The notes under the pieces are model-generated. The model ran no database searches and was not told where the DNA came from. It saw only the letters and a program-made list of their open reading frames with translations. From the NCBI RefSeq assembly GCF_009765975.1, contig NZ_LMUJ01000013.1:40929-104928 (forward strand): a stretch of 64,000 nt of DNA. Reading direction: 5' to 3'. Position 1 is the stretch's first letter. Each line of letters begins with the position of its first letter. Origin of the DNA: Acidisphaera sp. S103. Lineage in GTDB: Bacteria > Pseudomonadota > Alphaproteobacteria > Acetobacterales > Acetobacteraceae. This document shows, piece after piece, positions 1 to 64,000 of the stretch. The position numbers and the translations under genes were made by a program.

Positions 1-714
1 TTCGCGATGGTCCTCGGCGTTGTCGCTCGGCTGGTAGCCGATGACGGCCCAGTTGGGATCGTGGGTTTTGAGGCGGGTGTTGTTGGAATAGCCGTTGACC
101 ACCATGCAGCCGGGATCGGGGTAGCGCAGCGACACGTCGACCAGATGCGCGACGTCCCTCGGGCTGAGCCACGTGGCGAGTGAGCGCTGGTCGATCGGCA
201 GGGTGCGATAGGTGCCGATGCGCAGCGAGACCGATCTTATGTCGTGACGATCGTAGTAGTTGCGCAGCATGGTCTCACCCAGAACCTTGAACACACCGTA
301 CAGGCTGTCAGGGCGGGGCGGCAACACGGGCGAAACGGATTCGGTGATGGGGTAGCAGCCGAAGGCATGGTTACTGCTGGCGAAGACGATGCGTTCGACG
401 CCGGCGAGCCTCGCTGATTCGAAGACGTCGAACAGGCCGCGGGCGTTGACGCGGAACAACGATTCCAGGTCGTAATTGCCGATCATGCCGGCCAGGTGGA
501 CGACGGCTTTCACGCCCTGCATCATGTTCTCGATGGCGGGGCGGTCAGTGACGTCGGCGACGATGGCCTCTTCGTTGTTGGTCAGGTTCTGGATCGGCTT
601 GATGTCGGTCAGGCGCAGATGGCGCCAGTGGGCGCGCAGGCCGTCACGCAGCGCGGTGCCAATGGCACCGGCGGCGCCGGTGATCAGGATGCGGTCGGTC
701 TCCGGATTGATCAT
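1..714 (-). CDS. NAD-dependent epimerase/dehydratase, uronate dehydrogenase-like (3' end outside window)
   Basis: Extended SDR enzyme whose first 238 codons lie in the window; the C-terminus runs off the left edge. The N-terminal Rossmann motif reads ITGAAGAIG, followed by an acidic DIK after beta-2, a VHLAG stretch, the active-site loop FASSNH and the catalytic YGVFK (Y-x-x-x-K). The combination of FASSNHAFGCYP, SLRIG and ATWLSPRD is typical of uronate dehydrogenases (oxidation of galacturonate or glucuronate to the aldarolactone), so that is the preferred activity; other sugar epimerases remain possible. The ATG is preceded by AAAGGAGAAC at good spacing. It sits 42 bp downstream of the MFS gene on the same strand, so the two are probably one operon. 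Confidence 0.85.
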   Translation of the reverse strand, partial: MINPETDRILITGAAGAIGTALRDGLRAHWRHLRLTDIKPIQNLTNNEEAIVADVTDRPAIENMMQGVKAVVHLAGMIGNYDLESLFRVNARGLFDVFESARLAGVERIVFASSNHAFGCYPITESVSPVLPPRPDSLYGVFKVLGETMLRNYYDRHDIRSVSLRIGTYRTLPIDQRSLATWLSPRDVAHLVDVSLRYPDPGCMVVNGYSNNTRLKTHDPNWAVIGYQPSDNAEDHRE

Positions 715-756
715 GGATGTTCTCCTTTGACGAAACCGTAGCAGATCGGAGCCGAT

Positions 757-1977
757 TTATCGAACGGCGCGGGCGCGCAGGCGAGGGCCCTCGATATTCG
801 GCAGGAAAGCAGTCAGCAGCCCGATCACCGGCAGGACGGAGCATACCCGGTAAACGAACTCGATGCTTGTCCAGTCGGCCAATGCACCCAGCACCGCGGC
901 CCCCACGCCGCCCATGCCGAAGGCGAAGCCGAAGAACAGGCCGGAGACCATGCCGACACGGCCGGGCATCAGTTCCTGGGCGTAGACGACGATCGCCGAG
1001 AAGGCCGAGGACAGCACCAGCCCGATGATGACGCTGAGGCAGATCGTTCCGGTCAAGCCGACATAGGGCAACACCAGCGTGAACGGCAGGACGCCCAGGA
1101 TGGAGCACCAGATGACCAGCCGGCGGCCGAACCGGTCGCCGATCGGCCCGCCGATCACGGTGCCGGCCGCCGCGGCGGCGAGGAAGACGAACAGGTCGAT
1201 CTGCGCGGCCTGGGTCGACAGTTGGAAGTGGTGCATCAGGTAGAAGATGTAGTAGCTGGTGATACTGGCCAGATAAAAATACTTGGAGAAGATCAGCGTC
1301 AGCAGGACGGTGATCGCCTGTCCGACCTGGCGGCTGGACAAAGAGGCATGCCGGGTGGGGGCCTTGCGGCTGGGTGCGCGTGCGTGGCCGTTGCTCTTGT
1401 ACCAGTGGCCCAGCATCGTCAGGATGCCCATGCCACCGAGTGCCGCCAGCGCGAACCAGGCGATGCTGCCTCGCCCGTGCGGCAGGATGAAAAACGCCGC
1501 CAGCAGCGGTGCCAGCGACTGGCCAAAATTGCCGCCGACCTGGAACACGGATTGCGCCAGGCCGTGTTGGCCTCCGGATGCCAGACGCGCGATGCGGGAT
1601 GATTCGGGATGGAAGATGGACGAGCCCATGCCCAGCAGCCCCGCCCCGAGCAGCAGGAAGGCGTAGCTGGGTGCGAGCGACAGAGTCACCAGCCCGATCA
1701 GCGTGAGTCCCATGCCGACCGGCAGCGAGTAGGGTTGCGGCCGGCGATCGGTGTAAAGGCCGATCACGGGCTGCAGCAGCGAGGCGATGATCTGGTAGGT
1801 CAGGGTCAACAGTCCGATCTGCCCGAAGCTGAGATCGAAGCCACCTTTCAGGATGGGATAGATCGCCGGCAGCAGCGCCTGCATCATATCGTTGAGGAAG
1901 TGGCAAAAACTGATCGCCCCCAGGACGGGAAACACGGCTGTGCTTGTCTTGGACGGGACCGCGATGGTCTGACTCAC
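757..1977 (-). CDS. MFS transporter, fosmidomycin-resistance (Fsr)-like
   Basis: A 406-residue polytopic inner-membrane transporter with about twelve hydrophobic segments. It resembles the Fsr/AraJ-type drug exporters in length and in signatures such as FCHFLNDMMQALLPAIYP near the N-terminus and GMGSSIFHPESSR around the second to fourth helices. The GTG at 1977 is chosen because GAGGAAAGG lies just upstream; an extension to 2082 is open but lacks family similarity. Substrate unknown; efflux of small toxic organic molecules is the family expectation. It precedes the uronate-dehydrogenase-like gene by 42 bp, so an intermediate or sugar-acid substrate is also conceivable. Confidence 0.85.
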   Translation of the reverse strand: MSQTIAVPSKTSTAVFPVLGAISFCHFLNDMMQALLPAIYPILKGGFDLSFGQIGLLTLTYQIIASLLQPVIGLYTDRRPQPYSLPVGMGLTLIGLVTLSLAPSYAFLLLGAGLLGMGSSIFHPESSRIARLASGGQHGLAQSVFQVGGNFGQSLAPLLAAFFILPHGRGSIAWFALAALGGMGILTMLGHWYKSNGHARAPSRKAPTRHASLSSRQVGQAITVLLTLIFSKYFYLASITSYYIFYLMHHFQLSTQAAQIDLFVFLAAAAAGTVIGGPIGDRFGRRLVIWCSILGVLPFTLVLPYVGLTGTICLSVIIGLVLSSAFSAIVVYAQELMPGRVGMVSGLFFGFAFGMGGVGAAVLGALADWTSIEFVYRVCSVLPVIGLLTAFLPNIEGPRLRARAVR

Positions 1978-2618
1978 TGAACGACACCTTTCCTCGCCCC
2001 ACTGGACATGTCCGGCGGAGATTTCGCAGCGTACGACGACAGATAGATTAGGTGCGGGAACGAAACCCACGCGGCGCAGCATACGAGAATCGGCCGGGTG
2101 CCGAAACCCCCGATAGGCTCCGCGGACGCATCGTTGCCATGCGTACGAAAATTCACGCGGCCGGGCTTCGGACTCGTGGCGAAATAATCGTATCGTTTGG
2201 CGAGCACCGCCAACCTTCCGTCGTCATGGCGGGCGAAGGGCCGCCATCCACGACTTGTTTGTGCGGGCCTCAGAAAAGGCGTGGATGGCAGGCCTGTGCC
2301 TGCCGTGACGGGATTGGGCGACATTGCCGATATCGAAGCACTTGTTGATCAACGGCCTTTAGTCCGGTCTCGTTATAAATTTCCAGCCATGAAGGGTGCA
2401 TAAATTCAATTTTATGGCGAGACAATCCGGCATCCCACGCGGGCGTGTGTTTTGCTTTTCTTCCATTCCACGCTATGGTGTTGCGAGCACGGCGCCTGGC
2501 AACACGCCGGCATGGGTATTTTATTGCGCGTTGCCGCCGGACCACGATTTTGTGATCGGCCTCGACAAGAAGCGAAATCGCGACCACTTCGACAGAAAAA
2601 GCGTTAGGAGGGCGGAAC
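1978..2618. other. Intergenic region, 641 bp, no convincing gene
   Basis: Lies between divergent genes (MFS on minus, sorbosone dehydrogenase on plus) and so should carry both promoters. Several short open frames cross it, but none has recognisable content or codon bias. The central part (2179-2348) is one copy of an interspersed repeat listed separately. The last ~200 bp are clearly more A/T-rich than the genes and are the likely promoter area for the gene starting at 2619. Confidence 0.6.
2179..2348 (+). repeat. Interspersed intergenic repeat, copy 1
   Basis: Shares ordered blocks with 13030-13214 and 20342-20487: GCGAAATAATCG, then AGCACCGC, GTCATG, GCCGCCATCCA, GGCGTGGATGGC, GACGGGATTGGGCGAC and GAAGCACTTGTT. 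The centre forms a hairpin from a direct GGCAGGCC / GCCTGCC type inverted pair after GTGGATGG. All three copies lie in the same orientation and outside genes, and no ORF is conserved between them. Confidence 0.7.
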
Positions 2619-4361
2619 GTGCGCATGAAGTTCATACAAATGGCTTCGGGGGCGATCCTTGCGGGATCGATGTTGGCGACCCTGCCCTCGAGTGGCGTCG
2701 CGCAATCGGCGGCCAATGGCTGTCCCGGAGACAATGGCGGCATTACCCTGTCGCCGGGGTTCTGCGCGACGATTTTCGCCGATAAGCTGGGGCATCCGCG
2801 GCATCTGGTGGTTGCTCCCGATGGGGTGGTCTATGCCAACACCTGGAGCGGGCGGTATTACCACAACGATGCGCTGCCGCCGGGCGGGTTCCTGATCGCG
2901 CTGCGCGACACGAAGCATAGCGGGCAGGCGGACGAGGTCGTGCGGTTCGGACCGACCGCGGCGGACGGCGATCACGGCGGGACCGGCATCGCGATCTACA
3001 AGGATTACATCTACGCCGAAACGAATGACAAGATCGTTCGCTATCCGCTGCCGAAGAGCGGGATCGCGCCGACGGGCAACGCGGAGATAGTGGTGTCCGG
3101 TCTGCCGCTGACCGGCGATCATCCGATGCATCCCATCGCGATCGACAAGCAGGGCAATATGTATGTGGACCTGGGGTCGGCGACGAATGCCTGCCAGCCG
3201 CAGAACCGCATTCCGCATGTGCCGGGGACCCAGCCGTGCACGGAGAAGGAAACCCGAGCGGGGACCTGGCAGTATGACGCGAACAAGCTGGATCAGCATT
3301 TCTCGGCGGCGGATCGTTTTTCCACCGGTTTGCGTAACGGTGAGGGGATTTCCTTCGATTCCGCCGGACGGGTTTTCGCGACCCAGCACGGGCGGGACCA
3401 ATTGTTCGAGAATTGGCCGGAACATTACACGCAGCCGCAGGGCGCCAACAACCCAGCCGAGGAGCTGGTCGAGTTGCGGCGCGGGGCGGATTTCGGCTGG
3501 CCGGAATGCTACTATGACTACGACCAGAAGAAGCTGGTGCTGGCGCCGGAATATGGCGGCGACGGCGGCAAGAAGATTGGCGTCTGTGCGCAGCGGCAGG
3601 AGCCCGTGGCGGCATTCCCGGGGCACTGGGCGCCCAATGATATGCTGATCTATGAAGGGTCGCAGTTCCCGTCGGCGTATAAGGACGGGGCGTTTATCGC
3701 CTTCCACGGGTCGTGGAACCGGGCGCCGGCGCCTCAGGGCGGTTATAATGTCGTGTTCCAGCCGTTGGCGGACGGAAAAGCCTCCGGCCCGTTCGTGGTG
3801 TTCGCCGATGGGTTTGCTGGCGCCATCAAGGAACCCGGCCAAGCGGCGCATCGGCCTACGGGGCTGGCGATTGCGCCGGATGGATCGATGTATATTGCTG
3901 ACGACAAGGGCGGGCGGATTTGGCACGTCACGTATCATGGCAACAAGGCCAGCGGGATCGCGGTGGCGGCGGCCTCTCCGCCCAGCGGCCAGGCTGCGGG
4001 TTCGGGGAATGCGACGGCGCCGGAAGACTACAGCACGCTGCCGACCCCGCCGGGTGGGTCACCTGACCAGGTGCAGCTTGGCGACCGGATTTTCCACGGA
4101 CAGGTTGCCGGGGGGACATGCACTGGATGCCATGGGACCGATGGGAAGGGCTCCGCGCTTGGGTCCGACCTGACCAGTGGCAAGTGGCTGTGGGGGGATG
4201 GCAGCGTCCAGGCGATCGTCAAGACGATCAACGACGGCGTGCCGAAGCCGAAGGACCATACGGGTGCGATGCCGCCGAAGGGGGGTGCGCAGCTGTCCGA
4301 GGCTGATGTCACCGCGGTGGCGGATTACGTTTGGGCGATCGGCCATCGCAAGGCGCATTAA
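2619..4361 (+). CDS. Sorbosone dehydrogenase-like PQQ protein with C-terminal cytochrome c domain
   Basis: A 580-residue exported protein: signal peptide (residues ~1-30, ending near GVAQS), a six-bladed beta-propeller of the L-sorbosone/glucose dehydrogenase (GSDH) family over ~45-440, a Pro/Gly/Ala-rich linker, and a class I cytochrome c domain with CTGCH at 501-505 and the likely Met ligand in GAMPP. Propeller hallmarks include HGGTGIAIY, STGLRNGEGISFD, GADFGWPEC and FHGSWNR. It probably oxidises a sugar or alcohol in the periplasm with PQQ and passes electrons to its own haem. AGGAGG at 2606-2611 is 7 nt from GTG 2619; ATG 2625 is the alternative. Substrate cannot be told from sequence. 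Confidence 0.9.
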   Translation: MRMKFIQMASGAILAGSMLATLPSSGVAQSAANGCPGDNGGITLSPGFCATIFADKLGHPRHLVVAPDGVVYANTWSGRYYHNDALPPGGFLIALRDTKHSGQADEVVRFGPTAADGDHGGTGIAIYKDYIYAETNDKIVRYPLPKSGIAPTGNAEIVVSGLPLTGDHPMHPIAIDKQGNMYVDLGSATNACQPQNRIPHVPGTQPCTEKETRAGTWQYDANKLDQHFSAADRFSTGLRNGEGISFDSAGRVFATQHGRDQLFENWPEHYTQPQGANNPAEELVELRRGADFGWPECYYDYDQKKLVLAPEYGGDGGKKIGVCAQRQEPVAAFPGHWAPNDMLIYEGSQFPSAYKDGAFIAFHGSWNRAPAPQGGYNVVFQPLADGKASGPFVVFADGFAGAIKEPGQAAHRPTGLAIAPDGSMYIADDKGGRIWHVTYHGNKASGIAVAAASPPSGQAAGSGNATAPEDYSTLPTPPGGSPDQVQLGDRIFHGQVAGGTCTGCHGTDGKGSALGSDLTSGKWLWGDGSVQAIVKTINDGVPKPKDHTGAMPPKGGAQLSEADVTAVADYVWAIGHRKAH

Positions 4362-4370
4362 GATCCGGGT

Positions 4371-4409
4371 CAGCCCATCATTGTCCCGGTGCCGGGCCAT
4401 GATGGGCTG
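4371..4409. terminator. Bidirectional hairpin between convergent genes
   Basis: CAGCCCATCA (4371-4380) pairs perfectly with TGATGGGCTG (4400-4409), and a second small stem, CCCGG/CCGGG, sits in the loop. It lies in the 55-bp gap between two converging stop codons. There is no strong T-run, so it may be an imperfect intrinsic terminator or a 3'-end stabiliser. Confidence 0.55.
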
Positions 4410-4416
4410 AAAGTCG

Positions 4417-5733
4417 CTATCGATCGCCGGTCACGCGCCAGATCACATCGCCCACGTCGTCGGCCATGAGCACGGCGCCGTCGGGACCGATCGTGACACC
4501 GACCGGACGCCCGTAGGACACTTTTTCATCCGGGGCGAGGAAGCCGGACAGAATATCGCGCGCCGGGCCGGACGGGCGGCCGTTCTGGAACGGCACGAAG
4601 ACCATCTTGTAGCCGCTGAGCGTGCTGCGGTTCCACGAGCCATGCTGGCCGATGGCCATGCCGTCCGGAAAGCCGGGCAGCGTGCCGGCGGGCAGCCAGC
4701 ACAGACCCAGCGACGCGGTGTGCCCGCCCAGCGCGTAGTCCGGCGTGAGGGCTGTTGCGACCGCGGCCGCGTCTTGCGGCACCCGGTCGTCCACCGTTTG
4801 CCCCCAGTAGCAGTAGGGCCAGCCGTAGAAGCCTCCGTCACGCACCGAGGTCAGATAGTCGGGCGGGGTCTCGTCGCCCAGGCCGTCGCGTTCGTTGACA
4901 ACCGTCCACAGAGCCCCGGTGGTGGGCTCCCACGCCATGCCCACAGGGTTGCGCAGGCCGCCGGCGAAGGTGCGGCCGTTGCCTGTGGCGAGATCCAGCT
5001 CGTAGATGAGGGCTCGGCCTTCCTCGGCTTCCACGCCATTGTCGCCGATGTTGCTGGAGGAGCCGACGCCGACGTAGAGCTTCGTGCCGTCGTGGCTTGG
5101 CAGCAGGCTGCGGGTCCAGTGGCCGCCGGGCTTGAACGTGGTCAGCCTGCGGCCGGGTCCGGTGATACGGGTGGCGCCCGGCGTGTAGGGAAAGGCGACC
5201 ACGCCGTCGGTGTTGCCGACGTAGAACGTGTTGTTCAGCATCGCCATGCCGAACGGCTGGTTCAGGTTTTCCAGGAATACCTCCTGGATTTCGGCGACGC
5301 CGTCGCCATCGGCGTCGCGCAGCAGGGTGATGCGGTTGGCGCTGACGCCCACGGCACCGGCGCGCTTCATCGTCGCGGTCATGGCATAGTCGAAGATATT
5401 CCGCATGACGGCGCGGGGGACGTTGGAGGACTCGGCGACCAGCACATCGCCGTTGGGCAGTATGTGGATCCAGCGCGGATGCTTGAGACCGGTGGCGAAG
5501 GCGTTGACCTTCAGCCCCGGCGCCGCGACGGGTTTCTGGTTCGGCGCCCAACCCTGGGCGGTGGGCATCTTGAGTGTCGGGATGGCGCCCTGCGGCTTCG
5601 CGACGGGGATCGCGGGGGCGCTGCCCCATGCCGGTTGGGGCGTGCCGCCCGAGGTTCGTCGTATCCAGAGCGCTATAGCGCCAATCACCGCGACCACGCG
5701 GGCGAAAATGCTCGAGAAGCTCATTTGCGACAT
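4417..5733 (-). CDS. Sorbosone dehydrogenase-like beta-propeller protein
   Basis: A 438-residue protein with an N-terminal membrane anchor or uncleaved signal (FARVVAVIGAIALWI) followed by a single GSDH-family propeller. Typical signatures are GLKHPRWIHILPNGDVLV, LLRDADGDGVAEIQEVF, GGLRNPVGMAWEP, FYGWPYCYWG and QHGSWNR. Unlike the convergent gene at 2619 it has no cytochrome domain, so if it is a PQQ dehydrogenase it needs an external electron acceptor. Two starts are possible, ATG 5733 and ATG 5724; GGAG lies 11 nt from the latter. A much longer open frame to 6018 overlaps the divergent gene and is rejected. Confidence 0.88.
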   Translation of the reverse strand: MSQMSFSSIFARVVAVIGAIALWIRRTSGGTPQPAWGSAPAIPVAKPQGAIPTLKMPTAQGWAPNQKPVAAPGLKVNAFATGLKHPRWIHILPNGDVLVAESSNVPRAVMRNIFDYAMTATMKRAGAVGVSANRITLLRDADGDGVAEIQEVFLENLNQPFGMAMLNNTFYVGNTDGVVAFPYTPGATRITGPGRRLTTFKPGGHWTRSLLPSHDGTKLYVGVGSSSNIGDNGVEAEEGRALIYELDLATGNGRTFAGGLRNPVGMAWEPTTGALWTVVNERDGLGDETPPDYLTSVRDGGFYGWPYCYWGQTVDDRVPQDAAAVATALTPDYALGGHTASLGLCWLPAGTLPGFPDGMAIGQHGSWNRSTLSGYKMVFVPFQNGRPSGPARDILSGFLAPDEKVSYGRPVGVTIGPDGAVLMADDVGDVIWRVTGDR

Positions 5734-5886
5734 TTCTCCATGGTTATGCACATGGTAGCCGAGGCCAGCCCGGGTTGAAACCGAGCATGTGGAGATTGCT
5801 AATGGGAACGAACGCTGCATGATGGGACATGGCCGACGGACCGGGGGACTGGTTCCGATAATATAACGACATGGCGGAAGGAAACG

Positions 5887-7248
5887 ATGATGACCGTTGC
5901 TCGTGATCTTGCGGATTTCCTGGTGGGAACATCCACGGAGGATCTGCCGCCGCAGGCCATGCGGCATGCCGCCATGATCATCGCCAGCACCATCGCCAGT
6001 GCGGCGTACGGTACCCAAATCCAGTCCGCACGCATTATCCGCGACCTGACCCGTGAGCAGGGCGGACGGCCCGATGCGTCGTTATGGTTCGATGCCGGGG
6101 CAAGGTTGCCTGTTGCCGAGGTGGCTCGGGCGAATGCCATGCTCAGTGACGCGGCGGCGTCCGACGACAGCGACCTGCGCAACATCGTCCATGCGGGCAC
6201 GCCGCTGACCGCCACGGCGCTGGCGTTCGCGGAGCGTATCGGTGCCACCGGCCAGGATGTGCTGACCGCCATTGTGCTGGGCTACGAAGCCGCCGGGCGG
6301 ATCAGTGAGGCGATCACGCCCGGCTTTCGTGCGCGGGGATTTCATGGCTGCCTCGGCGCGGTGTTCGCGGCCGCGGTCGCGGCGTCGCGTTTGTTGCGCC
6401 TGAGCGCCGAACAGACGGCACAGTCGATCGCGATCGCGGCGACCTCGATCGGTGGCCTGGCAACGGCGGCCGATACCAGCGTGGCGCGCGAATATCATGC
6501 CGGTCTTGCGGCGCAGCTTGGTGTCAACGCGGCACTGGCGGCGCAACGCGGCTATCTGGCGGAAGAACGCATTCTGGAAACGTTTCAGGGCTTCTTCGAG
6601 GCATTCGGCGGCGTGGATGGGGCGACAGCTGCCGGCGTCGCGACCCGCGATCTGGGCCAGAGCTGGGATATCGTGACCGACATGGCGATCAAGCTGGTGC
6701 CGGGTGGCCATCCTTACCATGCATTCGGGGAGGCGGGCGCCAACGCGGCGCGGGATGGCAACATCGCCGCATCCGACGTCGATACCATCACCATCTGCCG
6801 CCCGGGCTTCACCAAATTGAGCGGACCGCTGCATCCCACCGACCTGATCGGCATGGCGCACAGCCCGGCCTATTTCGTTGCCGCGGGCGTTGCCGACCAT
6901 GCGTTTTCCTGGGTGCATGCGAGCGATGCCAAGATCGCCGATCCGGTGATCCATGGGCTGATCGACAAGGTCCGCGTCGGTGCGCAGCCGACCGAGGACG
7001 CCGCCCGCTACAGGCAGGGTGCAACCGTTACCATTCGGACCCGGGACGGACGGACGTCGACGAGCACGGTGTTTTTGCCGAAAGGGGCGGGGGCTCTCGG
7101 GATCGCCTGGGACGATATCGATGCGAAGTATCGCACGCTGGTTCCGGCGGCCGGCCTGCCCGCGGACAAGATTGAGGCCAGCCTGGCCTTGATCCATGAT
7201 TTCCACCGGGTCACCGACGTTTCGTCGCTGACCGGTCTGTTACGTTAG
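5887..7248 (+). CDS. MmgE/PrpD family protein
   Basis: A 453-residue member of the MmgE/PrpD (2-methylcitrate dehydratase/immune-responsive) fold, full length. Family features include the helical N-terminal domain with ARANAMLSDAAASDDSD, the HAGTPLTATALAFAE segment, the EAITPGFRARGFHGC loop and VPGGHPYHAFGE before the C-terminal lid domain. Family members dehydrate or decarboxylate branched tricarboxylates or act on related acids; the exact substrate is not deducible. AAGGAAACG precedes the ATG. The TAG stop is formed by the edge of a palindromic repeat (7246-7350). Downstream, on the other strand, is an ABC importer that could bring in the substrate. Confidence 0.88.
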   Translation: MMTVARDLADFLVGTSTEDLPPQAMRHAAMIIASTIASAAYGTQIQSARIIRDLTREQGGRPDASLWFDAGARLPVAEVARANAMLSDAAASDDSDLRNIVHAGTPLTATALAFAERIGATGQDVLTAIVLGYEAAGRISEAITPGFRARGFHGCLGAVFAAAVAASRLLRLSAEQTAQSIAIAATSIGGLATAADTSVAREYHAGLAAQLGVNAALAAQRGYLAEERILETFQGFFEAFGGVDGATAAGVATRDLGQSWDIVTDMAIKLVPGGHPYHAFGEAGANAARDGNIAASDVDTITICRPGFTKLSGPLHPTDLIGMAHSPAYFVAAGVADHAFSWVHASDAKIADPVIHGLIDKVRVGAQPTEDAARYRQGATVTIRTRDGRTSTSTVFLPKGAGALGIAWDDIDAKYRTLVPAAGLPADKIEASLALIHDFHRVTDVSSLTGLLR

Positions 7249-7350
7249 AGCGCTTACAAGCTGACTGTGAACAGTCAGCGCGCTCTAACTCTTTGCTTGA
7301 TCGCGTGATTCACGCCCTGTTGGCGTTCCGCCCAGGGCGACCACGCTCTA
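7246..7350. repeat. Composite palindromic repeat with TAGAGCG ends between convergent genes
   Basis: First unit 7246-7287: TAGAGCGC ... CTGACTGT/ACAGTCAG ... GCGCTCTA, a nested inverted repeat. Second unit ~7300-7350: GCGTGATTCACGCC ... GGCGACCACGCTCTA, which matches the inverted units at 63792-63949 (TAGAGTGTGATCGCC ... GGCGTGAATCACAC). The terminal TAG at 7246-7248 is the stop codon of the plus-strand gene. The terminal CTA at 7348-7350 is the stop codon of the minus-strand permease. Confidence 0.75.
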
Positions 7351-8082
7351 GCGCCGAGCCAATGTTCCGACGCGGCGGAGGACGACGTCGAGGCATCCGA
7401 CGATGGTCATGACGACGGCGAGACCGGCGAAAACCTGTGTCATATCCAGCATTTCCTTGCCGTAGACGATCAGGTAGCCAAGTCCGCTGTCGGAACCCAG
7501 ATACTCGCCGATGACCGCGGCGGCGAAGGCATAGCCCACGGCCAGCCGCAGCCCGGCGACGATCCAGCCGATCGCCTGTGGCAGATGCACGTGCCACAGC
7601 AAGGCCAATCCCCGGCCTCCGAGGATCCTTGCATTCGCAACCAGCAATCCGCTGCCGGAACGGATGCCGGAATAGACCCCGAAAAAGATGAAGAAGAACA
7701 CGACCGAGGCCGCCAACACCACCTTCGACGACAGGCCGAACCCGAACCAGGCGATCAGCAGCGGCGCGAACGCCAGCCGTGGCAGCGCATTGCCTACCGT
7801 CATCAACGGCAGAAGCGCTCGGCTGATAGCGTTGTTGAGTCCGCAGGCCAGGCCGAACACGGCGCCCAGAACGGAGCCTATGACAAGGCCCAGCAGGGCT
7901 TCCTGCGCCGTGATCCAGACATTTTCCGCCAGATCTCCGCTGGCGATCCATTCCCAGATCAGACTCACCACCGCCACGGGGCTGCTGATGAAGAACCGGT
8001 CGCCCAGGCCAATGGCGGGCAGAAATTGCCACAGTGCCAGAAGCGCGACGCTGACCAGCACACGTTCGATAACGACGCGCAT
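7348..8082 (-). CDS. ABC transporter permease (SsuC/TauC-like)
   Basis: A 244-residue inner-membrane permease with five to six hydrophobic segments and the binding-protein-dependent transport signature around HVHLPQAIGWIVAGLRLAVG (EAA-loop equivalent that docks the ATPase). Nitrate/sulfonate/taurine (NrtB/SsuC/TauC) subfamily. The start is ATG 8082, overlapping the upstream permease's TGA as TGATG. Two dissimilar permeases in one operon imply a heteromeric channel. The stop codon is supplied by the palindromic repeat at 7246-7350. Confidence 0.9.
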   Translation of the reverse strand: MRVVIERVLVSVALLALWQFLPAIGLGDRFFISSPVAVVSLIWEWIASGDLAENVWITAQEALLGLVIGSVLGAVFGLACGLNNAISRALLPLMTVGNALPRLAFAPLLIAWFGFGLSSKVVLAASVVFFFIFFGVYSGIRSGSGLLVANARILGGRGLALLWHVHLPQAIGWIVAGLRLAVGYAFAAAVIGEYLGSDSGLGYLIVYGKEMLDMTQVFAGLAVVMTIVGCLDVVLRRVGTLARR

Positions 8083-8849
8083 CAGAACACGCGCCAGTGG
8101 GAGCCGCGCCGTTCCAGCGGGGCCAGCACCAGGAAATCCACGATGACCACGATCGCGGCGGCGAAAAACAGGCCGGCCATGATCCAGTCGGGTTTTACCG
8201 CGGACTGGCCGGCTGCGACGATCCAGCCGAGGCCCTCGGTGGCACCGAGCAACTCGCAGACGATCGCGGCGGTGAAGGCGTGGCCGATGCTGTTGCGCAT
8301 CGCACTGACGATCCAGACCAGGGCCGCCGGAATGTAGACGTGGCGCGCCAGGTCGCGCTGATTGGCGCCCATCACCCTGGCATTGTCGACAATGGTGCGA
8401 TCGACTTCCTTCAAGCCGGTGTACAGATTCAGCAGCGTAATGGCGAATACCGCCAGCAGCACCAGCATCATTTTCGACAGCAGGCCGATGCCGAACAGCA
8501 GCACCGCGAACGGCGCCAGGATCGCGCGCGGGGCGGCGTTCAGCACCACCACCATCGGATCGCACAGTTCCGCCACGCGGGGAAAGAAGAAAAAGCCGAA
8601 CGCGACCGCCATCCCCGCCAGTGTGCCGGCAGTGTAGCCGACCACCACCTCGATCACGGTGACCTCCACGTGGCGGAGGATGAAACCGGTGCGTATCCAG
8701 TCCCATATCAGGGCAGCGACCGTGGTGGGGCGGCTGAGGTAGCGGGGGTCGGCGAGGCCGAAATCGGTCGCCCCTTGCCATGCCAGCAACAGCATAATCA
8801 GGATCAGCCAGGGGCTGGCCGCCCCCAGGACTTGGCGTAGCCTAGCCAT
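8082..8849 (-). CDS. ABC transporter permease (SsuC/TauC-like)
   Basis: A 255-residue partner permease with the same fold as the gene at 7348-8082. The N-terminus (LGAASPWLILIMLLLAWQGA) is hydrophobic, the docking loop lies around HVYIPAALVWIVSAMRNSIG, and about six membrane helices are visible. It overlaps the ATPase gene by 8 bp upstream and the second permease by one base downstream, so the four genes are translationally coupled. Expected ligand class from the subfamily is small organic anions (sulfonates, carboxylates) or pyrimidine-like compounds. Confidence 0.9.
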   Translation of the reverse strand: MARLRQVLGAASPWLILIMLLLAWQGATDFGLADPRYLSRPTTVAALIWDWIRTGFILRHVEVTVIEVVVGYTAGTLAGMAVAFGFFFFPRVAELCDPMVVVLNAAPRAILAPFAVLLFGIGLLSKMMLVLLAVFAITLLNLYTGLKEVDRTIVDNARVMGANQRDLARHVYIPAALVWIVSAMRNSIGHAFTAAIVCELLGATEGLGWIVAAGQSAVKPDWIMAGLFFAAAIVVIVDFLVLAPLERRGSHWRVF

Positions 8850-9648
8850 GCGCCCGTTGCGCCGCGTAGCTTCGGGCCACTTCTTCGCGCAATGCCTCCC
8901 AGATTTCCTCGTGCAGCGCGCGAAAACGTTCTTCGAAACGAATCTCGTTGACGTTGCGCGGGCGGCCCAGGTCGATCTGAAATTCCTTTTTCACCCGTCC
9001 CGGGTTGGACGTCAGCACGACCACGCGGTCGGCGAGCGCGATGGCTTCCTCCAGATCGTGGGTGACGAACAGCACCGTCTTGCGGTTCTGCCGCCACAGT
9101 TCCAGCAACTCATTCTCCATCAGGTTGCGGGTTTGCACGTCCAGGGCGGAGAAGGGTTCGTCCATCAGCAGAATGCGAGGGCCATAGACGAAGGTCGCGG
9201 CCAGGGCGACGCGCTTGCGCATGCCGCCGGACAGTTGGTGGGGAAAGTTTCGTTCGAAACCAGACAGTCCCACGCGCGACAGCCAATCGCGCGCGAGGGC
9301 GGCGTGATCGCCGGGCAGGCGGCGGAATACCAGTGGCAGTTCCACGTTGGCCTGCACGGTCTTCCACGGCAGCAGGGCGTCCTTCTGGAACAGGTAGCCC
9401 ACGTCCTGGCGCACCGTATTCCGGACTCGTTCGCCATCGATACTGATCAGGCCCTCGGTCGGGGTGTCCAGCCCGGAGATCAGATTGAGCAAGGTCGACT
9501 TGCCGCAGCCGGAGGGGCCGACAACGGCAACGAATTCGCCTTCATTCACCGTCAGGTCGATGTCCTGCACGGCGGTGAACTCGGCGCGGCCAGACTGGGA
9601 CGGGAAGCGCCTGGCGATATGGTCGAGCACGATCAGCGGGTCGGTCAT
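8842..9648 (-). CDS. ABC transporter ATP-binding protein (SsuB/TauB-like)
   Basis: A 268-residue cytoplasmic ATPase with Walker A GPSGCGKST, Q-loop (YLFQKDALLPWKTV), signature LSGGMRKR, Walker B ILLMDEPFSALD and the switch histidine in FVTHDLEEA. The LLPWKTVQANVELPL segment is characteristic of nitrate/sulfonate/taurine importer ATPases. The ATG overlaps the solute-binding gene's stop by 4 bp (ATGA) and the gene runs 8 bp into the next permease. It energises import through the two downstream permeases. Confidence 0.93.
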   Translation of the reverse strand: MTDPLIVLDHIARRFPSQSGRAEFTAVQDIDLTVNEGEFVAVVGPSGCGKSTLLNLISGLDTPTEGLISIDGERVRNTVRQDVGYLFQKDALLPWKTVQANVELPLVFRRLPGDHAALARDWLSRVGLSGFERNFPHQLSGGMRKRVALAATFVYGPRILLMDEPFSALDVQTRNLMENELLELWRQNRKTVLFVTHDLEEAIALADRVVVLTSNPGRVKKEFQIDLGRPRNVNEIRFEERFRALHEEIWEALREEVARSYAAQRAHG

Positions 9649-10697
9649 GCCCCGGCCTGGACGGCGTGGATGAACCGGTTGTCGATCATGTCCGCCGGTT
9701 CTATTCCGCCTTTGCCGAGTTTCAGGTCGGTCATGTCCTTGATCATGGCGACCACTGTCGACAGCGGTATTTCGCCGTCGGGCGCGAATGCCTTGGCGGT
9801 CAGGTCGATGGCGCCAACCAGGCTGTCCACCTGGAATTCCGCCGGCAGGATTTTCGCGACGGTTTCCGGCGGGGTGGCGCGGACCGTCTTGATTGCCTTG
9901 CGCACCGCGGCGGTCACCTTCAGCACCACGAAGGGTTCCTGTTCGCAGTAGGCGTGCGAGGTCAGCATCCCCGGTCCCAGGTAAGGATGGCCGTAGATTT
10001 GGTCGACAGCTTTTTCCGAGGTGACATCCTGCAGCAGCACGGCGCTGCCTTCCTGGATCAGTTGCGTGCCGGTCATCACCGATGTGGTCAGCACATCCAC
10101 GCGCTTCTCACGCATCGCCGGCAGGAAGCCGGTGCTGCCGCCGACGCCCAGCCATTTCACGGCGCTTTGCTCGACGCCGAAGTATTTGGCGACGCGCAGC
10201 GACACCACATGGCTGGCGGACCCGAAGCTGGTGAAGCCCCAGGACAGGCCTTTGACGTCCTTGACGCTTTTGACCGTGTTGGCGAGGTCTTTGCGCACGA
10301 CGACCAGGAACACGGGTGTGGGCAGGATGTTGTCGATCAGAACCACGTCGCGTCCCTGGCTGTGTGCTCGGACCGCGTTCTCGAAATAGCCGTGCGCCAT
10401 GTCGACCCGGCCGCTTGCCAGGGCCAGCAGCCATTCGCTGCCGCCGCCGAACGGTGTGACCTCTACGGTGATGCCGTCAGCCTTCAAGGCATCGAAATAT
10501 CCGGCATATTTGGCATACCAGACCGCGAGGTGGGTGACGTCGGCCACCCCGCCCACGGCGAGCCTGACGGTGCGGGTTTGTCCGGCCGGCAAGGGCGCGG
10601 GATGAAAGTCCTGCGCCAGGGCGTGGCGGGCGATCAACCCGGCGGGCAGCAGGCTGAGGAGCGTGCGGCGGCGTAACGATTGTCCGCTGATGAGCAT
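9645..10697 (-). CDS. ABC transporter substrate-binding protein (NMT1/TauA-like)
   Basis: A 350-residue periplasmic binding protein, first gene of the importer operon. The N-terminus SLRRRTLLSLLPAGLIARHALA is a secretion signal with an RRR start, possibly Tat. The mature part follows the NMT1/SsuA-like fold, with LAVWYAKYAGYFDALKADGI as the first strand-helix unit, FGGGSEWLLALASGRVD in the ligand-cleft region and SFGSASHVVSLRVA in lobe 2. The nature of the ligand is unknown. The promoter should lie in the 10698-10890 gap. Confidence 0.9.
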   Translation of the reverse strand: MLISGQSLRRRTLLSLLPAGLIARHALAQDFHPAPLPAGQTRTVRLAVGGVADVTHLAVWYAKYAGYFDALKADGITVEVTPFGGGSEWLLALASGRVDMAHGYFENAVRAHSQGRDVVLIDNILPTPVFLVVVRKDLANTVKSVKDVKGLSWGFTSFGSASHVVSLRVAKYFGVEQSAVKWLGVGGSTGFLPAMREKRVDVLTTSVMTGTQLIQEGSAVLLQDVTSEKAVDQIYGHPYLGPGMLTSHAYCEQEPFVVLKVTAAVRKAIKTVRATPPETVAKILPAEFQVDSLVGAIDLTAKAFAPDGEIPLSTVVAMIKDMTDLKLGKGGIEPADMIDNRFIHAVQAGA

Positions 10698-10890
10698 CGG
10701 CCTTTTCCCTTATTGGTGGGTTGGCATCGTGGCGGCCGTTATGGAATTTGTGATATACGTCATGTTCGTCCCCAGCTTATTTTCTTGCCTGAATGGTAGG
10801 GCCAGCCTGGAGGCAGAGTCCACCCGTGCGGGCGATCGGTGAGGATCGGATACGTTGCAGAAAGCGGCGCGTTTTGCGATTGGGGGGTGC

Positions 10891-11271
10891 TTAGTGCGCC
10901 GCACTGGTAACGATCAGCTTCACGCCGAGCACTTCCTGTGCGGTGGGCGTGCGCGGTGCCGCGCCGGTGCCGGTCAGTGACAGCCGCACGGACACGCGGC
11001 CGTCGCGGATCGCGTCCGTCGGCAAAGGCAGCGTGTACGTTCCGGCGTCCTGTCCGATACGCACGCCGAAGGGGGAAATGGCGCCCAGTTCCTGGCCGGC
11101 GGCGGTTGTAACATCGACCTCCTGCCCGCGGCCGATTGGACCGAGCTGGACCTGGAGCCAGGCGGTCTCACCTGTGCGGAGCGGATGCGGTAGGACGAGC
11201 GTCAGGTCCTGTGCCGACGCCGCGTGGCCGGTCAGCGCCAGTAGCGCGACAGCGATGACGGCCGGACGCAT
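10891..11271 (-). CDS. Small exported protein next to tyrosinase, function unknown
   Basis: A 126-residue protein with a clean Sec signal peptide (MRPAVIAVALLALTGHAASA, cleavage after ASA). The mature ~105 residues are beta-rich with no Cys and no recognisable domain. It follows the tyrosinase stop by 6 bp and is surely cotranscribed. Its predicted beta-sandwich character resembles the C-terminal domain of the adjacent tyrosinase, so it may be an accessory or chaperone-like partner (compare 'caddie' proteins for Streptomyces tyrosinase, which it does not resemble in sequence). That role is inference from position only. Confidence 0.7.
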   Translation of the reverse strand: MRPAVIAVALLALTGHAASAQDLTLVLPHPLRTGETAWLQVQLGPIGRGQEVDVTTAAGQELGAISPFGVRIGQDAGTYTLPLPTDAIRDGRVSVRLSLTGTGAAPRTPTAQEVLGVKLIVTSAAH

Positions 11272-11277
11272 CGCTTC

Positions 11278-12912
11278 CTATGGCGCCCCCACCGAAACGG
11301 CCTTGAGCACCGGTGCGTGCTCACCCTGTCCCTGGGACGGCACGACACGGATTGTCAGCGTGGCATTGTTTGTTGCGCCCAGCGCGGTGAACGCACGCAG
11401 CGTCTTGGGCAGCGGGACGGTGAACGTCGCGTCGGCCGACATATTCATGCCGGGTCTCATGGCGCCGAAGAAGGCGATGGTGCCGGCGTAGTAAGGACTG
11501 TCGGCCGCGACTTGGGTGACGCCGGCGGGCGCATTGATCAGAACATCGAATTCCCGGGCGGTGGACGTGCCGCTGGGGCGGGGTAGGGTGACTTCCGCCA
11601 CCAGCGGCCGCGCGAGCGTGTCGGCGAGATGGCTTTGGATCGTTGCGCGCGGCATCACGACCGATCCGACATTGGCCTTCACGCTGCCGTTGACGGGCGG
11701 TGCGGCTTTCCTGGCCGTCAGCGCGGCGGTTGGCGGCTGGATAAGCTCTTCGCCAAAACCGGGTGCGTAATCATAGTCGAACACATCGGTACTGAAATAA
11801 TCCCCCGCCTTGCTTGGGCCCACATAATTGCCCTTGCCGTCGACGTAGAACAGAAACGGCTCCTCCGCGAGGGTTTTGAGGTCCTGGCCGGTGGGAAGAT
11901 AGGGCAGGTTGAGGCGCTTCTGCTTACGCGTCCATACGTCCCACAACCGATCCATGTTCGCATGGTGCAGGTAGAAGATCGGATCGACCGGCGACAGGAA
12001 GTTGGTCATGCTGCCATAGGGTCCCGGATCGAGTGGTCCCACCCCCCCGATGCAGTTGTGGACTTTGTTGTGAGGGAAGCCTTCCAGCACCGAAAACTTG
12101 GTCGATCCGTTCGGCTGCGTATTGTGCGACGGCGTTTTCGAACTGGTGAAGCTCTGTTCGTTGTCGGGGTTGTAGAAATCCGTCGGCTGCAGACCTGACT
12201 TTATGATGAACGGCGATACGTCATAGGTCGTTTTGGGGTCGAGTTTGGGATTGTCGCGTGACAGATAGCGTGCGGCGCAGGTGGTCGCGAATGCCTCATT
12301 CCCGGAAATGCCGGCCTGGGCGGACGCGCTGTAGCCTGTCACGTCGTTCCAGAGATCGTCGAATACCTTGTAGCCCCTGGCGTCCTGCTGGGCATGCTGC
12401 GCGGACGACAGGTTGTTCCAATAGCTGGTGAGTGTCGGTTTGATGAACGAGGTGAAGAGCGCCAGGTTGCCGGTATAGGGCTCGAACGCCTTGGCGGTGG
12501 GCGTCAGCACGCCGTCGAACATCCCACCCGGTATTTGCGGAAGCTGGGTCCAGTCCCAATAGGGCATGGCAAAGCTGTCGTCGCCGCTCAAGGCCCGAAT
12601 GGTGCGTTCAAAGTAGCCGACATAGCCGCGATGCCAGACATAGAACCACCAGTTGCCGTGCGGGCAATCCATCAGATGGATGAAGGCGTTGCGGAACCAG
12701 TTCTGCGGATGATCGGGCGGCAATTTGAGCATCGCTTCCACGCCTTTGGCATAGCTGGCGAGCATCTTCTGGCCCTGGGGGGTGGTGACGTTGTAGCGGG
12801 TGTATTTCGCGGCCGCCCGCGCCGGCGCGATGGGCAACGCCGCGACACCGGCGGCGACGCTGGCTGTGGTCAGAAAATCGCGGCGTGTGCAATGAAAACG
12901 AGCCTTGCGCAT
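11278..12912 (-). CDS. Exported tyrosinase / polyphenol oxidase family copper protein
   Basis: A 544-residue type 3 copper oxidase. The N-terminus carries a twin-arginine type signal (CTRRDFLTTASVAAG ... APARA), as expected for folded, metal-loaded export. The CuA site is formed by H79 (AFIHL), H85 (CPHGNWW) and H94 (VWHRGY); the CuB site includes histidines in PHNKVHN and the pair H316-H317 in DPIFYLHHANMDRLWDVW. A C-terminal ~150-residue beta domain, as in plant polyphenol oxidases, may shield the active site. It would hydroxylate monophenols or oxidise diphenols to quinones outside the cytoplasm. The small exported gene at 10891 follows in the same operon. Confidence 0.92.
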   Translation of the reverse strand: MRKARFHCTRRDFLTTASVAAGVAALPIAPARAAAKYTRYNVTTPQGQKMLASYAKGVEAMLKLPPDHPQNWFRNAFIHLMDCPHGNWWFYVWHRGYVGYFERTIRALSGDDSFAMPYWDWTQLPQIPGGMFDGVLTPTAKAFEPYTGNLALFTSFIKPTLTSYWNNLSSAQHAQQDARGYKVFDDLWNDVTGYSASAQAGISGNEAFATTCAARYLSRDNPKLDPKTTYDVSPFIIKSGLQPTDFYNPDNEQSFTSSKTPSHNTQPNGSTKFSVLEGFPHNKVHNCIGGVGPLDPGPYGSMTNFLSPVDPIFYLHHANMDRLWDVWTRKQKRLNLPYLPTGQDLKTLAEEPFLFYVDGKGNYVGPSKAGDYFSTDVFDYDYAPGFGEELIQPPTAALTARKAAPPVNGSVKANVGSVVMPRATIQSHLADTLARPLVAEVTLPRPSGTSTAREFDVLINAPAGVTQVAADSPYYAGTIAFFGAMRPGMNMSADATFTVPLPKTLRAFTALGATNNATLTIRVVPSQGQGEHAPVLKAVSVGAP

Positions 12913-13416
12913 CTTCGTCCCCTGAAGGTTCCAGGGGCAGTATGGAGGTTGGGAAACGCAACCACAAGTAGAAAAACTTGGTGTTCCACAATTTGCTGCG
13001 TATACGGATCAAGTGGGGTCTTGTGGCTCGCCGGGAAATAAGCGGATCGTCCGGCGAGTGCCCCCGGTCGTGCATCGTCTTGGCGAGTGCAAGGCCGCCA
13101 TCCATGCCTTGCAGTGTGGGTCTCGGAAAAAGGCGTGGATGGCGGGCCTTCGCCCGCCATGACGGGATTGGGCGACGGTGCCGCCACCGAAGCACTTGTT
13201 TGTCCACGAAGCACTTGTTTGTCCACGAAGCCTTGCGCGTACTGCACGCCGTGGTTTGAGATTCGGCCTTCCTGTGTTTCCGGTTCGGCGTTCGCGGGCG
13301 GGTTCGGCCAACGTTGCCGAACCCGTATCGTGCGTGGGCCTGCCGGATCGGCCATAGAGTATGTTTGAGAGGGCGATTCACGTTTGAGGTTGAAGTCAAC
13401 CTCAAACGATCGCGCT
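12913..13416. other. Intergenic region, 504 bp, repeat-rich, no gene
   Basis: Contains the second copy of the interspersed repeat (13030-13214), which includes a tandem duplication of CGAAGCACTTGTTTGTCCA (two ~21-bp units, 13189-13229), and a palindromic TAGAG element at its right end. Open frames in it are short and coincide with the repeat, so none is called. The tyrosinase promoter should lie just right of 12912. Confidence 0.6.
13030..13214 (+). repeat. Interspersed intergenic repeat, copy 2
   Basis: Matches copies at 2179-2348 and 20342-20487 in block order. The hairpin is cleanest here: GGCGGGC, CTTC, GCCCGCC directly after GGCGTGGAT. It ends with GAAGCACTTGTT, as in copy 1. Confidence 0.7.
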
Positions 13417-13419
13417 CTA
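13367..13419. repeat. Palindromic TAGAG-type element at the aminotransferase 3' end
   Basis: A 13-bp perfect inverted repeat (CGTTTGAGGTTGA at 13381-13393, matching arm ending 13408) with a 2-nt spacer is nested inside an outer pair, GAGGGCGAT and ATCGCGCTC. The right edge CGCTCTA provides the TAG stop of the minus-strand aminotransferase. The stem could also act as a terminator, though no T-run follows. Confidence 0.7.
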
Positions 13420-14799
13420 ACCGAGATCGAGCGTTGCCAAAGCGCGATCCAGCGTTTCTACGATACGGTCGCATTCGGTTCGGGTTATCACCAGGGGCGG
13501 GCACAGGGTAATCGTGTTGCCGTAACGACGTCCGCCACCGCCGCGCCCGACAAGCAGGCCGTTGTCACGGCAGAACTCGACGACAGCGGCGATCTGTGCC
13601 GGGGTCACCGGTTCCTTCGTCGTCCGGTCCTTCACCAGCTCCACACCCAGAAGCAGACCCTTGCCGCGCACATCGCCGACGATCATGTGCCGCTTCAAGG
13701 TGGTCAGCCCATCGAGCAGGTAGGCGCCGATTTCAGCGGAACGTTCCGTGAGCCGTTCCGCTTCCAAGATTTCGATATTGCGTAGCGCGACCGCGGCGGC
13801 GGCAGGATGGCCACCATAGGTGTTGACCTGGCCGACCTGACGGTTTTCCGCCGTATCGCCGTAGAAACTGTCGAACACGTTGTTCTTCACCACGGTTGCC
13901 GCGATCGGCAGATAGGCGCTGGAGATACCCTTGGCGATCGCGATAATGTCGGGCGAGACGCCGTAGTGCTGATGCGCGAACATTTTGCCGGTGCGGCCGA
14001 AGCCGTTGATCACCTCATCGACGTGCAACAGGATGCCGTATTTGCGGCACAGGTTTTCGACTTCCGGCAGGTATTCATCGGGCGGCACCGCGACGCCGAC
14101 GCCGCTCATGATCGGTTCCACGATGACTTCGGCTACTGTTTCGGGTCCCTCACCCAGGATCGTGGTTTCCATGTTCTTGACGCAGGCCAAACCGCAGCTT
14201 GGGTAGGTCAGGCCAAACGGGCAGCGATAGCAGTACGGGTGCGCGACATGGACGAAATCGCCAGAGAACGGCTCAAACTTCGCCTTGCGTTCGCCCATGC
14301 CGCCGGCATCCAGGGTGGCCAGCGTCGTGCCATGATAGGCGAAATAGCGGCTTATGGTCTTGAAACGATATTCGGCCGGATATTCGTGTTTCATGTACTG
14401 CCGAGCGATCTTGAAGCCGGCTTCGTTCGCCTCGGAACCGGAGTTGACGAAGTAGGTATGGTAGCCCCCGCCCATCAGTCCGTTGATCTTGTCGGCCAGT
14501 CCGGCGGCGGGCAGGTTCATCGCGGTATGCGGGAAGTAGGACAGTTGCCGCATCTGTTCGGCGGCCACGTCGGCGAGTTCGGTGCGGCCATACCCGATAT
14601 TCACGCACCACAGCCCGGCCATGGCGTCGAGGTAGCTTGTGCCATCGGCGTCGAAGACCGTGGAACCCTGTCCGCCGGTGACGACCATCTGCTTGGTTTC
14701 CAGCGCTTTATGCTGGACGATCGGGTGCATGACGCTTTTCAGGTCCTGCTGCACCACGGCTTGGCGGATCGCGGGGTCGGGGGCGTTGGTCAGTGACAT
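13417..14799 (-). CDS. Class III (omega) aminotransferase, PLP-dependent
   Basis: A 460-residue fold-type I aminotransferase of the aspartate aminotransferase/omega-transaminase family. Visible features: the substrate loop MAGLWCVNIGYGR, the PLP phosphate-binding SGSEANE, the YHGTT segment, the LLHVDEVINGFGRTGKMFA strand with the PLP-binding Asp, and the Schiff-base lysine in IAIAKGIS. Such enzymes use pyruvate with beta-alanine, GABA, taurine or amines. Start at ATG 14799 with AGAGG upstream; an extension to 14883 is not supported. Divergent from the mct-mcd pair with 141 bp between. Confidence 0.92.
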   Translation of the reverse strand: MSLTNAPDPAIRQAVVQQDLKSVMHPIVQHKALETKQMVVTGGQGSTVFDADGTSYLDAMAGLWCVNIGYGRTELADVAAEQMRQLSYFPHTAMNLPAAGLADKINGLMGGGYHTYFVNSGSEANEAGFKIARQYMKHEYPAEYRFKTISRYFAYHGTTLATLDAGGMGERKAKFEPFSGDFVHVAHPYCYRCPFGLTYPSCGLACVKNMETTILGEGPETVAEVIVEPIMSGVGVAVPPDEYLPEVENLCRKYGILLHVDEVINGFGRTGKMFAHQHYGVSPDIIAIAKGISSAYLPIAATVVKNNVFDSFYGDTAENRQVGQVNTYGGHPAAAAVALRNIEILEAERLTERSAEIGAYLLDGLTTLKRHMIVGDVRGKGLLLGVELVKDRTTKEPVTPAQIAAVVEFCRDNGLLVGRGGGGRRYGNTITLCPPLVITRTECDRIVETLDRALATLDLG

Positions 14800-14940
14800 G
14801 TCTGCCTCTTCTGCTTGCTTGGCCGGCGGGATCCTACCATGACGATCGTGATAGTGACCAATGCCGGCCGATCGGGTACGCATGCGCCGTTACGGCCCGA
14901 TGGCCGCTGCACGGAAACCACATTACCGGAAACCGAACCT

Positions 14941-16158
14941 ATGCCTGGCATTCTGAGCGACCTGCGTATCGTCGAGGTGTCCGCCTTTATCGCGGCACCG
15001 CTGGGCGGGATGACGCTCGCGCAACTCGGCGCCGACGTCATCCGGATCGACCCGATCGGCGGCAACATCGATGCCAAGCGGTGGCCGGTGGCGCCGGACG
15101 GCACCAGCCTGTACTGGGCCAGCCTGAACAAGCGCAAGCGGTCGGTCTGCCTTGCCCTCAACACGCCGGAAGGGCAGGAAATCGCCCAGTCGCTGATCCG
15201 TGCCCCTGGGGCGAACGCTGGAATTCTGCTGACGAACCTGCCGGCGGGGAAATGGATGGGCTATGACGTGCTGAGGCAGGGCCGCGAAGACCTGATCGTC
15301 CTGCGCCTGACCGGCAATCCAGATGGCAGCGCGGCGATCGACTATACGGTGAACTGCGCCGGGGGTTTCCCGCTGGCGACCGGCCGTGGCGAAGAGCCGG
15401 TCAATCATGTGCTGCCAGCCTGGGATATCACCGCCGGGCTGTATCTCGCGACCGGGCTGCTGGCGGCGGAGCGTGCCAGGAAAGGCTCCGGACATGGCCA
15501 GGAGGTGACGCTGGCGTTGTCGGACGTCATGCTGGCCTCTGTCGCCAACCTTGGCTACGTCGCCGACGTGCAGGTCAACAACGTCGTGCGCCCGCCGCTG
15601 GGCAATGACCTGTACGGGGCGTTCGGCCGGGATTTCGGCACATCCGACGGCCGACGCGTGATGCTGGCGGCGATTTCCAACCGGCAATGGCGCGCCATCG
15701 GCAAGGCCACCGGCCTGACGGACCGGCTGGAGATGATCGGTCCGATGATGGGTGTGGACATGGACACCGAGGGTGGCCGCTTCGAGGCGCGCAAAGCCAT
15801 CGCGGCCGTGCTGGAGCCGTGGTTCGCTCATCGCACCCTGGCCGAGATTCGTGCCGCGCTGGACGGTAGCGGCGTTCTTTGGGGGCCGTACCAGGATTTC
15901 GGTCAGATGGTGCATGAGGACCCGCGCTGTTCCCTGACGAACCCGATGTTCGGGGAGATCGATCAGCCTGGCGCCGGCCGCATCATGGCGAATGCCTCGC
16001 CGCTTGGGTTCAGCGCCGATGTCCGCCCGCCGCCGGCCCGCGCGCCGCGTCTTGGCGAGCACACCGAAGCGGTGCTTGCGGAAGTGCTTGGGCTGTCGTC
16101 AGCCCAGTACGGGCGACTGTACGACGCCGGCGTCGTTGCCGGCCCCAGCGATCGTTAG
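14941..16158 (+). CDS. mct: 2-methylfumaryl-CoA isomerase (mesaconyl-CoA C1-C4 CoA transferase), CaiB/BaiF family
   Basis: A 405-residue class III CoA-transferase. Several segments match the Chloroflexus Mct type as I know it: AAPLGGMTLAQLGADVIR followed by DPIGG and KRWPV, the DYTVN and VNHVLPAWDI stretches, LYGAFGRDF, and a MDTEGGRFEAR segment. Mct moves CoA within mesaconyl-CoA from C1 to C4, giving 3-methylfumaryl-CoA for hydration to citramalyl-CoA. The neighbour, 12 bp downstream, is a methylsuccinyl-CoA dehydrogenase, the enzyme that makes mesaconyl-C1-CoA, which strengthens the call. A generic succinyl-CoA-type transferase is the fallback. The start codon is supported by homology more than by its weak ribosome site; longer in-frame starts exist to 14815. 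Confidence 0.75.
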   Translation: MPGILSDLRIVEVSAFIAAPLGGMTLAQLGADVIRIDPIGGNIDAKRWPVAPDGTSLYWASLNKRKRSVCLALNTPEGQEIAQSLIRAPGANAGILLTNLPAGKWMGYDVLRQGREDLIVLRLTGNPDGSAAIDYTVNCAGGFPLATGRGEEPVNHVLPAWDITAGLYLATGLLAAERARKGSGHGQEVTLALSDVMLASVANLGYVADVQVNNVVRPPLGNDLYGAFGRDFGTSDGRRVMLAAISNRQWRAIGKATGLTDRLEMIGPMMGVDMDTEGGRFEARKAIAAVLEPWFAHRTLAEIRAALDGSGVLWGPYQDFGQMVHEDPRCSLTNPMFGEIDQPGAGRIMANASPLGFSADVRPPPARAPRLGEHTEAVLAEVLGLSSAQYGRLYDAGVVAGPSDR

Positions 16159-16170
16159 GAGACAGCGCGC

Positions 16171-17832
16171 GTGTCAAATTCACCGGATGCCCTTGCGCTG
16201 CTGGACCTCTGCGGCACCGCCATGACGCTGGCGGAGCAGTTGGTGGAGGCCTCGCGGCATGCCGTTGCCTTGCTGGTGACCGAGGACGGCAAGCCAAATG
16301 CGGCGCTGATCGACACGCACCAACTGGCGGCGCATGGCTTCGCCTGGCAGGCGACCTATATCGAGGCGCTGCGCCAGACGTTGGGGTGGGCGCGTGGCCT
16401 GCATGCGGCCGGCGGGTTCACCGATGTCGAGGCGGCGATCCTGCGGCTGGGTTTCGCCGAATATGTGTCGCAGCTCGCGGGCGGCATTCCGATCAGCCAG
16501 ACCGAAATGATCCGTCCCACAGATATCGGCGTGCCGGCGCAGGCGGTCCTGGGGCTGCTGACGCATCCCGAACTGGCGCGGCTGTCCGACCCGTCCGCGT
16601 TGAACGCCGCCCGGCAGTGCCTGGCGGCCGCGGCGATCGATGGCCGGTTCGGCGATGTCGGGATCGCCGACGAGACCATTGCCGCCATCCGTGAGCAGTT
16701 CCTGCGCTACGCGGCGACCGAGATCGCGCCGCATGCCCAGGGCTGGCATCAGCGCGATGAGCTGATTCCGATCGGTGTCGTTCAGCAACTGGCCGAAATG
16801 GGGGTTTTCGGCCTGACGGTGCGTGAGGAAGACGGCGGTTCGGGCCTGGGTAAGATCGCGATGTGCGTTGTCTCCGAGGCGCTCAGCGGTGGCTATATCG
16901 GCGTCGGTTCTTTGGGCACGCGGGCGGAGATCGCGGCGGAGCTAATCGGGATCGCGGGGACGCCGGAGCAGAAAACCCGGTGGCTGCCGGCGATCGCCTC
17001 CGGCGCGATATTGCCGACGGCGGTTTTTACCGAACCGAACACCGGGTCCGATCTGGGCAGCCTGCGGACTCGCGCGGTGCGGGAGGGGGATCATTATCTG
17101 GTGACCGGGGCGAAGACCTGGATTACCCACGGATCGCGGTCCGATCTGATGACATTGCTGGTTCGTACCGATCCGGCGGCGCCCGGCTATCGCGGCCTGT
17201 CGATGCTGCTGGCGGAAAAGCCGCGCGGCACTGACGGTGATCCGTTCCCGGCCGCCGGCATGACCGGCAGCGAGATCCCGGTGCTGGGCTATCGCGGGAT
17301 GAAAGAGTACGAGATCGGCTTCGAGAACTTCAAGGTCCCGGTTGCCAATTTGCTGGGTGGTGTCGAGGGCCAGGGATTCAAGCAGTTGATGGAGACGTTC
17401 GAGAGCGCTCGCATCCAGACCGGCGCCCGAGCGTTGGGGGTGGCGCAGAATGCGCTGGAACTCGGTTCGGCTTACGCCCGGGACCGGAACCAGTTCGGCA
17501 AGGCGATCATCGGGTTCCCGCGTGTCGCCAACAAGATCGCCTGGATGGTGACGGAGACGATGCTGGCCCGTCAGTTGACGTATTTTGCCGCCAGGCAGAA
17601 GGACGGCGGCCAGCGTTGCGACATCGAGGCCGGGATGGCGAAATTGCTGGCTGCCCGGGTGGCGTTTTCCAACGCGGACAGTGCGCTGCAGGTGCATGGC
17701 GGGAATGGCTATGCGATCGAATACCCGATCAGCCGGGTGTTGTGCGATGCGCGTATTCTCTCGATCTTCGAGGGGGCTGCCGAGATTCAGGCCCAGGTGA
17801 TCGCTCGCGGATTGATGGGGCGGCTGAATTGA
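16171..17832 (+). CDS. mcd: (2S)-methylsuccinyl-CoA dehydrogenase, acyl-CoA dehydrogenase family with N-terminal extension
   Basis: A 553-residue FAD enzyme. Residues ~170-553 form a complete acyl-CoA dehydrogenase (FTEPNTGSDLGSLRTRA for FAD/substrate binding, ALGVAQNALELG, RNQFGKAI, QVHGGNGYAIEYP near the flavin). The first ~170 residues are the extra helical domain known from Mcd of the ethylmalonyl-CoA pathway. GMKEYEI, FESARIQTGARA and ARILSIFEGAAEIQAQVIAR also fit Mcd. It oxidises methylsuccinyl-CoA to mesaconyl-C1-CoA during acetyl-CoA assimilation. It starts at GTG with AGGAGA overlapping the mct stop region, so it is in an operon with mct. Other ethylmalonyl-CoA genes are not in the window. 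Confidence 0.82.
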   Translation: MSNSPDALALLDLCGTAMTLAEQLVEASRHAVALLVTEDGKPNAALIDTHQLAAHGFAWQATYIEALRQTLGWARGLHAAGGFTDVEAAILRLGFAEYVSQLAGGIPISQTEMIRPTDIGVPAQAVLGLLTHPELARLSDPSALNAARQCLAAAAIDGRFGDVGIADETIAAIREQFLRYAATEIAPHAQGWHQRDELIPIGVVQQLAEMGVFGLTVREEDGGSGLGKIAMCVVSEALSGGYIGVGSLGTRAEIAAELIGIAGTPEQKTRWLPAIASGAILPTAVFTEPNTGSDLGSLRTRAVREGDHYLVTGAKTWITHGSRSDLMTLLVRTDPAAPGYRGLSMLLAEKPRGTDGDPFPAAGMTGSEIPVLGYRGMKEYEIGFENFKVPVANLLGGVEGQGFKQLMETFESARIQTGARALGVAQNALELGSAYARDRNQFGKAIIGFPRVANKIAWMVTETMLARQLTYFAARQKDGGQRCDIEAGMAKLLAARVAFSNADSALQVHGGNGYAIEYPISRVLCDARILSIFEGAAEIQAQVIARGLMGRLN

Positions 17833-17857
17833 TCCCGACGCGTCATGGGGCGGTCCA

Positions 17858-18107
17858 TGACGCGGGTCGAATCGTACCTACGGACGTTGACGTTGGTACA
17901 TGAGCGTCGTCATGGGCCGGCGAAGTGCGGTCCAGCGCCTTACTGGGGCGGATGGCCCGGACTTCGCCGGGCCATGACGTGGGAGGCGGGCCATGACGCG
18001 GGAGGCAGGTCGTGGCGCGGGAGGCGGGCCATGACGTGGGAGGCGGGTCATGGCGCGGGAGGCCGGCCCGGGGGCGGCAAGGGACGGGCCGTGACGCGGG
18101 TCGAATC
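17858..18107. repeat. 19-bp tandem array flanked by direct repeats
   Basis: Five 19-bp units of the type GGGCCATGACGYGGGAGGC run from 17969 to 18063, with substitutions in units 3 and 5. The array is preceded by the palindrome GATGGCCCGG...CCGGGCCAT (17951-17974) and framed by a 17-bp direct repeat, RTGACGCGGGTCGAATC, at 17858-17874 and 18091-18107. The right flank touches the stop codon of the enoyl-CoA hydratase. The gap between converging genes holds nothing else. Confidence 0.7.
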
Positions 18108-18948
18108 AGTTTCCTTTGAACTGGGGCTTGCGTTTTTCGACGAAGGCCTTGCGGGCTTCCTTCGCATCATCGGAATGTTGCAAAATCGGACTGGCGTTGG
18201 AGGTCAGCACCATCGTTGCCTCCATGGTGGTGTCCAGCGATGTGCGCATGATGCGCTTGCTGATCCACTGCACCAGCGGCGGCCGAGCGATGATTTTGGC
18301 ACAAAGTTCGCGGGTGGTTTCTTCGAGTTTGTCGGCGGGGACCAGGTGGTTGAGCATGCCCCATTCGTAAGCTCGCTGGGCTGTCAGTTCGCCGGTGTAA
18401 GCAAATTCCAGCGCTCGGCCCAGGCCGACCATTTTCGGCAGGTAGTATGATCCGCCGTTCTCGATGATCTGGCCGGCGTTGTGGTATCCGATGAAACGGG
18501 TTTGGTCGCAGCCGATACGGATGTCGCAGTGCAGTGCCATGTCCATGCCGGATCCGACCGCCGGGCCGTTGATCATGGCGATCGTCGGTTTGCGGATCTT
18601 GGCGATGTCGAGGTGGAGCTGGGTGAAGCCGTGAAAGAAGTGCTGCCGCGTGCCGTCCAGGCCTTCATGCGCACTGCGGTTGCCGGGAAAGTTCTCCCCG
18701 GCATCGCCTCTGTTCGAACCAAGGTTCGCGCCCGCACAGAACGCTCGGCCGACGCCGGTCAGGATGATGACGCGGACGTTGGGATCGTCGTCGGCTGCCC
18801 GCATGTATTCGCCGACCTTGGCGACGGTACTGTTTTCCTCGGCGGTGCCGACCAGGGCGTTCAGCCGTTCCGGGCGGTTGAATTTGATCCAGAGGATGCC
18901 GTTGTCCTCGGGTTCATACAGCAGGTGATCGACCAGTTTCGGTCCCAT
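18106..18948 (-). CDS. Enoyl-CoA hydratase/isomerase family protein
   Basis: A 280-residue crotonase-fold protein. The first oxyanion-hole region is GRAFCAGANLG and the second INGPAVGSGMDMALHCDIRI; the active-site helix continues with GYHNAGQIIENGGSYYLPKMVGLGRALE, where the usual acidic residue appears as E in IIENGG. Such proteins hydrate, isomerise or cleave acyl-CoA esters; the exact reaction is open. It lies 12 bp downstream of a serine hydrolase on the same strand, so the two form an operon. Confidence 0.88.
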   Translation of the reverse strand: MGPKLVDHLLYEPEDNGILWIKFNRPERLNALVGTAEENSTVAKVGEYMRAADDDPNVRVIILTGVGRAFCAGANLGSNRGDAGENFPGNRSAHEGLDGTRQHFFHGFTQLHLDIAKIRKPTIAMINGPAVGSGMDMALHCDIRIGCDQTRFIGYHNAGQIIENGGSYYLPKMVGLGRALEFAYTGELTAQRAYEWGMLNHLVPADKLEETTRELCAKIIARPPLVQWISKRIMRTSLDTTMEATMVLTSNASPILQHSDDAKEARKAFVEKRKPQFKGN

Positions 18949-18960
18949 TGTCGGTTTCCT

Positions 18961-20202
18961 TTATGCGAACGATTCGGTCATGGCCGCGTAGACCAGGGTG
19001 CGCAGGTCACGGCGTAGCGTCAGGCGGACGTCGCTGCCGATGACCTGGGTCATGAAGACGACGGCGAGATCCTCCCTGGGGTCGATCCAGAAAGCGGTGG
19101 ACGCGGCACCGCCCCAGAAGAATTCTCCCGTCGTGCCGGGCAGGCGGGTCTTGGCGACATCGATGTTGACCCCGCAGCCGATAGAGAAGCCGACACCGGA
19201 ATAGCCGGATTCGGAGAAATTGCCCGGTGGCGCCATGTCGGCCAGTTCCCGGTTGCCGGGCAGGTGGTTCAGGCTGAACAGCGCGACGGTCTTGGGGCTG
19301 AGGATCTGGACGCCGTCGAGCGTGCCTCCGTTCAGCATCATGCGGCAGAAACGCATGTAATCGTGCGCGGTGGAAACGAGGCCGCCGCCGCCGGATTCCA
19401 GGTTGGGCGGCCTGGCGTAAGTGCTGTTGCCGGCGTCGTCCTGTAGTTTGATCCCGCCGCCTTCCTTGGGCTGGTAGCAGGAAGTGAAACGATCTTGTTT
19501 CTCGGGTGGGCACCAGAAGGCGGTGTCGGTCATACCGAGCGGCTGGAACAGATGGGTGCGGAGGTATTCGCCGAAGGTCATGCCACTGAGTTTTTGGACC
19601 AGATAGCCCATGACATCGATCGATACGGAGTAGTTCCATTGTGTGCCGGGGGAGAATTCCAGCGGCAGGGTGGATAGCTGCTGAATCATGGCATCCAGGC
19701 CGCCTTCCGTGGTCAGGGCAGCGACACCGAGGTGGCGGTAGGCGGCATCGACGCTTGTGCGGTTCATGAAGCCGTAGGTGAGGCCGGAGGTATGGGTGAC
19801 GAGGTCGACGACCTTCATAGGGCGGATCGGCGGGGTGGTGATGAAGGACGGCGCGCTGGCGACCAGGGATGCGACGCCGGTGGCGTAGACGCCGAGGTTC
19901 TTCCAGGATGGGATGTGGGTGGCGACGTCGTCGTCGAGGCCGATCAGGCCTTGCTCCAGCAGCATCATGAGGGCGACGGCGGTGATGGGCTTGCTCATGG
20001 AATAGATGCGGAAGATGGCGTCTTCCCGCATGGGCTTGCGGCGTTCGAGGTCGATATGGCCGGCCATGCCGGTGTGGACCAGGGTGCCTCGGCGGTAGAT
20101 CTGAGTGAGGATGCCGGGCAGGCGGCCGGTTTCGACGTATTTGGACGCCATAATGTGATCGAGACGGGCCAGGCGATCGGCGGACAGGCCGGATTGGGTC
20201 AT
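18961..20202 (-). CDS. Beta-lactamase-fold serine hydrolase (class C / EstB type)
   Basis: A 413-residue protein without an obvious signal peptide. The catalytic S-x-x-K is in YSMSKPITA, the second element is the tyrosine of NYSVSIDV (Y-x-V variant found in EstB-like esterases rather than Y-x-N of true beta-lactamases), and HTSGLTYG is the typical family strand. An esterase or acyl-CoA/lactone-hydrolysing role next to an enoyl-CoA hydratase is more likely than beta-lactam resistance. ATG 20202 fits the domain start; the ribosome site is weak and a start farther upstream (to 20292) is possible. Confidence 0.87.
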   Translation of the reverse strand: MTQSGLSADRLARLDHIMASKYVETGRLPGILTQIYRRGTLVHTGMAGHIDLERRKPMREDAIFRIYSMSKPITAVALMMLLEQGLIGLDDDVATHIPSWKNLGVYATGVASLVASAPSFITTPPIRPMKVVDLVTHTSGLTYGFMNRTSVDAAYRHLGVAALTTEGGLDAMIQQLSTLPLEFSPGTQWNYSVSIDVMGYLVQKLSGMTFGEYLRTHLFQPLGMTDTAFWCPPEKQDRFTSCYQPKEGGGIKLQDDAGNSTYARPPNLESGGGGLVSTAHDYMRFCRMMLNGGTLDGVQILSPKTVALFSLNHLPGNRELADMAPPGNFSESGYSGVGFSIGCGVNIDVAKTRLPGTTGEFFWGGAASTAFWIDPREDLAVVFMTQVIGSDVRLTLRRDLRTLVYAAMTESFA

Positions 20203-20532
20203 GAGGGGTGCGTCCCTGGGTGGTTTGTTGAGGTAGTAACCGGGGAGGGCAGGGGGTTTGTCAAATGGGCCGGTTGCCGCCCTGCGCGGCAAACGCGGCG
20301 AGATTGCCCTGAGTCCACGATTCGTAATGCCGCCTATCGACGCGAAATAATCGCTCCAGGGGAAGCACCGCTACTTGATACCGTCATGATGGGCGCAGAC
20401 CCACTATTGATGCTTTTTCCAAGATCAGCACTTGAAGGCGTGGATGGTGGGCCTGCGCCCACCATGACGACGAGAGGCCAACGCCCTGTGTTTTGAGGAT
20501 TCGGTTATTTGCGTCGGACCCTAAGCCCCCTC
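20203..20532. other. Intergenic region, 330 bp, containing an interspersed repeat
   Basis: Lies between the serine hydrolase start and the 3' end of an acyl-CoA dehydrogenase on the same strand. It carries copy 3 of the interspersed repeat (20342-20487) and presumably the promoter of the serine hydrolase. No coding region with recognisable content. Confidence 0.55.
20342..20487 (+). repeat. Interspersed intergenic repeat, copy 3
   Basis: Begins GCGAAATAATCG and AGCACCGC exactly as copy 1, then GTCATG, a diverged middle, and the hairpin GGATGGTGGGCC TGC GCCCACCATGACG. It lacks the GAAGCACTTGTT end of copies 1 and 2. Compensatory changes keep the hairpin paired (GGTGGGC with GCCCACC here, GGCGGGC with GCCCGCC in copy 2), which suggests that the structure is conserved. 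Confidence 0.68.
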
Positions 20533-21789
20533 TCAAACCACCAGATTCTTCGGCACATCCCGGAACGGCCGGTCGTTGTCCGTCCGCGGTTCTTTCGGCA
20601 TCCCCAACACCCGCTCCGAGATGATGTTCCGCTGGATTTCATCCGTTCCGCCGGCGATCGACCCGGCCGGGACCGACACCAGGATCTCGGCGATTACCCC
20701 GCCCATGGCTCCGTCCTCACCTGTCAGCATGGCGTCCGCGCCGCTGATCAGGGTGTGGACCCGCGCGGACGCCCGGGCGACGTGGCTGGATGCCAGCTTG
20801 CCGAGCGAGCCCTCCGGCCCTTGCGGCTTGCCTTGCAACTGTGCCGCGCGCGCGCGCCTTGCCGTCCATTCGGCCGATTTCTGCAGCGTCAACAGCTTGG
20901 CGATCTCCTGCCGCACCACCGGGTCGTTGTTTACCCCGGCGGCCTTGGCCCGCTCGATCACCAGATCCACACGGCCGGCGCGTTGTGGATACCACTTGTA
21001 TGGCTCCATGACGGTTGCGTTTTCCGCCCGTTCTTCGTCGTAAATCCGTCCGGTGCCGGAGGACGACTTGCCCCAGTTGCGGACGCCGTCGGCCTCTCGC
21101 CGTTCATGCATCAGCGTCGTCGTTGCGACGGCCCAGCCGCGGCCGACATCAAGCACCAGATGCTCCGGCAGCACCTCGGCATCGGTGAAGAACACCTGGT
21201 TGAACGAGGCGTGTCCGTTCATCTGGCGCAACGGATGCACCTGCACGCCCGGTTGGTGCATATCGATAATGAAATACGACAGCCCCTGATGTTTCGGCAC
21301 ATCGACGTCGGTGCGAGCCAGCAACAAACCCCAATCCGCGTGATGCGCGCTGGTCGTCCACACCTTCTGTCCGTTGATCACCCATCGGTTGCCCTGGCGC
21401 TCGGCCTTGGTCGTCGCGCCGGCCAGGTCGGACCCGCTGCCCGGTTCGCTGAACAATTGGCACCAGGTGTCCTCACCGGACAGGCTGCGGCGCAGGAACT
21501 GTTCTTTCTGTGCCGGTGTCCCATGCGCCAGCAGCGTCGCGGCGGCCAATCGCCGGATACCGGCCTTCGCCACGCCGACCGCGCCGACGCGGAGGAATTC
21601 CTCGTCCACCACGGCCTGCAATCCAACCGGCAGGGCCTTGCCGTACCAATCCGTCGGCCAGGTCGGCACGCCCCAGCCGGAATCGATCAGAATGTTCCGC
21701 CACTCCACCAAGCCGTAATCGGTGCGCCAGTTTGCTTCCAGCCAGGCGCGGACTTCCGCGCGGACGGATGCCTCGGTCATTTCGGTCAT
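20533..21789 (-). CDS. Acyl-CoA dehydrogenase family protein
   Basis: A 418-residue FAD-dependent acyl-CoA dehydrogenase. Motifs: LFSEPGSGSDLAGATTKAER (substrate/FAD loop), WVINGQKVWTTSAHHADWG, and a C-terminal GGTDEIQRNIISERVLG, where the helix that usually carries the catalytic Glu is located. The second ATG (21789) is chosen because GGAGGG is 7 nt upstream; ATG 21795 would leave no spacing. It lies 15 bp after a second, different dehydrogenase gene; such pairs often form heteromeric alpha/beta acyl-CoA dehydrogenases of the steroid/terpenoid degradation type (FadE28/29-like). Substrate unknown. Confidence 0.9.
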   Translation of the reverse strand: MTEMTEASVRAEVRAWLEANWRTDYGLVEWRNILIDSGWGVPTWPTDWYGKALPVGLQAVVDEEFLRVGAVGVAKAGIRRLAAATLLAHGTPAQKEQFLRRSLSGEDTWCQLFSEPGSGSDLAGATTKAERQGNRWVINGQKVWTTSAHHADWGLLLARTDVDVPKHQGLSYFIIDMHQPGVQVHPLRQMNGHASFNQVFFTDAEVLPEHLVLDVGRGWAVATTTLMHERREADGVRNWGKSSSGTGRIYDEERAENATVMEPYKWYPQRAGRVDLVIERAKAAGVNNDPVVRQEIAKLLTLQKSAEWTARRARAAQLQGKPQGPEGSLGKLASSHVARASARVHTLISGADAMLTGEDGAMGGVIAEILVSVPAGSIAGGTDEIQRNIISERVLGMPKEPRTDNDRPFRDVPKNLVV

Positions 21790-21804
21790 GATCATTCCCT
21801 CCGC

Positions 21805-22935
21805 TTAGACGTTCCAGGCGCGCATCAGCAGTTCGCGGTGCCAGGCCGGATCGCCCAGAAACACCTCGGAGCTTTTGGCGCGCTTGAACCAGAGATGCGT
21901 GTCGTTGTCCCAGGTGAAACCAATGCCGCCGTGGATCTGGATCGTGCTGATCGCGGTCTGCATATAGGCTTCCGACGCCGCGGCCTTGGCCAGGGAGGCA
22001 ATGGCCGGCAGTTCCGGATCATCCTCGGCCGCCGCGGACGCCGCCGCATAGGCCGCCGACTTTGCCAGTTCGACATCGACCAGCATATCGGCCTGTTTGT
22101 GCTTCATCGACTGGAACGACCCGATTGTCCGCCCGAACTGTACCCGCAGGTTGGCATAGTCCAGCGCCGACAAGCGCAGCCGTTCGGCTCCGCCGACCAT
22201 TTCGTTCGCCAGGCAGGCCGCCGCCTGCACCATGGTTTTGGCGAACGGTGCCGCGGCACCGCCTTCCTGCCCCAGCAGGTCCGCCTCGACCGACTGGAAC
22301 TCAAGCCGAGCCTGCTTGCGGGTCGGGTCCATCACTTTCAGCGGCCGGCGGGTCAGGCCGGCGGCGTTGCCGGGAACGGTGAAGAACGACAGGCCATCAT
22401 CCCCGACGGAGCCAGGCCGCCGTGCCAGGACGACAATCAGATCGGCGCTGTGTCCGTCGACGACGAAGCTTTTCACCCCATCCAGCCGGAACCGGCCGCC
22501 CGCCGCCGTCGCCGTCGCCTGAACGCCGGTCGTGTCCCATCGCCCGTTCGGTTCGGTGAACGCCAGCGCCGCGACGCAGCTTCCGTCGGCGATCGCCGGC
22601 AGCAGGTCTCGCTTCTGTGCCTCGGTCCCGGCGTTGACGATCGCCGTTGCCGCCAGCACCGTCGAGGCGAAATACGGCGCGCACAGCAGTGCCCGGCCCA
22701 TTTCCTCCAGCACGATGCCGAGTTCGACGAAGCTGAAGCCCTGGCCACCGTAGGCTTCGGGGATGTGGATCGCGGCGAGCCCGAGTTGTTGGTTCAGGTC
22801 GACCCAGGCCGCGCGATCCCAGCCGGTTTCCGTCTCCATCAGGCGACGGACGGCGGTTGCCGGCGACTTGTCCTCCAGGAAGCGGCGCAGGACGGAGCGA
22901 AATTCCTCCTGCTCGCTGGTGAAGCTGAACTGCAT
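21805..22935 (-). CDS. Acyl-CoA dehydrogenase family protein (partner subunit)
   Basis: A 376-residue acyl-CoA dehydrogenase with a typical N-terminal helical domain (FSFTSEQEEFRSVLRRFLED), HIPEAYGGQGFSFVELGIV, and the C-terminal QIHGGIGFTWDNDTHLWFKR. It lacks a clean TEPxxGSD loop (ALAFTEPNGRWDTTGV instead), as seen in the non-canonical halves of heteromeric FadE pairs. ATG 22935 has an excellent GGAGGAATCGC upstream. It is the first gene of the two-gene operon with 20533-21789 and divergent from the CoA-transferase at 23069. Confidence 0.9.
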   Translation of the reverse strand: MQFSFTSEQEEFRSVLRRFLEDKSPATAVRRLMETETGWDRAAWVDLNQQLGLAAIHIPEAYGGQGFSFVELGIVLEEMGRALLCAPYFASTVLAATAIVNAGTEAQKRDLLPAIADGSCVAALAFTEPNGRWDTTGVQATATAAGGRFRLDGVKSFVVDGHSADLIVVLARRPGSVGDDGLSFFTVPGNAAGLTRRPLKVMDPTRKQARLEFQSVEADLLGQEGGAAAPFAKTMVQAAACLANEMVGGAERLRLSALDYANLRVQFGRTIGSFQSMKHKQADMLVDVELAKSAAYAAASAAAEDDPELPAIASLAKAAASEAYMQTAISTIQIHGGIGFTWDNDTHLWFKRAKSSEVFLGDPAWHRELLMRAWNV

Positions 22936-23068
22936 GCGATTCCTCCCTCGGCGCGTCGGCACACAGTGGCGGAGGATGACGCGGTTCGGCAAGGCTGGCC
23001 GCGTCCGGCTTGTGGCTGGCCGATACGTGACCGATAGTTGGGCGATAGTGCCAAGGGGACACGCGACG

Positions 23069-24277
23069 ATGCCGAACAACAATGACGGACCTCTCGCCGG
23101 TATTCGCGTGCTGGACCTGACAACGGTGCAGATGGGTCCGTGGTGCACCCGCATCATGTCCGATTTCGGCGCCGATGTGATCAAGGTTGAGGCACCGGAG
23201 GGCGACTCGTCGCGCTATACCGGCGTGCCGAAACATCGTGGCATGAGCGGCACGTTCCAGCACAACGGCCGCGGCAAGCGCAGCGTCGCCCTGGATTTGA
23301 AGCAGCCTGAGGCCCAGGACGCGGTGCTGCGGCTGGTGCCGACGGCGGATGCATTTGCCTCCAACATCCGTCCGGCCGCGTTGGCGCGTTTGGGCCTGGA
23401 TTACGACTCGATCAGGCGGATCAACCCGTCGATCGTCTATCTCAGTATGGTGGGCTACGGCAGTGCCGGGCGTTACGCGGGGCGTCCGGCGTATGACGAC
23501 CTGATCCAGGCCGCCGCCGCCATCCCGATGCTGCTGCAACGATCCACCGGGCAGCCGCGCTTCATCCCGATGGCGGCGATCGACCGTATCGTGGGGTCGG
23601 CGGCCGCCAACGCGCTGCTGGCCGGATTGCTGGCGAAGGCGCGCACCGGCATCGGGCAGCAGATCGAGGTGCCGATGTTTGAAACCATCGCGCAGTTCGT
23701 GCTGTCGGAGCACATGCAGGGCCAGACGTTCGATCCGCCCACCAGCCCCGCGGGTTACCCTCGCACCCTGTCGCAGCATCGCCGGCCTTACCCGACCAAG
23801 GACGGCTATATCGCCGCGCTGCCCTACAATGACGGGCAGTGGCGCCGTTTCTTCGAGGCCGTCGGTAAGGGCGAGATGCTGAAAACCGACCCGCGTTTCG
23901 CCGACATCACCGCCCGTACGGCGAACATCGATTCGCTTTACGAAATGATCGCCGAGGAGCTGAAGCACCGCACCACGGACGAATGGCTGGACCTGCTGGA
24001 ACGCAACGATATTCCTTGTATGCGTCCGCATACGCTCGAATCGTTGATGGAGGATCCGCACCTCGCGGACGCTGAATTCTTTCGCTGGATCGACCATCCG
24101 TCGGAGGGCCGCATCCGCACCATGCGCGAACCCAGCACCTGGTCGGAAACCAAACCCCCCACCGGTCGCTTCGCCCCGCGCCTCGGCCAGCACACCCGTG
24201 AAATTCTTGCGGAAGCCGGCTTCGACCCCCAGATCATCGACGACCTGGTCGAGCGCAAGATCGCCAAGACCGACTAA
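23069..24277 (+). CDS. CaiB/BaiF family CoA-transferase
   Basis: A 402-residue class III CoA-transferase: GIRVLDLTTVQMGPWCTRI with FGADVIKVEAPEGD at the N-terminus, KRSVALDLKQPE, and the FRWIDHPSEGRIRTMREP region near the C-terminus, full family length. It would transfer CoA between a donor acyl-CoA and a free carboxylic acid, activating a substrate for the divergently encoded acyl-CoA dehydrogenase pair. The start ATG 23069 follows AAGGGGAC; a longer frame from 22763 overlaps the divergent gene and is rejected. No close resemblance to the Mct homolog at 14941. Confidence 0.9.
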   Translation: MPNNNDGPLAGIRVLDLTTVQMGPWCTRIMSDFGADVIKVEAPEGDSSRYTGVPKHRGMSGTFQHNGRGKRSVALDLKQPEAQDAVLRLVPTADAFASNIRPAALARLGLDYDSIRRINPSIVYLSMVGYGSAGRYAGRPAYDDLIQAAAAIPMLLQRSTGQPRFIPMAAIDRIVGSAAANALLAGLLAKARTGIGQQIEVPMFETIAQFVLSEHMQGQTFDPPTSPAGYPRTLSQHRRPYPTKDGYIAALPYNDGQWRRFFEAVGKGEMLKTDPRFADITARTANIDSLYEMIAEELKHRTTDEWLDLLERNDIPCMRPHTLESLMEDPHLADAEFFRWIDHPSEGRIRTMREPSTWSETKPPTGRFAPRLGQHTREILAEAGFDPQIIDDLVERKIAKTD

Positions 24278-24414
24278 AGCGATTCGGACAAAGCTGGACA
24301 CCAGGCAGAAAAGCAATAAGAATATTACCAACTAAATTGGCTGCCGGAGTCTTGTCGCGCGCAGGCCATCTCGTCGTTATATACCGGAAGCCGCCAAAGC
24401 CTGGAGATCGTATT

Positions 24415-26097
24415 GTGAAACCTCCGAGTTGGGCAGTCTCAACGCATTTCCTGTTGGTCGCGGTGGTATTTGTTTCGATTCTCAACCATTCGCAGGCCTG
24501 GGCGGACGCCACCGCCGACGCTGCGAAGACACCTCAGATTGCGGAATGTTCCGCGCCATATCCGCCGCACGATAAAATGAACGGCCAGCCGATGGGAACG
24601 TTGACAGTTCTTCCGGTAACACGGTGGGCCCCAGTGGGCGGCGAGGTTCAGTTCCAGCTCTCCGGAATGACAAAGCCGCCAGAAGAAATTCAGGTCTTTT
24701 TCGCCTGGGATAAGCCACAGCCGGATGGCTGCTGGCAGAGCCAACTGGTGCGCCTGGTGCAAGGTCCCGGAGACATCACCATCGAAACGGCCAAAGTCTA
24801 TACCTACGCCGCTCGGGTGCCGGCGTTCGGGACCGCGAACCCGTTTCGCGAGGGGAGCCAGCACAAAGAAATCGGCAGTCCCGTACCCATGGCGACGATG
24901 TTCGTGCGCGGCGTGCTGACCGGGGCACCGGATGGCGATCCCGGCTTCGTGCTCGTCCAGGGAGTCGGAATATCCAGCGTCGGCATTGCTGTTGTGAGTG
25001 TGTTTGGCTGCGCACTGCTTTTGTTCGCCATCCCGACGATATACTGGTGGTGGCATGGTCGTCCCGGATGGTTTCTGCTGCGGCTCATCACGGCACCCGA
25101 TGGAAAGGCCAGTCTTTCGCAATTCCAGATCACGATCTGGACCGTGGTGATCGGTACCGGCGTTGCCTATACCATGGTGTTGACAGGCAATCTGATCGAC
25201 GTTCCGACAGCGACACTCGGCCTACTGGGGATCAGCGGATTCTCATTGGTCGGCGCCAAGCTGAAATCTGGTGATGACGGCTCCCCGCAACGCGTCAGCG
25301 CGCCGGGGGCGGTGACCAACCTGGCTGTTGTGGGGGCGGTGACGACCGGCACCGTCGTGCTGACCTGGGATGCGCCCGCCGGCACGGGGCAGCCGTTCAG
25401 CTATACTGTACAAAAACGGCCAACCGCGGGCGGGCCGTGGGAAACGGTGCAGAATAACATCGCTGCCCCGCCCTATGCCGTGATCAATCTGAACCCCGGT
25501 TGGGCATACGATTTCCAGGTGTTCGCGATGAATGCGGGCGGCGCCGGCCCGGCGTCCGTGCCGCTGACGGCCATCCAGACGCATCGCGACGCGCCCGTGG
25601 CGCCGGGCGGTCCGGCCCAGGTCACCGGCCTGCAAGCAACGGCGCAACCCGACGGGCGTGTCGAACTCACCTGGACCGCGCCGGCACCGGGGCCTGACTC
25701 CTACACGGTGCAATATCGCCCGGTCGGCACCCTGGCATGGTCGACCTATAGTGCATCGGCAAGTCCGCCGACGCTCGTAACCGGTCTCAGGTCCGCCACC
25801 AATTTTGCCTTCCAGGTCTTCGGCGTGACTGGTGGCGTCGCAGGTACGCCATCCACACTTGTCGCGGCCACCACCTTTCAGCGCGCACCCCGCTGGAGCG
25901 ACCTGGTCATGAATAGCGACTATACCGAGGTTGACCTGGCTCGCCTGCAGATGCTTGTGTTTACATCAATTGCCGCCGTCTTCACCGGTTTGACGTTGTT
26001 CAACACCGGCGCGATACCGGATATCCCCGTCGGTGAGCTCGCGCTGGTCGGGGTCAGCAACGGTGTCTATCTGGCGTCCAAGGCGGTGACCGACTAG
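24415..26097 (+). CDS. Membrane protein with two FN3 domains between duplicated transmembrane hairpins
   Basis: A 560-residue protein of unknown function. Order: signal peptide (VSTHFLLVAVVFVSILNHSQAWA), an exported ~150-residue domain, a membrane helix (VGIAVVSVFGCALLLFAIP), a first two-helix module starting SLSQFQITIWTVVIG, two fibronectin type III domains (~residues 295-390 and ~400-490), then a second copy of the two-helix module starting DLARLQMLVFTSIAA. The two modules align throughout, including IDVPTATLGLLGISG against IPDIPVGELALVGVSNG. GTG 24415 has GGAG 8 nt upstream. Its stop codon overlaps that of the next, convergent gene (CTAG). Confidence 0.85.
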   Translation: MKPPSWAVSTHFLLVAVVFVSILNHSQAWADATADAAKTPQIAECSAPYPPHDKMNGQPMGTLTVLPVTRWAPVGGEVQFQLSGMTKPPEEIQVFFAWDKPQPDGCWQSQLVRLVQGPGDITIETAKVYTYAARVPAFGTANPFREGSQHKEIGSPVPMATMFVRGVLTGAPDGDPGFVLVQGVGISSVGIAVVSVFGCALLLFAIPTIYWWWHGRPGWFLLRLITAPDGKASLSQFQITIWTVVIGTGVAYTMVLTGNLIDVPTATLGLLGISGFSLVGAKLKSGDDGSPQRVSAPGAVTNLAVVGAVTTGTVVLTWDAPAGTGQPFSYTVQKRPTAGGPWETVQNNIAAPPYAVINLNPGWAYDFQVFAMNAGGAGPASVPLTAIQTHRDAPVAPGGPAQVTGLQATAQPDGRVELTWTAPAPGPDSYTVQYRPVGTLAWSTYSASASPPTLVTGLRSATNFAFQVFGVTGGVAGTPSTLVAATTFQRAPRWSDLVMNSDYTEVDLARLQMLVFTSIAAVFTGLTLFNTGAIPDIPVGELALVGVSNGVYLASKAVTD

Positions 26098-26432
26098 CCC
26101 TTCGGGATTGCGGCGATAATGCTGTCGAGCAACTTCGACACCGCGAGAATATTGTTCAACACCGTCGCCAGACTCGTCAGACTGTTCATCTCATCGGTAA
26201 TGCTGTTGGTGACAGCGTCGAGTTTCGCATTCAGCGCCGCGATTTGCGCATCGTCGTCATCGACGGCGAGTGCTCGTAGTTGCGTCAGCTTCAGCGTCAA
26301 GTCGTTGCTGTCGCTTTGCAGTGCGTTCATTGTCGCCAGATCGCCATTCGACATCGCTTGCAATTGCAAGGCGTGCAGCTTGTCCAACGCGGCCTGGGAT
26401 TTGGCAATAGAGGCATCGAAAGCGGTGGGCAT
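26094..26432 (-). CDS. Small helical (coiled-coil) protein, function unknown
   Basis: A 112-residue, Cys-free, almost entirely helical protein with heptad-like spacing (AALDKLHALQLQAMSNGDLA; IAALNAKLDAVTNSI) and no signal peptide or membrane segment except a mildly hydrophobic C-terminus (ILAVSKLLDSIIAAIPKG). It lies 13 bp downstream of the lipoprotein gene at 26446, so they form an operon, and it converges on the FN3 membrane protein with a 4-bp overlap. It may be a partner of one of these; there is no family I recognise. Confidence 0.72.
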   Translation of the reverse strand: MPTAFDASIAKSQAALDKLHALQLQAMSNGDLATMNALQSDSNDLTLKLTQLRALAVDDDDAQIAALNAKLDAVTNSITDEMNSLTSLATVLNNILAVSKLLDSIIAAIPKG

Positions 26433-26445
26433 GATTTACACTCCC

Positions 26446-27459
26446 TTACCTGGCCTGTTTTTCGGCTGGCTTGGCGGCGGGCGTGGGTGGATTGATCACC
26501 GCGTCCAGCGCTTGCGCCGCCGAGGTCACCGTTGTCGCCTCGGTCACGAATATCTGCGCGTCGTTCAGCACGCGCTTGAGATTGATCGTCGGCGATTGCA
26601 GATCGTCGGTCAGGGCCTGATGCAGCGTCGCGATCTTGTTCACGACCGGGCCGGGTTGCGGAGCGGCCTTGGCCTTGTCGATCGCGGCCGCGAAGCCGTC
26701 TGCCTGTGTCAGGCTCGCGGTTTCCTGCGCCAGATCCGCCGCCGACCTGGATTTTTCGTAACTGCGGGCCGCCGTCTGGTAGCTGATCAGCGCAGCGGTG
26801 GTCTGATTGAAAGCATCGTTGATGGCGTCAACGTAGAATTGCTGGTACGCATCCGCGATCGACGGAACGATTGCCTTTACCAGCGGGTTGGCGGCCATGG
26901 TCCCAGTGCGCAGAATGCGGATCTGTTCGGCCTCGATGGCCGAACAGGCAGCGACGCCGGCGATCGTGCTGATAGGTCCAGCCGCAGCCGCGGCCTTATT
27001 GGCCCCAGCGGCAGAGGCAAGGTCGGCGGCCGCTGCAGCCAGTCCTTTGGCGGCGGTTTGGACCGAATTGCAGGTTGTCGCCGTCACCACAGCTGAGAGA
27101 GAGGCAGCATATCTCGTCAGACTGACCATGTTCGGTGGTACGCCGGCATAGTTCAATTTCACGCCGCCGATGGTTACGGCGCAATCGCCGGCGTGATAGC
27201 CGACGGGATCAACGCCAAGACAGGATTGACTGAGACTGACCGTGGTCGGTTGTGTCTTTGGCAACATTTGCAGCATTTGCCGCTTCTGTGCCTCCTGCGC
27301 CGCGGTCGCCAACGGTTCGGCCAAAGCGGCTGCCGCGCCGACAGCCTGCGAAAATCCATTAACGCCGTCAGCATAGTCAGCTGTTGTGCAGGCTCCCAAC
27401 CCTAGCAGGGCAGCCGCAATGGTGGTTATTTGCATTAAAGCCCTCATGGTCTTGCACAT
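26446..27459 (-). CDS. Predicted lipoprotein, function unknown
   Basis: A 337-residue protein with a lipoprotein signal: hydrophobic ITTIAAALLGLGAC, the Cys in the lipobox (LGLGAC) being the lipidation site; the next residues TT disfavour inner-membrane retention. The mature part is Ala-rich and mostly helical, with a few short Cys-containing segments (SQSCLGVDPVGYHAGDC, TTCNS, VAACSA) that could form disulfides, and a Pro/Ala/Lys tail. ATG 27459 follows AAGGTGGGG; ATG 27447 is an alternative. Cotranscribed with the small helical protein. Confidence 0.78.
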   Translation of the reverse strand: MCKTMRALMQITTIAAALLGLGACTTADYADGVNGFSQAVGAAAALAEPLATAAQEAQKRQMLQMLPKTQPTTVSLSQSCLGVDPVGYHAGDCAVTIGGVKLNYAGVPPNMVSLTRYAASLSAVVTATTCNSVQTAAKGLAAAAADLASAAGANKAAAAAGPISTIAGVAACSAIEAEQIRILRTGTMAANPLVKAIVPSIADAYQQFYVDAINDAFNQTTAALISYQTAARSYEKSRSAADLAQETASLTQADGFAAAIDKAKAAPQPGPVVNKIATLHQALTDDLQSPTINLKRVLNDAQIFVTEATTVTSAAQALDAVINPPTPAAKPAEKQAR

Positions 27460-27817
27460 GCCCCACCTTGACCTATAAGGTACCGTTTCATACTATATCG
27501 TCAAATACAAGAGAAGAGTGTCAAATACAAGAGCAGAGCGAGAGTACTCGGAATATCAAAAAGCAAAATGCGCCAGCGTTGGACTATTGCCTTGTCTTTC
27601 CGCTCGCTCGCGCACGATTTCAGGCCAACCGCCTGATCACCGCGAGCAACCGGGACGATCGCCTCGATCCTCAACCCGAGTGCGGCGTTGCATCATTGCC
27701 AGCGTCGACCTTCAGATTATAGACGACCCCGTCGAGCGCGAACGCCTGACCCCGCCCCACATCTGGCCAATCCACCCAACCTGTGCCACGGTAACCCCAA
27801 AGAACCGGAGGTGCCCT
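27460..27817. promoter_or_regulatory. Divergent control region with a 20-bp-spaced direct repeat
   Basis: This 358-bp gap separates the lipoprotein (minus) from the CmcJ-like gene (plus). It contains GTCAAATACAAGAG twice, at 27500-27513 and 27520-27533, exactly two helical turns apart in an A/T-rich stretch, a layout typical of a dimeric regulator site. The open frame running through it from 27518 is not coding: the protein homology starts at 27818. Confidence 0.4.
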
Positions 27818-29071
27818 ATGAGCCCGCTCGATCTCGCCGACAAAAACGCGCCCTACGTCCCGTCACTCCAGCGCACGGAAGGCCAGCCGCCGCCAATCGC
27901 CGCCCATGGCGGCCTGTCCTACATGTCGTTCGACCAGGACGGCGACGCCGGAACCGCCCAAGCGATCGAAGACGCGCTTGCCGAAATGGCTGAGGGCGAA
28001 GGCCAGCGCGTGATCGACATGATCGACAACGCCCCGCCGGGCCCGATCAAGACCAAATGGGGCCCCGCCTTCCGCGACTGGGACGAATGCGTGGCCTATA
28101 TCCGCAGTTCGAACAGCATCAAGGTCCCTGACGGCGGCGTAGCAACGCCGCTGCCCTATACCGTCTATGAGCGGCCGACCTACTCCGTCGTCACGTCCAA
28201 CGCCATCTGGCGCGACCCGACGCGCGCCGATGCCGCGGAAATCCTGCGCAAGAACGAACAGGACATCCGTCGGCGAAACCTGTTTTTCGTGCAGGTGCTG
28301 CGCGACGCGCGGCGGATAGGCGAATACTACCCGGGCCTGTCGCCCAGCAGCCCCGAATGTATGGACAAACTCGGCCTCTCGCTGGCCCACCTCGATTCCA
28401 AGTGCACGAACATCTACGATTCCGCCGAGGTGGAACGGGTGTACTACCCGGAGATCGAGAAACTGCTGCTGGAATTCTTCCCGGATGCAACCGACGCCCT
28501 GGTCTACAACCACGACGTCTTCGACAAGGACTATGCGGGCGACCGCACAGAAGATCAGGACAACAAGAACCCGGGCGTGAACGCCAATTACGCCATGCTC
28601 GTTCACAACGACCTGAACGACAACAGCGGCCGTGTGCGCTGCCGCGAGTTGCTGACGAAAAATCTGCGCAACTTCGGCCGCACGCAGAACTGCACCGAAG
28701 AAGAGGCCGACGCGAAGATGTCGCGCCGGTTCATGTCGATCAATCTCGCCAAGCCGATTGAAACGATCGAGCAATATCCCTTCGTGCTGTGTGCCTGGCC
28801 GTCATTCGCCGACCAGCCCTACATCACCAACTACCGCGTCTATGACGACCGCGTCGGTGAGACCACGCGCTTCACCTATCGGCCCGACCACGAGTGGTAC
28901 TGGTTTCCCCAGCAGAAGCCCAATGAGGTTTCGATGCTGAAGTGCTATGACTCGGTAACCGACGGCTCCGTCTCGCGCTGGTCCTTCCATACCGCCTGTA
29001 TCGATCCGACCGCCCCCGCGGATGCTCGTTGCCGCAAGAACGTCGTGGTGCGGGCTTTCGTTTTCTTCTAG
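27818..29071 (+). CDS. CmcJ/NvfI/AsaB-like oxygenase (GA4-desaturase family)
   Basis: A 417-residue protein of the fungal/bacterial AsaB (gibberellin GA4 desaturase-like)/CmcJ family, thought to be Fe(II)/2-oxoglutarate-type oxidoreductases. Supporting motifs: VYNHDVFDKD, the probable metal motif VHNDLNDNSG, MSINLAKPIETIEQYPFVLC and the C-terminal WSFHTACIDPTAPADARCR. It is somewhat longer at the N-terminus than the ~280-residue core family. ATG 27818 is preceded by GGAGG at 6-7 nt. Members act in cephamycin and meroterpenoid biosynthesis and in many uncharacterised contexts; no biosynthetic cluster surrounds this one, so its substrate is unknown. Confidence 0.8.
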   Translation: MSPLDLADKNAPYVPSLQRTEGQPPPIAAHGGLSYMSFDQDGDAGTAQAIEDALAEMAEGEGQRVIDMIDNAPPGPIKTKWGPAFRDWDECVAYIRSSNSIKVPDGGVATPLPYTVYERPTYSVVTSNAIWRDPTRADAAEILRKNEQDIRRRNLFFVQVLRDARRIGEYYPGLSPSSPECMDKLGLSLAHLDSKCTNIYDSAEVERVYYPEIEKLLLEFFPDATDALVYNHDVFDKDYAGDRTEDQDNKNPGVNANYAMLVHNDLNDNSGRVRCRELLTKNLRNFGRTQNCTEEEADAKMSRRFMSINLAKPIETIEQYPFVLCAWPSFADQPYITNYRVYDDRVGETTRFTYRPDHEWYWFPQQKPNEVSMLKCYDSVTDGSVSRWSFHTACIDPTAPADARCRKNVVVRAFVFF

Positions 29072-29082
29072 CGACAGGGCAG

Positions 29083-29122
29083 GGGCAAAGCGGGCCGTAA
29101 CTTGAAACGGTCCGCTTTGCCC
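29083..29122. terminator. Strong 16-bp hairpin between convergent genes
   Basis: GGGCAAAGCGGGCCGT (29083-29098) pairs with ACGGTCCGCTTTGCCC (29107-29122), all 16 positions pairing with a single G-T wobble, around an 8-nt loop. It fills the 57-bp gap between the two stop codons. T-runs are absent but the stem is strong enough to be a bidirectional terminator. Confidence 0.7.
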
Positions 29123-29128
29123 GTCGTC

Positions 29129-30838
29129 TCACCCGCCCTGAGGCCCCCGAACCAAACGTCCCGGCAGTGCCCCCGTCGCCTCCCCGTGCCGGTACACCAC
29201 TTCTCCCGACACGATGGTGGCGTCGAACCCCTCGGTCCGCTGCACCAGCCGTTTGCCGCCGGCCGGTAGGTCGTAAACCATCTCCGGCGCACGCAGCAGC
29301 AGCCGATCGTAGTCGATGACGTTCAGGTCCGCTTTCATACCAACCTGAACTGCCCCTCGATCGTTCAACCCGATCGCTGCCGCGTTGTCGTGGGTGAGGC
29401 GCCTGATCGCCCATGTCACCGGGAACATCTCGCCGCGACCGCGCTCGCGGGTCCAGTGCGTCAGCGTGTAGCTGGTCGCCGTGGCGTCGCACATGACCCC
29501 GACATGGGCGCCGCCATCGCCCAATCCCAGCAGGGTGTTCGGATGGGCAATCATCTCCCGCACGGCATCCAGATTGCCGGCGGCATAGTTGGTGACCGGT
29601 AGGTAGAGAATGGCCTTGCCATCTTGCTCCATCAGCAGGTCGTAGGCGACTTCATCGGGCGAGCGCCCCTCGCGAGCCGCGCGCTCGGCCACGCTGTTCT
29701 CCGGGGCTGGTTCGTAGTCCGGTGGATCGCCCAGGGGGAACATCGTGTTCCAGCCGCCGCGCTGGAGGCGTGCGCCGGCGGGGGGTGTCTCCGCGATCAG
29801 CGTCGCCCGGAACGCGGGATCCCGAAGGTAGTGCATCCGCTGTTGGAAATTCAGGTGGGCGATCCGGCGATAGCTTGGCCGCCACGAGAAGGGGTTTTGC
29901 GAGAGTTCGAAGCCCAGGAGGACGCTGGTGGGGCGGGACCGGACCTGTCCGGTCATGCGCAGCCCGGCGGCGTTCGCCGTTTCGATCTGCACCAGAAGAT
30001 CGCGCCATCGGTCCGGCTTGATGTGCGATTGCAGCAGGGTCATCGTCACCGGGCGGCCGGATGCCTCGGCCAGCCGGCGGAACAAGCCGAATTCGTCGTC
30101 ATGATCCTCGAAGTCGGAGACGATTTGCAGCCACCCCGAATCGGCTTCCCGCATGGCGTGGGCGATGGCGGTCAGTTCGGCTTCCTCCGCCCGCAGCGTG
30201 GGAATGTGCTTGCCGTCCAATGTCCGGTGATTCAGCGTCCGCGACGTCGAAAAACCCAACGCCCCCGCTCGGATTCCCTCTTCGGTCAGTGCCGCCATGC
30301 GCTGGCGATCGTGGTCGGTCGCCGGTTCGCGATCCGCGCCGCGCTGGCCCATGACATAGACCCGCAAGGCAGCATGCGGCACCTGCGTCGCGATGTCCGC
30401 GTCGTAGTGCCGAGCGTCCAGGGCGTCGAGGAAATCGGGGAATGTGTGCCAGTTCCAGGGCAATCCCTCGGTCAGAACCACTTCGGGAATGTCCTCGACG
30501 CCTTCCATCAGCTTGACCAGCATGTCGCGCTGGTCCGGGTGGCATGGCGCGAAGCCGACCCCGCAATTGCCCAACAGAACCGTGGTGACGCCGTTCCAGG
30601 AGGAGGGCGACAGACTCGAACTCCAGGTCGCCTGCGCGTCGTAGTGGGTATGCACATCGACGAAACCGGGGGTCACCAGCCTGTCGCGCGCATCGATCTC
30701 TTCCGCGCCCTTGGGCAGGTTCCTGCCGATGGCGCTGATCCGGCCGCCGGTGACGGCGACGTCGGCCTGGAAGGGGTCGCCCCCCGAACCGTCCATGATC
30801 GTGCCGTTCCGGATCACCAAGTTCGCTTGGGCGGCCAT
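29129..30838 (-). CDS. N-acyl-D-amino-acid deacylase (D-aminoacylase) family amidohydrolase
   Basis: A 569-residue metal-dependent amidohydrolase. Beta-rich N-terminal part (VIRNGTIMDGSGGDPFQADV), metal-binding VDVHTHYDAQ, the family marker LLGNCGVGFAPC, and the C-terminal GLGDGGAHVGVM with the catalytic Asp region and WAIRRLTHDNAAAIGL. Members deacylate N-acyl-D-amino acids or hydrolyse related amides; this one belongs to the longer, uncharacterised branch. ATG 30838 follows GGAAGGACG; ATG 30856 is possible. It is divergent from the flavin monooxygenase at 31000. Confidence 0.88.
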   Translation of the reverse strand: MAAQANLVIRNGTIMDGSGGDPFQADVAVTGGRISAIGRNLPKGAEEIDARDRLVTPGFVDVHTHYDAQATWSSSLSPSSWNGVTTVLLGNCGVGFAPCHPDQRDMLVKLMEGVEDIPEVVLTEGLPWNWHTFPDFLDALDARHYDADIATQVPHAALRVYVMGQRGADREPATDHDRQRMAALTEEGIRAGALGFSTSRTLNHRTLDGKHIPTLRAEEAELTAIAHAMREADSGWLQIVSDFEDHDDEFGLFRRLAEASGRPVTMTLLQSHIKPDRWRDLLVQIETANAAGLRMTGQVRSRPTSVLLGFELSQNPFSWRPSYRRIAHLNFQQRMHYLRDPAFRATLIAETPPAGARLQRGGWNTMFPLGDPPDYEPAPENSVAERAAREGRSPDEVAYDLLMEQDGKAILYLPVTNYAAGNLDAVREMIAHPNTLLGLGDGGAHVGVMCDATATSYTLTHWTRERGRGEMFPVTWAIRRLTHDNAAAIGLNDRGAVQVGMKADLNVIDYDRLLLRAPEMVYDLPAGGKRLVQRTEGFDATIVSGEVVYRHGEATGALPGRLVRGPQGG

Positions 30839-30999
30839 CGCGACGTCCTTCCGCATTGTCCGCAGGCACGGTATCGGTGCGCCGAGGGGCGGGCAAGGCT
30901 GGGGGGGCTTTCTCAATACGGTCGGGCATTGGAAAGCCTGGTCTTGACGAACGCCCCGATGGACCGAACCATCCGCCGCGAACATCCAGGACAGGACCC

Positions 31000-32169
31000 T
31001 TGTCCACCATCGCGCAAACACTGCTGATCCGAGCCACGGGGCTTGTTCCGGTGTTGGCGGCACGCGAGGCCGCCGCCAACGACGGGCGATCGGTACCGGA
31101 TGAAACCATTGCCGACTTCCATCGCCTGGGCATCCTGCGGGCCATGCAGCCGCGCCGCTTTGGCGGCCACCAGGCAAGCTTCGACGTATTCTCCCGCATC
31201 GTGGAAACGCTTGCTGAGGGTTGTGGCGCGTCCGCCTGGGTCTATGCGGTACTGGCCGAACACCAATGGATCATCGCCTGCATGGGGGATAAGGCGCAGA
31301 TCGATGTCTGGGGCGACAACCCGGCCGCCGTGGCCTCATCGTCCCTGGCGCCGCGCGAAACCGCGCGACGCGTCACGGATGGATGGCGACTGTCCGGGCG
31401 GTTTCCGTTTTCCTCCGGCTGCCGGCATGCGCAATGGGCCATCATCGGCGCCAAGGCGGAGGATGCGGCGGGGAACAAGCCGATCCGTTACATGCTGGTG
31501 CCGATGGAGCATATCGAGATCGTCGATGATTGGCATGTCCTGGGTTTGCGCGGAACCGGAAGCTGCTCCCTGGTGGTGGAAGATGTTTTTGTCCCGGAAC
31601 ATAGGACCGTTTTGTTCGGGGATCTGATGGATGGCACCACGCCCGGTTCCGCGATCCTGCCGGAATACAGCCTGCTGCGGGCGCCGCGCGGCTACCTGGT
31701 GCCGTTCTCGCTGCCGCCGGTCATGTTCACGCTGGCTCGCCGAGCGCTGGGTTTGGTACCGGCGACGTTACGCACACGGATTTCTCGCGGCACCCGGGAG
31801 GTTGCGATGTCGGAGGTCGTGCAGATGCGTTTGGGCGAGGCGGCCGCTTCGATCGACACGGCGGTGCTGATCATGCACACACGGCGCGCGCAAAGCATCG
31901 CGGCGGTGGAGTCCGGCGCCGCGATCAGTCCGGAGGCCATCGCGCGCAATCGGCGTGATGTTACCTTCGCCGCCGACCAGTTGCGCCGCGGTATGGAGGC
32001 GCTGATGGCGGTATCCGGTGCGCGGTCGGTTTACGATACGGACCCGCTACAGGCGCTGGTCCGGGATGTGATGACGATCGGCACGCATGTGGTGGTTTCC
32101 TGGCAGAGCGCGATGGTGCCGTACGGGCAGATCATGCTGGGGGTGCAAGCGGCGGGCGGGGAGGGATGA
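31000..32169 (+). CDS. Flavin-dependent monooxygenase of the acyl-CoA dehydrogenase fold (HpaB/HsaA group D)
   Basis: A 389-residue protein with the acyl-CoA-dehydrogenase-like fold but with features of group D oxygenase components: R-F/G-G-H in QPRRFGGHQASFDVF, GCGASAWVYAVLAEHQW, RVTDGWRLSGRFPFSSGC and DDWHVLGLRGTGSCSLVVED. These enzymes hydroxylate phenols, indoles or similar substrates using reduced FMN/FAD from a separate reductase, which is not encoded nearby. The start is uncertain; TTG 31000 (AGGACAGGA upstream) fits the family's N-terminus, while the frame extends to 30856. Confidence 0.82.
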   Translation: MSTIAQTLLIRATGLVPVLAAREAAANDGRSVPDETIADFHRLGILRAMQPRRFGGHQASFDVFSRIVETLAEGCGASAWVYAVLAEHQWIIACMGDKAQIDVWGDNPAAVASSSLAPRETARRVTDGWRLSGRFPFSSGCRHAQWAIIGAKAEDAAGNKPIRYMLVPMEHIEIVDDWHVLGLRGTGSCSLVVEDVFVPEHRTVLFGDLMDGTTPGSAILPEYSLLRAPRGYLVPFSLPPVMFTLARRALGLVPATLRTRISRGTREVAMSEVVQMRLGEAAASIDTAVLIMHTRRAQSIAAVESGAAISPEAIARNRRDVTFAADQLRRGMEALMAVSGARSVYDTDPLQALVRDVMTIGTHVVVSWQSAMVPYGQIMLGVQAAGGEG

Positions 32170-32181
32170 CCTAGTGTCCGA

Positions 32182-33477
32182 TCAATGTATCCCCGCCACG
32201 GTAACCCCGACCGCCCCCGTTCGCCGCGCGCTGACCAAGCGCTGCACGTCCTGCAGCCGCCCGGCCTCCACGTATGCTTTCAGTAGCGTAAACTCCACCA
32301 GGTCGGTCTGTGCCAAACTGCCCACCAGCCGGTCGCGCTGTGCCCATACCGGCTCGATCGCGTCGATGGCGGCGGCGAAATCCCGCCGCCGGAACGCCGC
32401 GAACGCCCGGGCCAGTGCCGGCACAACCGGCCCGGATGGATAGCGGCCGTCGCGCGCCAGTGCTTCCATCTCCCGCACCCGAATTTCCAGCGCATCGCCG
32501 TCGTCGGCGGCTGCCAAAGCCAGGGCCGCATGCCAGTCGACATAGGCATTGCCCGCCTTGGGAAACATCTTGCGCACGAAAGCATGCAACCCCTGCCAGC
32601 GCGCCGGGTCACTGGGGTGGCCGGCCAATTCCCAGCGCCACAGAAACGATGCGGCATTGGCCAGCGTGCTGATCGCCGGATCCTGGTTGACTTCGGGCGC
32701 CACGATTTCGCTGTAAAGGCGGAATGCTTCGTCGGCGTCGCCGTCCTTTAGATCGAACAATGCGAGATGCCAGCTCAGGTGGCTGTAGAACGCTCCGTCG
32801 CGCGGATACGTGGCCAGCCATGATCGCAGAAACGACCGCCCGAGCGGTAGTTCTCCGGCCTCGTAACAAAGATGCGCGCGTGTATGGGCCCCGTATCCGT
32901 TGTTCGGGTTGTGCGCCATGGAGTGCTCGATTTTTGTCCGTGCGGGGTCGTGCTGGCCGTTTTCCGCCAGCGCGAACGCGTGGTGGCCGGTGAACCACCA
33001 ATCGTCCCCGTATGACGGGGCGAGACCGTCCAGCAGTGCCAGCAGTTCACGTTTCTGCTCGACACGGCCGGACGATCCGATCAGCCCATTGGCGGTGGCC
33101 GAGGTGCTCAGCACCATCGCGTCGCGCGGCCAGGTTTCCAGGTGCGTTCGCAGTGCGGCAAGCGCGGCCTCGGCCTGGCCGGCGATCAGCAGACGGAAGA
33201 ATGCGACGTGGCTGGCTTCCCGGGCAGATATCCCGGCCGTCAGCGCGGTCGCCGCCGCGATCGATTCCCGCGCTGCCGGAATGTCACCCCGCAACTGTTG
33301 AAACCGAGCCTTGGCGACGTACGCGAGGGCAAAATCGGGATCGTCGGCGATGGCGTTGTCCATCGCCGCCATCGCACCGGGGTACATGGTGAACTGCAGG
33401 TCGCAGCCTTGGACATAGGCATCCCGAGCGGCGGTGGATGCGGTTGAAACCATAAGCCCGTAACGATCCGTCAGCAT
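32182..33477 (-). CDS. TPR-type helical repeat protein, TTC38-like
   Basis: A 431-residue all-helical protein starting MLTDRYGLMVSTAS and built of degenerate tetratricopeptide repeats (AMDNAIADDPDFALAYVAKA; TRAHLCYEAGELPLGRSFL; FYSHLSWHLALFDLKDGDADEAFRL, of which only parts fit the consensus). The organisation and the WW/HH motifs (DDWWFTGHHAFAL) resemble the TTC38-like family, for which no activity is established. ATG 33477 follows GGAGCACCATC and is 16 bp from the RraA stop, so the two genes form an operon. Confidence 0.8.
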   Translation of the reverse strand: MLTDRYGLMVSTASTAARDAYVQGCDLQFTMYPGAMAAMDNAIADDPDFALAYVAKARFQQLRGDIPAARESIAAATALTAGISAREASHVAFFRLLIAGQAEAALAALRTHLETWPRDAMVLSTSATANGLIGSSGRVEQKRELLALLDGLAPSYGDDWWFTGHHAFALAENGQHDPARTKIEHSMAHNPNNGYGAHTRAHLCYEAGELPLGRSFLRSWLATYPRDGAFYSHLSWHLALFDLKDGDADEAFRLYSEIVAPEVNQDPAISTLANAASFLWRWELAGHPSDPARWQGLHAFVRKMFPKAGNAYVDWHAALALAAADDGDALEIRVREMEALARDGRYPSGPVVPALARAFAAFRRRDFAAAIDAIEPVWAQRDRLVGSLAQTDLVEFTLLKAYVEAGRLQDVQRLVSARRTGAVGVTVAGIH

Positions 33478-33493
33478 GATGGTGCTCCGTCGC

Positions 33494-34225
33494 CTATTCC
33501 GCGCGTTTGGCTACGTAGGCTCCTCCGGCCGCGCGTACCTCGGCCGCTGTTGTGGCGGCCCGCAACCTGGCGAGATGTTCGGCTTCGCCTTCCAGCATCT
33601 TCCGAGCGTTGTCCAACACCTGTCCGGCCTTGTCGGCGGGGAATTTAACCGCACCGTTCTCGTCCATGTGGATCAACTCGCCTGGTGCCACGTCCATGCC
33701 GCCGACGGACACCGGGACATTGACCGCGTGAACCGCCATTTCGCCGTGACCGGCGGTGACGCCGCCCAACAGCATCTGGAAATTCAGCCGGCGTACAGCG
33801 TCGACGTCGCGAGACGGGCCGTTGGACAGCATGCCGATGCAGCCCACGGCTTTCATCGACGTCACCATGATCTCCCCGGCCAGGCCCGCCTTGGCCATCA
33901 GCGCGGCAGGCCATTTCTGCTGGATCACCAGGATGGTCGGCCGCTTCATCGCGTCCAGCGCATCGACGACGTCCATGAAACTCAGCCGTCCGGTGAAGTT
34001 CGGGTCGGGCAGGCCGAAGACGCAGGTGACCGCATGGCCGACGATCGCGCCCATCTCGGGGTAAATGCAGCGGATCGAGGTGTCGGTGTACCAGTTCTCG
34101 GCCCAGGGGTTGTACAGCCCGAGGCACAACGGATTCCTGGGATAGGTCGCGACGATGTTGGTGATGGTCGGCGTGTCGATCTTGCGCAACTCATTCAGCA
34201 CGTCGTTCGTCGGCATTTCGGCCAT
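33494..34225 (-). CDS. RraA family protein (HMG/CHA aldolase-like)
   Basis: A 243-residue RraA-fold protein. The conserved active-site elements are GLAGEIMVTSMKAVGCIG and GPSRDVDAVRRL (R-D pair that binds pyruvate enolate and the divalent metal in 4-hydroxy-4-methyl-2-oxoglutarate aldolases). Members act as class II pyruvate aldolases or oxaloacetate decarboxylases; the name-giving RNase E inhibitor role is limited to enterobacteria. GAAGGAGGATCACAGCC precedes the ATG. It is longer at both ends than the second RraA in the window (41688). Confidence 0.87.
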   Translation of the reverse strand: MAEMPTNDVLNELRKIDTPTITNIVATYPRNPLCLGLYNPWAENWYTDTSIRCIYPEMGAIVGHAVTCVFGLPDPNFTGRLSFMDVVDALDAMKRPTILVIQQKWPAALMAKAGLAGEIMVTSMKAVGCIGMLSNGPSRDVDAVRRLNFQMLLGGVTAGHGEMAVHAVNVPVSVGGMDVAPGELIHMDENGAVKFPADKAGQVLDNARKMLEGEAEHLARLRAATTAAEVRAAGGAYVAKRAE

Positions 34226-34414
34226 GGCTGTGATCCTCCTTCAAGAACCGGCCCGGAAATTCCTGCCGGTGGTCAACGTTCCCGACGCCAGACATCGCGC
34301 CGGGCGCCCGGGTCTGGCAAGACCATACGGCTTGATCGGATTACGCCGACCGCCGCTCTGGTCCGTTCGGCCCGTGTTTGCTAGTCTGCCTTGAAAATCA
34401 CGGGGGAACCAGCG

Positions 34415-35290
34415 ATGCGGCAAATCAGGATCGGCGATATCACCATCGATGCGGTGGTCGAACGCGAAGGCCCCTGGCGCCGGCCTCAGGATTTCTTCCC
34501 GTTGTATGACGAGGCCACGTTCAAGCGGCATCTGCCGCTGTTGGAGCCGGAGGTGTTCGACGCGGCGGCCGGCATGATGTGCGTCACCTACCAGACCTTC
34601 GTGGTCCGTACGCCGCATCACACCATCCTGGTCGATACCTGCACCGGCGAGGACAAAGGGCATCCGCCGCCGTTCGATTTTCCGGGCAAGGAACGCTGGC
34701 GGAACGAGCTGTTCGCCCTGGGCGTGACCTATGAAAAAATAGATTACGTGTTCTGCACCCATCTTCACATCGACCACACCGGCTGGAACACCACCCTGCG
34801 CGACGGTCGCTGGGTGCCGACGTTCCCGAATGCGAAATACATCTTCCACAAGCGGGAATATGCCGCGTGGGAGGCTGAAAACGCCAAGGGCGCCAATCCG
34901 CCGGGCACCGTCTTCCGTGACAATTGCCTGCCGATCGTCGAGGCCGGGCAGGCGCTGCTGGTGGACGACGATTATGCCCTGGATGACACCATCACCCTGA
35001 CGCCGACGCCGGGCCATTCGCCCTGCCATTGCTGCGTCAACATTTTCTCCCGCGGGCAGCGCGCGGTGGTGACCGGGGATATGATGCACCACGCGATCCA
35101 GTGCCGGGAGCTTGATTGGTCGCCTGGGGTCGACTGGGACCCAAAACAGGCGGCGGTGTCCCGCCGGCGGTTTTTGGCCTCGGTCACGGACACCGATACG
35201 CTGCTGTTGCCGATCCATTTCCCGGCACCGACGGTGGGGTTGGTGACGGCGGATGGGGATCGGTTCCACTACCGGTACAAGCGGGATTAG
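34415..35290 (+). CDS. MBL-fold metallo-hydrolase
   Basis: A 291-residue metallo-beta-lactamase-fold hydrolase with the di-metal motif THLHIDHTGW (HxHxDH), a later His in TPGHSPCH, a bridging Asp in VTGDMMHH and a C-terminal His in PIHFPAP. No signal peptide. Family members include lactonases and esterases; the GDITIDAVVEREG start is typical of a soil-bacterial subgroup of unknown substrate. The gene at 35313 is a paralog 22 bp downstream, so this is a tandem duplication in an operon. Confidence 0.88.
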   Translation: MRQIRIGDITIDAVVEREGPWRRPQDFFPLYDEATFKRHLPLLEPEVFDAAAGMMCVTYQTFVVRTPHHTILVDTCTGEDKGHPPPFDFPGKERWRNELFALGVTYEKIDYVFCTHLHIDHTGWNTTLRDGRWVPTFPNAKYIFHKREYAAWEAENAKGANPPGTVFRDNCLPIVEAGQALLVDDDYALDDTITLTPTPGHSPCHCCVNIFSRGQRAVVTGDMMHHAIQCRELDWSPGVDWDPKQAAVSRRRFLASVTDTDTLLLPIHFPAPTVGLVTADGDRFHYRYKRD

Positions 35291-35312
35291 CGTCGTAGGG
35301 AGGACACAGGCA

Positions 35313-36194
35313 ATGGCGACGACCACGTTCAACGTCGGCGACACCACGATCCACCGCGTGGTGGAGCAGGAAGCGCCGTTCTTCAAACCGCTCGAATTCT
35401 TTCCCACCCTGACGCCGGAGGTGCTGGCGGAAAATCGCGATTGGATGACCGAGGGTGGGTATCTGGACCGCCAGAATGGGCAGGTCGTGCTGTGCATCCA
35501 GTCGTACCTGATCCGTACACGGCACCACAACATCCTGATAGATAGTTGCGTCGGCAACCATAAGCCGCGTCCGACGCGGCCGTTCTGGGATATGCTGGAC
35601 ACCGACCGGTTCGAAAAGAACCTCGCCGGCACCGGCGTGTCCGTCGATCAGATCGACTACGTGATGTGTACCCACCTGCACGTCGACCATGTCGGCTGGA
35701 ACACGAAGCTGGAGAACGGCCGATGGGTCCCTACGTTCCCGAAGGCGAAGTATGTCTTCGCCGACCGGGAGCTCGCCCACTGGACCGAAACGGAGAAACG
35801 CGATCCATCGGCGGCGCCGTGGATCACGGACTCCGTCCTACCAATCATTGCCGCCCGCCGTGAGGAAGTGGTTACCAGCAGCCATCAGTTCAGCGATATC
35901 ATCAAGCTGATTCCCACGCCGGGACACACGATCGACCATTACTCGGTCCAATTGGGCAAACCCGGCGCCGATGCGGTGATCACCGGGGACATGATCCACT
36001 CGCCGTTGCAGGCCCGCTATCCGGAGCTTGGCATGCGCGCGGACCACGACTCGCCGACCGCGGGTGTGTCGCGGCGCAAGCTGTTTGGCGATCTGTGCGA
36101 TACATCGACGCTTGTTTGCACGGCGCATTTCCCGTCTCCGTCTTCCGGCCGGATAACGCGCTGGGACGATGGTTTCAGGTTCGTTCCGGTGTAG
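35313..36194 (+). CDS. MBL-fold metallo-hydrolase (tandem paralog)
   Basis: A 293-residue paralog of the preceding gene with the same layout: VGDTTIHRVVEQEAPFF, THLHVDHVGW (HxHxDH), TPGHTIDH, ITGDMIHSPLQARYPELG and TAHFPSPSSGRI. It has diverged clearly, so the two probably act on different but related substrates or sequential intermediates. ATG 35313 follows GGGAGGACACAGG. Convergent with the GntR regulator at 36264. Confidence 0.88.
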   Translation: MATTTFNVGDTTIHRVVEQEAPFFKPLEFFPTLTPEVLAENRDWMTEGGYLDRQNGQVVLCIQSYLIRTRHHNILIDSCVGNHKPRPTRPFWDMLDTDRFEKNLAGTGVSVDQIDYVMCTHLHVDHVGWNTKLENGRWVPTFPKAKYVFADRELAHWTETEKRDPSAAPWITDSVLPIIAARREEVVTSSHQFSDIIKLIPTPGHTIDHYSVQLGKPGADAVITGDMIHSPLQARYPELGMRADHDSPTAGVSRRKLFGDLCDTSTLVCTAHFPSPSSGRITRWDDGFRFVPV

Positions 36195-36263
36195 TTGGGG
36201 AGGCGATCCGTCTGCACCGCGTTGGCGTTGAGGCCGGACGTGGCATGCCGTTCGGAATTCGGC

Positions 36264-36923
36264 TTAACTTTGCATTAAGGATAGGATTTCCGGCGCCGGC
36301 CGGAGATGCTCATCCAGGATAGCCACCGCCGCCGGTCCATCCCGGCGGCGCAACGCATCCAGCAGTGCTGCGTGCTGGGCGTGGATCAATTGCAGCCGCC
36401 CCGGGTTCAACGCGACCGCGCGCGTGGCCACCCGCAACTGCCGCAGATGCAATCCATCGAACACGCCCAGCATCACCGCGTTGCCGATCGACGCCACCAG
36501 GGTGCGGTGGAAGGTGAAATCGCCCTCGGCCTGGAACCCCAGATCGGTGGCGCGGCGCGGTGACGACAGCCGGGCCAGCAACGTATCCAGCGAGGTAGGC
36601 ACCGCGATGCCGGCCTCCGCGATGCGTCGTACCACGAAGGATTCGAGTACCCGGCGCGTCTCGTAAAGCTGGATCAACTCCTCGGCGGTTGCCGCCCGCA
36701 CCATCGCGCCGCGCCTGGGCAGCCGGTCGATGAACTGTTCGGCGTGCAGCCGCTGGAATGCCTCCCGCACCGGGGTGCGCGACACCCCGACCTCAGCGCT
36801 GACCGCTTCTTCCTCCAGGAAACTGCCGGGTGCGATGGCGCCGGAGACGATACGGGCGCGGACATAGGCATAGACCCGCTGCCAGGCCGGCTGCGCCTTG
36901 GTTTTACCCGCCAGATCGTCCAC
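36264..36923 (-). CDS. GntR-family transcriptional regulator, FadR/FCD subfamily
   Basis: A 219-residue repressor-type regulator. The N-terminal winged helix contains IAPGSFLEEEAVSAEVGVSRTPVREAFQRL, of which SRTPVREA is the recognition-helix hallmark; a helical FCD ligand domain follows (ELIQLYETRRVLESFVVRR; FHRTLVASIGN; HAALLDALRRRDG with metal/ligand His). It is divergent from the creatininase operon, and a TGTATACA palindrome sits between them (36962-36969). It most likely represses that operon until a carboxylate inducer binds. Confidence 0.92.
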   Translation of the reverse strand: MDDLAGKTKAQPAWQRVYAYVRARIVSGAIAPGSFLEEEAVSAEVGVSRTPVREAFQRLHAEQFIDRLPRRGAMVRAATAEELIQLYETRRVLESFVVRRIAEAGIAVPTSLDTLLARLSSPRRATDLGFQAEGDFTFHRTLVASIGNAVMLGVFDGLHLRQLRVATRAVALNPGRLQLIHAQHAALLDALRRRDGPAAVAILDEHLRPAPEILSLMQS

Positions 36924-36961
36924 TTACGCCTCCCCGCCGGTTGACCCGCTTGGATGCACCA

Positions 36962-36969
36962 TGTATACA
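36962..36969. promoter_or_regulatory. Candidate GntR/FadR-type operator TGTATACA
   Basis: A perfect 8-bp palindrome of the ATGTATACA type recognised by many FCD-subfamily GntR regulators, in the 81-bp gap between the regulator start (36923) and the creatininase start (37005). The position would let one bound dimer block both divergent promoters. Confidence 0.55.
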
Positions 36970-37004
36970 CCAAATCGCGTCCTGTCGAGGTGGAGCCGCC
37001 AAAA

Positions 37005-37811
37005 ATGCCGTTGCCCAAACGACGTCTGGCCGAATTGACCGGTGGTGAAATGCGGGAAATCGCGCCGCGCCGGCCTGTCATCCTGCTGCCGCTTGGTAGT
37101 CACGAAGATCAGGGGCCGCACGCCCCGATGGGCGATTATCTGTCCGCCGAGGGTGTCGCGGTGCGTATCGCCGTTCGGGCTTCGGACAACGGTACCGAAA
37201 CATATGTTGCCCCGGTGGTGCCGTTCGGCGGGGCCGATTACTTCGCCAGCATGCCGGGTGGGATATCGCTGTCGCAATCCACATTGCGGGCGGTGCTGGA
37301 CGACATGTTGTCCTGCCTGCTGCGCCATGACCTGACCCGGATTGTCGTCATCAACGGCCATGCCGGCAACGTGCAGACTGTTCACGACGCCACCCAGAAG
37401 GTGTGGTTGGGCCGGGGCGTCATGATTCCCAGCCTGTATCTCTGGCGCGTCGGCTACGGCCTGTTGCCGGCGATCCTGGGGGCCGACGTGGCTCGGCGCG
37501 CCAGCGGCCATGGCGCGGACCCGCTGACCAGCGTGGTGATGCATCTGTTCCCCGACCTGATCCGTTCCGATCTGATCCAAGCGGCCGAACCACCGCCGGA
37601 TTTCCGCGGCATGCCGGTCTCCGGCTTCGGTACCGTCGATTTCGAGGGCGCCGAAATTGCTGTGCCGCTGGAAGTCGCGCAAATCGCGCCTAATGGCGTC
37701 TTCAACGGTGATCCGAGCCTGTGTTCGGCCGAAACGGGTGCCGCACTGGTCGAGCAACTGACCGCTATCGGTGCCCGGCTTGCCGCTCGCGTTGCGAGTT
37801 GGGACGCCTGA
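37005..37811 (+). CDS. Creatininase-family amidohydrolase
   Basis: A 268-residue protein of the creatininase/MftE fold. Metal-ligand motifs: LPLGSHEDQGPHAPMGDY (E, H and D ligands of the binuclear site), INGHAGN and the C-terminal FNGDPSLCSAETG. It should hydrolyse a cyclic amide or small C-N bond. ATG 37005 has GGAG about ten nt upstream; an earlier ATG at 36954 would overlap the operator and is not preferred. First gene of a tightly spaced operon; its TGA shares a base with the next ATG (TGATG). Confidence 0.87.
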   Translation: MPLPKRRLAELTGGEMREIAPRRPVILLPLGSHEDQGPHAPMGDYLSAEGVAVRIAVRASDNGTETYVAPVVPFGGADYFASMPGGISLSQSTLRAVLDDMLSCLLRHDLTRIVVINGHAGNVQTVHDATQKVWLGRGVMIPSLYLWRVGYGLLPAILGADVARRASGHGADPLTSVVMHLFPDLIRSDLIQAAEPPPDFRGMPVSGFGTVDFEGAEIAVPLEVAQIAPNGVFNGDPSLCSAETGAALVEQLTAIGARLAARVASWDA

Positions 37812-39376
37812 TGGCCGGTTACGATGTCATCGTCGTCGGTGGCGGGTCGGCCGGTGCGGCTGCCGCCGGACGCCTCAGCGAGAACCCCAACCGCCGTGTG
37901 CTGTTGCTGGAAGCCGGCCGGGACTGGCGCTCCGTGGAGGCTCCCGCGGCCCTGCGCAGCGCCAATATCAACCCGTTCATGAATGACCCGTCGTATCAGG
38001 CCGCGTGGCAGTGGCCCGGACTGATGACCCGCCGCACGCGCGCCCAAGCCCCTCGCTTCTACTGGCGTGGCAAGGCGCTGGGTGGTTCTTCCACCGTCAA
38101 TGCCCAGATTGCGATCAGGGGCGTTGCCGCCGCTTTCGACTCCTGGGCGGAAAATGGTTGCGAGGGCTGGTCCGCGGCCAATGTCCTGCCGGTGTTCGAT
38201 TCGATGGAGGACGATCCTGCCGCCAACCGCATCGGTGGGCCGATTCCGGTTTTTCGCGCGCCTGTGGAAACCTGGGGACCGGTGGATAATGCGTTGCGCG
38301 AGGCCGCGCTTGCCGCCGGCTATCCTTGGAATCCCGACCTGAACGCGGCTGAGGGCGAAGGCGTGTCCTGCTATCCGATCAACAGCCGCGATGGCCGCCG
38401 CATCACCACCAACGATGCGTACCTGGAACAAGCCCGCGCCCGTTCCAACCTGGATATCGTCGGCGACGCCCTGGTGGATCGAATCGTTACGGAAAAAAAC
38501 CGAGCGGTTGGGGTTCGTGTGCGGCTTGCTGGGGGCTGGACTGAAATCCGGGGGCGCGAAATCCTGTTGTGTGCCGGCGCTATTCATTCCCCGGCGATCC
38601 TGATGCGATCCGGCATCGGGCCTGCCGGCGCATTGTCGGCGCTGGGCATTCCGGTGCTGCGTGATATGCAGGCGGTCGGCCGGAATTTCATGGACCACCC
38701 GGTCCTGCGAGCCACGATCGGTCTGCGCCCGGAATTTATCGGTCAAAATCCGGATCAGCGTCACACCAACTGCTGCGTTACCTACAGTTCCGGCCTGGGT
38801 GGCGGTGGGACGCGCGACATGATCATGATCGGCTTCAATCATCGCGGCCTGGGGCAGGGGGGTCTGCCGTCGGGCCAGGGTGCCGTCGGCGGGGCGCTGT
38901 TCAACGCTTTCTCGCGCGGTGAAATCCGGCTGGTTTCAGCCGATCCCGAAATCGATCCGGAGGTGGACGAAAACATGCTGGACGATCCGCGGGATCGGCT
39001 GCGCATGCGCGACGTCGTGCGCCGGCTTGCGGTGCTGTCCGCCCATCCGGCGATGACGGCGATCGCCGAGACCATCACTTTCGCCGAAACCAGCCTGTCC
39101 CTGGACGAAGCCGCCGCGCTGCCGCCCGATGCGCTGGACGCGCTGATGCTGGAACAGGCCGGCGACAGCCAGCACGCCGCCGGCACCTGCCGTATGACCG
39201 CCTATGAGGACCCGCGCGGTGTGGTCGATCCCGACCTGGCGGTCAAAGGCGTTGCCGGACTGCGCGTTGCCGACGCCTCCATCATGCCGGAGGATTGCCG
39301 AGCGAATACCCATTTCACGTGCGTGATGATCGGCCTGGCCGCAGCCGCGCGTATTGCCCAAGCGGAGACGGCATGA
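37811..39376 (+). CDS. GMC-family FAD oxidoreductase (choline/alcohol dehydrogenase-like)
   Basis: A 521-residue flavoenzyme: dinucleotide-binding DVIVVGGGSAGAAAAGRLSE and LLLEAGRDW, GMC signature 1 in WRGKALGGSSTVNAQI, signature 2 in GAIHSPAILMRSGIGP, the active-site region QHAAGTCRM, and the C-terminal VADASIMPEDCRANTHFTCVMIG. The residue at the usual catalytic His-Asn/His pair is in the NTHFT segment. It oxidises a primary or secondary alcohol to the carbonyl. It overlaps creatininase by one base and the hydroxyacid dehydrogenase by four (ATGA), so it is translated as part of one pathway. Confidence 0.9.
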   Translation: MAGYDVIVVGGGSAGAAAAGRLSENPNRRVLLLEAGRDWRSVEAPAALRSANINPFMNDPSYQAAWQWPGLMTRRTRAQAPRFYWRGKALGGSSTVNAQIAIRGVAAAFDSWAENGCEGWSAANVLPVFDSMEDDPAANRIGGPIPVFRAPVETWGPVDNALREAALAAGYPWNPDLNAAEGEGVSCYPINSRDGRRITTNDAYLEQARARSNLDIVGDALVDRIVTEKNRAVGVRVRLAGGWTEIRGREILLCAGAIHSPAILMRSGIGPAGALSALGIPVLRDMQAVGRNFMDHPVLRATIGLRPEFIGQNPDQRHTNCCVTYSSGLGGGGTRDMIMIGFNHRGLGQGGLPSGQGAVGGALFNAFSRGEIRLVSADPEIDPEVDENMLDDPRDRLRMRDVVRRLAVLSAHPAMTAIAETITFAETSLSLDEAAALPPDALDALMLEQAGDSQHAAGTCRMTAYEDPRGVVDPDLAVKGVAGLRVADASIMPEDCRANTHFTCVMIGLAAAARIAQAETA

Positions 39377-40338
39377 CCGAAACGATCCTGATCCTGCAAC
39401 CCATTGCGGCCGAACTGCGTGATATCATCCGCAACGAGCTGCCTGACGGCTTCGCCCTGACCTTCGCCGAGACTACCGAACCCGCCGAACAGAAAGCCAA
39501 GCTTGCGGGTGCCGATTATGTGGTGTTCTGGGACGTCGGTTTGCCCACCGATTTGCTGAACGCTGCCCCGCGACTGAAACTGGCGCATAAATGGGGTGTC
39601 GGCGTCGAGAATATCGATCTCGACGTGGCTCGGGCGCGCTCGGTTCAGGTCGCGCGGACGCCTGGCAGCAACGCGATCCCCGTGGCGGAGTTCGCCGTCG
39701 GCCTGATGATCGCCATCGGGCGTCGTATCGTCACCGCGCATAACAGCATGATCGAGGGCCGGTGGGCGAAGAACGAAATCTGGCGCCGCAGTATCATGTT
39801 ATCAGGCAAGACCGTCGGCATTGTCGGCCTGGGGGCCATCGGCAAGCAGGTCGCGCGCCGGGTCGCGGGCTTCGGCTGCACCATTCTGTACAACACGCGC
39901 CGGCCCTTGCCGAAGACGCAGGAAGCCGCCCTCGGCGTTGCCCATCACAGCCTGGCGGATCTGCTGGTGCAGTCCGATTTCGTATGTCTTTGCTGCCCGT
40001 TGACGCCGGAAACCCGCGGCATGATCGCCGCGCCGCAATTGGCCACCATGAAGCCGGGTTCCATCCTGGTGAACGTCGCCCGCGGCGGCATCGTGGATGA
40101 AACCGACCTGATCGCCGCCCTGCGCGACGGTCCGCTGGCCGGTGCCGCGATCGATGTGTTCGAACCGGAGCCGCCCGACCCGGCGAATCCGTTGCTGCAC
40201 ATGGACAACGTGATCGTCACTCCCCACTGCGCCTCCACCGCCTTCGAGAACTCCGCCAAGGGCGCGCGGCACTGGCTGGGCAACATCGCCCGCGTCGCCC
40301 GCGGCGAGGCACTGCCGGAATCGGATCGGGTCATCTGA
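39373..40338 (+). CDS. D-isomer-specific 2-hydroxyacid dehydrogenase (NAD-binding)
   Basis: A 321-residue dehydrogenase. The NAD-binding fold contains VGIVGLGAIGKQVARRV; catalytic residues are the Arg in VNVARGGIVDE, Glu in IDVFEPEPP and His in VTPHCAS. This arrangement is complete, so the enzyme should be active on a 2-ketoacid/2-hydroxyacid pair. It starts at ATG 39373 inside the GMC stop (ATGA). Its place after an alcohol oxidase and before an organic-anion transporter and an RraA aldolase suggests handling of a hydroxy- or ketoacid intermediate. Confidence 0.9.
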   Translation: MTETILILQPIAAELRDIIRNELPDGFALTFAETTEPAEQKAKLAGADYVVFWDVGLPTDLLNAAPRLKLAHKWGVGVENIDLDVARARSVQVARTPGSNAIPVAEFAVGLMIAIGRRIVTAHNSMIEGRWAKNEIWRRSIMLSGKTVGIVGLGAIGKQVARRVAGFGCTILYNTRRPLPKTQEAALGVAHHSLADLLVQSDFVCLCCPLTPETRGMIAAPQLATMKPGSILVNVARGGIVDETDLIAALRDGPLAGAAIDVFEPEPPDPANPLLHMDNVIVTPHCASTAFENSAKGARHWLGNIARVARGEALPESDRVI

Positions 40339-40355
40339 CACAGACAGGGGCGCAC

Positions 40356-41666
40356 ATGGCCGACAGGAACACGACGACGGCGTCCGGCGCGGTGCGCTGG
40401 TGGATGGCCGGACTGCTGCTGGGGCCGATCACCTTCGTCATGTCGCTGGACCGCACCGCGATCGTGATCGCCGCCCCAACGATCCAGAGCGAGTATCACT
40501 TCACGCTGGTGCAGATGTCGTTCCTGCTCACCAGCTTTTCCTGGACCTACGCGCTGCTGCAAGTGCCGTCCGGGTGGCTCGCCGAACGGTTCGGACCGCG
40601 CAAGATGCTGTACTGGGCGAATTTGCTGTGGTCGCTGCTGACCGCGCTGACGCCCGCCGGATCGGGTTTCGCATCGTTCGTGGTGATCCGCGGCCTGCTG
40701 GGTGCCGGGCAATCCGCGGACTGGCCGAGTTCCGTGCTGGCATTGAAGCGGTGGTTCCCGCGTGCCGAGCGCGCGAAGGCGAACTCCATTCTGCTTGGCG
40801 GGCTTTATCTGGGGCCCATCGCCGCTGGCCCGATCACCACGATGGTGATTATGCACTTCGGCTGGCGCTGGGCATTTTACGGCTTCGGTGTCCTGGGCCT
40901 GCTGATCGGCTTCGCATGGTGGTTCGGTTTCCGCGACGACCCGGCGACGCACCCGATGATGCGGGCAGCGGAAGCACGCACCATCGCGCTGGGTCAGGCC
41001 GAGGAGCCGTCGCGGCCGGCTCGCGGTGCCTTCCTGGCCGGGCTGGGGTCGGTGCAGTTCTGGGCGGTGGGGATGCAGTACTTCTTCCTGATCATGATCC
41101 AGAGCTTCTACACCACGTGGCTGCCGACCTATTTGGTGCGGGAGCGGAATTTCTCGCTGGCCTCCATGGGAATCTACGCCTCCCTGCCGTGGGTCGCGCT
41201 GTTCGTCATGGTATTCGTTACGGGCGCGCTGTCGGATGCGATCCTGCGGCGAACCGGTTCGGTGTGGGCGGCGCGCGTGCCGGTGGCGGTGACAGGATTC
41301 GTCGTCAGCGCGCTGGCGCTGATCGCGGCATCCCGCACACCGCAGATCTGGCTGATGATGACGCTGCTGTGTGTTTCGCTGGGCGCCGTCGGCCTGACGC
41401 AGGTGTCGATCTGGTCGGCGACCCAGGACCTCGGGCGGTCCTCCACCGGCGTCGTTTCGGGCTGGACCAATTTCTGGGGCAACGCGGCCGGGGTGGTTGG
41501 ACCGGTGCTGACCGCCTACCTGGTGGAATGGACCGGTAGTTGGGCAGGGGCGTTGCTGGGCATCGCGCTGTCCGGTCTCGCCGGCGCGGTCCTGTGGCTA
41601 TTCGTGCATCCCGAACGTCCGGTGGCGGCCCTTGCCGGCTTGACCCCGGAGAGGCTGGCCGCTTGA
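40356..41666 (+). CDS. MFS transporter, anion:cation symporter (ACS) family
   Basis: A 436-residue, ~12-helix permease. DRTAIVIAAPTIQSEYHFT after helix 1, QVPSGWLAERFGPRK in the helix 2-3 loop, and RGLLGAGQSADWPSSV in helix 4 are ACS-family (galactonate, tartrate, phthalate-type) signatures. It probably imports the organic acid that the operon degrades. 17 bp after the dehydrogenase stop, with CAGGGG as ribosome site. Confidence 0.9.
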   Translation: MADRNTTTASGAVRWWMAGLLLGPITFVMSLDRTAIVIAAPTIQSEYHFTLVQMSFLLTSFSWTYALLQVPSGWLAERFGPRKMLYWANLLWSLLTALTPAGSGFASFVVIRGLLGAGQSADWPSSVLALKRWFPRAERAKANSILLGGLYLGPIAAGPITTMVIMHFGWRWAFYGFGVLGLLIGFAWWFGFRDDPATHPMMRAAEARTIALGQAEEPSRPARGAFLAGLGSVQFWAVGMQYFFLIMIQSFYTTWLPTYLVRERNFSLASMGIYASLPWVALFVMVFVTGALSDAILRRTGSVWAARVPVAVTGFVVSALALIAASRTPQIWLMMTLLCVSLGAVGLTQVSIWSATQDLGRSSTGVVSGWTNFWGNAAGVVGPVLTAYLVEWTGSWAGALLGIALSGLAGAVLWLFVHPERPVAALAGLTPERLAA

Positions 41667-41687
41667 CTCTCGCAACAGGAGAATACG

Positions 41688-42347
41688 ATGCCGAAATACG
41701 ATATCGGTGAGATGCCGGCCCAAATCAGTTCGGAGGTCGTGGCGCTGCTGGAACAGGCGGAAACCGCCACGGTCGGCCATTGGCGCCACTGGGGCTTTTG
41801 CGATCGGCGCATTGTGCCGGCCCTGCGCGGCCGCCGGGTCGCGGGCACCGCCGTCACCGTCGCCATTCCCGGTCCTGACTCCACCCTGCTGCACCATGCC
41901 CTCGGTTTGCTGCGGCCGGGCGACATCCTGCTGGTGGACCGGCTCGGCGACGATCGCCACGCGTGCTGGGGCGGTGGTGTGACCGTTGCCGCCAAGGCCG
42001 CCGGCGCCAAGGCTGGTGTGGTCGACGGTCCCTGCACCGATCTGGAGGAAATCGAGGCATCCGCGTTTCCCATGTGGAGCCGTGGCTTCGCCCCGATCAC
42101 CACACGGCTCTACGACCTGGGCGGCCGATTCAACCGTCCGGTGTCGATCGGCGGCGTGGTGGTGATGCCGGGTGACGCGGTGCTGTGCGACGACAGCGGC
42201 GTGCTGGTGCTGCCGCCGTCCGAAGCCGAGGCCGAGGCGCGCCAGGCGATCGCCAAGCAGGCCAGCGGATTGGTGACGCAGCAGCGTGTGGCTGAGGGCG
42301 CCAAGCTGGGCGACCTGAGTGGCGCGACCGCCATGGTCCGGAGGTAA
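41688..42347 (+). CDS. RraA family protein (aldolase/decarboxylase-like), last gene of operon
   Basis: A 219-residue RraA-fold protein. The central GGGVTVAAKAAGAKAGVVDGP and the following acidic loop (CTDLEEIEAS) correspond to the substrate/metal region, but the classic R-D pair (GxxRD) is replaced by G-P-C-T-D, so the pyruvate-binding arginine of known aldolases is missing. It may be a decarboxylase, a different lyase or a non-catalytic member. AACAGGAGAATACG gives a strong ribosome site 21 bp downstream of the MFS gene. Confidence 0.83.
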   Translation: MPKYDIGEMPAQISSEVVALLEQAETATVGHWRHWGFCDRRIVPALRGRRVAGTAVTVAIPGPDSTLLHHALGLLRPGDILLVDRLGDDRHACWGGGVTVAAKAAGAKAGVVDGPCTDLEEIEASAFPMWSRGFAPITTRLYDLGGRFNRPVSIGGVVVMPGDAVLCDDSGVLVLPPSEAEAEARQAIAKQASGLVTQQRVAEGAKLGDLSGATAMVRR

Positions 42348-42749
42348 CGGGGCGAAGGTACCGGTCACATGCATGTTGGTATCATTTCGGTAATACTAGC
42401 GGCCGTTGATGTTGACACGTTAGTCTCGTCACGGACCGGCGAAATCCGTGGCATCTGACACACCACCTTATCGTCGCAGATGGCCCGGACTGACGCCGGG
42501 CCATGGCGGCGCAAATGATCGCTTTCATCGTCACAGATGGTTCGGATTGACGCCGGGCCATGGCGGCGCAAATGATCGCTTTCATCGTCACGGATGGTTC
42601 GGACTGGCGCCGGGCCATGACGGTGCAAACGATCGTTTTCATCGTCACGGATGGTTCGGACTGGCGCCGGGCCATGGCGGCGCAAATGATCGCTTTCATC
42701 TTCGTGACGGCTTTTTTGTCCCGACGGTGATCTGTCGGAGACAAACTCA
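42348..42749. other. Intergenic region, 402 bp, mostly tandem repeat
   Basis: Dominated by the 57-bp tandem array at 42478-42705. The left ~120 bp include an A/T-richer stretch and GTCACGGACCGGCGAAATCCGTGG, a weak inverted repeat of which only the GGCG core is strong. The right ~40 bp hold GGAGAC, the ribosome site for HyuA. No gene; open frames on both strands are by-products of the repeat. Confidence 0.6.
42478..42705. repeat. Four 57-bp tandem repeats with a GC palindrome in each
   Basis: Units start at 42478, 42535, 42592 and 42649. Each contains GG(C/T)(C/T)CGGA(C/T)T(G)ACGCCGGGCCATG-type sequence followed by GCGCAAATGATCG and TTTTCATCGTCAC-like stretches; unit 1 has the best palindrome, GGCCCGG ... 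CCGGGCC. Because 57 is 19 codons, both strands show periodic open frames that are not genes. The palindrome core is also present at 17951-17974. Confidence 0.8.
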
Positions 42750-44801
42750 ATGACTTGGCGCATCGGGGTCGATTCCGGCGGTACCTTCACCGACGTCTGT
42801 TTGTTCGAGGACGAAAGCGGCCGGGTCGAGGTGTGGAAAGTCTCATCCACGCCGGACGATCCGTCGCGCGGCATTGCGCAAGGGTTCGAGGAAGGCGTGG
42901 GGCGCGTCGGGCTTGAACCGGCGGATGTCGGCTATTTCGGCCACGGCACGACGGTCGCCACCAACGCCCTGATCCAGCACCGTGGCGTGAAGACCGGCCT
43001 GATCACCACGCAAGGTTTTCGCGACCTGCTGGAAATCGGACGGCAGAAGCGACCCGATCTCTATGACCTGCAAGTCGACAAGCCGCCGGTCCTTGTGGCC
43101 CGCGACCTGCGGCTGGAAGTCCCCGAACGCATCCGCCATGACGGCACTGTCGAAACCCGCCTCGATGAACAAGCGTTGCGCGAAGCCGTGCGCACGTTGC
43201 GCGATGCCGGTGTCGAGGCGGTCGCGGTATGCTTCCTGTATGGTTTCGTGCGTACCGAACACGAAGCCATCGCAAGCCGCATCATCGCCGAGGAATTTCC
43301 CGAAGCCTTCGCCTGCGTCAGCCACGACGTCGCGCCGGAATTCCGTGAATACGAACGCATGAGCACGGCGGTGGTGAACGCCTATCTCGGTCCGGTCATG
43401 CAAAAGTACATCCACCGGCTGGCGGCTCGGTTGTCGGGGCTGGGGTTAAAGGTTCCTCCGCATCTGACGCAGTCGAACGGTGGCGTGATCGGTTTTGACC
43501 AGGCCGCTCGCCTGCCGGTGCGTACGGTGCTGTCGGGCCCCTCGACCGGGGTGGTGGCGGCGCAGGCCGTCGGCCGCATGGCCGGGCTGGAAAACCTGAT
43601 CACCTTCGACATGGGCGGCACCAGCACCGATGTGGCGCTGTTGCAGGGCGGCGTGTGCCGGCTGGCCAGTGAGGCGGTGGTGCATGGCTACCCGATCAAG
43701 GCGCCGATGCTGGACATCCACACCGTGGGCGCCGGCGGCGGGTCGATCGCGTACGTCGACAGCGGCGGGTTGCTGAAGGTCGGGCCGCGGTCCGCCGGCG
43801 CATTTCCCGGACCGGTTTGTTATGGCAAGGGCAATGAAGAGCCCACGGTCACCGACGCCAACGTGGTGCTGCAGACGCTCAATCCCACGCATCTGCTGGG
43901 CGGCCGCATGAAGGTCGACCAGGGGCTGGCGAAAGCGGCGATCGGGCGGTTGGCGGATCGCCTGGGCATGGATGTGATGGCGACGGCCCAGGGCATCCTG
44001 TCGGTCGTGATCGCCAACATGGCGCGCGCGATCCGCGTCATCAGCGTGCAGCGCGGCCACGATCCGCGCGACTACACACTGGCGGCGTTTGGCGGCGCCG
44101 GGCCGCTGCATGCGGCCAGGCTGGCGAAGGAACTGGAGATCGGCCGTATCCTGGTGCCTCGCAATCCCGGCATCCTGTGCGCCATGGGCCTGTTGTTGAC
44201 CGACCTTCGCGCCGACTTCGCCACCACGCGGCTGCGGACGCTGTCGTCCGCGGTCCTGCCCGAGGTGGAAGATGCTTTTCTGACGTTGCGGCAACAGGCC
44301 GGCACCTGGTTCGCCGAGGAGGAGATCGCGCCGCAAGCCCGCCAGGTCGTCCGCACGGTGGACATGCGTTACGCGGGCCAGAACTACGAATTGTCGGTGC
44401 CGGTGCCCGATGGGGCGATCACGCTGGCGACGCTCGACCTGCTGGCCGAGGGGTTCGCACGCGCGCATCAGCGGATGTACGGCTTCGTCGCCGAGGGGGA
44501 GCCGGTGCAACTCGTTACTTTTCGTGTCGAGGCGACGGGGTTGGTGCCCAAAGCCGCGTTCCAGCCGCGCCCGATGCGGGGGGCCGATGCGTCGGAGGCG
44601 ATCATCGGCCGACGTGATGTGTGGTTCTCGGAGGCGGCCGGGTTCGTTGCCTGCCCGATCTACGATCGCGAGAAACTGGACGCCGGCAACCGCATCGCCG
44701 GTCCCGCCATCGTCGAGCAGATGGATGCCACCACTGTCATTCCGCCGGGCATGACCGCTTGGGTTGAGCCGTACCTGAACCTGATCCTGGAGGCGGCATG
44801 A
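42750..44801 (+). CDS. Hydantoinase/oxoprolinase A-subunit family protein (HyuA-like)
   Basis: A 683-residue ATP-dependent ring-opening hydrolase subunit of the hydantoinase A/acetone carboxylase beta class. The actin-like fold shows RIGVDSGGTFTDVCLFED at the N-terminus, STGVVAAQAVG, the phosphate loop FDMGGTSTDVALL, and RGHDPRDYTLAAFGGAGPLH; full family length. It normally works with a B subunit (HyuB) encoded directly downstream, but none is present: only a 28-codon frame starting in an ATGA overlap follows. GGAGAC precedes the ATG. Substrates of the family include hydantoins, 5-oxoproline and caprolactam. Confidence 0.9.
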   Translation: MTWRIGVDSGGTFTDVCLFEDESGRVEVWKVSSTPDDPSRGIAQGFEEGVGRVGLEPADVGYFGHGTTVATNALIQHRGVKTGLITTQGFRDLLEIGRQKRPDLYDLQVDKPPVLVARDLRLEVPERIRHDGTVETRLDEQALREAVRTLRDAGVEAVAVCFLYGFVRTEHEAIASRIIAEEFPEAFACVSHDVAPEFREYERMSTAVVNAYLGPVMQKYIHRLAARLSGLGLKVPPHLTQSNGGVIGFDQAARLPVRTVLSGPSTGVVAAQAVGRMAGLENLITFDMGGTSTDVALLQGGVCRLASEAVVHGYPIKAPMLDIHTVGAGGGSIAYVDSGGLLKVGPRSAGAFPGPVCYGKGNEEPTVTDANVVLQTLNPTHLLGGRMKVDQGLAKAAIGRLADRLGMDVMATAQGILSVVIANMARAIRVISVQRGHDPRDYTLAAFGGAGPLHAARLAKELEIGRILVPRNPGILCAMGLLLTDLRADFATTRLRTLSSAVLPEVEDAFLTLRQQAGTWFAEEEIAPQARQVVRTVDMRYAGQNYELSVPVPDGAITLATLDLLAEGFARAHQRMYGFVAEGEPVQLVTFRVEATGLVPKAAFQPRPMRGADASEAIIGRRDVWFSEAAGFVACPIYDREKLDAGNRIAGPAIVEQMDATTVIPPGMTAWVEPYLNLILEAA

Positions 44802-44884
44802 GCCGAACCGTCGTCGCCGCCGGTGCTATTGATCCAGGTTTAGCGCCGATCCGTCTCCCAGGATGGCCTGCGCGGCGGCGGTGA
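44798..44884 (+). pseudogene. Possible truncated start of hyuB
   Basis: A 28-codon frame begins with MSRTV in an ATGA overlap with hyuA, where a HyuB subunit (often beginning M-S-R-T) would be expected. The similarity stops after about five residues and the frame ends inside the 3' part of the opposing methyltransferase gene. The overlap could also be fortuitous. Confidence 0.3.
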
Positions 44885-45551
44885 ACGAACCATCCGGGTT
44901 GTGCAGGACAAGCCCGGCGGCGAGCCGCATCGGGGTGAGTGCGTTTTTCACCCCACGCAGCAAGACCAGCTTCGCCTGGCGTCCGGCTTTCGGCCAAAGC
45001 GGAAAGAGAATCGTGCAGGGGCAACGGTGCTGGCCCATCGCCGACAGGCAGATGGGAACCATTCCCGCCGGCACGATCAGCGTCAGGCTGCCGCGATCCC
45101 GTAGCGCCCCGCTCAGCCGCTCGATCCAGGCCGTCATCAGCGCGTCGGAGCCTCGCTTGGCGGTATCCCGAACGGCGACGGGGGAGGCGGTGCCGTTTGG
45201 CGGGTGATAGGGCGGATTCGCCATCGCGTGGTCGAACGGGCGATCGAACGGGGCGGTCTCGATGCGATCCGCGATGATGTCGATACCGGTGAAGCCGTTG
45301 GCGTGGGCGTTGGCGGCCGCTAATTCCGCCAGTGTTTCGTCGATCTCAACGCCGGTGGCGTGCAGGCCGGAAATGCGTGCGTTGAGGCACAGCAAAGCGG
45401 GGCCGGCGCCTGTCCCTGCCTCCAGGATGTGCTGGCCCGGTTGGATCGGAACCGAGGCGGCCAGGAGCACAGGCTCTATCCCGCTGCGAAAGCCGCTGGC
45501 CGGTTGGCAATAAATCACCCGGCCGCCGAGGAGGTGGCCGCTGGTGGTCAC
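44826..45551 (-). CDS. tRNA1(Val) N6-adenine methyltransferase-like (TrmN6/YfiC family)
   Basis: A 241-residue SAM-dependent methyltransferase. The N-terminal YCQPASGFRSGIEPVLLAA is typical of the TrmN6 group; SAM-binding motif I is ILEAGTGAGPALLCL, acidic motif II is TGVEIDETLAELA, and the catalytic motif IV is MANPPYH (N-P-P-Y, amino-group methylation). It is expected to methylate A37 of tRNA1(Val) or a similar nucleotide. It overlaps the DUF2007 gene by 4 bp, an arrangement common near polyprenyl synthase genes in alphaproteobacteria. Confidence 0.88.
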   Translation of the reverse strand: MTTSGHLLGGRVIYCQPASGFRSGIEPVLLAASVPIQPGQHILEAGTGAGPALLCLNARISGLHATGVEIDETLAELAAANAHANGFTGIDIIADRIETAPFDRPFDHAMANPPYHPPNGTASPVAVRDTAKRGSDALMTAWIERLSGALRDRGSLTLIVPAGMVPICLSAMGQHRCPCTILFPLWPKAGRQAKLVLLRGVKNALTPMRLAAGLVLHNPDGSFTAAAQAILGDGSALNLDQ

Positions 45552-45754
45552 AATTCGCCGGCTTCGCGCAGGATCCGGCAGGCTCGGGAGAAATCGCCGG
45601 CGCTGACGACCAGCCGGCGCGGGATGGCGCCCGCGCTGCCTTCCAGGACACTGGTGTGGCCATCAAGCAGCACCGCCTCGATTCCGGCGTCGGCTAAAAG
45701 GGCCGTCAAAAACGACAGCCGGACCATATTATTGGAGGTAACCACGACACGCAT
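45548..45754 (-). CDS. DUF2007 (putative signal-transducing) small protein
   Basis: A 68-residue ferredoxin-like alpha/beta protein: VVVTSNNMVRLSFLTALLADAGI, LLDGHTSVLEGSAGAIPRRLVV, ACRILREAGEL. This is the DUF2007 pattern, a predicted regulatory or nucleotide-binding module of unknown role. The last four bases overlap the methyltransferase start. The gene is divergent from the polyprenyl synthase, as in other alphaproteobacteria. Confidence 0.83.
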   Translation of the reverse strand: MRVVVTSNNMVRLSFLTALLADAGIEAVLLDGHTSVLEGSAGAIPRRLVVSAGDFSRACRILREAGEL

Positions 45755-45988
45755 GGGTGGATCGTGAGCCGGATGGTAATCGCATGCAACAGGGGTCGAA
45801 AGAGGATGGGATCGGGCGGGCGGCGTTGATTAGGCTGGACTATCCCACCGACTTGACCGCCTGTGCATCGGATTTCGGGCGGGGCTGGGGTCGAATTCCG
45901 GCGGCGGCGGTTGCCCGCATGGCGGCTTGACCCAATTTGATGGCCACCGATATGAAGGCCGGCCATAAAGAGATTTCGGGAGAACCAG

Positions 45989-47047
45989 TTGGGCAGCGTC
46001 GCCAGCCCCCTTGATTTAGGCGTGGCGCTCGTGTCCGGTCCGACCGAACACACGAGCGAAGATGCCTTGTCGGCTTTGGTCGCCCTCGTCGAGGCGGACC
46101 TGGAAGCCTGCAACCGCGTCATCGTCGCCCAGATGGACAGCCCCGTCACGCTAATCCCGCAGTTGGCGGCGCATATTGTCGCGGCCGGCGGCAAGCGGCT
46201 GCGTCCACTGCTGACATTGGCCTCGGCGCGTCTGTGCGGCTATCCGGATCATGATGGCGGCGCTCGGCATGTCGATCTGGCGGCCTGTGTGGAGTTCATC
46301 CACACCGCGACCCTGCTGCATGACGATGTCGTGGACGAAAGCCAGCTTCGCCGCGGCCTGGCCTCGGCCAACGCGGTGTTCGGCAACAAGGCGTCGGTCC
46401 TTGTGGGTGATTTCCTGTTTGCTCGCGCCTTCCAGTTGATGGTGGATGACGGGTCGCTGAAGGTGCTGGCGATCTTGTCGAAGGCGGCCGCGACCATCGC
46501 CGAGGGCGAGGTGCTGCAACTGGTGACGCAGAATGACCTGTCCACCAGCGAAGCCCGCTACCTGGAGGTTGTCCAGGGCAAGACCGCCGCGCTGTTCGCC
46601 GCCGCCTGCCAGATCGGCGCGGTTGTCGCCGATCGCCCGGCGCACGAGGAAGCCGCCCTTTCCGAATTCGGCATGAAGTTGGGCATCGCGTTCCAGCTTG
46701 TCGACGATGCGCTGGATTATGTCGCCGACCAGGCGGTCCTGGGCAAGACGATCGGCGACGACTTCCGTGAGGGCAAGATCACCCTGCCGGTCCTGGTCGC
46801 GTTCCTCGCCGGCGATGAAACGGAAAAAACCTTCTGGCAACGGACGATCGAGGCGCTGGAGCAGACCGATTCCGACCTGGACCATGCGATGCGCCTGATC
46901 GCCGAACACGGTGCCATCCGGGTGACTTTGGAGAGTGCGCAACGCTTCGTGCAGGAAGCGAAAGCCGCCCTGGCGGTCTTCCCCGACAGTCCGATTCGAC
47001 GGGCGCTTGCCGGTGTCGCGGACTATACGGTGCAGCGTTTGCGGTAG
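45989..47047 (+). CDS. Polyprenyl diphosphate synthase (octa-/decaprenyl, IspB type)
   Basis: A 352-residue trans-prenyltransferase that extends farnesyl diphosphate for the ubiquinone side chain. First Asp-rich motif LLHDDVVDESQLRRG (D-D-x-x-D), GNKASVLVGDFLFARAF, second motif FQLVDDALDYVAD, and GKTIGDDFREGKITLP. The residues before the first motif that limit chain length are small, consistent with a long product. Start is TTG 45989 with GGGAG upstream; no ATG lies nearer than the internal MDSPVT, and family members include the preceding ~40 residues. Confidence 0.92.
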   Translation: MGSVASPLDLGVALVSGPTEHTSEDALSALVALVEADLEACNRVIVAQMDSPVTLIPQLAAHIVAAGGKRLRPLLTLASARLCGYPDHDGGARHVDLAACVEFIHTATLLHDDVVDESQLRRGLASANAVFGNKASVLVGDFLFARAFQLMVDDGSLKVLAILSKAAATIAEGEVLQLVTQNDLSTSEARYLEVVQGKTAALFAAACQIGAVVADRPAHEEAALSEFGMKLGIAFQLVDDALDYVADQAVLGKTIGDDFREGKITLPVLVAFLAGDETEKTFWQRTIEALEQTDSDLDHAMRLIAEHGAIRVTLESAQRFVQEAKAALAVFPDSPIRRALAGVADYTVQRLR

Positions 47048-47128
47048 ACGTGGTTTGCCCGCTGAAACAACAGAGCGAGGCTGAACCTAATCGGACGTGA
47101 ATCGCCGCCACGAACACCGCAAGGTGTC

Positions 47129-49282
47129 ATGGCACTCCCAGGCGGGTTGTGGCAGTGTGCGGCAGACAGAATCCCGGTTGCGAGATCAGTGGCGAAACGT
47201 ACTAAGCATCGAGACAGGCCCATCCCTCGGGATGGCGTCCGACCTTCCCATCGCCCGCCGTCGCGCGGCACTCTCGCCAAATTGCCGGATACCACCGTGG
47301 TGCAGATCACCGGCACCGACCGGGACGGCGACGCAGTGGCGCGTCCTGTCGCGTGGGAGCGGGCAGACGGTGTGCCGCCGATGATCATGATGCATCCGGA
47401 AAAGCAGGGCACGCCCGCCCTGGCGCCAGGGGAACGTGTGCTGGTGCGGCTGAAGCCGATGGGGCCCGGGCGCTACGAGGGGCGCACGCTGCGGCGCATC
47501 GGCGAGACTCCGGGGCGTATCCTGGGCGTGTTCAAGCGCGGGCGGACGGAAAACCGGATCGTCCCGACCGATCGCCGGTCGAAGGCGGAATGGATCGTGC
47601 CGGATGGGCAGGACGCCGGGGCCGAAGCGGATGAGATCGTCCTGGCGGAACCGGTCGCCCAGCATCTGCATCTCGGCCTGAAGCCGGCGCGGGTGCTGGA
47701 GCGGTTGGGCAAACTGGGGGATGCGCGCTCGATCAGCCTGATCGCGATCCATACGCACGATATCCCCCAGACCTTCCCGGATGCCGCGGTGGACGAGGCG
47801 AAGCGGGCGCGCGGTGTCCGGCTGGGCAGCCGCACCGATCTGCGCGACGTGCCGCTGATCACCATCGACGGCGCCGACGCGCGCGATTTCGATGACGCGG
47901 TGTTCGCTGAACCCGACCCGGATCATGCCGGTGCCTTCCGGCTGATCGTCGCCATCGCCGATGTCGCCCACTACGTGAAACCTGGTTCGGCGCTGGATCA
48001 TGCGGCGGGTATTCGCGGCAACAGCGTCTATTTTCCCGACCGGGTGGTGCCGATGCTGCCGGAAGCCCTGTCGAACGGCTGGTGCAGCCTGCGTCCGAAC
48101 GAAGACCGGGGCTGCCTGTTCGTCGAGATGCGGATCGACCGTGGTGGCCGCAAGACCGGGCATCGTTTCGGCCGCGGCCTGATGCGCAGTGCTGCTCGTT
48201 TGACCTACGAGGAGGTCCAGGCCGCCCAGGACGCGGGTGATGACCGCGGGCTGCCGCTGCCGCATCTGTACGCCGCCTTCCGATCCCTGCTGGCCGCCCG
48301 GTTGGAGCGGGGGACGCTCGATCTTGATCTGCCGGAGCGCCAGGTTGTGCTGGACGGGCAGGGGCACGTCGCCAGTGTGTCGCCGCGGCCTAGGCTGGAC
48401 AGTCACCGGCTGATCGAGGAATTCATGGTCCTGGCCAATGTGGCGGCGGCGGAGGAACTAGAGCGTCTGCACCTTCCGTGCATGTACCGGATTCATGCGC
48501 CGCCGTCGGACGAAAAGCTGGACGCGCTGCGTGGTTTCCTGTCGACCCTGGGCATTTCGCTGCCGCCCGGCAATCAGTTGCATCCGCGCGACTTCGATCG
48601 CGTGCTGCGTCGCTATGCCGGCACGCCGGAGTCGCAACTGATCAGCGAAGTCATGCTGCGCAGCCAGTCCCAGGCCGCCTACAGCCCTGACAATATCGGC
48701 CATTTTGGGTTGGCCTTGCCGCGCTATGCCCATTTCACCAGTCCGATCCGCCGTTATGCCGACCTGCTGGTGCATCGTGCGCTGATCAAGGGCCTGCGCC
48801 TCGGCCGCGACGGGCTGACCGACGATCAGGCGGCGGCGCTGCCCGAGATCGGCGAACGCATCACCGAAACCGAACGGCGCGCGCAGACGGCGGAGCGGGA
48901 GGCGATCGATCGTTACCTGACGGCGTTCATGGCGGCGCATGTGGGCGGGCGTTTCGCCGCGCGCATATCTGGGGTGACTCGTTTCGGCCTGTTCGTGACT
49001 GTTACGGAGACGGGTGCCAGCGGTATAGTGCCATTCGCTACGCTGCCGGATGATTACTGGCAGTTTGACGAACGGGAGCAGACGCTGACGGGCCGCCGCA
49101 CGCAGAAGGTCTATCGCCTGGCGCAGGAGGTCGAGGTTCTGTTGTCCGAAGCCAATCCGGTCACCGGCGGCATGGTGTTTCACGTGCTGGAAGATGCCGT
49201 GGCGGCACGCGGGCCGGCCGCGTCCGCCAACCGGCCCGGTCCCGGGAAATGGCCCCGGGGAAAGCGGCCACCCCGCCGGTGA
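47129..49282 (+). CDS. rnr: Ribonuclease R (RNB family), missing the N-terminal winged helix
   Basis: A 717-residue 3'-5' exoribonuclease. Cold-shock domain (VVQITGTDRDGDAVARPVAW), RNB catalytic centre with TIDGADARDFDDAVF (metal-binding aspartates), HFTSPIRRYADLLVHR, an S1 domain (GGRFAARISGVTRFGLFVTV) and a basic Arg/Lys tail. Compared with usual RNase R (~750-800 residues) the first ~70-80 residues carrying the helix-turn-helix are absent; the N-terminal ~50 residues are unrelated. ATG 47129 (AAGG upstream) or GTG 47189 could start it. Catalytic residues are intact, so activity is expected, perhaps with altered RNA loading. Followed by the S41 protease. Confidence 0.88.
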   Translation: MALPGGLWQCAADRIPVARSVAKRTKHRDRPIPRDGVRPSHRPPSRGTLAKLPDTTVVQITGTDRDGDAVARPVAWERADGVPPMIMMHPEKQGTPALAPGERVLVRLKPMGPGRYEGRTLRRIGETPGRILGVFKRGRTENRIVPTDRRSKAEWIVPDGQDAGAEADEIVLAEPVAQHLHLGLKPARVLERLGKLGDARSISLIAIHTHDIPQTFPDAAVDEAKRARGVRLGSRTDLRDVPLITIDGADARDFDDAVFAEPDPDHAGAFRLIVAIADVAHYVKPGSALDHAAGIRGNSVYFPDRVVPMLPEALSNGWCSLRPNEDRGCLFVEMRIDRGGRKTGHRFGRGLMRSAARLTYEEVQAAQDAGDDRGLPLPHLYAAFRSLLAARLERGTLDLDLPERQVVLDGQGHVASVSPRPRLDSHRLIEEFMVLANVAAAEELERLHLPCMYRIHAPPSDEKLDALRGFLSTLGISLPPGNQLHPRDFDRVLRRYAGTPESQLISEVMLRSQSQAAYSPDNIGHFGLALPRYAHFTSPIRRYADLLVHRALIKGLRLGRDGLTDDQAAALPEIGERITETERRAQTAEREAIDRYLTAFMAAHVGGRFAARISGVTRFGLFVTVTETGASGIVPFATLPDDYWQFDEREQTLTGRRTQKVYRLAQEVEVLLSEANPVTGGMVFHVLEDAVAARGPAASANRPGPGKWPRGKRPPRR

Positions 49283-50796
49283 TCCGCTTTCGCGTCCTGC
49301 TGCTGCTGTTCATCGTCACCCGAGCGCACGCGGAGACGCTGCCGCGTGGTGGGCTGGATCTGGCTCGTATGACATCGGTCTACAGCGATGCGCTGACCTT
49401 CATCGCACCGCGTATCCTGGAGCCGATCCCGGTTCCGCAACTGACCGTGTGGGGCCTGCAGGGCCTGACCGCGCTTGACCCCAACCTGCTGATCGTCGCG
49501 AACGACAAGCGGGTGCAGTTGCTGCGTGGGGATCAGACCGTGCTGGACATCCCGCTGCCGAAGGATGCGGCGCCGGCGTCCTGGGCGCAGACCGCCGCGG
49601 CGCTGACGGCCGCCAGCTTTCCGGTTTCGGCGTCGGTCCGGCGGGCCGGGACCCAGGGGGTCATCCAAGTTTTCTTTGATGAAATGTTCAGTCGCCTCGA
49701 TCCTTATTCCCGCTACGTGCCGCCAGTGGAGGCGGGGCTGGACCGGGAGAAACGGGCCGGCCGGGCGGGTCTGGGGTTGGCGGTGGGACAGCGGGGCTCG
49801 CAGATCGACGTGCAATCGGTCATTCGCGACAGCCCGGCGGCCAACGCCGGGATTCGGCCGGGCGACATCCTGGCGGCTGTGGATGACCAGCGGACCCTGG
49901 ACCAGGACCCCGAGACCATCGGTGCTATGCTGTCCGGCCCCGACGGGTCGGTTGTCACCCTGTCGTGGCGTGGACGCGACGGGCGCACGCGCGATGCCCA
50001 ACTGGTGCGGGTGATGGTGCCGCCGGAGACCGTCTTCGCCGAACGTTCCTCTGACGTACTGGTGCTGCGGATCACCAGTTTCAGCGCCAGCACGGCGTCG
50101 CATCTGGCGTTGTCGGTGCAGGACGCGCTGTCGGAATCGCATCGGGTCGACGGCATCGTGCTGGATTTGCGCGACAATCGCGGCGGATTGCTGCGTCAGG
50201 CCATGACGGCGGCGGATGCGTTCCTGCCGGAGGGACTGATGGCCACCACCATCGGCCGCGATCCGGATTCGATGTATGTCTGGCGCTCCACCGAGGGTGA
50301 ACTGGCGGAGAACGTACCGGTGGTCATCCTGGTCGATGGCAACACCGCGAGCGCGGCGGAAATCATGGCGGCGGCCCTGGCCGACCGGGGACGGGCGGTG
50401 GTGGTCGGCAGCGAGACGTTCGGCAAGGGGATGGTGCAGACGATCGATCCGCTGCCCGACGGCGGCGAGTTGTTTGTGACGTGGAGCCAGACGCTGGCGC
50501 CGCTGGGTTGGCCGTTGCAGGGGCTGGGGATCATGCCGCAGGTCTGCACCAGCGTGGGGCAGGGGCGGCTGGACCGGCAGATCGCGTCGCTGTCCACCGG
50601 GTTCCAGCCGATGGCGGATGCGATCAAGCGGGCACGTGCGGCCAGGGTGCCGGTGTCGGCGGCCAATGTGCTGCAAATCAGGGCCGCTTGTCCGGCGGCG
50701 GAGGGCAGGGCGGCCGACCTGGATGCCGCCAGGTTGCTGATCGCCAATCCGGCCGCCTATGCGGCCGCGCTGCTGCCGCCGATGGTGGACCGTTAG
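49249..50796 (+). CDS. S41-family C-terminal-processing protease (CtpA-like), exported
   Basis: A 515-residue protein with a signal peptide (IRFRVLLLLFIVTRAHA), a helical N-terminal part, the FFDEMFSRLDPYSRYVPP segment typical of CTPs, a PDZ domain (~GSQIDVQSVIRDSPAANAG, GIRPGDILAAVDD), and the Ser-Lys dyad: Ser in DGNTASAAEIM and Lys in GSETFGKGMVQT. It cleaves envelope proteins at their C-termini. The start is ambiguous: ATG 49249 overlaps rnr by 34 bp, while GTG 49279 makes a 4-bp GTGA overlap. In the family the protease often lies beside divisome or envelope genes; here it follows rnr. Confidence 0.88.
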   Translation: MAPGKAATPPVIRFRVLLLLFIVTRAHAETLPRGGLDLARMTSVYSDALTFIAPRILEPIPVPQLTVWGLQGLTALDPNLLIVANDKRVQLLRGDQTVLDIPLPKDAAPASWAQTAAALTAASFPVSASVRRAGTQGVIQVFFDEMFSRLDPYSRYVPPVEAGLDREKRAGRAGLGLAVGQRGSQIDVQSVIRDSPAANAGIRPGDILAAVDDQRTLDQDPETIGAMLSGPDGSVVTLSWRGRDGRTRDAQLVRVMVPPETVFAERSSDVLVLRITSFSASTASHLALSVQDALSESHRVDGIVLDLRDNRGGLLRQAMTAADAFLPEGLMATTIGRDPDSMYVWRSTEGELAENVPVVILVDGNTASAAEIMAAALADRGRAVVVGSETFGKGMVQTIDPLPDGGELFVTWSQTLAPLGWPLQGLGIMPQVCTSVGQGRLDRQIASLSTGFQPMADAIKRARAARVPVSAANVLQIRAACPAAEGRAADLDAARLLIANPAAYAAALLPPMVDR

Positions 50797-50861
50797 CGCC
50801 TTTCGGGGTGACGGAGCGGCGGTTTGGAGTCACAGTTCCTGCCGGTCAGGGAGGGGATGCG

Positions 50862-51680
50862 ATGCCGCCGCTCGATAAGGTCTACGACTACAGCCGGTAT
50901 GGCGGGCTGAAGGTCGAGAAGCAGGACAAGGTGATGACGATCACCCTGAACGCGCCGGAAGCGATGAACGCGTTCTCACCAGAGATGCACTATTCCATGT
51001 CGCGGATCTGGGAGGACGTGCAGGACGATCCGGAGGTGAACGTGGTGGTGCTGACCGGGGCGGGACGGGCGTTCTCGGCCGGCGGTAATGTGATCGCGAT
51101 GCAGCAGAAGATCGACAATCCGGCGCTGTGGGATGCCACCAGCCTGCCGGAAGCGAAACGGATCATCTTCCGCATGCTGGAATGCGACAAGCCGGTGATC
51201 GCCAGGGTCAACGGGCACGCGGTGGGGCTGGGCGCGACGGTGGCGCTGATGTGCGACATCATCATTGCCGCGGATACGGCGAAGATCGGCGATCCGCATG
51301 TGAATGCCGGGTTGGTGGCGGGGGACGGCGGGGCGCTGATCTGGCCTCAGTTGATCGGGTTCGCTCGGGCGAAGGAGTATCTGTTTACGGGCGATCTGAT
51401 GACGGCGGCGGAGGCGCACCGGATCGGACTGATCAACCACGTGGTGCCGCCGGAGGAACTGGACGCGAAGGTGTATGGGCTGGCCAAGCGGCTGGCGGCG
51501 GGGGCGATGAAGTCGATCCGGTGGACGAAGCAGGTGGTGAACATTCCGTTGCGGCAGATCGCTCATGCGACGATGGATCTGAGTTTGAGTTTGGAGACTC
51601 AATCGAATTTGTCGCGGGATCATCAGGAGGCGGTTTCGGCGTTTGGGGCGAAGCGGAAGCCGGATTTTACGGGGGAGTAG
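50862..51680 (+). CDS. Enoyl-CoA hydratase/isomerase family protein
   Basis: A 272-residue crotonase. Oxyanion-hole segments GRAFSAGGNV and VNGHAVGLGATVALMCDIII, then DPHVNAGLVAGDGGALIWPQLIG, where the catalytic acid position of hydratases (E/D after AGL) is D in VAGDGG. The exact reaction and substrate are unknown; only weak similarity to the hydratase at 18106. AGGGAGGGG precedes the ATG. Alone in its transcription unit. Confidence 0.9.
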   Translation: MPPLDKVYDYSRYGGLKVEKQDKVMTITLNAPEAMNAFSPEMHYSMSRIWEDVQDDPEVNVVVLTGAGRAFSAGGNVIAMQQKIDNPALWDATSLPEAKRIIFRMLECDKPVIARVNGHAVGLGATVALMCDIIIAADTAKIGDPHVNAGLVAGDGGALIWPQLIGFARAKEYLFTGDLMTAAEAHRIGLINHVVPPEELDAKVYGLAKRLAAGAMKSIRWTKQVVNIPLRQIAHATMDLSLSLETQSNLSRDHQEAVSAFGAKRKPDFTGE

Positions 51681-51756
51681 AGGCGATCAGCCTGTCTCGT
51701 CTATGGTGCCAATTCGTTATGACCGATGACTATGATTCGGGCTTGATCTTCAACGG

Positions 51757-52344
51757 TTAGTCACCAGAAAGGGTCTTCAAAAGTGCCTCCTGCAACAATT
51801 TTTGGTTTTTCAACGATTCCTCCGATACCGGGAGACTGACCACTGCCATGTTCACTGGTTGCACGCCGGTCAGGACTCTCACAAGATTGTCCCGAATGGC
51901 GGCGTGAGCTGACTTTTCCTCGGCATGACCTCGTGGGTAATAGCCTCCTCTTTTTAGCTGTACTTTGTTGAAGTCGTAACCGAGGGTTTTGGCTATTGCC
52001 TCTAAAAGAGTGACAAGGAAATCGACCCCCTTTTCGTTGTGTGCCCTGGCATTGTCTTCTCCAACGGGAACATGCTGATTAAAGAAATCAAGATATATCA
52101 ACCAAGCATCGCGAACCGCCTTTTCTTTGGCAGATTTACCGTTAAAGAAGACCTCAATTAAGTTGAGAGCTTGAACATGCTCATTTGAGCCAGCGCGAAT
52201 TGCGCGGGTCGCCATGAGCGTTTCAAATATCGAAAGTCGGCGAGCGCGTTGCTCGCGTGCCCGCTCAATCCATTTTTGCGATTGCACTGCTGCTATGGGT
52301 CCACAAAATGTTGCGAGAATAAGCAGCACGTCCGAAATGATCAT
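51757..52344 (-). CDS. Membrane-anchored hypothetical protein (DUF6680-like)
   Basis: A 195-residue protein with one N-terminal membrane segment (ISDVLLILATFCGPIAAV) followed by a basic stretch (KWIERAREQRARR) and a helical cytoplasmic domain. It is visibly poorer in G+C, with many more AT-ending codons than its neighbours, suggesting acquisition by transfer. I associate it with the small family DUF6680 but cannot confirm. No operon partner: the Fic gene begins 892 bp to the right and the hydratase ends 76 bp to the left. Confidence 0.72.
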   Translation of the reverse strand: MIISDVLLILATFCGPIAAVQSQKWIERAREQRARRLSIFETLMATRAIRAGSNEHVQALNLIEVFFNGKSAKEKAVRDAWLIYLDFFNQHVPVGEDNARAHNEKGVDFLVTLLEAIAKTLGYDFNKVQLKRGGYYPRGHAEEKSAHAAIRDNLVRVLTGVQPVNMAVVSLPVSEESLKNQKLLQEALLKTLSGD

Positions 52345-52420
52345 GTTGTAAGCTTCGTAATCATCACTTGGCTGAGAGTGCGGTTACGCGGGTGCGCATC
52401 CAATACGCAGTGGTGACCAA

Positions 52421-53236
52421 TCACGGCCGGGGTGGGTCGCTATCGCCCCAGGGTAGGGTCCCTTGCGCTGGAAGCGCCTGTCGCGCTGCCTTGACATATT
52501 CTCCCAGTGTCGCATCGAGCCGCTCATAAAGCATGCCGTCGAAGGCTTCGTTTCCACCCCCGGCCTGGGCCTGCTGCAAGCCGGCAATATAAGCGGGTCG
52601 ATCCTCGGGGCGCACGGCGACAGCCGGATAACCGCCACGGATCAGGATCAAATTCATCAGCAGCCGCGCTGTAAGCCCGTTGCCGTCGTTGAAGGGGTGT
52701 ATCTCGACAAGGCGGCGATGTGCGGTGAACGCGTTTTCGGGCGTGTCCGCCGCCAAGCTGAGCCAGGCCGAAAAGTCGCCCATCAGAGCAGGGACTTCGG
52801 CCGGCGACGGAAATCCGTGGCGTCCGCTATCAGTCAGCACGTAACGGCCTTGATCGGCGTAACGGCCGGCAATGTCGGGCCTCGACCGCAGCACGACAAG
52901 ACGATGCAGGTTGCGCACGTCCATCTCGGTGAGAGGTGCTTTCTGGCGCGCAAGGTTCCGGACGTAGTGGATCGCCTCGAAGAGGTCGATCGCCTCCAGG
53001 TGATCCCTGAGCGGCTTTCCGGCGACGGTGATGCCTTGCTCGATAACCATCGTCGTCTCGACGGCGGTCAGCGTGTTCCCCTCGATCGCGTTCGACGTGT
53101 AGGTCAGTTCGAGGTCCTGTGAATGATCGAGGTTTGTCGTCCCGCCGGGCGCGCGGATCCGGAGCCGATCGAGTTCAGCCTTTTGGGCGGCAATGGAGGC
53201 GAGCAAAGTTTCCACGATAAATTCCGCCACCGTCAT
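52421..53236 (-). CDS. Fic-domain protein with N-terminal inhibitory motif (class II), altered active-site Arg
   Basis: A 271-residue Fic protein, expected to transfer AMP (or another NMP) to a target protein. Inhibitory helix: SNAIEGN, the [S/T]xxxE(G/N) motif at ~residue 48. Fic core: HPFNDGNGLTARLL, which matches HxFx(D/E)GNGRxxR except that the Arg after GNG is Leu. The invariant His and the second Arg are present. The change could reduce activity or alter the nucleotide. A C-terminal helical part follows. No toxin-antitoxin partner is adjacent. Confidence 0.88.
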   Translation of the reverse strand: MTVAEFIVETLLASIAAQKAELDRLRIRAPGGTTNLDHSQDLELTYTSNAIEGNTLTAVETTMVIEQGITVAGKPLRDHLEAIDLFEAIHYVRNLARQKAPLTEMDVRNLHRLVVLRSRPDIAGRYADQGRYVLTDSGRHGFPSPAEVPALMGDFSAWLSLAADTPENAFTAHRRLVEIHPFNDGNGLTARLLMNLILIRGGYPAVAVRPEDRPAYIAGLQQAQAGGGNEAFDGMLYERLDATLGEYVKAARQALPAQGTLPWGDSDPPRP

Positions 53237-53493
53237 GCATCAGAAATCTGAAGCAGAAAAGGGCTTATTATCAATGCATAATGTAAGGCAAATATCTTGG
53301 GCCTCGGGACACGTCGTCAACCCGTGGGCCTCATAAGCGACAGCCGTGAGGCCGACAGGCTAGGCCCCGGGTGCTCCTATCCATGCGAACCCCAGCGCAT
53401 CGCTGTCTCCGTCGACGGAGCGGCCGGACATCCCCATAGCAATGTGCTATAATCCGGCCCGCACCACGCGATGCAGCGGCCAAGGAGACCGAG

Positions 53494-54117
53494 ATGGGCG
53501 ATCGGGCGACCCGACGCATGACGATCGACGAATTCCTGGCGTGGCAAGCCGGGCAAGGCCAGCGCTACGAACTGGTGGACGGAGAGCCGGCCGCAATGGC
53601 CGGGGCGAAGATTCGACATGACCGGGTCACCGGCAATGCGTTCTCCGAGATCAGACGACAGATGCGGGCGGGTGGCAGTCCGTGCGATGTGTTCACCGCC
53701 GATATCGGAATACGCACGCCACCAGGAAACATCCGCCGGCCCGACATTAGCATCCTCTGCCCGCCGTTTGATGAGGAGGCCACGACATCGGACATCCCAC
53801 GCCTGATCGTCGAGGTGCTGTCGGAGTCAACGGAACGCGTGGACCGTCTCATCAAGCTCGACGAATACAAGGCAATCGATGCCCTGGACTATATCATCAT
53901 CGTCGATCCGACCCGCATCGAAGTGGGCTTCTGGTTCAGAGACGCAGTCCGTGTATGGCACAGTGCCACCTTCCATGACGCGGAGGCGGTAATCGACATG
54001 CCCGCCCTCGGGATCGCGATCACGCTTGCGTCACTTTATGAGCGGGTGCAGGTCTCGCCGAATCCGCGCCTTAAACTGGTCTGGGAAGATGACGAAGAGA
54101 CCACCCAAGCGCCCTAA
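53494..54117 (+). CDS. Uma2 family (DUF820) putative restriction-like endonuclease
   Basis: A 207-residue protein of the PD-(D/E)xK-fold Uma2 family: TIDEFLAWQAGQGQRYELVD at the N-terminus, then the catalytic-type elements IRRPDISIL and LIVEVLSEST (Asp/Glu-x-Val) and LDEYKAIDALDYIIIVDP. These proteins are expanded in cyanobacteria and some soil bacteria and their biological role is unknown. Strong ribosome site AAGGAGACCGAG. The gene ends 6 bp before the convergent stop of the response regulator. Confidence 0.88.
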   Translation: MGDRATRRMTIDEFLAWQAGQGQRYELVDGEPAAMAGAKIRHDRVTGNAFSEIRRQMRAGGSPCDVFTADIGIRTPPGNIRRPDISILCPPFDEEATTSDIPRLIVEVLSESTERVDRLIKLDEYKAIDALDYIIIVDPTRIEVGFWFRDAVRVWHSATFHDAEAVIDMPALGIAITLASLYERVQVSPNPRLKLVWEDDEETTQAP

Positions 54118-54123
54118 ATCCGA

Positions 54124-55458
54124 TTATCGCAACCCCAGCCGTGTCATCTTCTTGATCAGCCCTACCCGCGAAACTCCCAGCACCCGCGCCGCTTCCGACT
54201 GGTTCCCACCCGCCGCCGCTAGGGCTTCCCGCAGCATGCGGGTCTCCACGTCGGCAATCACCCCGGCCAGTGATCCATTCGGTGCGGCCGCCGGTGCGTC
54301 CTCGGCGTCGCCCGAAACAAACCGCAGCAGTCCGGAATCGACCACCGCCGAACCGGGTTCGGCCAGGGCGGCAGCGGCTTCCACCACCGCCCGCAGTTCC
54401 CGCACGTTGCCCGGCCATGTTCGCTGCGTCAGCCATGCAGCGGCGTCCGCTGCCAGGTTCAATCCGGGTGCCGACCGGCGCAGAAACAAAGCCGCCAGCA
54501 GTGGAATATCGTCGGTGCGTTCCGCCAGGGCTGGCGTTCGCAGCACCATTCCTTTCAGGCGATAGAACAGGTCCTCGCGAAATCCGCCCTCGGCCACCAT
54601 CGCCTCCAGGTCGCGGTGCGTGGCGGCGGCGACCCGGACGTCAGCGCGTTTCGTGACCCGGCCGCCCACGGGCAGGAACGTCGCATCCTGCAGGAACCGC
54701 AGCAGCTTCACCTGCATCGCCGGCGGCATTTCGCCCACTTCGTCGAGGAACAGCGTGCCGCGGTTGGCGGCCTCCACCAGGCCAGGCTGATCGCGATGGG
54801 CGCCGCTGAAACTGCCTTTCAAATGCCCGAACAATTCGCTTTCCAGCAGTTCGGCCGGCAGCGCGCCGCAATGGATCGGCACGAACGGTCCGGCAGAACG
54901 AGGACTGCACGCATGCAACGCCCGAGCGACCAGTTCCTTGCCGGTTCCGGTGGGACCCAGGACCAGGACACTGACACTGGTTGGGCCTAACCGGCGCACC
55001 ATCTCCCGCAGCCGTCCCATTGCCGGAGAGCGTCCCGCCAGCCCCATGTCGTCGGCGGCGGTACGCTCGCGCAACGTCCGGACCTCGCGTTCCAGTGCCG
55101 TCTTGCGCAGGCAGCGGTCCACCACGAAGCGCAGCATGTTGGGATCGATCGGTTTGGCGATGAAATCCCAGGCGCCGGCCTCGGTCGCGCGCAGCGCCAT
55201 CTCGTGGCCAGCGTGGCCGGTCAACACCACGACTGGCACCGGAACGAAGCCGCCGATCAGTTCGATCCCGGCCAGCGGGTCCATGCGCGGCGGCATCGAC
55301 AGATCCAGCAGCACCATGTCGGGCGGGGTTTCCGCGAAGCGAACGGTTGCCTCATCGGCCGAACCGGCGACCGTTACGGTATGACCCAGTCCGCGCAGCC
55401 ATGCCCCGCCGAGCCGCTGGAACGCCGGTTCGTCGTCCACCAGCAGGATATGGCCCAT
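54124..55458 (-). CDS. Sigma-54-dependent response regulator (NtrC-like), variant GSFSGA loop
   Basis: A 444-residue enhancer-binding protein: receiver domain (ILLVDDEPAF; phosphorylatable Asp in VLLDLSMPP; Lys in FIAKPID), AAA+ domain (Walker A LGPTGTGKELVA, Walker B GTLFLDEVGEM, sensor WPGNVREL) and a Fis-type DNA-binding helix (NQSEAARVLGVSRVGLIKKM). The sigma-54-contacting L1 loop reads GSFSGA at residues 215-220 instead of GAFTGA. It overlaps the upstream kinase by one base and is translationally coupled. Likely target: the -24/-12 promoter at 57356. Confidence 0.92.
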   Translation of the reverse strand: MGHILLVDDEPAFQRLGGAWLRGLGHTVTVAGSADEATVRFAETPPDMVLLDLSMPPRMDPLAGIELIGGFVPVPVVVLTGHAGHEMALRATEAGAWDFIAKPIDPNMLRFVVDRCLRKTALEREVRTLRERTAADDMGLAGRSPAMGRLREMVRRLGPTSVSVLVLGPTGTGKELVARALHACSPRSAGPFVPIHCGALPAELLESELFGHLKGSFSGAHRDQPGLVEAANRGTLFLDEVGEMPPAMQVKLLRFLQDATFLPVGGRVTKRADVRVAAATHRDLEAMVAEGGFREDLFYRLKGMVLRTPALAERTDDIPLLAALFLRRSAPGLNLAADAAAWLTQRTWPGNVRELRAVVEAAAALAEPGSAVVDSGLLRFVSGDAEDAPAAAPNGSLAGVIADVETRMLREALAAAGGNQSEAARVLGVSRVGLIKKMTRLGLR

Positions 55459-57242
55459 TACAGTGGCTCCGGAAAACGCAGGGTGAAGCAGGTCGACCAT
55501 CCCGGCCGTTCGGTCAGTGCCACATCGCCGCCATGCGCGGCGGCGATGCGCGCCACGATGGCCAGCCCAAGGCCCGTGCCGCCGGCGCCACGCGACACGA
55601 ACGGCTGGAAGATGCGGTCTCGCAGGTCCGGCGGAATGCCCGGTCCGTCGTCGCAGACGTGCAGCAGCACCGTCCCCGGCATGCGTTCCGCTTCCAGCAC
55701 GACATGGCGCGCCACCGCGCAGGCGTTATCGAGCAGATTGGTCAGCGCCTGCTCGACCCGTCCGGCATCGGCCAGCACGGTCAGATCGCCGGGCACCCGG
55801 CATTCGACGCTGTCCCGCCTGGACGCGATTCCACCCACCAGTTCGGCCAGGTTCACTGGCGCCGGTACCACCGACCACGGCTTGGCATATTCCAGCAGGT
55901 CATCCGCGAGGCGGGCGATGCGTCCGACCTGATCGGTCACCTCGCCGCGCACCTCCGGCGGTGCGAATGCCACTGCCATGGAGATGATGTTGAGCGGGTT
56001 GCGCACGTCATGCGCCACGGTGGCGGCCAGTTCTCCCAGTTCGGCCAACCGCGCTCGGGTTTGCCGTTCGCGTTCCTGCGCCGCGAGGGAGACCGCCCGT
56101 TCCAGCCGTTGGGCTTCGTCCGCCAAAACCGAACCGAACATCGCCGCGACCCGCCTGGGGCCGGGCGGGGCGGAGTCCCAGCCGGATTTCAGGGTCGTTT
56201 GCCATCCGGACCCGGCGCGGCGGCATGCCAGCAGGGGGGCGGACGCGGTGCCGGCGCGTGCCTCGCCGACGCTGACCGCCACCGATGTGGAGAGCCGCCG
56301 GGAGACGATGGTGGCGGCGCGCTGGGCCAGGTCGGCGGTGTCCTCGGCGTCTGCCATCGCCTGCCGCCACGCGGCCAGGTCCTCGGGGGTGACGTTGCCG
56401 CCGGGATAGACGATGCGTTCCGCGAGGCGCCGGACTGGACCGCCGAGGACCAGGAAAGCGATCCCGACGCAGACCGCGGTGGCGAAGCGTGACCCGAGCA
56501 GGTTCTCGAACGGCAGCAGGGGCACAGCCGCGGCCATCAGTCCGGCACCGGCCACCAGCATCGTCCATGCCAGCGCGCGTCGTGCCCAGGCGTTGGCGAG
56601 CAGCAACTCGTAGCGGAGGATTCCGTAGACCAGGAACACCGGATACAGCGGCAGACCCAGCAGCGGCCACGGGGCCATCGGCAGGTGCAGCGCGACGATG
56701 CCGTAGCCGGACATGCACAGCAGGCCCCAGACGCTGGATGCGATCAACGCGCCGATCTGCCGCCGAGCCAGGTCTTGGCGGTTCAGCAGGGCGCGCAGCA
56801 GGACAAGCTGTCCGGCGGCGGCGATGGCGGCCCACACGATGCTGGTGATCCAGCCGACCTGGTTTGGCATCGCCACGAATGTCATTCCGGCGAACGGCGC
56901 ATAGCGGCCGGGTACCCACACGATGGACAGCGCGGTCGCGGCGGTGCCGACGCCGTAGCCCGCGATCACCCATGACGCTGCCGGGGTGGCGGTGAACGTG
57001 ACAGCGAAATGCAGGAATACCGCCGAGGTCAGCGCCGCTGTCGCCAGCAGCATCAGTCCGATGCCCTGGGGGCCGGGGCCGAACCATGTGGGCAGTTCGT
57101 TGCCGGTGATCCATATCGCGACGCCGATCAGGAAGCCGGTCAGCAGCCGCACGCCGGCGACCCGGTCGGCCCATCGCCACAGGACTCCAGCCAGCGCGAG
57201 GCTGCCGGCCAGGGACAGTGCGAGGGCGATATGGAAGATCAT
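55458..57242 (-). CDS. Membrane sensor histidine kinase (cognate of the sigma-54 regulator)
   Basis: A 594-residue kinase. The N-terminal half contains about eight to nine hydrophobic helices without a periplasmic sensor domain, so the signal is probably sensed in the membrane. A GAF-like linker follows, then HisKA with H411 in AHDVRNPLN, N-box NLLDNA, G1 DDGPGIPP, F-box and G2 GTGLGLAIV. The arrangement resembles the PrsK type that accompanies PrsR regulators, but no PEP-CTERM genes are in the window. It precedes the regulator with a TAATG overlap. Confidence 0.9.
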   Translation of the reverse strand: MIFHIALALSLAGSLALAGVLWRWADRVAGVRLLTGFLIGVAIWITGNELPTWFGPGPQGIGLMLLATAALTSAVFLHFAVTFTATPAASWVIAGYGVGTAATALSIVWVPGRYAPFAGMTFVAMPNQVGWITSIVWAAIAAAGQLVLLRALLNRQDLARRQIGALIASSVWGLLCMSGYGIVALHLPMAPWPLLGLPLYPVFLVYGILRYELLLANAWARRALAWTMLVAGAGLMAAAVPLLPFENLLGSRFATAVCVGIAFLVLGGPVRRLAERIVYPGGNVTPEDLAAWRQAMADAEDTADLAQRAATIVSRRLSTSVAVSVGEARAGTASAPLLACRRAGSGWQTTLKSGWDSAPPGPRRVAAMFGSVLADEAQRLERAVSLAAQERERQTRARLAELGELAATVAHDVRNPLNIISMAVAFAPPEVRGEVTDQVGRIARLADDLLEYAKPWSVVPAPVNLAELVGGIASRRDSVECRVPGDLTVLADAGRVEQALTNLLDNACAVARHVVLEAERMPGTVLLHVCDDGPGIPPDLRDRIFQPFVSRGAGGTGLGLAIVARIAAAHGGDVALTERPGWSTCFTLRFPEPL

Positions 57243-57244
57243 GC

Positions 57245-57282
57245 GTAAACGCGGTTATCGCATCAATCAGGAACTGTAAACG
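57245..57282. promoter_or_regulatory. Candidate enhancer sites: two GTAAACG repeats 31 bp apart
   Basis: GTAAACG occurs at 57245-57251 and 57276-57282, about three helical turns apart, with ATGCG/CGCAT arms (57241-57263) around the first. They lie 75-110 bp upstream of the sigma-54 promoter at 57356, the usual distance for enhancer-binding protein sites. Confidence 0.35.
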
Positions 57283-57355
57283 AAGTATACGGAGCCGCTT
57301 CGCCGGGCGGTATTATTATGGTGTGATAACAATGCATTAGATGAAGAACGACCGT

Positions 57356-57371
57356 TGGCACGTTTGATGCG
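57356..57371 (+). promoter_or_regulatory. Sigma-54 (-24/-12) promoter
   Basis: TGGCACGTTTGATGCG matches TGGCACG-N4-TTGCW at all -24 positions, with GG and GC ten nucleotides apart; the -12 half has TGC with two mismatches. It points at the leader ORF and DUF4166 gene (transcription start expected near 57382) and stands beside the genes for a sigma-54 activator and its kinase. Confidence 0.65.
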
Positions 57372-57406
57372 GAAGGCATTCTGCTCGATCGCAGGAGAAC
57401 GCCGCC

Positions 57407-57448
57407 ATGTCGCATTGCCCCGACCTCACCGCCAAACGGGTGGCGTGA
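57407..57448 (+). CDS. 13-residue leader ORF
   Basis: MSHCPDLTAKRVA with AGGAG (57393-57397) nine nt upstream; its TGA ends one base before the DUF4166 start codon. The good ribosome site belongs to this ORF, and the DUF4166 ATG at 57450 has none of its own, so translation of the main gene would depend on reinitiation. Could be a leader controlling expression or an annotation artefact. Confidence 0.4.
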   Translation: MSHCPDLTAKRVA

Positions 57449-57449
57449 C

Positions 57450-58094
57450 ATGGCAAGCGCTACGCTTGCGGCCCCGTTCCGGTTGTCCACGCGCGGTGGC
57501 ACGCCGAGCGGGGCGCTCGATCTTGCGGCGATCGTGGGTCACATCGATTGGGCTCGCCTGCCAGCCTGCCTGCGCCGGCGGTTTGACGCGGGGCATGGTC
57601 CGGCCCGCTATGATGGGACCATGGCCCTGGAGCGTTCGGCCATCGGCGGATGGTTCGCCTGGCTGGTCAGGCCGTTCGGCGCCCCACTGCCGGTCCGGCG
57701 GTTGATCGACGCTCCGGTCACCGTCACGGTGCGGGCCGGGACTGGCGGCGTCGTGTGGGAACGGCGGTTCGGCCCGCATCATCGCGTCCGTTCCGTGAAG
57801 TCGCCCGGCCCGGCCAACACCGTGATCGAGCGTACCGACGGCGGCCTGGCCATGGTGCTGGACGTTTCGGTGGAGGACGGCGCGCTGGTGTTCACCAGCC
57901 GGCGGTTCTTTCTGTCGATCGGATCATGGCGCCTGCCGATCCCGGCTGTGCTGACGCCGGGAACCTGCCGCGTCGAGCACCGGGCGGTCGACGAACACCG
58001 GTTCACCTTCAGCATGACCATGACCCATCCGCTGTGGGGCACAACGTTCCGCCAGAGCGGGCTGTTCAATGATCCCCCGGAGTCAACACCATGA
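57450..58094 (+). CDS. DUF4166 domain protein
   Basis: A 214-residue soluble protein with a mainly beta structure; the GGVVWERRFGPH segment and the C-terminal RFTFSMTMTHPLWGTTFRQSG are typical of DUF4166, often found next to or fused with TIGR01777-type reductases. Molecular function unknown. It overlaps the next gene by four bases (ATGA) and lies downstream of a sigma-54 promoter. Confidence 0.82.
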   Translation: MASATLAAPFRLSTRGGTPSGALDLAAIVGHIDWARLPACLRRRFDAGHGPARYDGTMALERSAIGGWFAWLVRPFGAPLPVRRLIDAPVTVTVRAGTGGVVWERRFGPHHRVRSVKSPGPANTVIERTDGGLAMVLDVSVEDGALVFTSRRFFLSIGSWRLPIPAVLTPGTCRVEHRAVDEHRFTFSMTMTHPLWGTTFRQSGLFNDPPESTP

Positions 58095-59572
58095 ATGCGG
58101 TCTTCGCGATCCTCTCGATCCAGGCGCTGGTCGGCGCTTTCGACAATTTCTGGCACCACGAGCTGGAGGCAAAGCTGCCTCGGCAGGTCTCCGCCAGGTA
58201 TGAATTGCGGCTGCATGCGGCACGGGAAGCCATCTATGGCGTGCTGTTCCTGGGGCTGGCGTGGCTGCGTTGGGATGGCGCCTGGGCCTGGGTGCTGGCG
58301 ATCCTGTTGGCGGCGGAGGTGCTAATCACCCTGGCAGATTTCATCGAGGAAGACATGACCCGCCGCCTGCCGCCGCTGGAACGCGTGCTGCATACGGTTC
58401 TCGCCATCAGCTACGGCGGTTTCGTCGCCGCACTGGCCCCGGTGCTGGTGCGGTGGGCCAGCCAGCCGACCGGGCTGACCTGGAAGGGTCATGGCGCGGT
58501 GTCCCTGCTGTTCAGCGTCTACGCTGCCGGCGTGCTGGCCTGGAGTGTTCGGAATGCGATCGCCGTGGTCCGGCTGTCTCGCGGTGTCCGGCCGGCCATT
58601 GCGCCGGTTGCGGCGCCGCGCGGTCCGGCTGTCCTGGTGACCGGCGCGACAGGGTTCATCGGATCGGCGCTGGTGCGGGATCTGGTGGCGGACGGCCAGC
58701 GCGTCATCGTGCTGACGCGGGATGCAAGGCGCGCCGCGGCCATGTTCGGTCCACATGTCGTCGTGACCGAGACGTTGGATGCCATCCCCGGCGAAACTCC
58801 CATCGAGGCGGTCGTGAACCTGGCCGGAGCGTCCATTCTGGGTGGCCGCTGGTCCGCCCGCCGCCGCGCTGAACTGGTTGGAAGCCGAGTGGATGTGACC
58901 CGTCGCGTCGCCGCCATGATGCGGCGTCTCGATCGGCCACCGCTTGTTCTCGTCAATGCGTCGGCGGTCGGTTTCTACGGTGTCTGCCGGCTGGAAGGTG
59001 GGCTCGACGAAACCGCGTTGGCGCAAGCCGGCACATTCCAGTCGGACTTGTGCGCCGTGTGGGAACGGGAAGCGATGCGTGCGGACGCCCGCGTCGTCTG
59101 TCTTCGTTTTGGTGGCGTTCTTGGCAAAGGCGGCGGCGTGTATCCGCCGCTGGCCCTTGCCAGCCGCCTCGGACTGGGTGCGGTTCTCGGTGGTGGCGAT
59201 CAGCCGACACCCTGGATTCACCTGGATGACGCCATCGGGCTGATACGGTTCGCGATCGACATGCCGATGCTGGAAGGTCCGGTGAACGCCGTTGCCCCGC
59301 ACTGCCCCCCGCAAGCCGTGTTCGCGCGGACGGTCGCCGGTTCGTTCGGGACAAAAGTCAGGTTGCGCGTGCCGGCCTGGCCCCTGTGGCGTCTCGGCGG
59401 AGAGGCCGCGCAACTGCTGCTGGACGGCCAGGCGGCGACGCCCAAAGTCGCTCTGGCGGCCGGCTATCGCTTCCTGCACCGCACGCTGGAGAGCGCAACC
59501 GCCGATCTGGCGGGGAGGCATCAGGTTCGGGAAAACAACACGACGAGCACGGTCCAGCCGACTTCCGCTTAA
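58091..59572 (+). CDS. TIGR01777-type epimerase/reductase fused to a membrane domain
   Basis: A 493-residue protein. Residues ~1-170 contain four hydrophobic helices of the DoxX-like type (IQALVGAFDNFWHHELEAKL; AREAIYGVLFLGLAWL; LLFSVYAAGVLAW). After ~175 comes an extended SDR: VLVTGATGFIGSALVRDL, VVNLAGASI, the catalytic NASAVGFYG and the RFGGVLGKGGG of the YfcH/TIGR01777 family. The canonical YxxxK tyrosine is replaced by the family's own motif. Translationally coupled to DUF4166, which suggests that they act in one membrane-associated step, perhaps on an isoprenoid or lipid substrate. Confidence 0.85.
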   Translation: MNAVFAILSIQALVGAFDNFWHHELEAKLPRQVSARYELRLHAAREAIYGVLFLGLAWLRWDGAWAWVLAILLAAEVLITLADFIEEDMTRRLPPLERVLHTVLAISYGGFVAALAPVLVRWASQPTGLTWKGHGAVSLLFSVYAAGVLAWSVRNAIAVVRLSRGVRPAIAPVAAPRGPAVLVTGATGFIGSALVRDLVADGQRVIVLTRDARRAAAMFGPHVVVTETLDAIPGETPIEAVVNLAGASILGGRWSARRRAELVGSRVDVTRRVAAMMRRLDRPPLVLVNASAVGFYGVCRLEGGLDETALAQAGTFQSDLCAVWEREAMRADARVVCLRFGGVLGKGGGVYPPLALASRLGLGAVLGGGDQPTPWIHLDDAIGLIRFAIDMPMLEGPVNAVAPHCPPQAVFARTVAGSFGTKVRLRVPAWPLWRLGGEAAQLLLDGQAATPKVALAAGYRFLHRTLESATADLAGRHQVRENNTTSTVQPTSA

Positions 59573-60235
59573 CGCAGGCGTGGACTCTCCGGAAGCAAAA
59601 CGACCGACGGCGGATGGATGGTTCCGCCGTCCGGATCGGACTCCGGTCGAGGGCTGCGAGATGTCTTCCCTCGTGCCAGGTCATCGGGATTAGTCCGATC
59701 CTCCGTCACTGCGGCGTAACAACGGGTCACGCTCGCCACGCCGCGGCGTCGGTTCGAACGGGCATCATCGTGTCCGCTCACAATCCGCTTTTGACGCAGA
59801 GGCCGCGGAGCGGGGCGCAGAGAGGACGCCACACGGTCTTTGGTTTCAAGCACCGATTCTGCTGACAGAAACCCTTGCCACCTGGGTTGCAGTGATGGGA
59901 AAGGCGCTTTTATGCGCGAACCGGCCCGAGTCATCGCGTCCGGTGGTCTGCCGGCCGCGAACCGTGTCGGTCTTGCTTGCCACCAGGCACTTCAGATCGT
60001 AAAATGGGTGCCGACTCAGACTGATGTTTCCGGCGGCCTTGTCGTGCGTGACGCCTCCCGACGCCGCCGACCGGGGGTCGCGCGCGTGATCCCCCTGGCA
60101 AGCCCGCTGATGCTACTGGACTCAGGCTTAATGATGTCGGCAAAGTATCGGCCGTGCATCGCATTGAGATGATGTCATGACAGGCAAGACAGGCATTCGC
60201 GAAGGCCACCTGGCGCGGAACCAGGTGTTCTACCC
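59573..60235. other. Intergenic region, 663 bp, no supported gene
   Basis: Long gap between two plus-strand genes. The only larger frames (around 59840-60172 and the reverse) show no homology, low-quality codon use and no ribosome sites. ACGCAGAGGCCGCGGAGCGG near 59795 is a low-complexity GC repeat. No hairpin with a T-run, riboswitch or tRNA was recognised. Confidence 0.5.
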
Positions 60236-61120
60236 ATGAACAGCATCCACCCCGCCGCATCCATCGATCGGGCGGAGACGGAAAGCGTCGCGTCCATGGT
60301 GTCCGCCCACCGCGACGCGGTTATCAAGGCCGAGGTTGCCGCGGCTCGGGAGCGCGTGGAAAAGACCCTGCTGCGCGAGATAGAAGCCATGGTGCTGTTC
60401 GCGCTGGGCGCCGGCCTCGACTTGCCGCCGGAGGCACTTGCCGCGCGGCAACAGCCGCCGCCCGACACGCCGTTGCCCGATGCGTTGCCGCTCGACGCCG
60501 CCGCCGATCCACTGGTCCGCCTGGCCGCCCTGCATCTGACGCTGACCAGGCTGATCGCGCCGGCCCGAGGCGCCTCCCTGGTGCTGTTGGAGGAGCAGCG
60601 GCAGGCCCATCCGGTTCTGCGAGCCTTCGGCCCGGTGCCGCAGGTGCGCTGGATGCTGGCGGTGGCCGTGCTGTCGCTCATCCTGCTGCTCGGGACGGCC
60701 CTGTCGGGCGACGTCAATCCCGAGAACGTCAGCAAAGGCCTGCTGAACCTGCAAGGCACCGCATTGATCGCGGTCGAGGTATTCCTGATCGCCGCTTCCG
60801 CCGTCGGTGCGACGCTCGCCAACCTCAAACGCCTGAATCGCTACATCTCCGACTGCAACTATGACCCGCGCTACGACAGCAGCTACTGGAGCCGCCTTGT
60901 CATGGGCCTGATCTCGGGGGTCATTTTGTCCCAGGTGGTGTTCGGCTCATTGGTTAGTGGCGAGGGCGCCTCCGCTCATCCGGGCACCAGCGCCCTGGAC
61001 GGCTTCGGTCAGCCGATCCTGGCGATCCTGGGCGGTTTCTCGGCCGAACTGGTGCATGATATCCTGAGGCACCTGATCAACGTCATCGGCAACACATTGG
61101 GCCTGCGCAAGGTGGAATAA
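60236..61120 (+). CDS. Conserved integral membrane protein with coiled-coil N-terminus
   Basis: A 294-residue protein: a helical N-terminal ~120 residues (VIKAEVAAARERVEKTLLREIEA), then three to four membrane helices (WMLAVAVLSLILLLG; ALIAVEVFLIAASAVGATLANL; LVMGLISGVILSQVVFGSLV; the tail ILAILGGFSAELVHDIL). YDPRYDSSYWSRLVMGLISG is a conserved signature of a widespread but uncharacterised bacterial family. The ribosome site is weak. Its TAA stop abuts the DUF2237 stop exactly (no gap). Confidence 0.78.
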   Translation: MNSIHPAASIDRAETESVASMVSAHRDAVIKAEVAAARERVEKTLLREIEAMVLFALGAGLDLPPEALAARQQPPPDTPLPDALPLDAAADPLVRLAALHLTLTRLIAPARGASLVLLEEQRQAHPVLRAFGPVPQVRWMLAVAVLSLILLLGTALSGDVNPENVSKGLLNLQGTALIAVEVFLIAASAVGATLANLKRLNRYISDCNYDPRYDSSYWSRLVMGLISGVILSQVVFGSLVSGEGASAHPGTSALDGFGQPILAILGGFSAELVHDILRHLINVIGNTLGLRKVE

Positions 61121-61525
61121 TCACCCCAGGTCGATGGCGAACCGCGTCAGATCGGCCAGCCGGCAGTGCCGCAGCGCGCCTTCCTCGGTCGAGCGCAGCA
61201 CCACCTGAGGGGCCGCGTCAGCCTCGAACGCTTCCTGCCAGCGTGGCGCGCACAGGCACCAGCGATCGCCCGGTTTCAACCCGGCGAAGCCAAACTCAGG
61301 GTGCGGGGTGGACAGGTCGTTGCCTTGCGCCTTGCTGAAGGCCAGGAATTCCGCCGTCATCACCGCGCAGACGGTGTGGCTGCCGACATCCTCCGGGCTG
61401 GTTTCGCAGCAGCCGTTGCGGAAGAATCCGGTCATCGGATCGTTGGAGCAGACCCCGATCGGCCCGCCCAGCACGTTGCGGGACGGTCTGCGGCCCGGCC
61501 GGCGGCCGGTTTCGTCGAATGGCAT
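61121..61525 (-). CDS. DUF2237 family protein
   Basis: A 134-residue protein with the DUF2237 signature almost throughout: NVLGGPIGVCSNDPMTGF, RNGCCETSPEDVGSHTVC, AFSKAQGNDLSTPHPEFGF and GLKPGDRWCLCA. Conserved Cys residues and the N-P-F/G motifs suggest metal or ligand binding, but no function is established. ATG 61525 follows GAGGGATTTGC. Convergent with the membrane protein and divergent from the YifB gene. Confidence 0.9.
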   Translation of the reverse strand: MPFDETGRRPGRRPSRNVLGGPIGVCSNDPMTGFFRNGCCETSPEDVGSHTVCAVMTAEFLAFSKAQGNDLSTPHPEFGFAGLKPGDRWCLCAPRWQEAFEADAAPQVVLRSTEEGALRHCRLADLTRFAIDLG

Positions 61526-61579
61526 GCAAATCCCTCGCGGCTTACGACTTTGTTTACCATTGGCCGCCACAATGGCGCC

Positions 61580-63112
61580 ATGAGCAACCGCATTCAATCC
61601 TCCACCATGGCCATCGCCAACACCTTCGCGTTCAACGGCATCGAGGCGGTGCCGGTGGAGGTCCAGGTGCAGATCGCCCCCGGCGCCCCTGGCCTCGTGC
61701 TGGTCGGCCTGCCCGACAAGGCGGTGGGCGAGGCTCGGGAGCGAGTCCGAGCGGCGTTTGCCGCGATGGGACTGTCGCTGCCGTTGAAACGGGTGCTGAT
61801 CAACCTGAAGCCCGCCGATCTGTTGAAGGAGGGCAGCCATTTCGACCTGCCCCTGGCTTTGGGCCTGCTCGCGGCGATGGACGTCCTGCCGCGTGACGAG
61901 ATCGCCGGCTATGCCGCATTGGGCGAATTGTCGCTGGATGGTTCACTGAATCCGGTCGCCGGCATCCTGCCGGCGGCGATCGGCGCCTCCGCCCGCGACC
62001 TTGGCCTGATCTGCCCGGCCAGCCAGGGTGGGGAAGCCGCGTGGGCCGGCCGCATCGAGGTCCTGGCACCGCCCGACCTGCTGAGCCTGATCAACCATTT
62101 CCGCGGCACCCAGGTGCTGACCCCGCCGAACACCGCCGGGGTGGCCGACGCGGTGTCCTGCCCCGACCTGAGCGACGTCAAGGGCATGGAGACGGCGAAA
62201 CGCGCCTTGGAAATCGCCGCCGCCGGCGGTCATAACCTGATCCTGATCGGGCCGCCCGGCGCGGGAAAATCCATGCTGGCCGCTCGCCTGCCGGGCCTGC
62301 TGCCGGATCTGGACCCGCGGTCGGCGCTGGAGGTCAGCATGATCCACAGCATCGCCGGCCTGCTGGATGGCGGCCGGCTGGTGATGCGGCCGCCGTTCCG
62401 CGAACCGCATCATTCCGCTTCCCAGGCCGCGCTGTCGGGCGGCGGCCATCGCGCTCGGCCGGGTGAGGTCAGCCTGGCGCATCGCGGTGTCCTGTTCCTG
62501 GATGAACTGCCGGAATTTCCCCGCCAGGCCTTGGAATCCTTGCGCCAGCCGATGGAATCCGGCCGCACCACTGTCTCCCGCGCTGCCGCCCACATCACCT
62601 ATCCGGCGCGTTTCCAGCTTGTCGCCGCGATGAATCCCTGCCGCTGCGGCTATCTGGGGCAGGGTGGCCAGGAATGTGGCAGAGCGCCGCGCTGTGGTGA
62701 GGATTATCAGAATCGCGTCAGCGGGCCGGTGCTGGATCGCATCGATCTGGCGGTTGATATCCTGCCGGCGACCGCGGCCGAACTGGCCCATGCGCCGCCG
62801 GGCGAGCCGAGCGCCGTCATTGCCCAGCGTGTTGTCCGTGCCCGCCAAATCCAGGCCGATCGTTACGGCGCCGATGGCCCGCTGTGCAACGCCGAGGCCG
62901 ACGGCAAGACGATCCGCCTGTTGCCCGACGCGCAAAAACTGCTGGAGCAGGCGATGGAGCGGCTGCGTCTGTCGCCGCGCGGCTATACCCGTACGATGCG
63001 GGTCGGGCGCACGATCGCGGACCTCGCCGGTGCGGATATCGTGGCGCGCGTCCATATAGCTGAGGCACTGGCATTCCGCCATCGCGGGCCGCGTTCCAAC
63101 ACATCGCGGTGA
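61580..63112 (+). CDS. YifB/ComM-like Mg-chelatase family AAA+ ATPase
   Basis: A 510-residue protein: N-terminal ChlI/Lon-like domain (PGLVLVGLPDKAVGEARERV; KEGSHFDLPLALGLL), AAA+ core with Walker A IGPPGAGKSMLA, Walker B GVLFLDELPEFP and sensor NPCRCGYLG, and the C-terminal SPRGYTRTMRVGRTIADL. ComM relatives are hexameric helicases that extend branch migration during natural transformation; here the role is inferred from family only. The start at ATG 61580 gives the family length. The next gene region downstream is decayed. Confidence 0.92.
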   Translation: MSNRIQSSTMAIANTFAFNGIEAVPVEVQVQIAPGAPGLVLVGLPDKAVGEARERVRAAFAAMGLSLPLKRVLINLKPADLLKEGSHFDLPLALGLLAAMDVLPRDEIAGYAALGELSLDGSLNPVAGILPAAIGASARDLGLICPASQGGEAAWAGRIEVLAPPDLLSLINHFRGTQVLTPPNTAGVADAVSCPDLSDVKGMETAKRALEIAAAGGHNLILIGPPGAGKSMLAARLPGLLPDLDPRSALEVSMIHSIAGLLDGGRLVMRPPFREPHHSASQAALSGGGHRARPGEVSLAHRGVLFLDELPEFPRQALESLRQPMESGRTTVSRAAAHITYPARFQLVAAMNPCRCGYLGQGGQECGRAPRCGEDYQNRVSGPVLDRIDLAVDILPATAAELAHAPPGEPSAVIAQRVVRARQIQADRYGADGPLCNAEADGKTIRLLPDAQKLLEQAMERLRLSPRGYTRTMRVGRTIADLAGADIVARVHIAEALAFRHRGPRSNTSR

Positions 63113-63130
63113 CGGACGCCTGAAGCGGCA

Positions 63131-63430
63131 CTACCTGGCGGCTTGGTTGATGCTCGCGGCAAAGGCGATGGATCGCCTGGCATTGGAGGGAGAAGCGGTC
63201 AGCCATCGGCCTATCCGAATCGATGGAACCTCCACGATGCGATACATGATTTCGGCGGCAAGGTTATGATCTCGATCATAATGATCCGGTGGTGATGGCA
63301 GCTTCGCGGCGAGCGCTGAGTGCCCGGCAACCACGGCTGCCGCTGCGATCCCCCGGAGGGAGTCGAGGGCCTCGTATCTTTGCGGGCCGCTATCGCTTCG
63401 GATGTCGTGCTTGACCATGGTCGTCACCAC
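63131..63430 (-). pseudogene. Internally deleted acyltransferase-3 family gene
   Basis: A 99-residue frame whose first part (RYEALDSLRGIAAAAVVAGH) matches the very N-terminus of membrane O-acyltransferases (family 3) and whose second part (AAEIMYRIVEVPSIRIGRWL) matches their C-terminal end. The ~250-300 residues in between, with the catalytic His and most helices, are missing, with no frameshift at the joint. A functional product is unlikely. Confidence 0.6.
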
Positions 63431-63557
63431 GCTGCACCCGCAGGCATTGCAAGCCGCTTACATCGGGGATGGCTTCAAGGCTCTTGCCGTCCTTGCAATG
63501 TCCAATTATGCTGGCGGACAAATGCGAATGATTCGCAAATAAGGAGCGCGTCCAGCA

Positions 63558-63794
63558 ATGGCGCAAGAAAGCCTCATCGCCCGCCGGTGCGAACGTGCCG
63601 TGGTGACCGCCTATAGCGAGCTGCGTCAGATCGGTTCGGACGACATGTCGGCATTCCAGGCCTGCACCGCGCTTTATCGGATTCATCATCCGGAGTCCTC
63701 GATCAACGAAGCCCGCCGGCTGGTCGCCGAGTGGATCGACCATCACCTTGTCCGCAAGGCGCCAGGTCCGACCGACGGCTGCCTCTGCGATTAG
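63558..63794 (+). CDS. Small conserved-type hypothetical protein
   Basis: A 78-residue, helix-rich protein (RRCERAVVTAYSELRQIGSDD; LYRIHHPESSINEARRLVAEW) with no signal peptide or membrane segment and a Cys-x-Cys tail (GCLCD). AAGGAG is 11 nt upstream. The TAG stop is the first bases of a palindromic repeat. Codon use agrees with a real gene; no known family. Confidence 0.6.
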   Translation: MAQESLIARRCERAVVTAYSELRQIGSDDMSAFQACTALYRIHHPESSINEARRLVAEWIDHHLVRKAPGPTDGCLCD

Positions 63795-63949
63795 AGTGTG
63801 ATCGCCTGAGGCCGCAGGCCGGACGGCGTGAATCACACGAACGAAATAGAGTGTGATCGCCTGAGGCCGCAGGCCGGAAGGCGTGAATCACACGAACGAA
63901 ATAGAGTGTGATCGCCTGAGGCCGCAGGCTGGACGGCGTGAATCACACG
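63792..63949. repeat. Three 55-bp tandem palindromic units
   Basis: Units start at 63792, 63847 and 63902 (TAGAGTGTGATCGCC ... GGCGTGAATCACAC, with GAACGAAA spacers). Each unit is an imperfect hairpin, GTGTGAT/ATCACAC outside and GGCCGCAGGCC inside. Only single-base differences separate the copies, so the array is recent. Related to the element at 7300-7350 in reverse orientation. Confidence 0.85.
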
Positions 63950-64000
63950 CATAAAACCAAAGACGAGCAGGGCAGGGGTCAGGCGCCGCGCAATCGCGAC

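Follow-up and report, generated by a model that had tools for sequence, protein, structure and literature searches.

A linked mct–mcd gene pair in Acidisphaera sp. S103 points to a little-described breakdown route for branched five-carbon acids

In the 64,000-nucleotide stretch of Acidisphaera sp. S103 DNA analysed here (the window), two adjacent genes encode enzymes that, judged from their sequences, very probably oxidise methylsuccinyl-CoA and then shift the CoA to the other end of the molecule. Together with the failure to find the pathway that normally provides methylsuccinyl-CoA, the pair points to a little-described breakdown route for branched five-carbon acids. We give a probability of roughly 60% to the reading that it is a catabolic module, independent of the ethylmalonyl-CoA (EMC) pathway, that would take methylsuccinyl-C1-CoA to acetyl-CoA and pyruvate; we infer the activities, the direction and the downstream steps of such a module.

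The mct-like gene occupies positions 14941–16158 of the + strand (ATG at 14941, stop codon at 16156–16158, 405 aa) and is followed, after 12 bases on the same strand, by mcd (16171–17832, + strand, GTG at 16171, 553 aa), which encodes a predicted (2S)-methylsuccinyl-C1-CoA dehydrogenase with an N-terminal extension. The original prediction had described the pair and its 12 bp gap in the same way. The sequence AGGAGA (16158–16163, + strand), a likely ribosome-binding site of mcd, overlaps the mct stop codon and lies shortly 5′ of the mcd GTG. GC3 is 0.80 in the mct frame (over the longer ORF 14815–16158) and 0.81 in the mcd frame. From the spacing we infer that the two genes are cotranscribed.

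The flanking genes are doubtful members of this unit. A class III aminotransferase gene (PRK07678 subfamily, 537 bits against a cut-off of 488; 13417–14883, − strand) is divergent to mct and 57 bases from it. A search of 116 mct loci, many of them with flanks of only 1.5 kb, gave similar genes (38–39%) at three, of which two (L078 and L242) represent one place; the case for a role with the pair is weak. The convergent crotonase/enoyl-CoA hydratase gene (18106–18948, − strand) has only 27–33% matches near other mct genes, and the crotonase and downstream acyl-CoA dehydrogenases were together rejected as partners on matches of only 25–33%. Among the scanned neighbours in the window no mesaconyl-C4-CoA hydratase (Meh) or lyase adjoins the pair, in contrast to the pseudomonad methylsuccinate cluster, where Ict, Ich, Ccl, a short C4 dehydrogenase and Msi are linked. 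Ten further ORFs checked in the window added nothing.

The CaiB/BaiF protein proved to be like 2-methylfumaryl-CoA isomerase (mesaconyl-C1:C4-CoA transferase, Mct), as proposed. Its scores with the two Mct proteins of solved structure were 489 and 483 bits, compared with 87 bits for the next solved family III enzyme, and it is 56% identical to Chloroflexus aurantiacus Mct, with D162, R47, Y135 and I43 aligning with Asp165, Arg47, Tyr136 and Leu43 of that enzyme. In a FastTree phylogeny, a check of the kind that the original prediction had called for, the protein fell inside the Mct family; the 101 family rows and two solved Mct proteins were separated with a support of 100 from eight other family III rows, an outgroup that holds no characterised enzyme and whose long branches were flagged. 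Asp165, Arg47 and Tyr136 are invariant in all 101 Mct-family rows (27 linked to mcd, 74 other), compared with 8, 2 and 0, respectively, of the eight outgroup rows. Leucine or isoleucine at position 43, common to intramolecular transferases (PMC9813914), was found in 26 of the 27 linked rows, 68 of the 74 others and none of the outgroup rows.

The profile scores were 497 bits for TIGR04253 and 106 bits for succinyl-CoA:mesaconate CoA-transferase. As 497.1 bits lies below the 725-bit cut-off of the NCBIfam equivalog TIGR04253, the protein is classed as an Mct-like enzyme for which Mct activity is predicted, rather than as a TIGR04253 member. Three CoA-sealing residues of Chloroflexus Mct, R75, F101 and R104, are absent (N74, L100 and G103 in the query), as is R314; the first three positions vary across the Mct family and were therefore not taken as defining Mct. 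The query thus matches the Mct proteins of Chloroflexus (8apq) and Roseiflexus (7xkg) in its catalytic residues and tree family, and differs from them in these four residues, in its TIGR04253 score and in its linkage to mcd. Very probably, it is a family III CoA-transferase with a predicted C1-to-C4 intramolecular transfer activity.

The assignment of the downstream protein as a full-length Mcd was likewise confirmed. Its match to Paracoccus denitrificans Mcd (6es9; 672 bits, 61% identity) spans residues 8–549, including the N-terminal extension, and the next match scored 268 bits. All nine PdMCD residues tested (Ser248, Arg252, Ala285, Phe287, Arg376, Thr418, Arg421, Phe534 and Glu535) are kept, and all nine are conserved in 31 of 31 mct-linked Mcd rows. 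No other match in the genome covers the extension, the next best (35% identity) starting from residue 173. For all this likeness to the EMC enzyme of P. denitrificans, the query genome yields neither Ccr nor the mutase family, and its Mcd belongs to a clade of 16 proteins, all mct-linked, with a support of 100. That the Mcd product would be the Mct substrate, as first suggested, is retained as a prediction.

The original prediction had placed the pair on the EMC pathway and proposed a search for ccr and ecm. This link is rejected for the present genome, which is 97% complete: PF01642, the mutase family that includes ethylmalonyl-CoA mutase (Ecm), gave no match, compared with matches in 8 of 14 control genomes, and none of 21 TIGR01751 matches exceeded the cut-off for crotonyl-CoA carboxylase/reductase (Ccr; best 146 bits, cut-off 378.55). 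Among the relatives with a linked pair, 22 of 25 were tested for Ccr and it was not found in 20 (completeness was given for 4 of the 44 genomes in that test); two Bosea genomes (L090 and L091) have both the pair and Ccr. The 3-hydroxypropionate bicycle requires methylmalonyl-CoA mutase, one of its several enzymes, and here too the query genome differs, as it has no PF01642 match.

Linkage of the two genes recurs elsewhere. A full-length mcd was found near mct at 25 of 80 named mct loci, directly downstream at 16 (15–167 bp between aligned ends) and upstream at nine, and was absent from the stretch examined at the remaining 55. On the best Mcd tree the linked Mcd proteins stand in five separate places, although the starred branches force one origin only. 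In a sample of 385 genomes of the class, an mct homologue was present in 57, mcd in 159 and ccr in 120. When the 159 Mcd genomes were divided by Ccr content, Mct was seen in 25 of the 42 without Ccr and 17 of the 117 with Ccr (Fisher p 6e-8); at family level the counts were 13 of 22 and 12 of 52 (p 0.006). Across the class, Mct is independent of Ccr (18 of 57 Mct genomes, odds ratio 1.0).

Of the 57 Mct genomes, 43 also have Meh (odds ratio 9.1). Meh homologues are also commoner in genomes with Ccr (odds ratio 3.5) and Mcd (4.4), so the link to Mct is not exclusive. In 11 class genomes, four of which carry Ccr, no more than 200 bp separate a meh homologue from mct; a Meh match at E 1e-40 is absent in 8 of the 25 class genomes that have Mct and Mcd without Ccr. 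Two genomes of one family (G102 and G208), both without a Ccr match, have mct, meh and mcd in a single row. In Azospirillum canadense, a RipC-type lyase (390.6 against a cut-off of 375) is found within ∼7 kb of mct–mcd, together with a Meh/Ich-like hydratase, a family III transferase and a short acyl-CoA dehydrogenase. The suggested branch towards mesaconyl-C4-CoA gains support because Meh homologues adjoin mct and the A. canadense lyase lies near the pair. A lyase in the f102 rows was rejected: the downstream gene in L238 and L240 is crotonase/RpfF-like, and the other downstream proteins tested in these rows had no Pfam match.

In the proposed route, Mcd would convert (2S)-methylsuccinyl-C1-CoA to mesaconyl-C1-CoA, and Mct would shift the CoA within the molecule to give mesaconyl-C4-CoA, keeping the thioester. 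A MaoC-type, Meh/Ich-like hydratase homologue (C101:22455–23288), unlinked to the pair, could then form citramalyl-CoA, which a candidate CitE/HpcH-type lyase would cleave to acetyl-CoA and pyruvate. For this final part of the original prediction, the genome offers only that distant homologue as hydratase, and no lyase is confidently assigned: 2 of the 13 HpcH proteins in the genome were tested for a RipC-type citramalyl-CoA lyase and reached 152 and 142 bits against the 375-bit cut-off. Proteins similar to the A. canadense transferase and hydratase, and short dehydrogenases similar to the one in that cluster, are also encoded elsewhere in the genome.

The CoA is on the carboxyl adjoining the methyl branch, and the reaction that supplies the compound should therefore yield this particular ester. 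3-Methyl-2-oxoglutarate could give it by oxidative decarboxylation and 4-methyl-3-oxoadipyl-CoA by thiolysis; C1-selective activation of methylsuccinate is a third candidate. A 2-oxoacid dehydrogenase E1 homologue occurs with the pair in Azospirillum and Bosea clusters. The SucA-like E1 of Bosea scored 971.9 bits with the ordinary 2-oxoglutarate dehydrogenase E1 model (cut-off 764) and is closest in the PDB to enzymes of that type, not clearly to DHTKD1, so its substrate is a guess. We tentatively suggest, at somewhat less than even odds, that many non-EMC bacteria have a separate, repeatedly assembled mcd–mct module, in some cases with meh, that would channel methylsuccinyl-C1-CoA to acetyl-CoA and pyruvate and whose feeders are lineage-specific, perhaps including this E1 homologue for 3-methyl-2-oxoglutarate to methylsuccinyl-C1-CoA in Azospirillum and Bosea.

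It is unlikely that the substrate is a different branched dicarboxyl-CoA, such as a larger alicyclic or isoprenoid fragment. Such a reading would suit the 57 family III CoA-transferase matches in the genome (some of which are fragments of a single gene) and the fact that some Mct homologues (L110 and L146) share a cluster with thiolases, acyl-CoA dehydrogenases or a monooxygenase. The available part of PMC11659651 also describes a pairing of dehydrogenase and intramolecular CoA-transferase, ThnO/ThnP of anaerobic naphthalene degradation; unlike the query Mct, ThnP belongs there to family I (Cat1) and has an alicyclic diacid substrate. The conservation of the Mcd active site in all linked rows, and of Arg47, Tyr136 and Asp165 throughout the Mct family, argues against another substrate.

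Quite unlikely, too, is a reversed order, in which an itaconate-type CoA-transferase would make methylsuccinyl-C4-CoA and Mct would turn this into the C1 ester used by Mcd; mesaconyl-C1-CoA would then pass via methylmalyl-CoA to glyoxylate and propionyl-CoA. A CoA-transferase on C68 is 48% identical to that of the A. canadense cluster, and the part of PMC11659651 available states for phenylsuccinyl-CoA transferase that a family III enzyme moves CoA within a saturated diacid. The C1-hydratase family PF19315 gave a half-length match over the Pfam cut-off (163-aa ORF, 61 bits), which leaves the C1 route some room. However, the one further match was below the cut-off and no full-length C1 hydratase was found in the genome, there is no PF01642 mutase for the use of propionyl-CoA, and the gene beside mct elsewhere is the C4-type Meh.

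There is little chance that the pair is a side branch of the EMC pathway whose Ccr and Ecm genes escaped the search because the assembly lacks them or they have diverged too far. Mcd is a defining EMC enzyme, and the Bosea genomes and the 17 class genomes with Mct, Mcd and Ccr fit such a branch; the completeness of the query genome, the 20 linked-pair genomes without detected Ccr and the independence of Mct from Ccr speak against it. That the genes are chance neighbours of unrelated use, as the lack of conserved flanking genes and the 55 loci without a full-length mcd in the stretch examined might suggest, is very improbable given the linkage at 25 loci and the five places on the Mcd tree.

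The preferred reading, an EMC-independent catabolic module, differs from the related systems described. In the partial bicycle, mesaconyl-C1-CoA is supplied from the malyl-CoA/methylmalyl-CoA side, whereas here Mcd would supply it. As far as the accessible portion of PMC6593406 goes, Accumulibacter, Kentron and others have a partial 3-hydroxypropionate bicycle (Mct, Meh and lyase), proposed, like the present Mct and Meh, to serve heterotrophic metabolism. In the pseudomonad itaconate/methylsuccinate cluster the dehydrogenase acts on the C4 ester (PMC12290011), whereas an EMC-type C1 dehydrogenase with Mct would open a C1 entry. Full-text searches of the open PMC literature, which do not prove novelty, returned no description of an mcd–mct unit; PMC8307300 and PMC8141488 contributed nothing further.

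Mcd and Mct are usually met in separate pathways, the EMC pathway and the 3-hydroxypropionate bicycle, respectively. A conserved Mcd–Mct unit in genomes without detected Ccr means that an EMC pathway cannot be concluded from the presence of Mcd. Mct homologues that keep all the catalytic residues are far wider spread than the few lineages named in that portion of PMC6593406; a homologue is present in 57 of 385 class genomes. The pair leads us to expect a metabolic use of methylsuccinyl-C1-CoA, which PMC12290011 terms a ‘dead end’ for C. necator. It may also provide a fate for the methylsuccinyl-CoA that, according to the part of PMC6449761 available, is left by ortho-cleavage of 4-methylcatechol.

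The two open frames of the pair were confirmed in the window with the place and spacing originally predicted: mct (CaiB/BaiF, a family III CoA-transferase) at 14941–16158 (+) and mcd, with a GTG start preceded by AGGAGA, at 16171–17832 (+), 12 bases apart. Taking 14941 as the mct start agrees with the solved Mct proteins, whose residue 1 aligns there. The surrounding window also encodes a 544-residue tyrosinase-domain protein (11278–12912, −), between an NMT1/ABC transporter set and a class III aminotransferase, and a serine beta-lactamase-fold protein (18961–20292, −) whose closest NCBIfam model, methyl acetate hydrolase, is below cut-off. A second acyl-CoA set at 20533–24277 comprises two acyl-CoA dehydrogenases (−) and an adjoining ordinary family III CoA-transferase (+); the overlap among its open frames may be no more than an effect of taking the earliest possible start of each.

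The expected likeness of the first protein to Mct was borne out. Its scores against the solved Mct proteins were 489 bits (Roseiflexus, 7xkg) and 483 bits (Chloroflexus, 8apq; 226/403 identical), versus 87 for the next solved protein. In a FastTree analysis of 111 rows, where the outgroup was eight other family III rows, none a characterised enzyme, the query fell inside the Mct family with a split support of 100, under a tool warning of long outgroup branches; 15 of the 22 rows in its starred set are mcd-linked. When the residues named in excerpts of PMC9813914 and PMC9196870 were mapped from Chloroflexus Mct onto the query, D165, R47, Y136 and Leu/Ile at 43 were kept and R75, F101, R104 and R314 were absent. 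Across 101 Mct-family rows including the query, the latter four are variable and R47, N100, D135, Y136 and D165 are invariant; D165, D135 and mostly N100 are also common to the eight outgroup rows. The query is under the NCBIfam TIGR04253 cut-off (497 vs 725 bits) and is classed here as Mct-like, its Mct activity being a prediction. The general family III CoA-transferase model gave 57 matches in the query genome, some being pieces of one gene.

The second protein was likewise upheld as Mcd with its N-terminal extension, which is covered by no other match in the query genome. It matched the Paracoccus denitrificans enzyme (PdMCD, 6es9) over almost the entire length (672 bits; 326 of 534 aligned positions identical). 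The PdMCD residues tested, taken from an excerpt of PMC5798300 (Ser248, Arg252, Ala285, Phe287, Arg376, Thr418, Arg421, Phe534 and Glu535), are all kept in the query, in 31/31 linked Mcd rows and in 22/22 rows labelled ccr_no_mct.

Among the mct loci of the best 80 of at least 567 relatives from a scan of named genomes (L079–L158), 25 carry a full-length Mcd, including Rhodopila, Roseomonas, Falsiroseomonas, Azospirillum, Bosea and Bradyrhizobium. In 16 of these, mcd lies directly downstream of mct, with 15–167 bp between aligned ends. It lies upstream in nine: seven are Azospirillum (∼2.1 kb from mct, an SDR gene and a LysR gene intervening), and the others are L115 at 1.5 kb and L133 at 5.6 kb. 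No full-length Mcd was found in the other 55 loci, in some of which the stretch examined ends close to mct. In a quick maximum-likelihood tree of 61 Mcd rows, with the best matches to the query rather than a random draw for comparison, 16 linked proteins including the query form one fully supported clade. The remaining linked Mcd proteins fall outside it (seven Azospirillum, four of family f102, L115 with L133, and L058 with L083). Linkage changes five times on the best tree; the starred branches force only one change. Mct proteins on contigs labelled Nitrosovibrio (L087) and Herminiimonas (L101) share 74% and 69% identity with the query, and the Mcd of L087 pairs with an Acetobacteraceae bin, L084; both labels may be binning errors.

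The original prediction tied the pair to the ethylmalonyl-CoA (EMC) pathway, leading through mesaconyl-C4-CoA and citramalyl-CoA to acetyl-CoA and pyruvate. This framing was not supported by the query genome (8,370,829 bases, 116 contigs, 97.08% complete), which has no match to PF01642 (ethylmalonyl-, methylmalonyl- and isobutyryl-CoA mutases; found in 8 of 14 control genomes) and no crotonyl-CoA carboxylase/reductase (Ccr) among 21 TIGR01751 matches, all under cut-off (best 146 vs 378.55 bits). PF19315, the C1 hydratase family, matched a 163-residue frame at 61 bits (Pfam cut-off 26.5), covering model positions 18–169 of 353, and one further frame below cut-off.

We also compared genomes for Ccr. 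Of 44 tested (40 of the 80 named loci and four others), eight had a match and 36 had none at 1e-80; the 22 linked loci tested had Ccr only in the two Bosea. Single absences carry little weight: completeness figures accompany only 4 of these 44 genomes, several of which are metagenome bins. In a class sample of 385 genomes, scored on the best few candidates per genome (E thresholds: Mct 1e-60, Mcd 1e-120, Ccr 1e-100), Mct occurred in 57, Mcd in 159 and a Ccr match in 120 (119 over cut-off). Mct was present in 25 of 42 Mcd genomes without Ccr, versus 17 of 117 with Ccr (Fisher p 6e-8, a value inflated by relatedness). At family level the contrast was 13/22 versus 12/52 (p 0.006), and sampling a single genome from each of the 69 families gave a median p of 4e-4. 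Both Ccr and Mct are missing from 17 Mcd genomes, and Mcd is missing from 15 Mct genomes; there are therefore other uses on both sides.

For the later steps, the query genome encodes a hydratase like mesaconyl-C4-CoA hydratase (Meh/Ich-like; contig C101, 22455–23288), 58% identical to the cluster c6 hydratase of Azospirillum canadense, itself Meh/Ich-like by place and matching no NCBIfam model, and 48% to that of a Roseiflexus bin. A second hydratase, on contig C80, is 43% identical to it. The C101 protein matched 126 of the 385 genomes, including 43 of the 57 with Mct (odds ratio 9.1); this tie is the strongest, not exclusive, because Mcd (4.4) and Ccr (3.5) are also associated. Mct and Ccr are unassociated (1.0). 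By listed coordinates, 11 genomes, four with Ccr, have the hydratase no more than 200 bp from mct, and mct, meh and mcd form one row in G102 and G208 (same family, no Ccr match). In A. canadense (L086), mct-mcd lies within ∼7 kb of a RipC-type citramalyl-CoA lyase (390.6 vs cut-off 375 bits), the c6 hydratase, a short dehydrogenase and a family III transferase below all NCBIfam cut-offs; in A. rugosum (L088) these lyase and hydratase clusters recur, as does the short dehydrogenase. Of 13 HpcH matches in the query genome, the two run through NCBIfam missed the RipC cut-off (152 and 142 vs 375 bits). At L159, 5892–9292, on contig C101, a FabK-like flavoprotein and a 477-residue fumarase/argininosuccinate-lyase superfamily protein stand directly ahead of the hydratase; among 30 Meh loci with ∼1.5 kb flanks, the gene of the lyase-like protein recurs outside this locus only in L221 (32%).

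No supplier of methylsuccinyl-CoA is evident in the window. By chemistry, either the oxidative decarboxylation of 3-methyl-2-oxoglutarate or the thiolysis of 4-methyl-3-oxoadipyl-CoA could give the C1 ester. Bosea and Azospirillum clusters contain a DctP binding protein and a 2-oxoglutarate-dehydrogenase-type E1, which in Bosea passes the ordinary E1 model and is accompanied by an aldehyde dehydrogenase; actinobacterium L110 has a thiolase directly upstream of its Mct homologue. An excerpt of PMC6449761 gives methylsuccinyl-CoA and acetyl-CoA as end products of the 4-methylcatechol route. E1 homologues (∼860–900 residues) occur in 10 of the best 80 named loci (L089–L093, L095–L097, L099 and L100; Azospirillum, Bosea and Bradyrhizobium macuxiense), several also with a LysR regulator and DctP protein. 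In gammaproteobacterial bins L146, L148, L150 and L156, mct sits within a large cluster, which in L146 includes an SDR, MaoC hydratase, thiolase, acyl-CoA dehydrogenases, luciferase-like monooxygenase, aldehyde dehydrogenase and sigma-54 regulator.

Our full-text searches of open PMC papers turned up no account of an mcd-mct unit. Excerpts of PMC12290011 describe a C4 route in pseudomonads, whose dehydrogenase yields mesaconyl-C4-CoA, and methylsuccinyl-C1-CoA as a dead end for C. necator; one of PMC6593406 lists Mct, Meh and lyase together for few lineages, including one alphaproteobacterium. Our best reading is that the pair would be a conserved, EMC-independent methylsuccinyl-C1-CoA module, with enzyme activities predicted from sequence.
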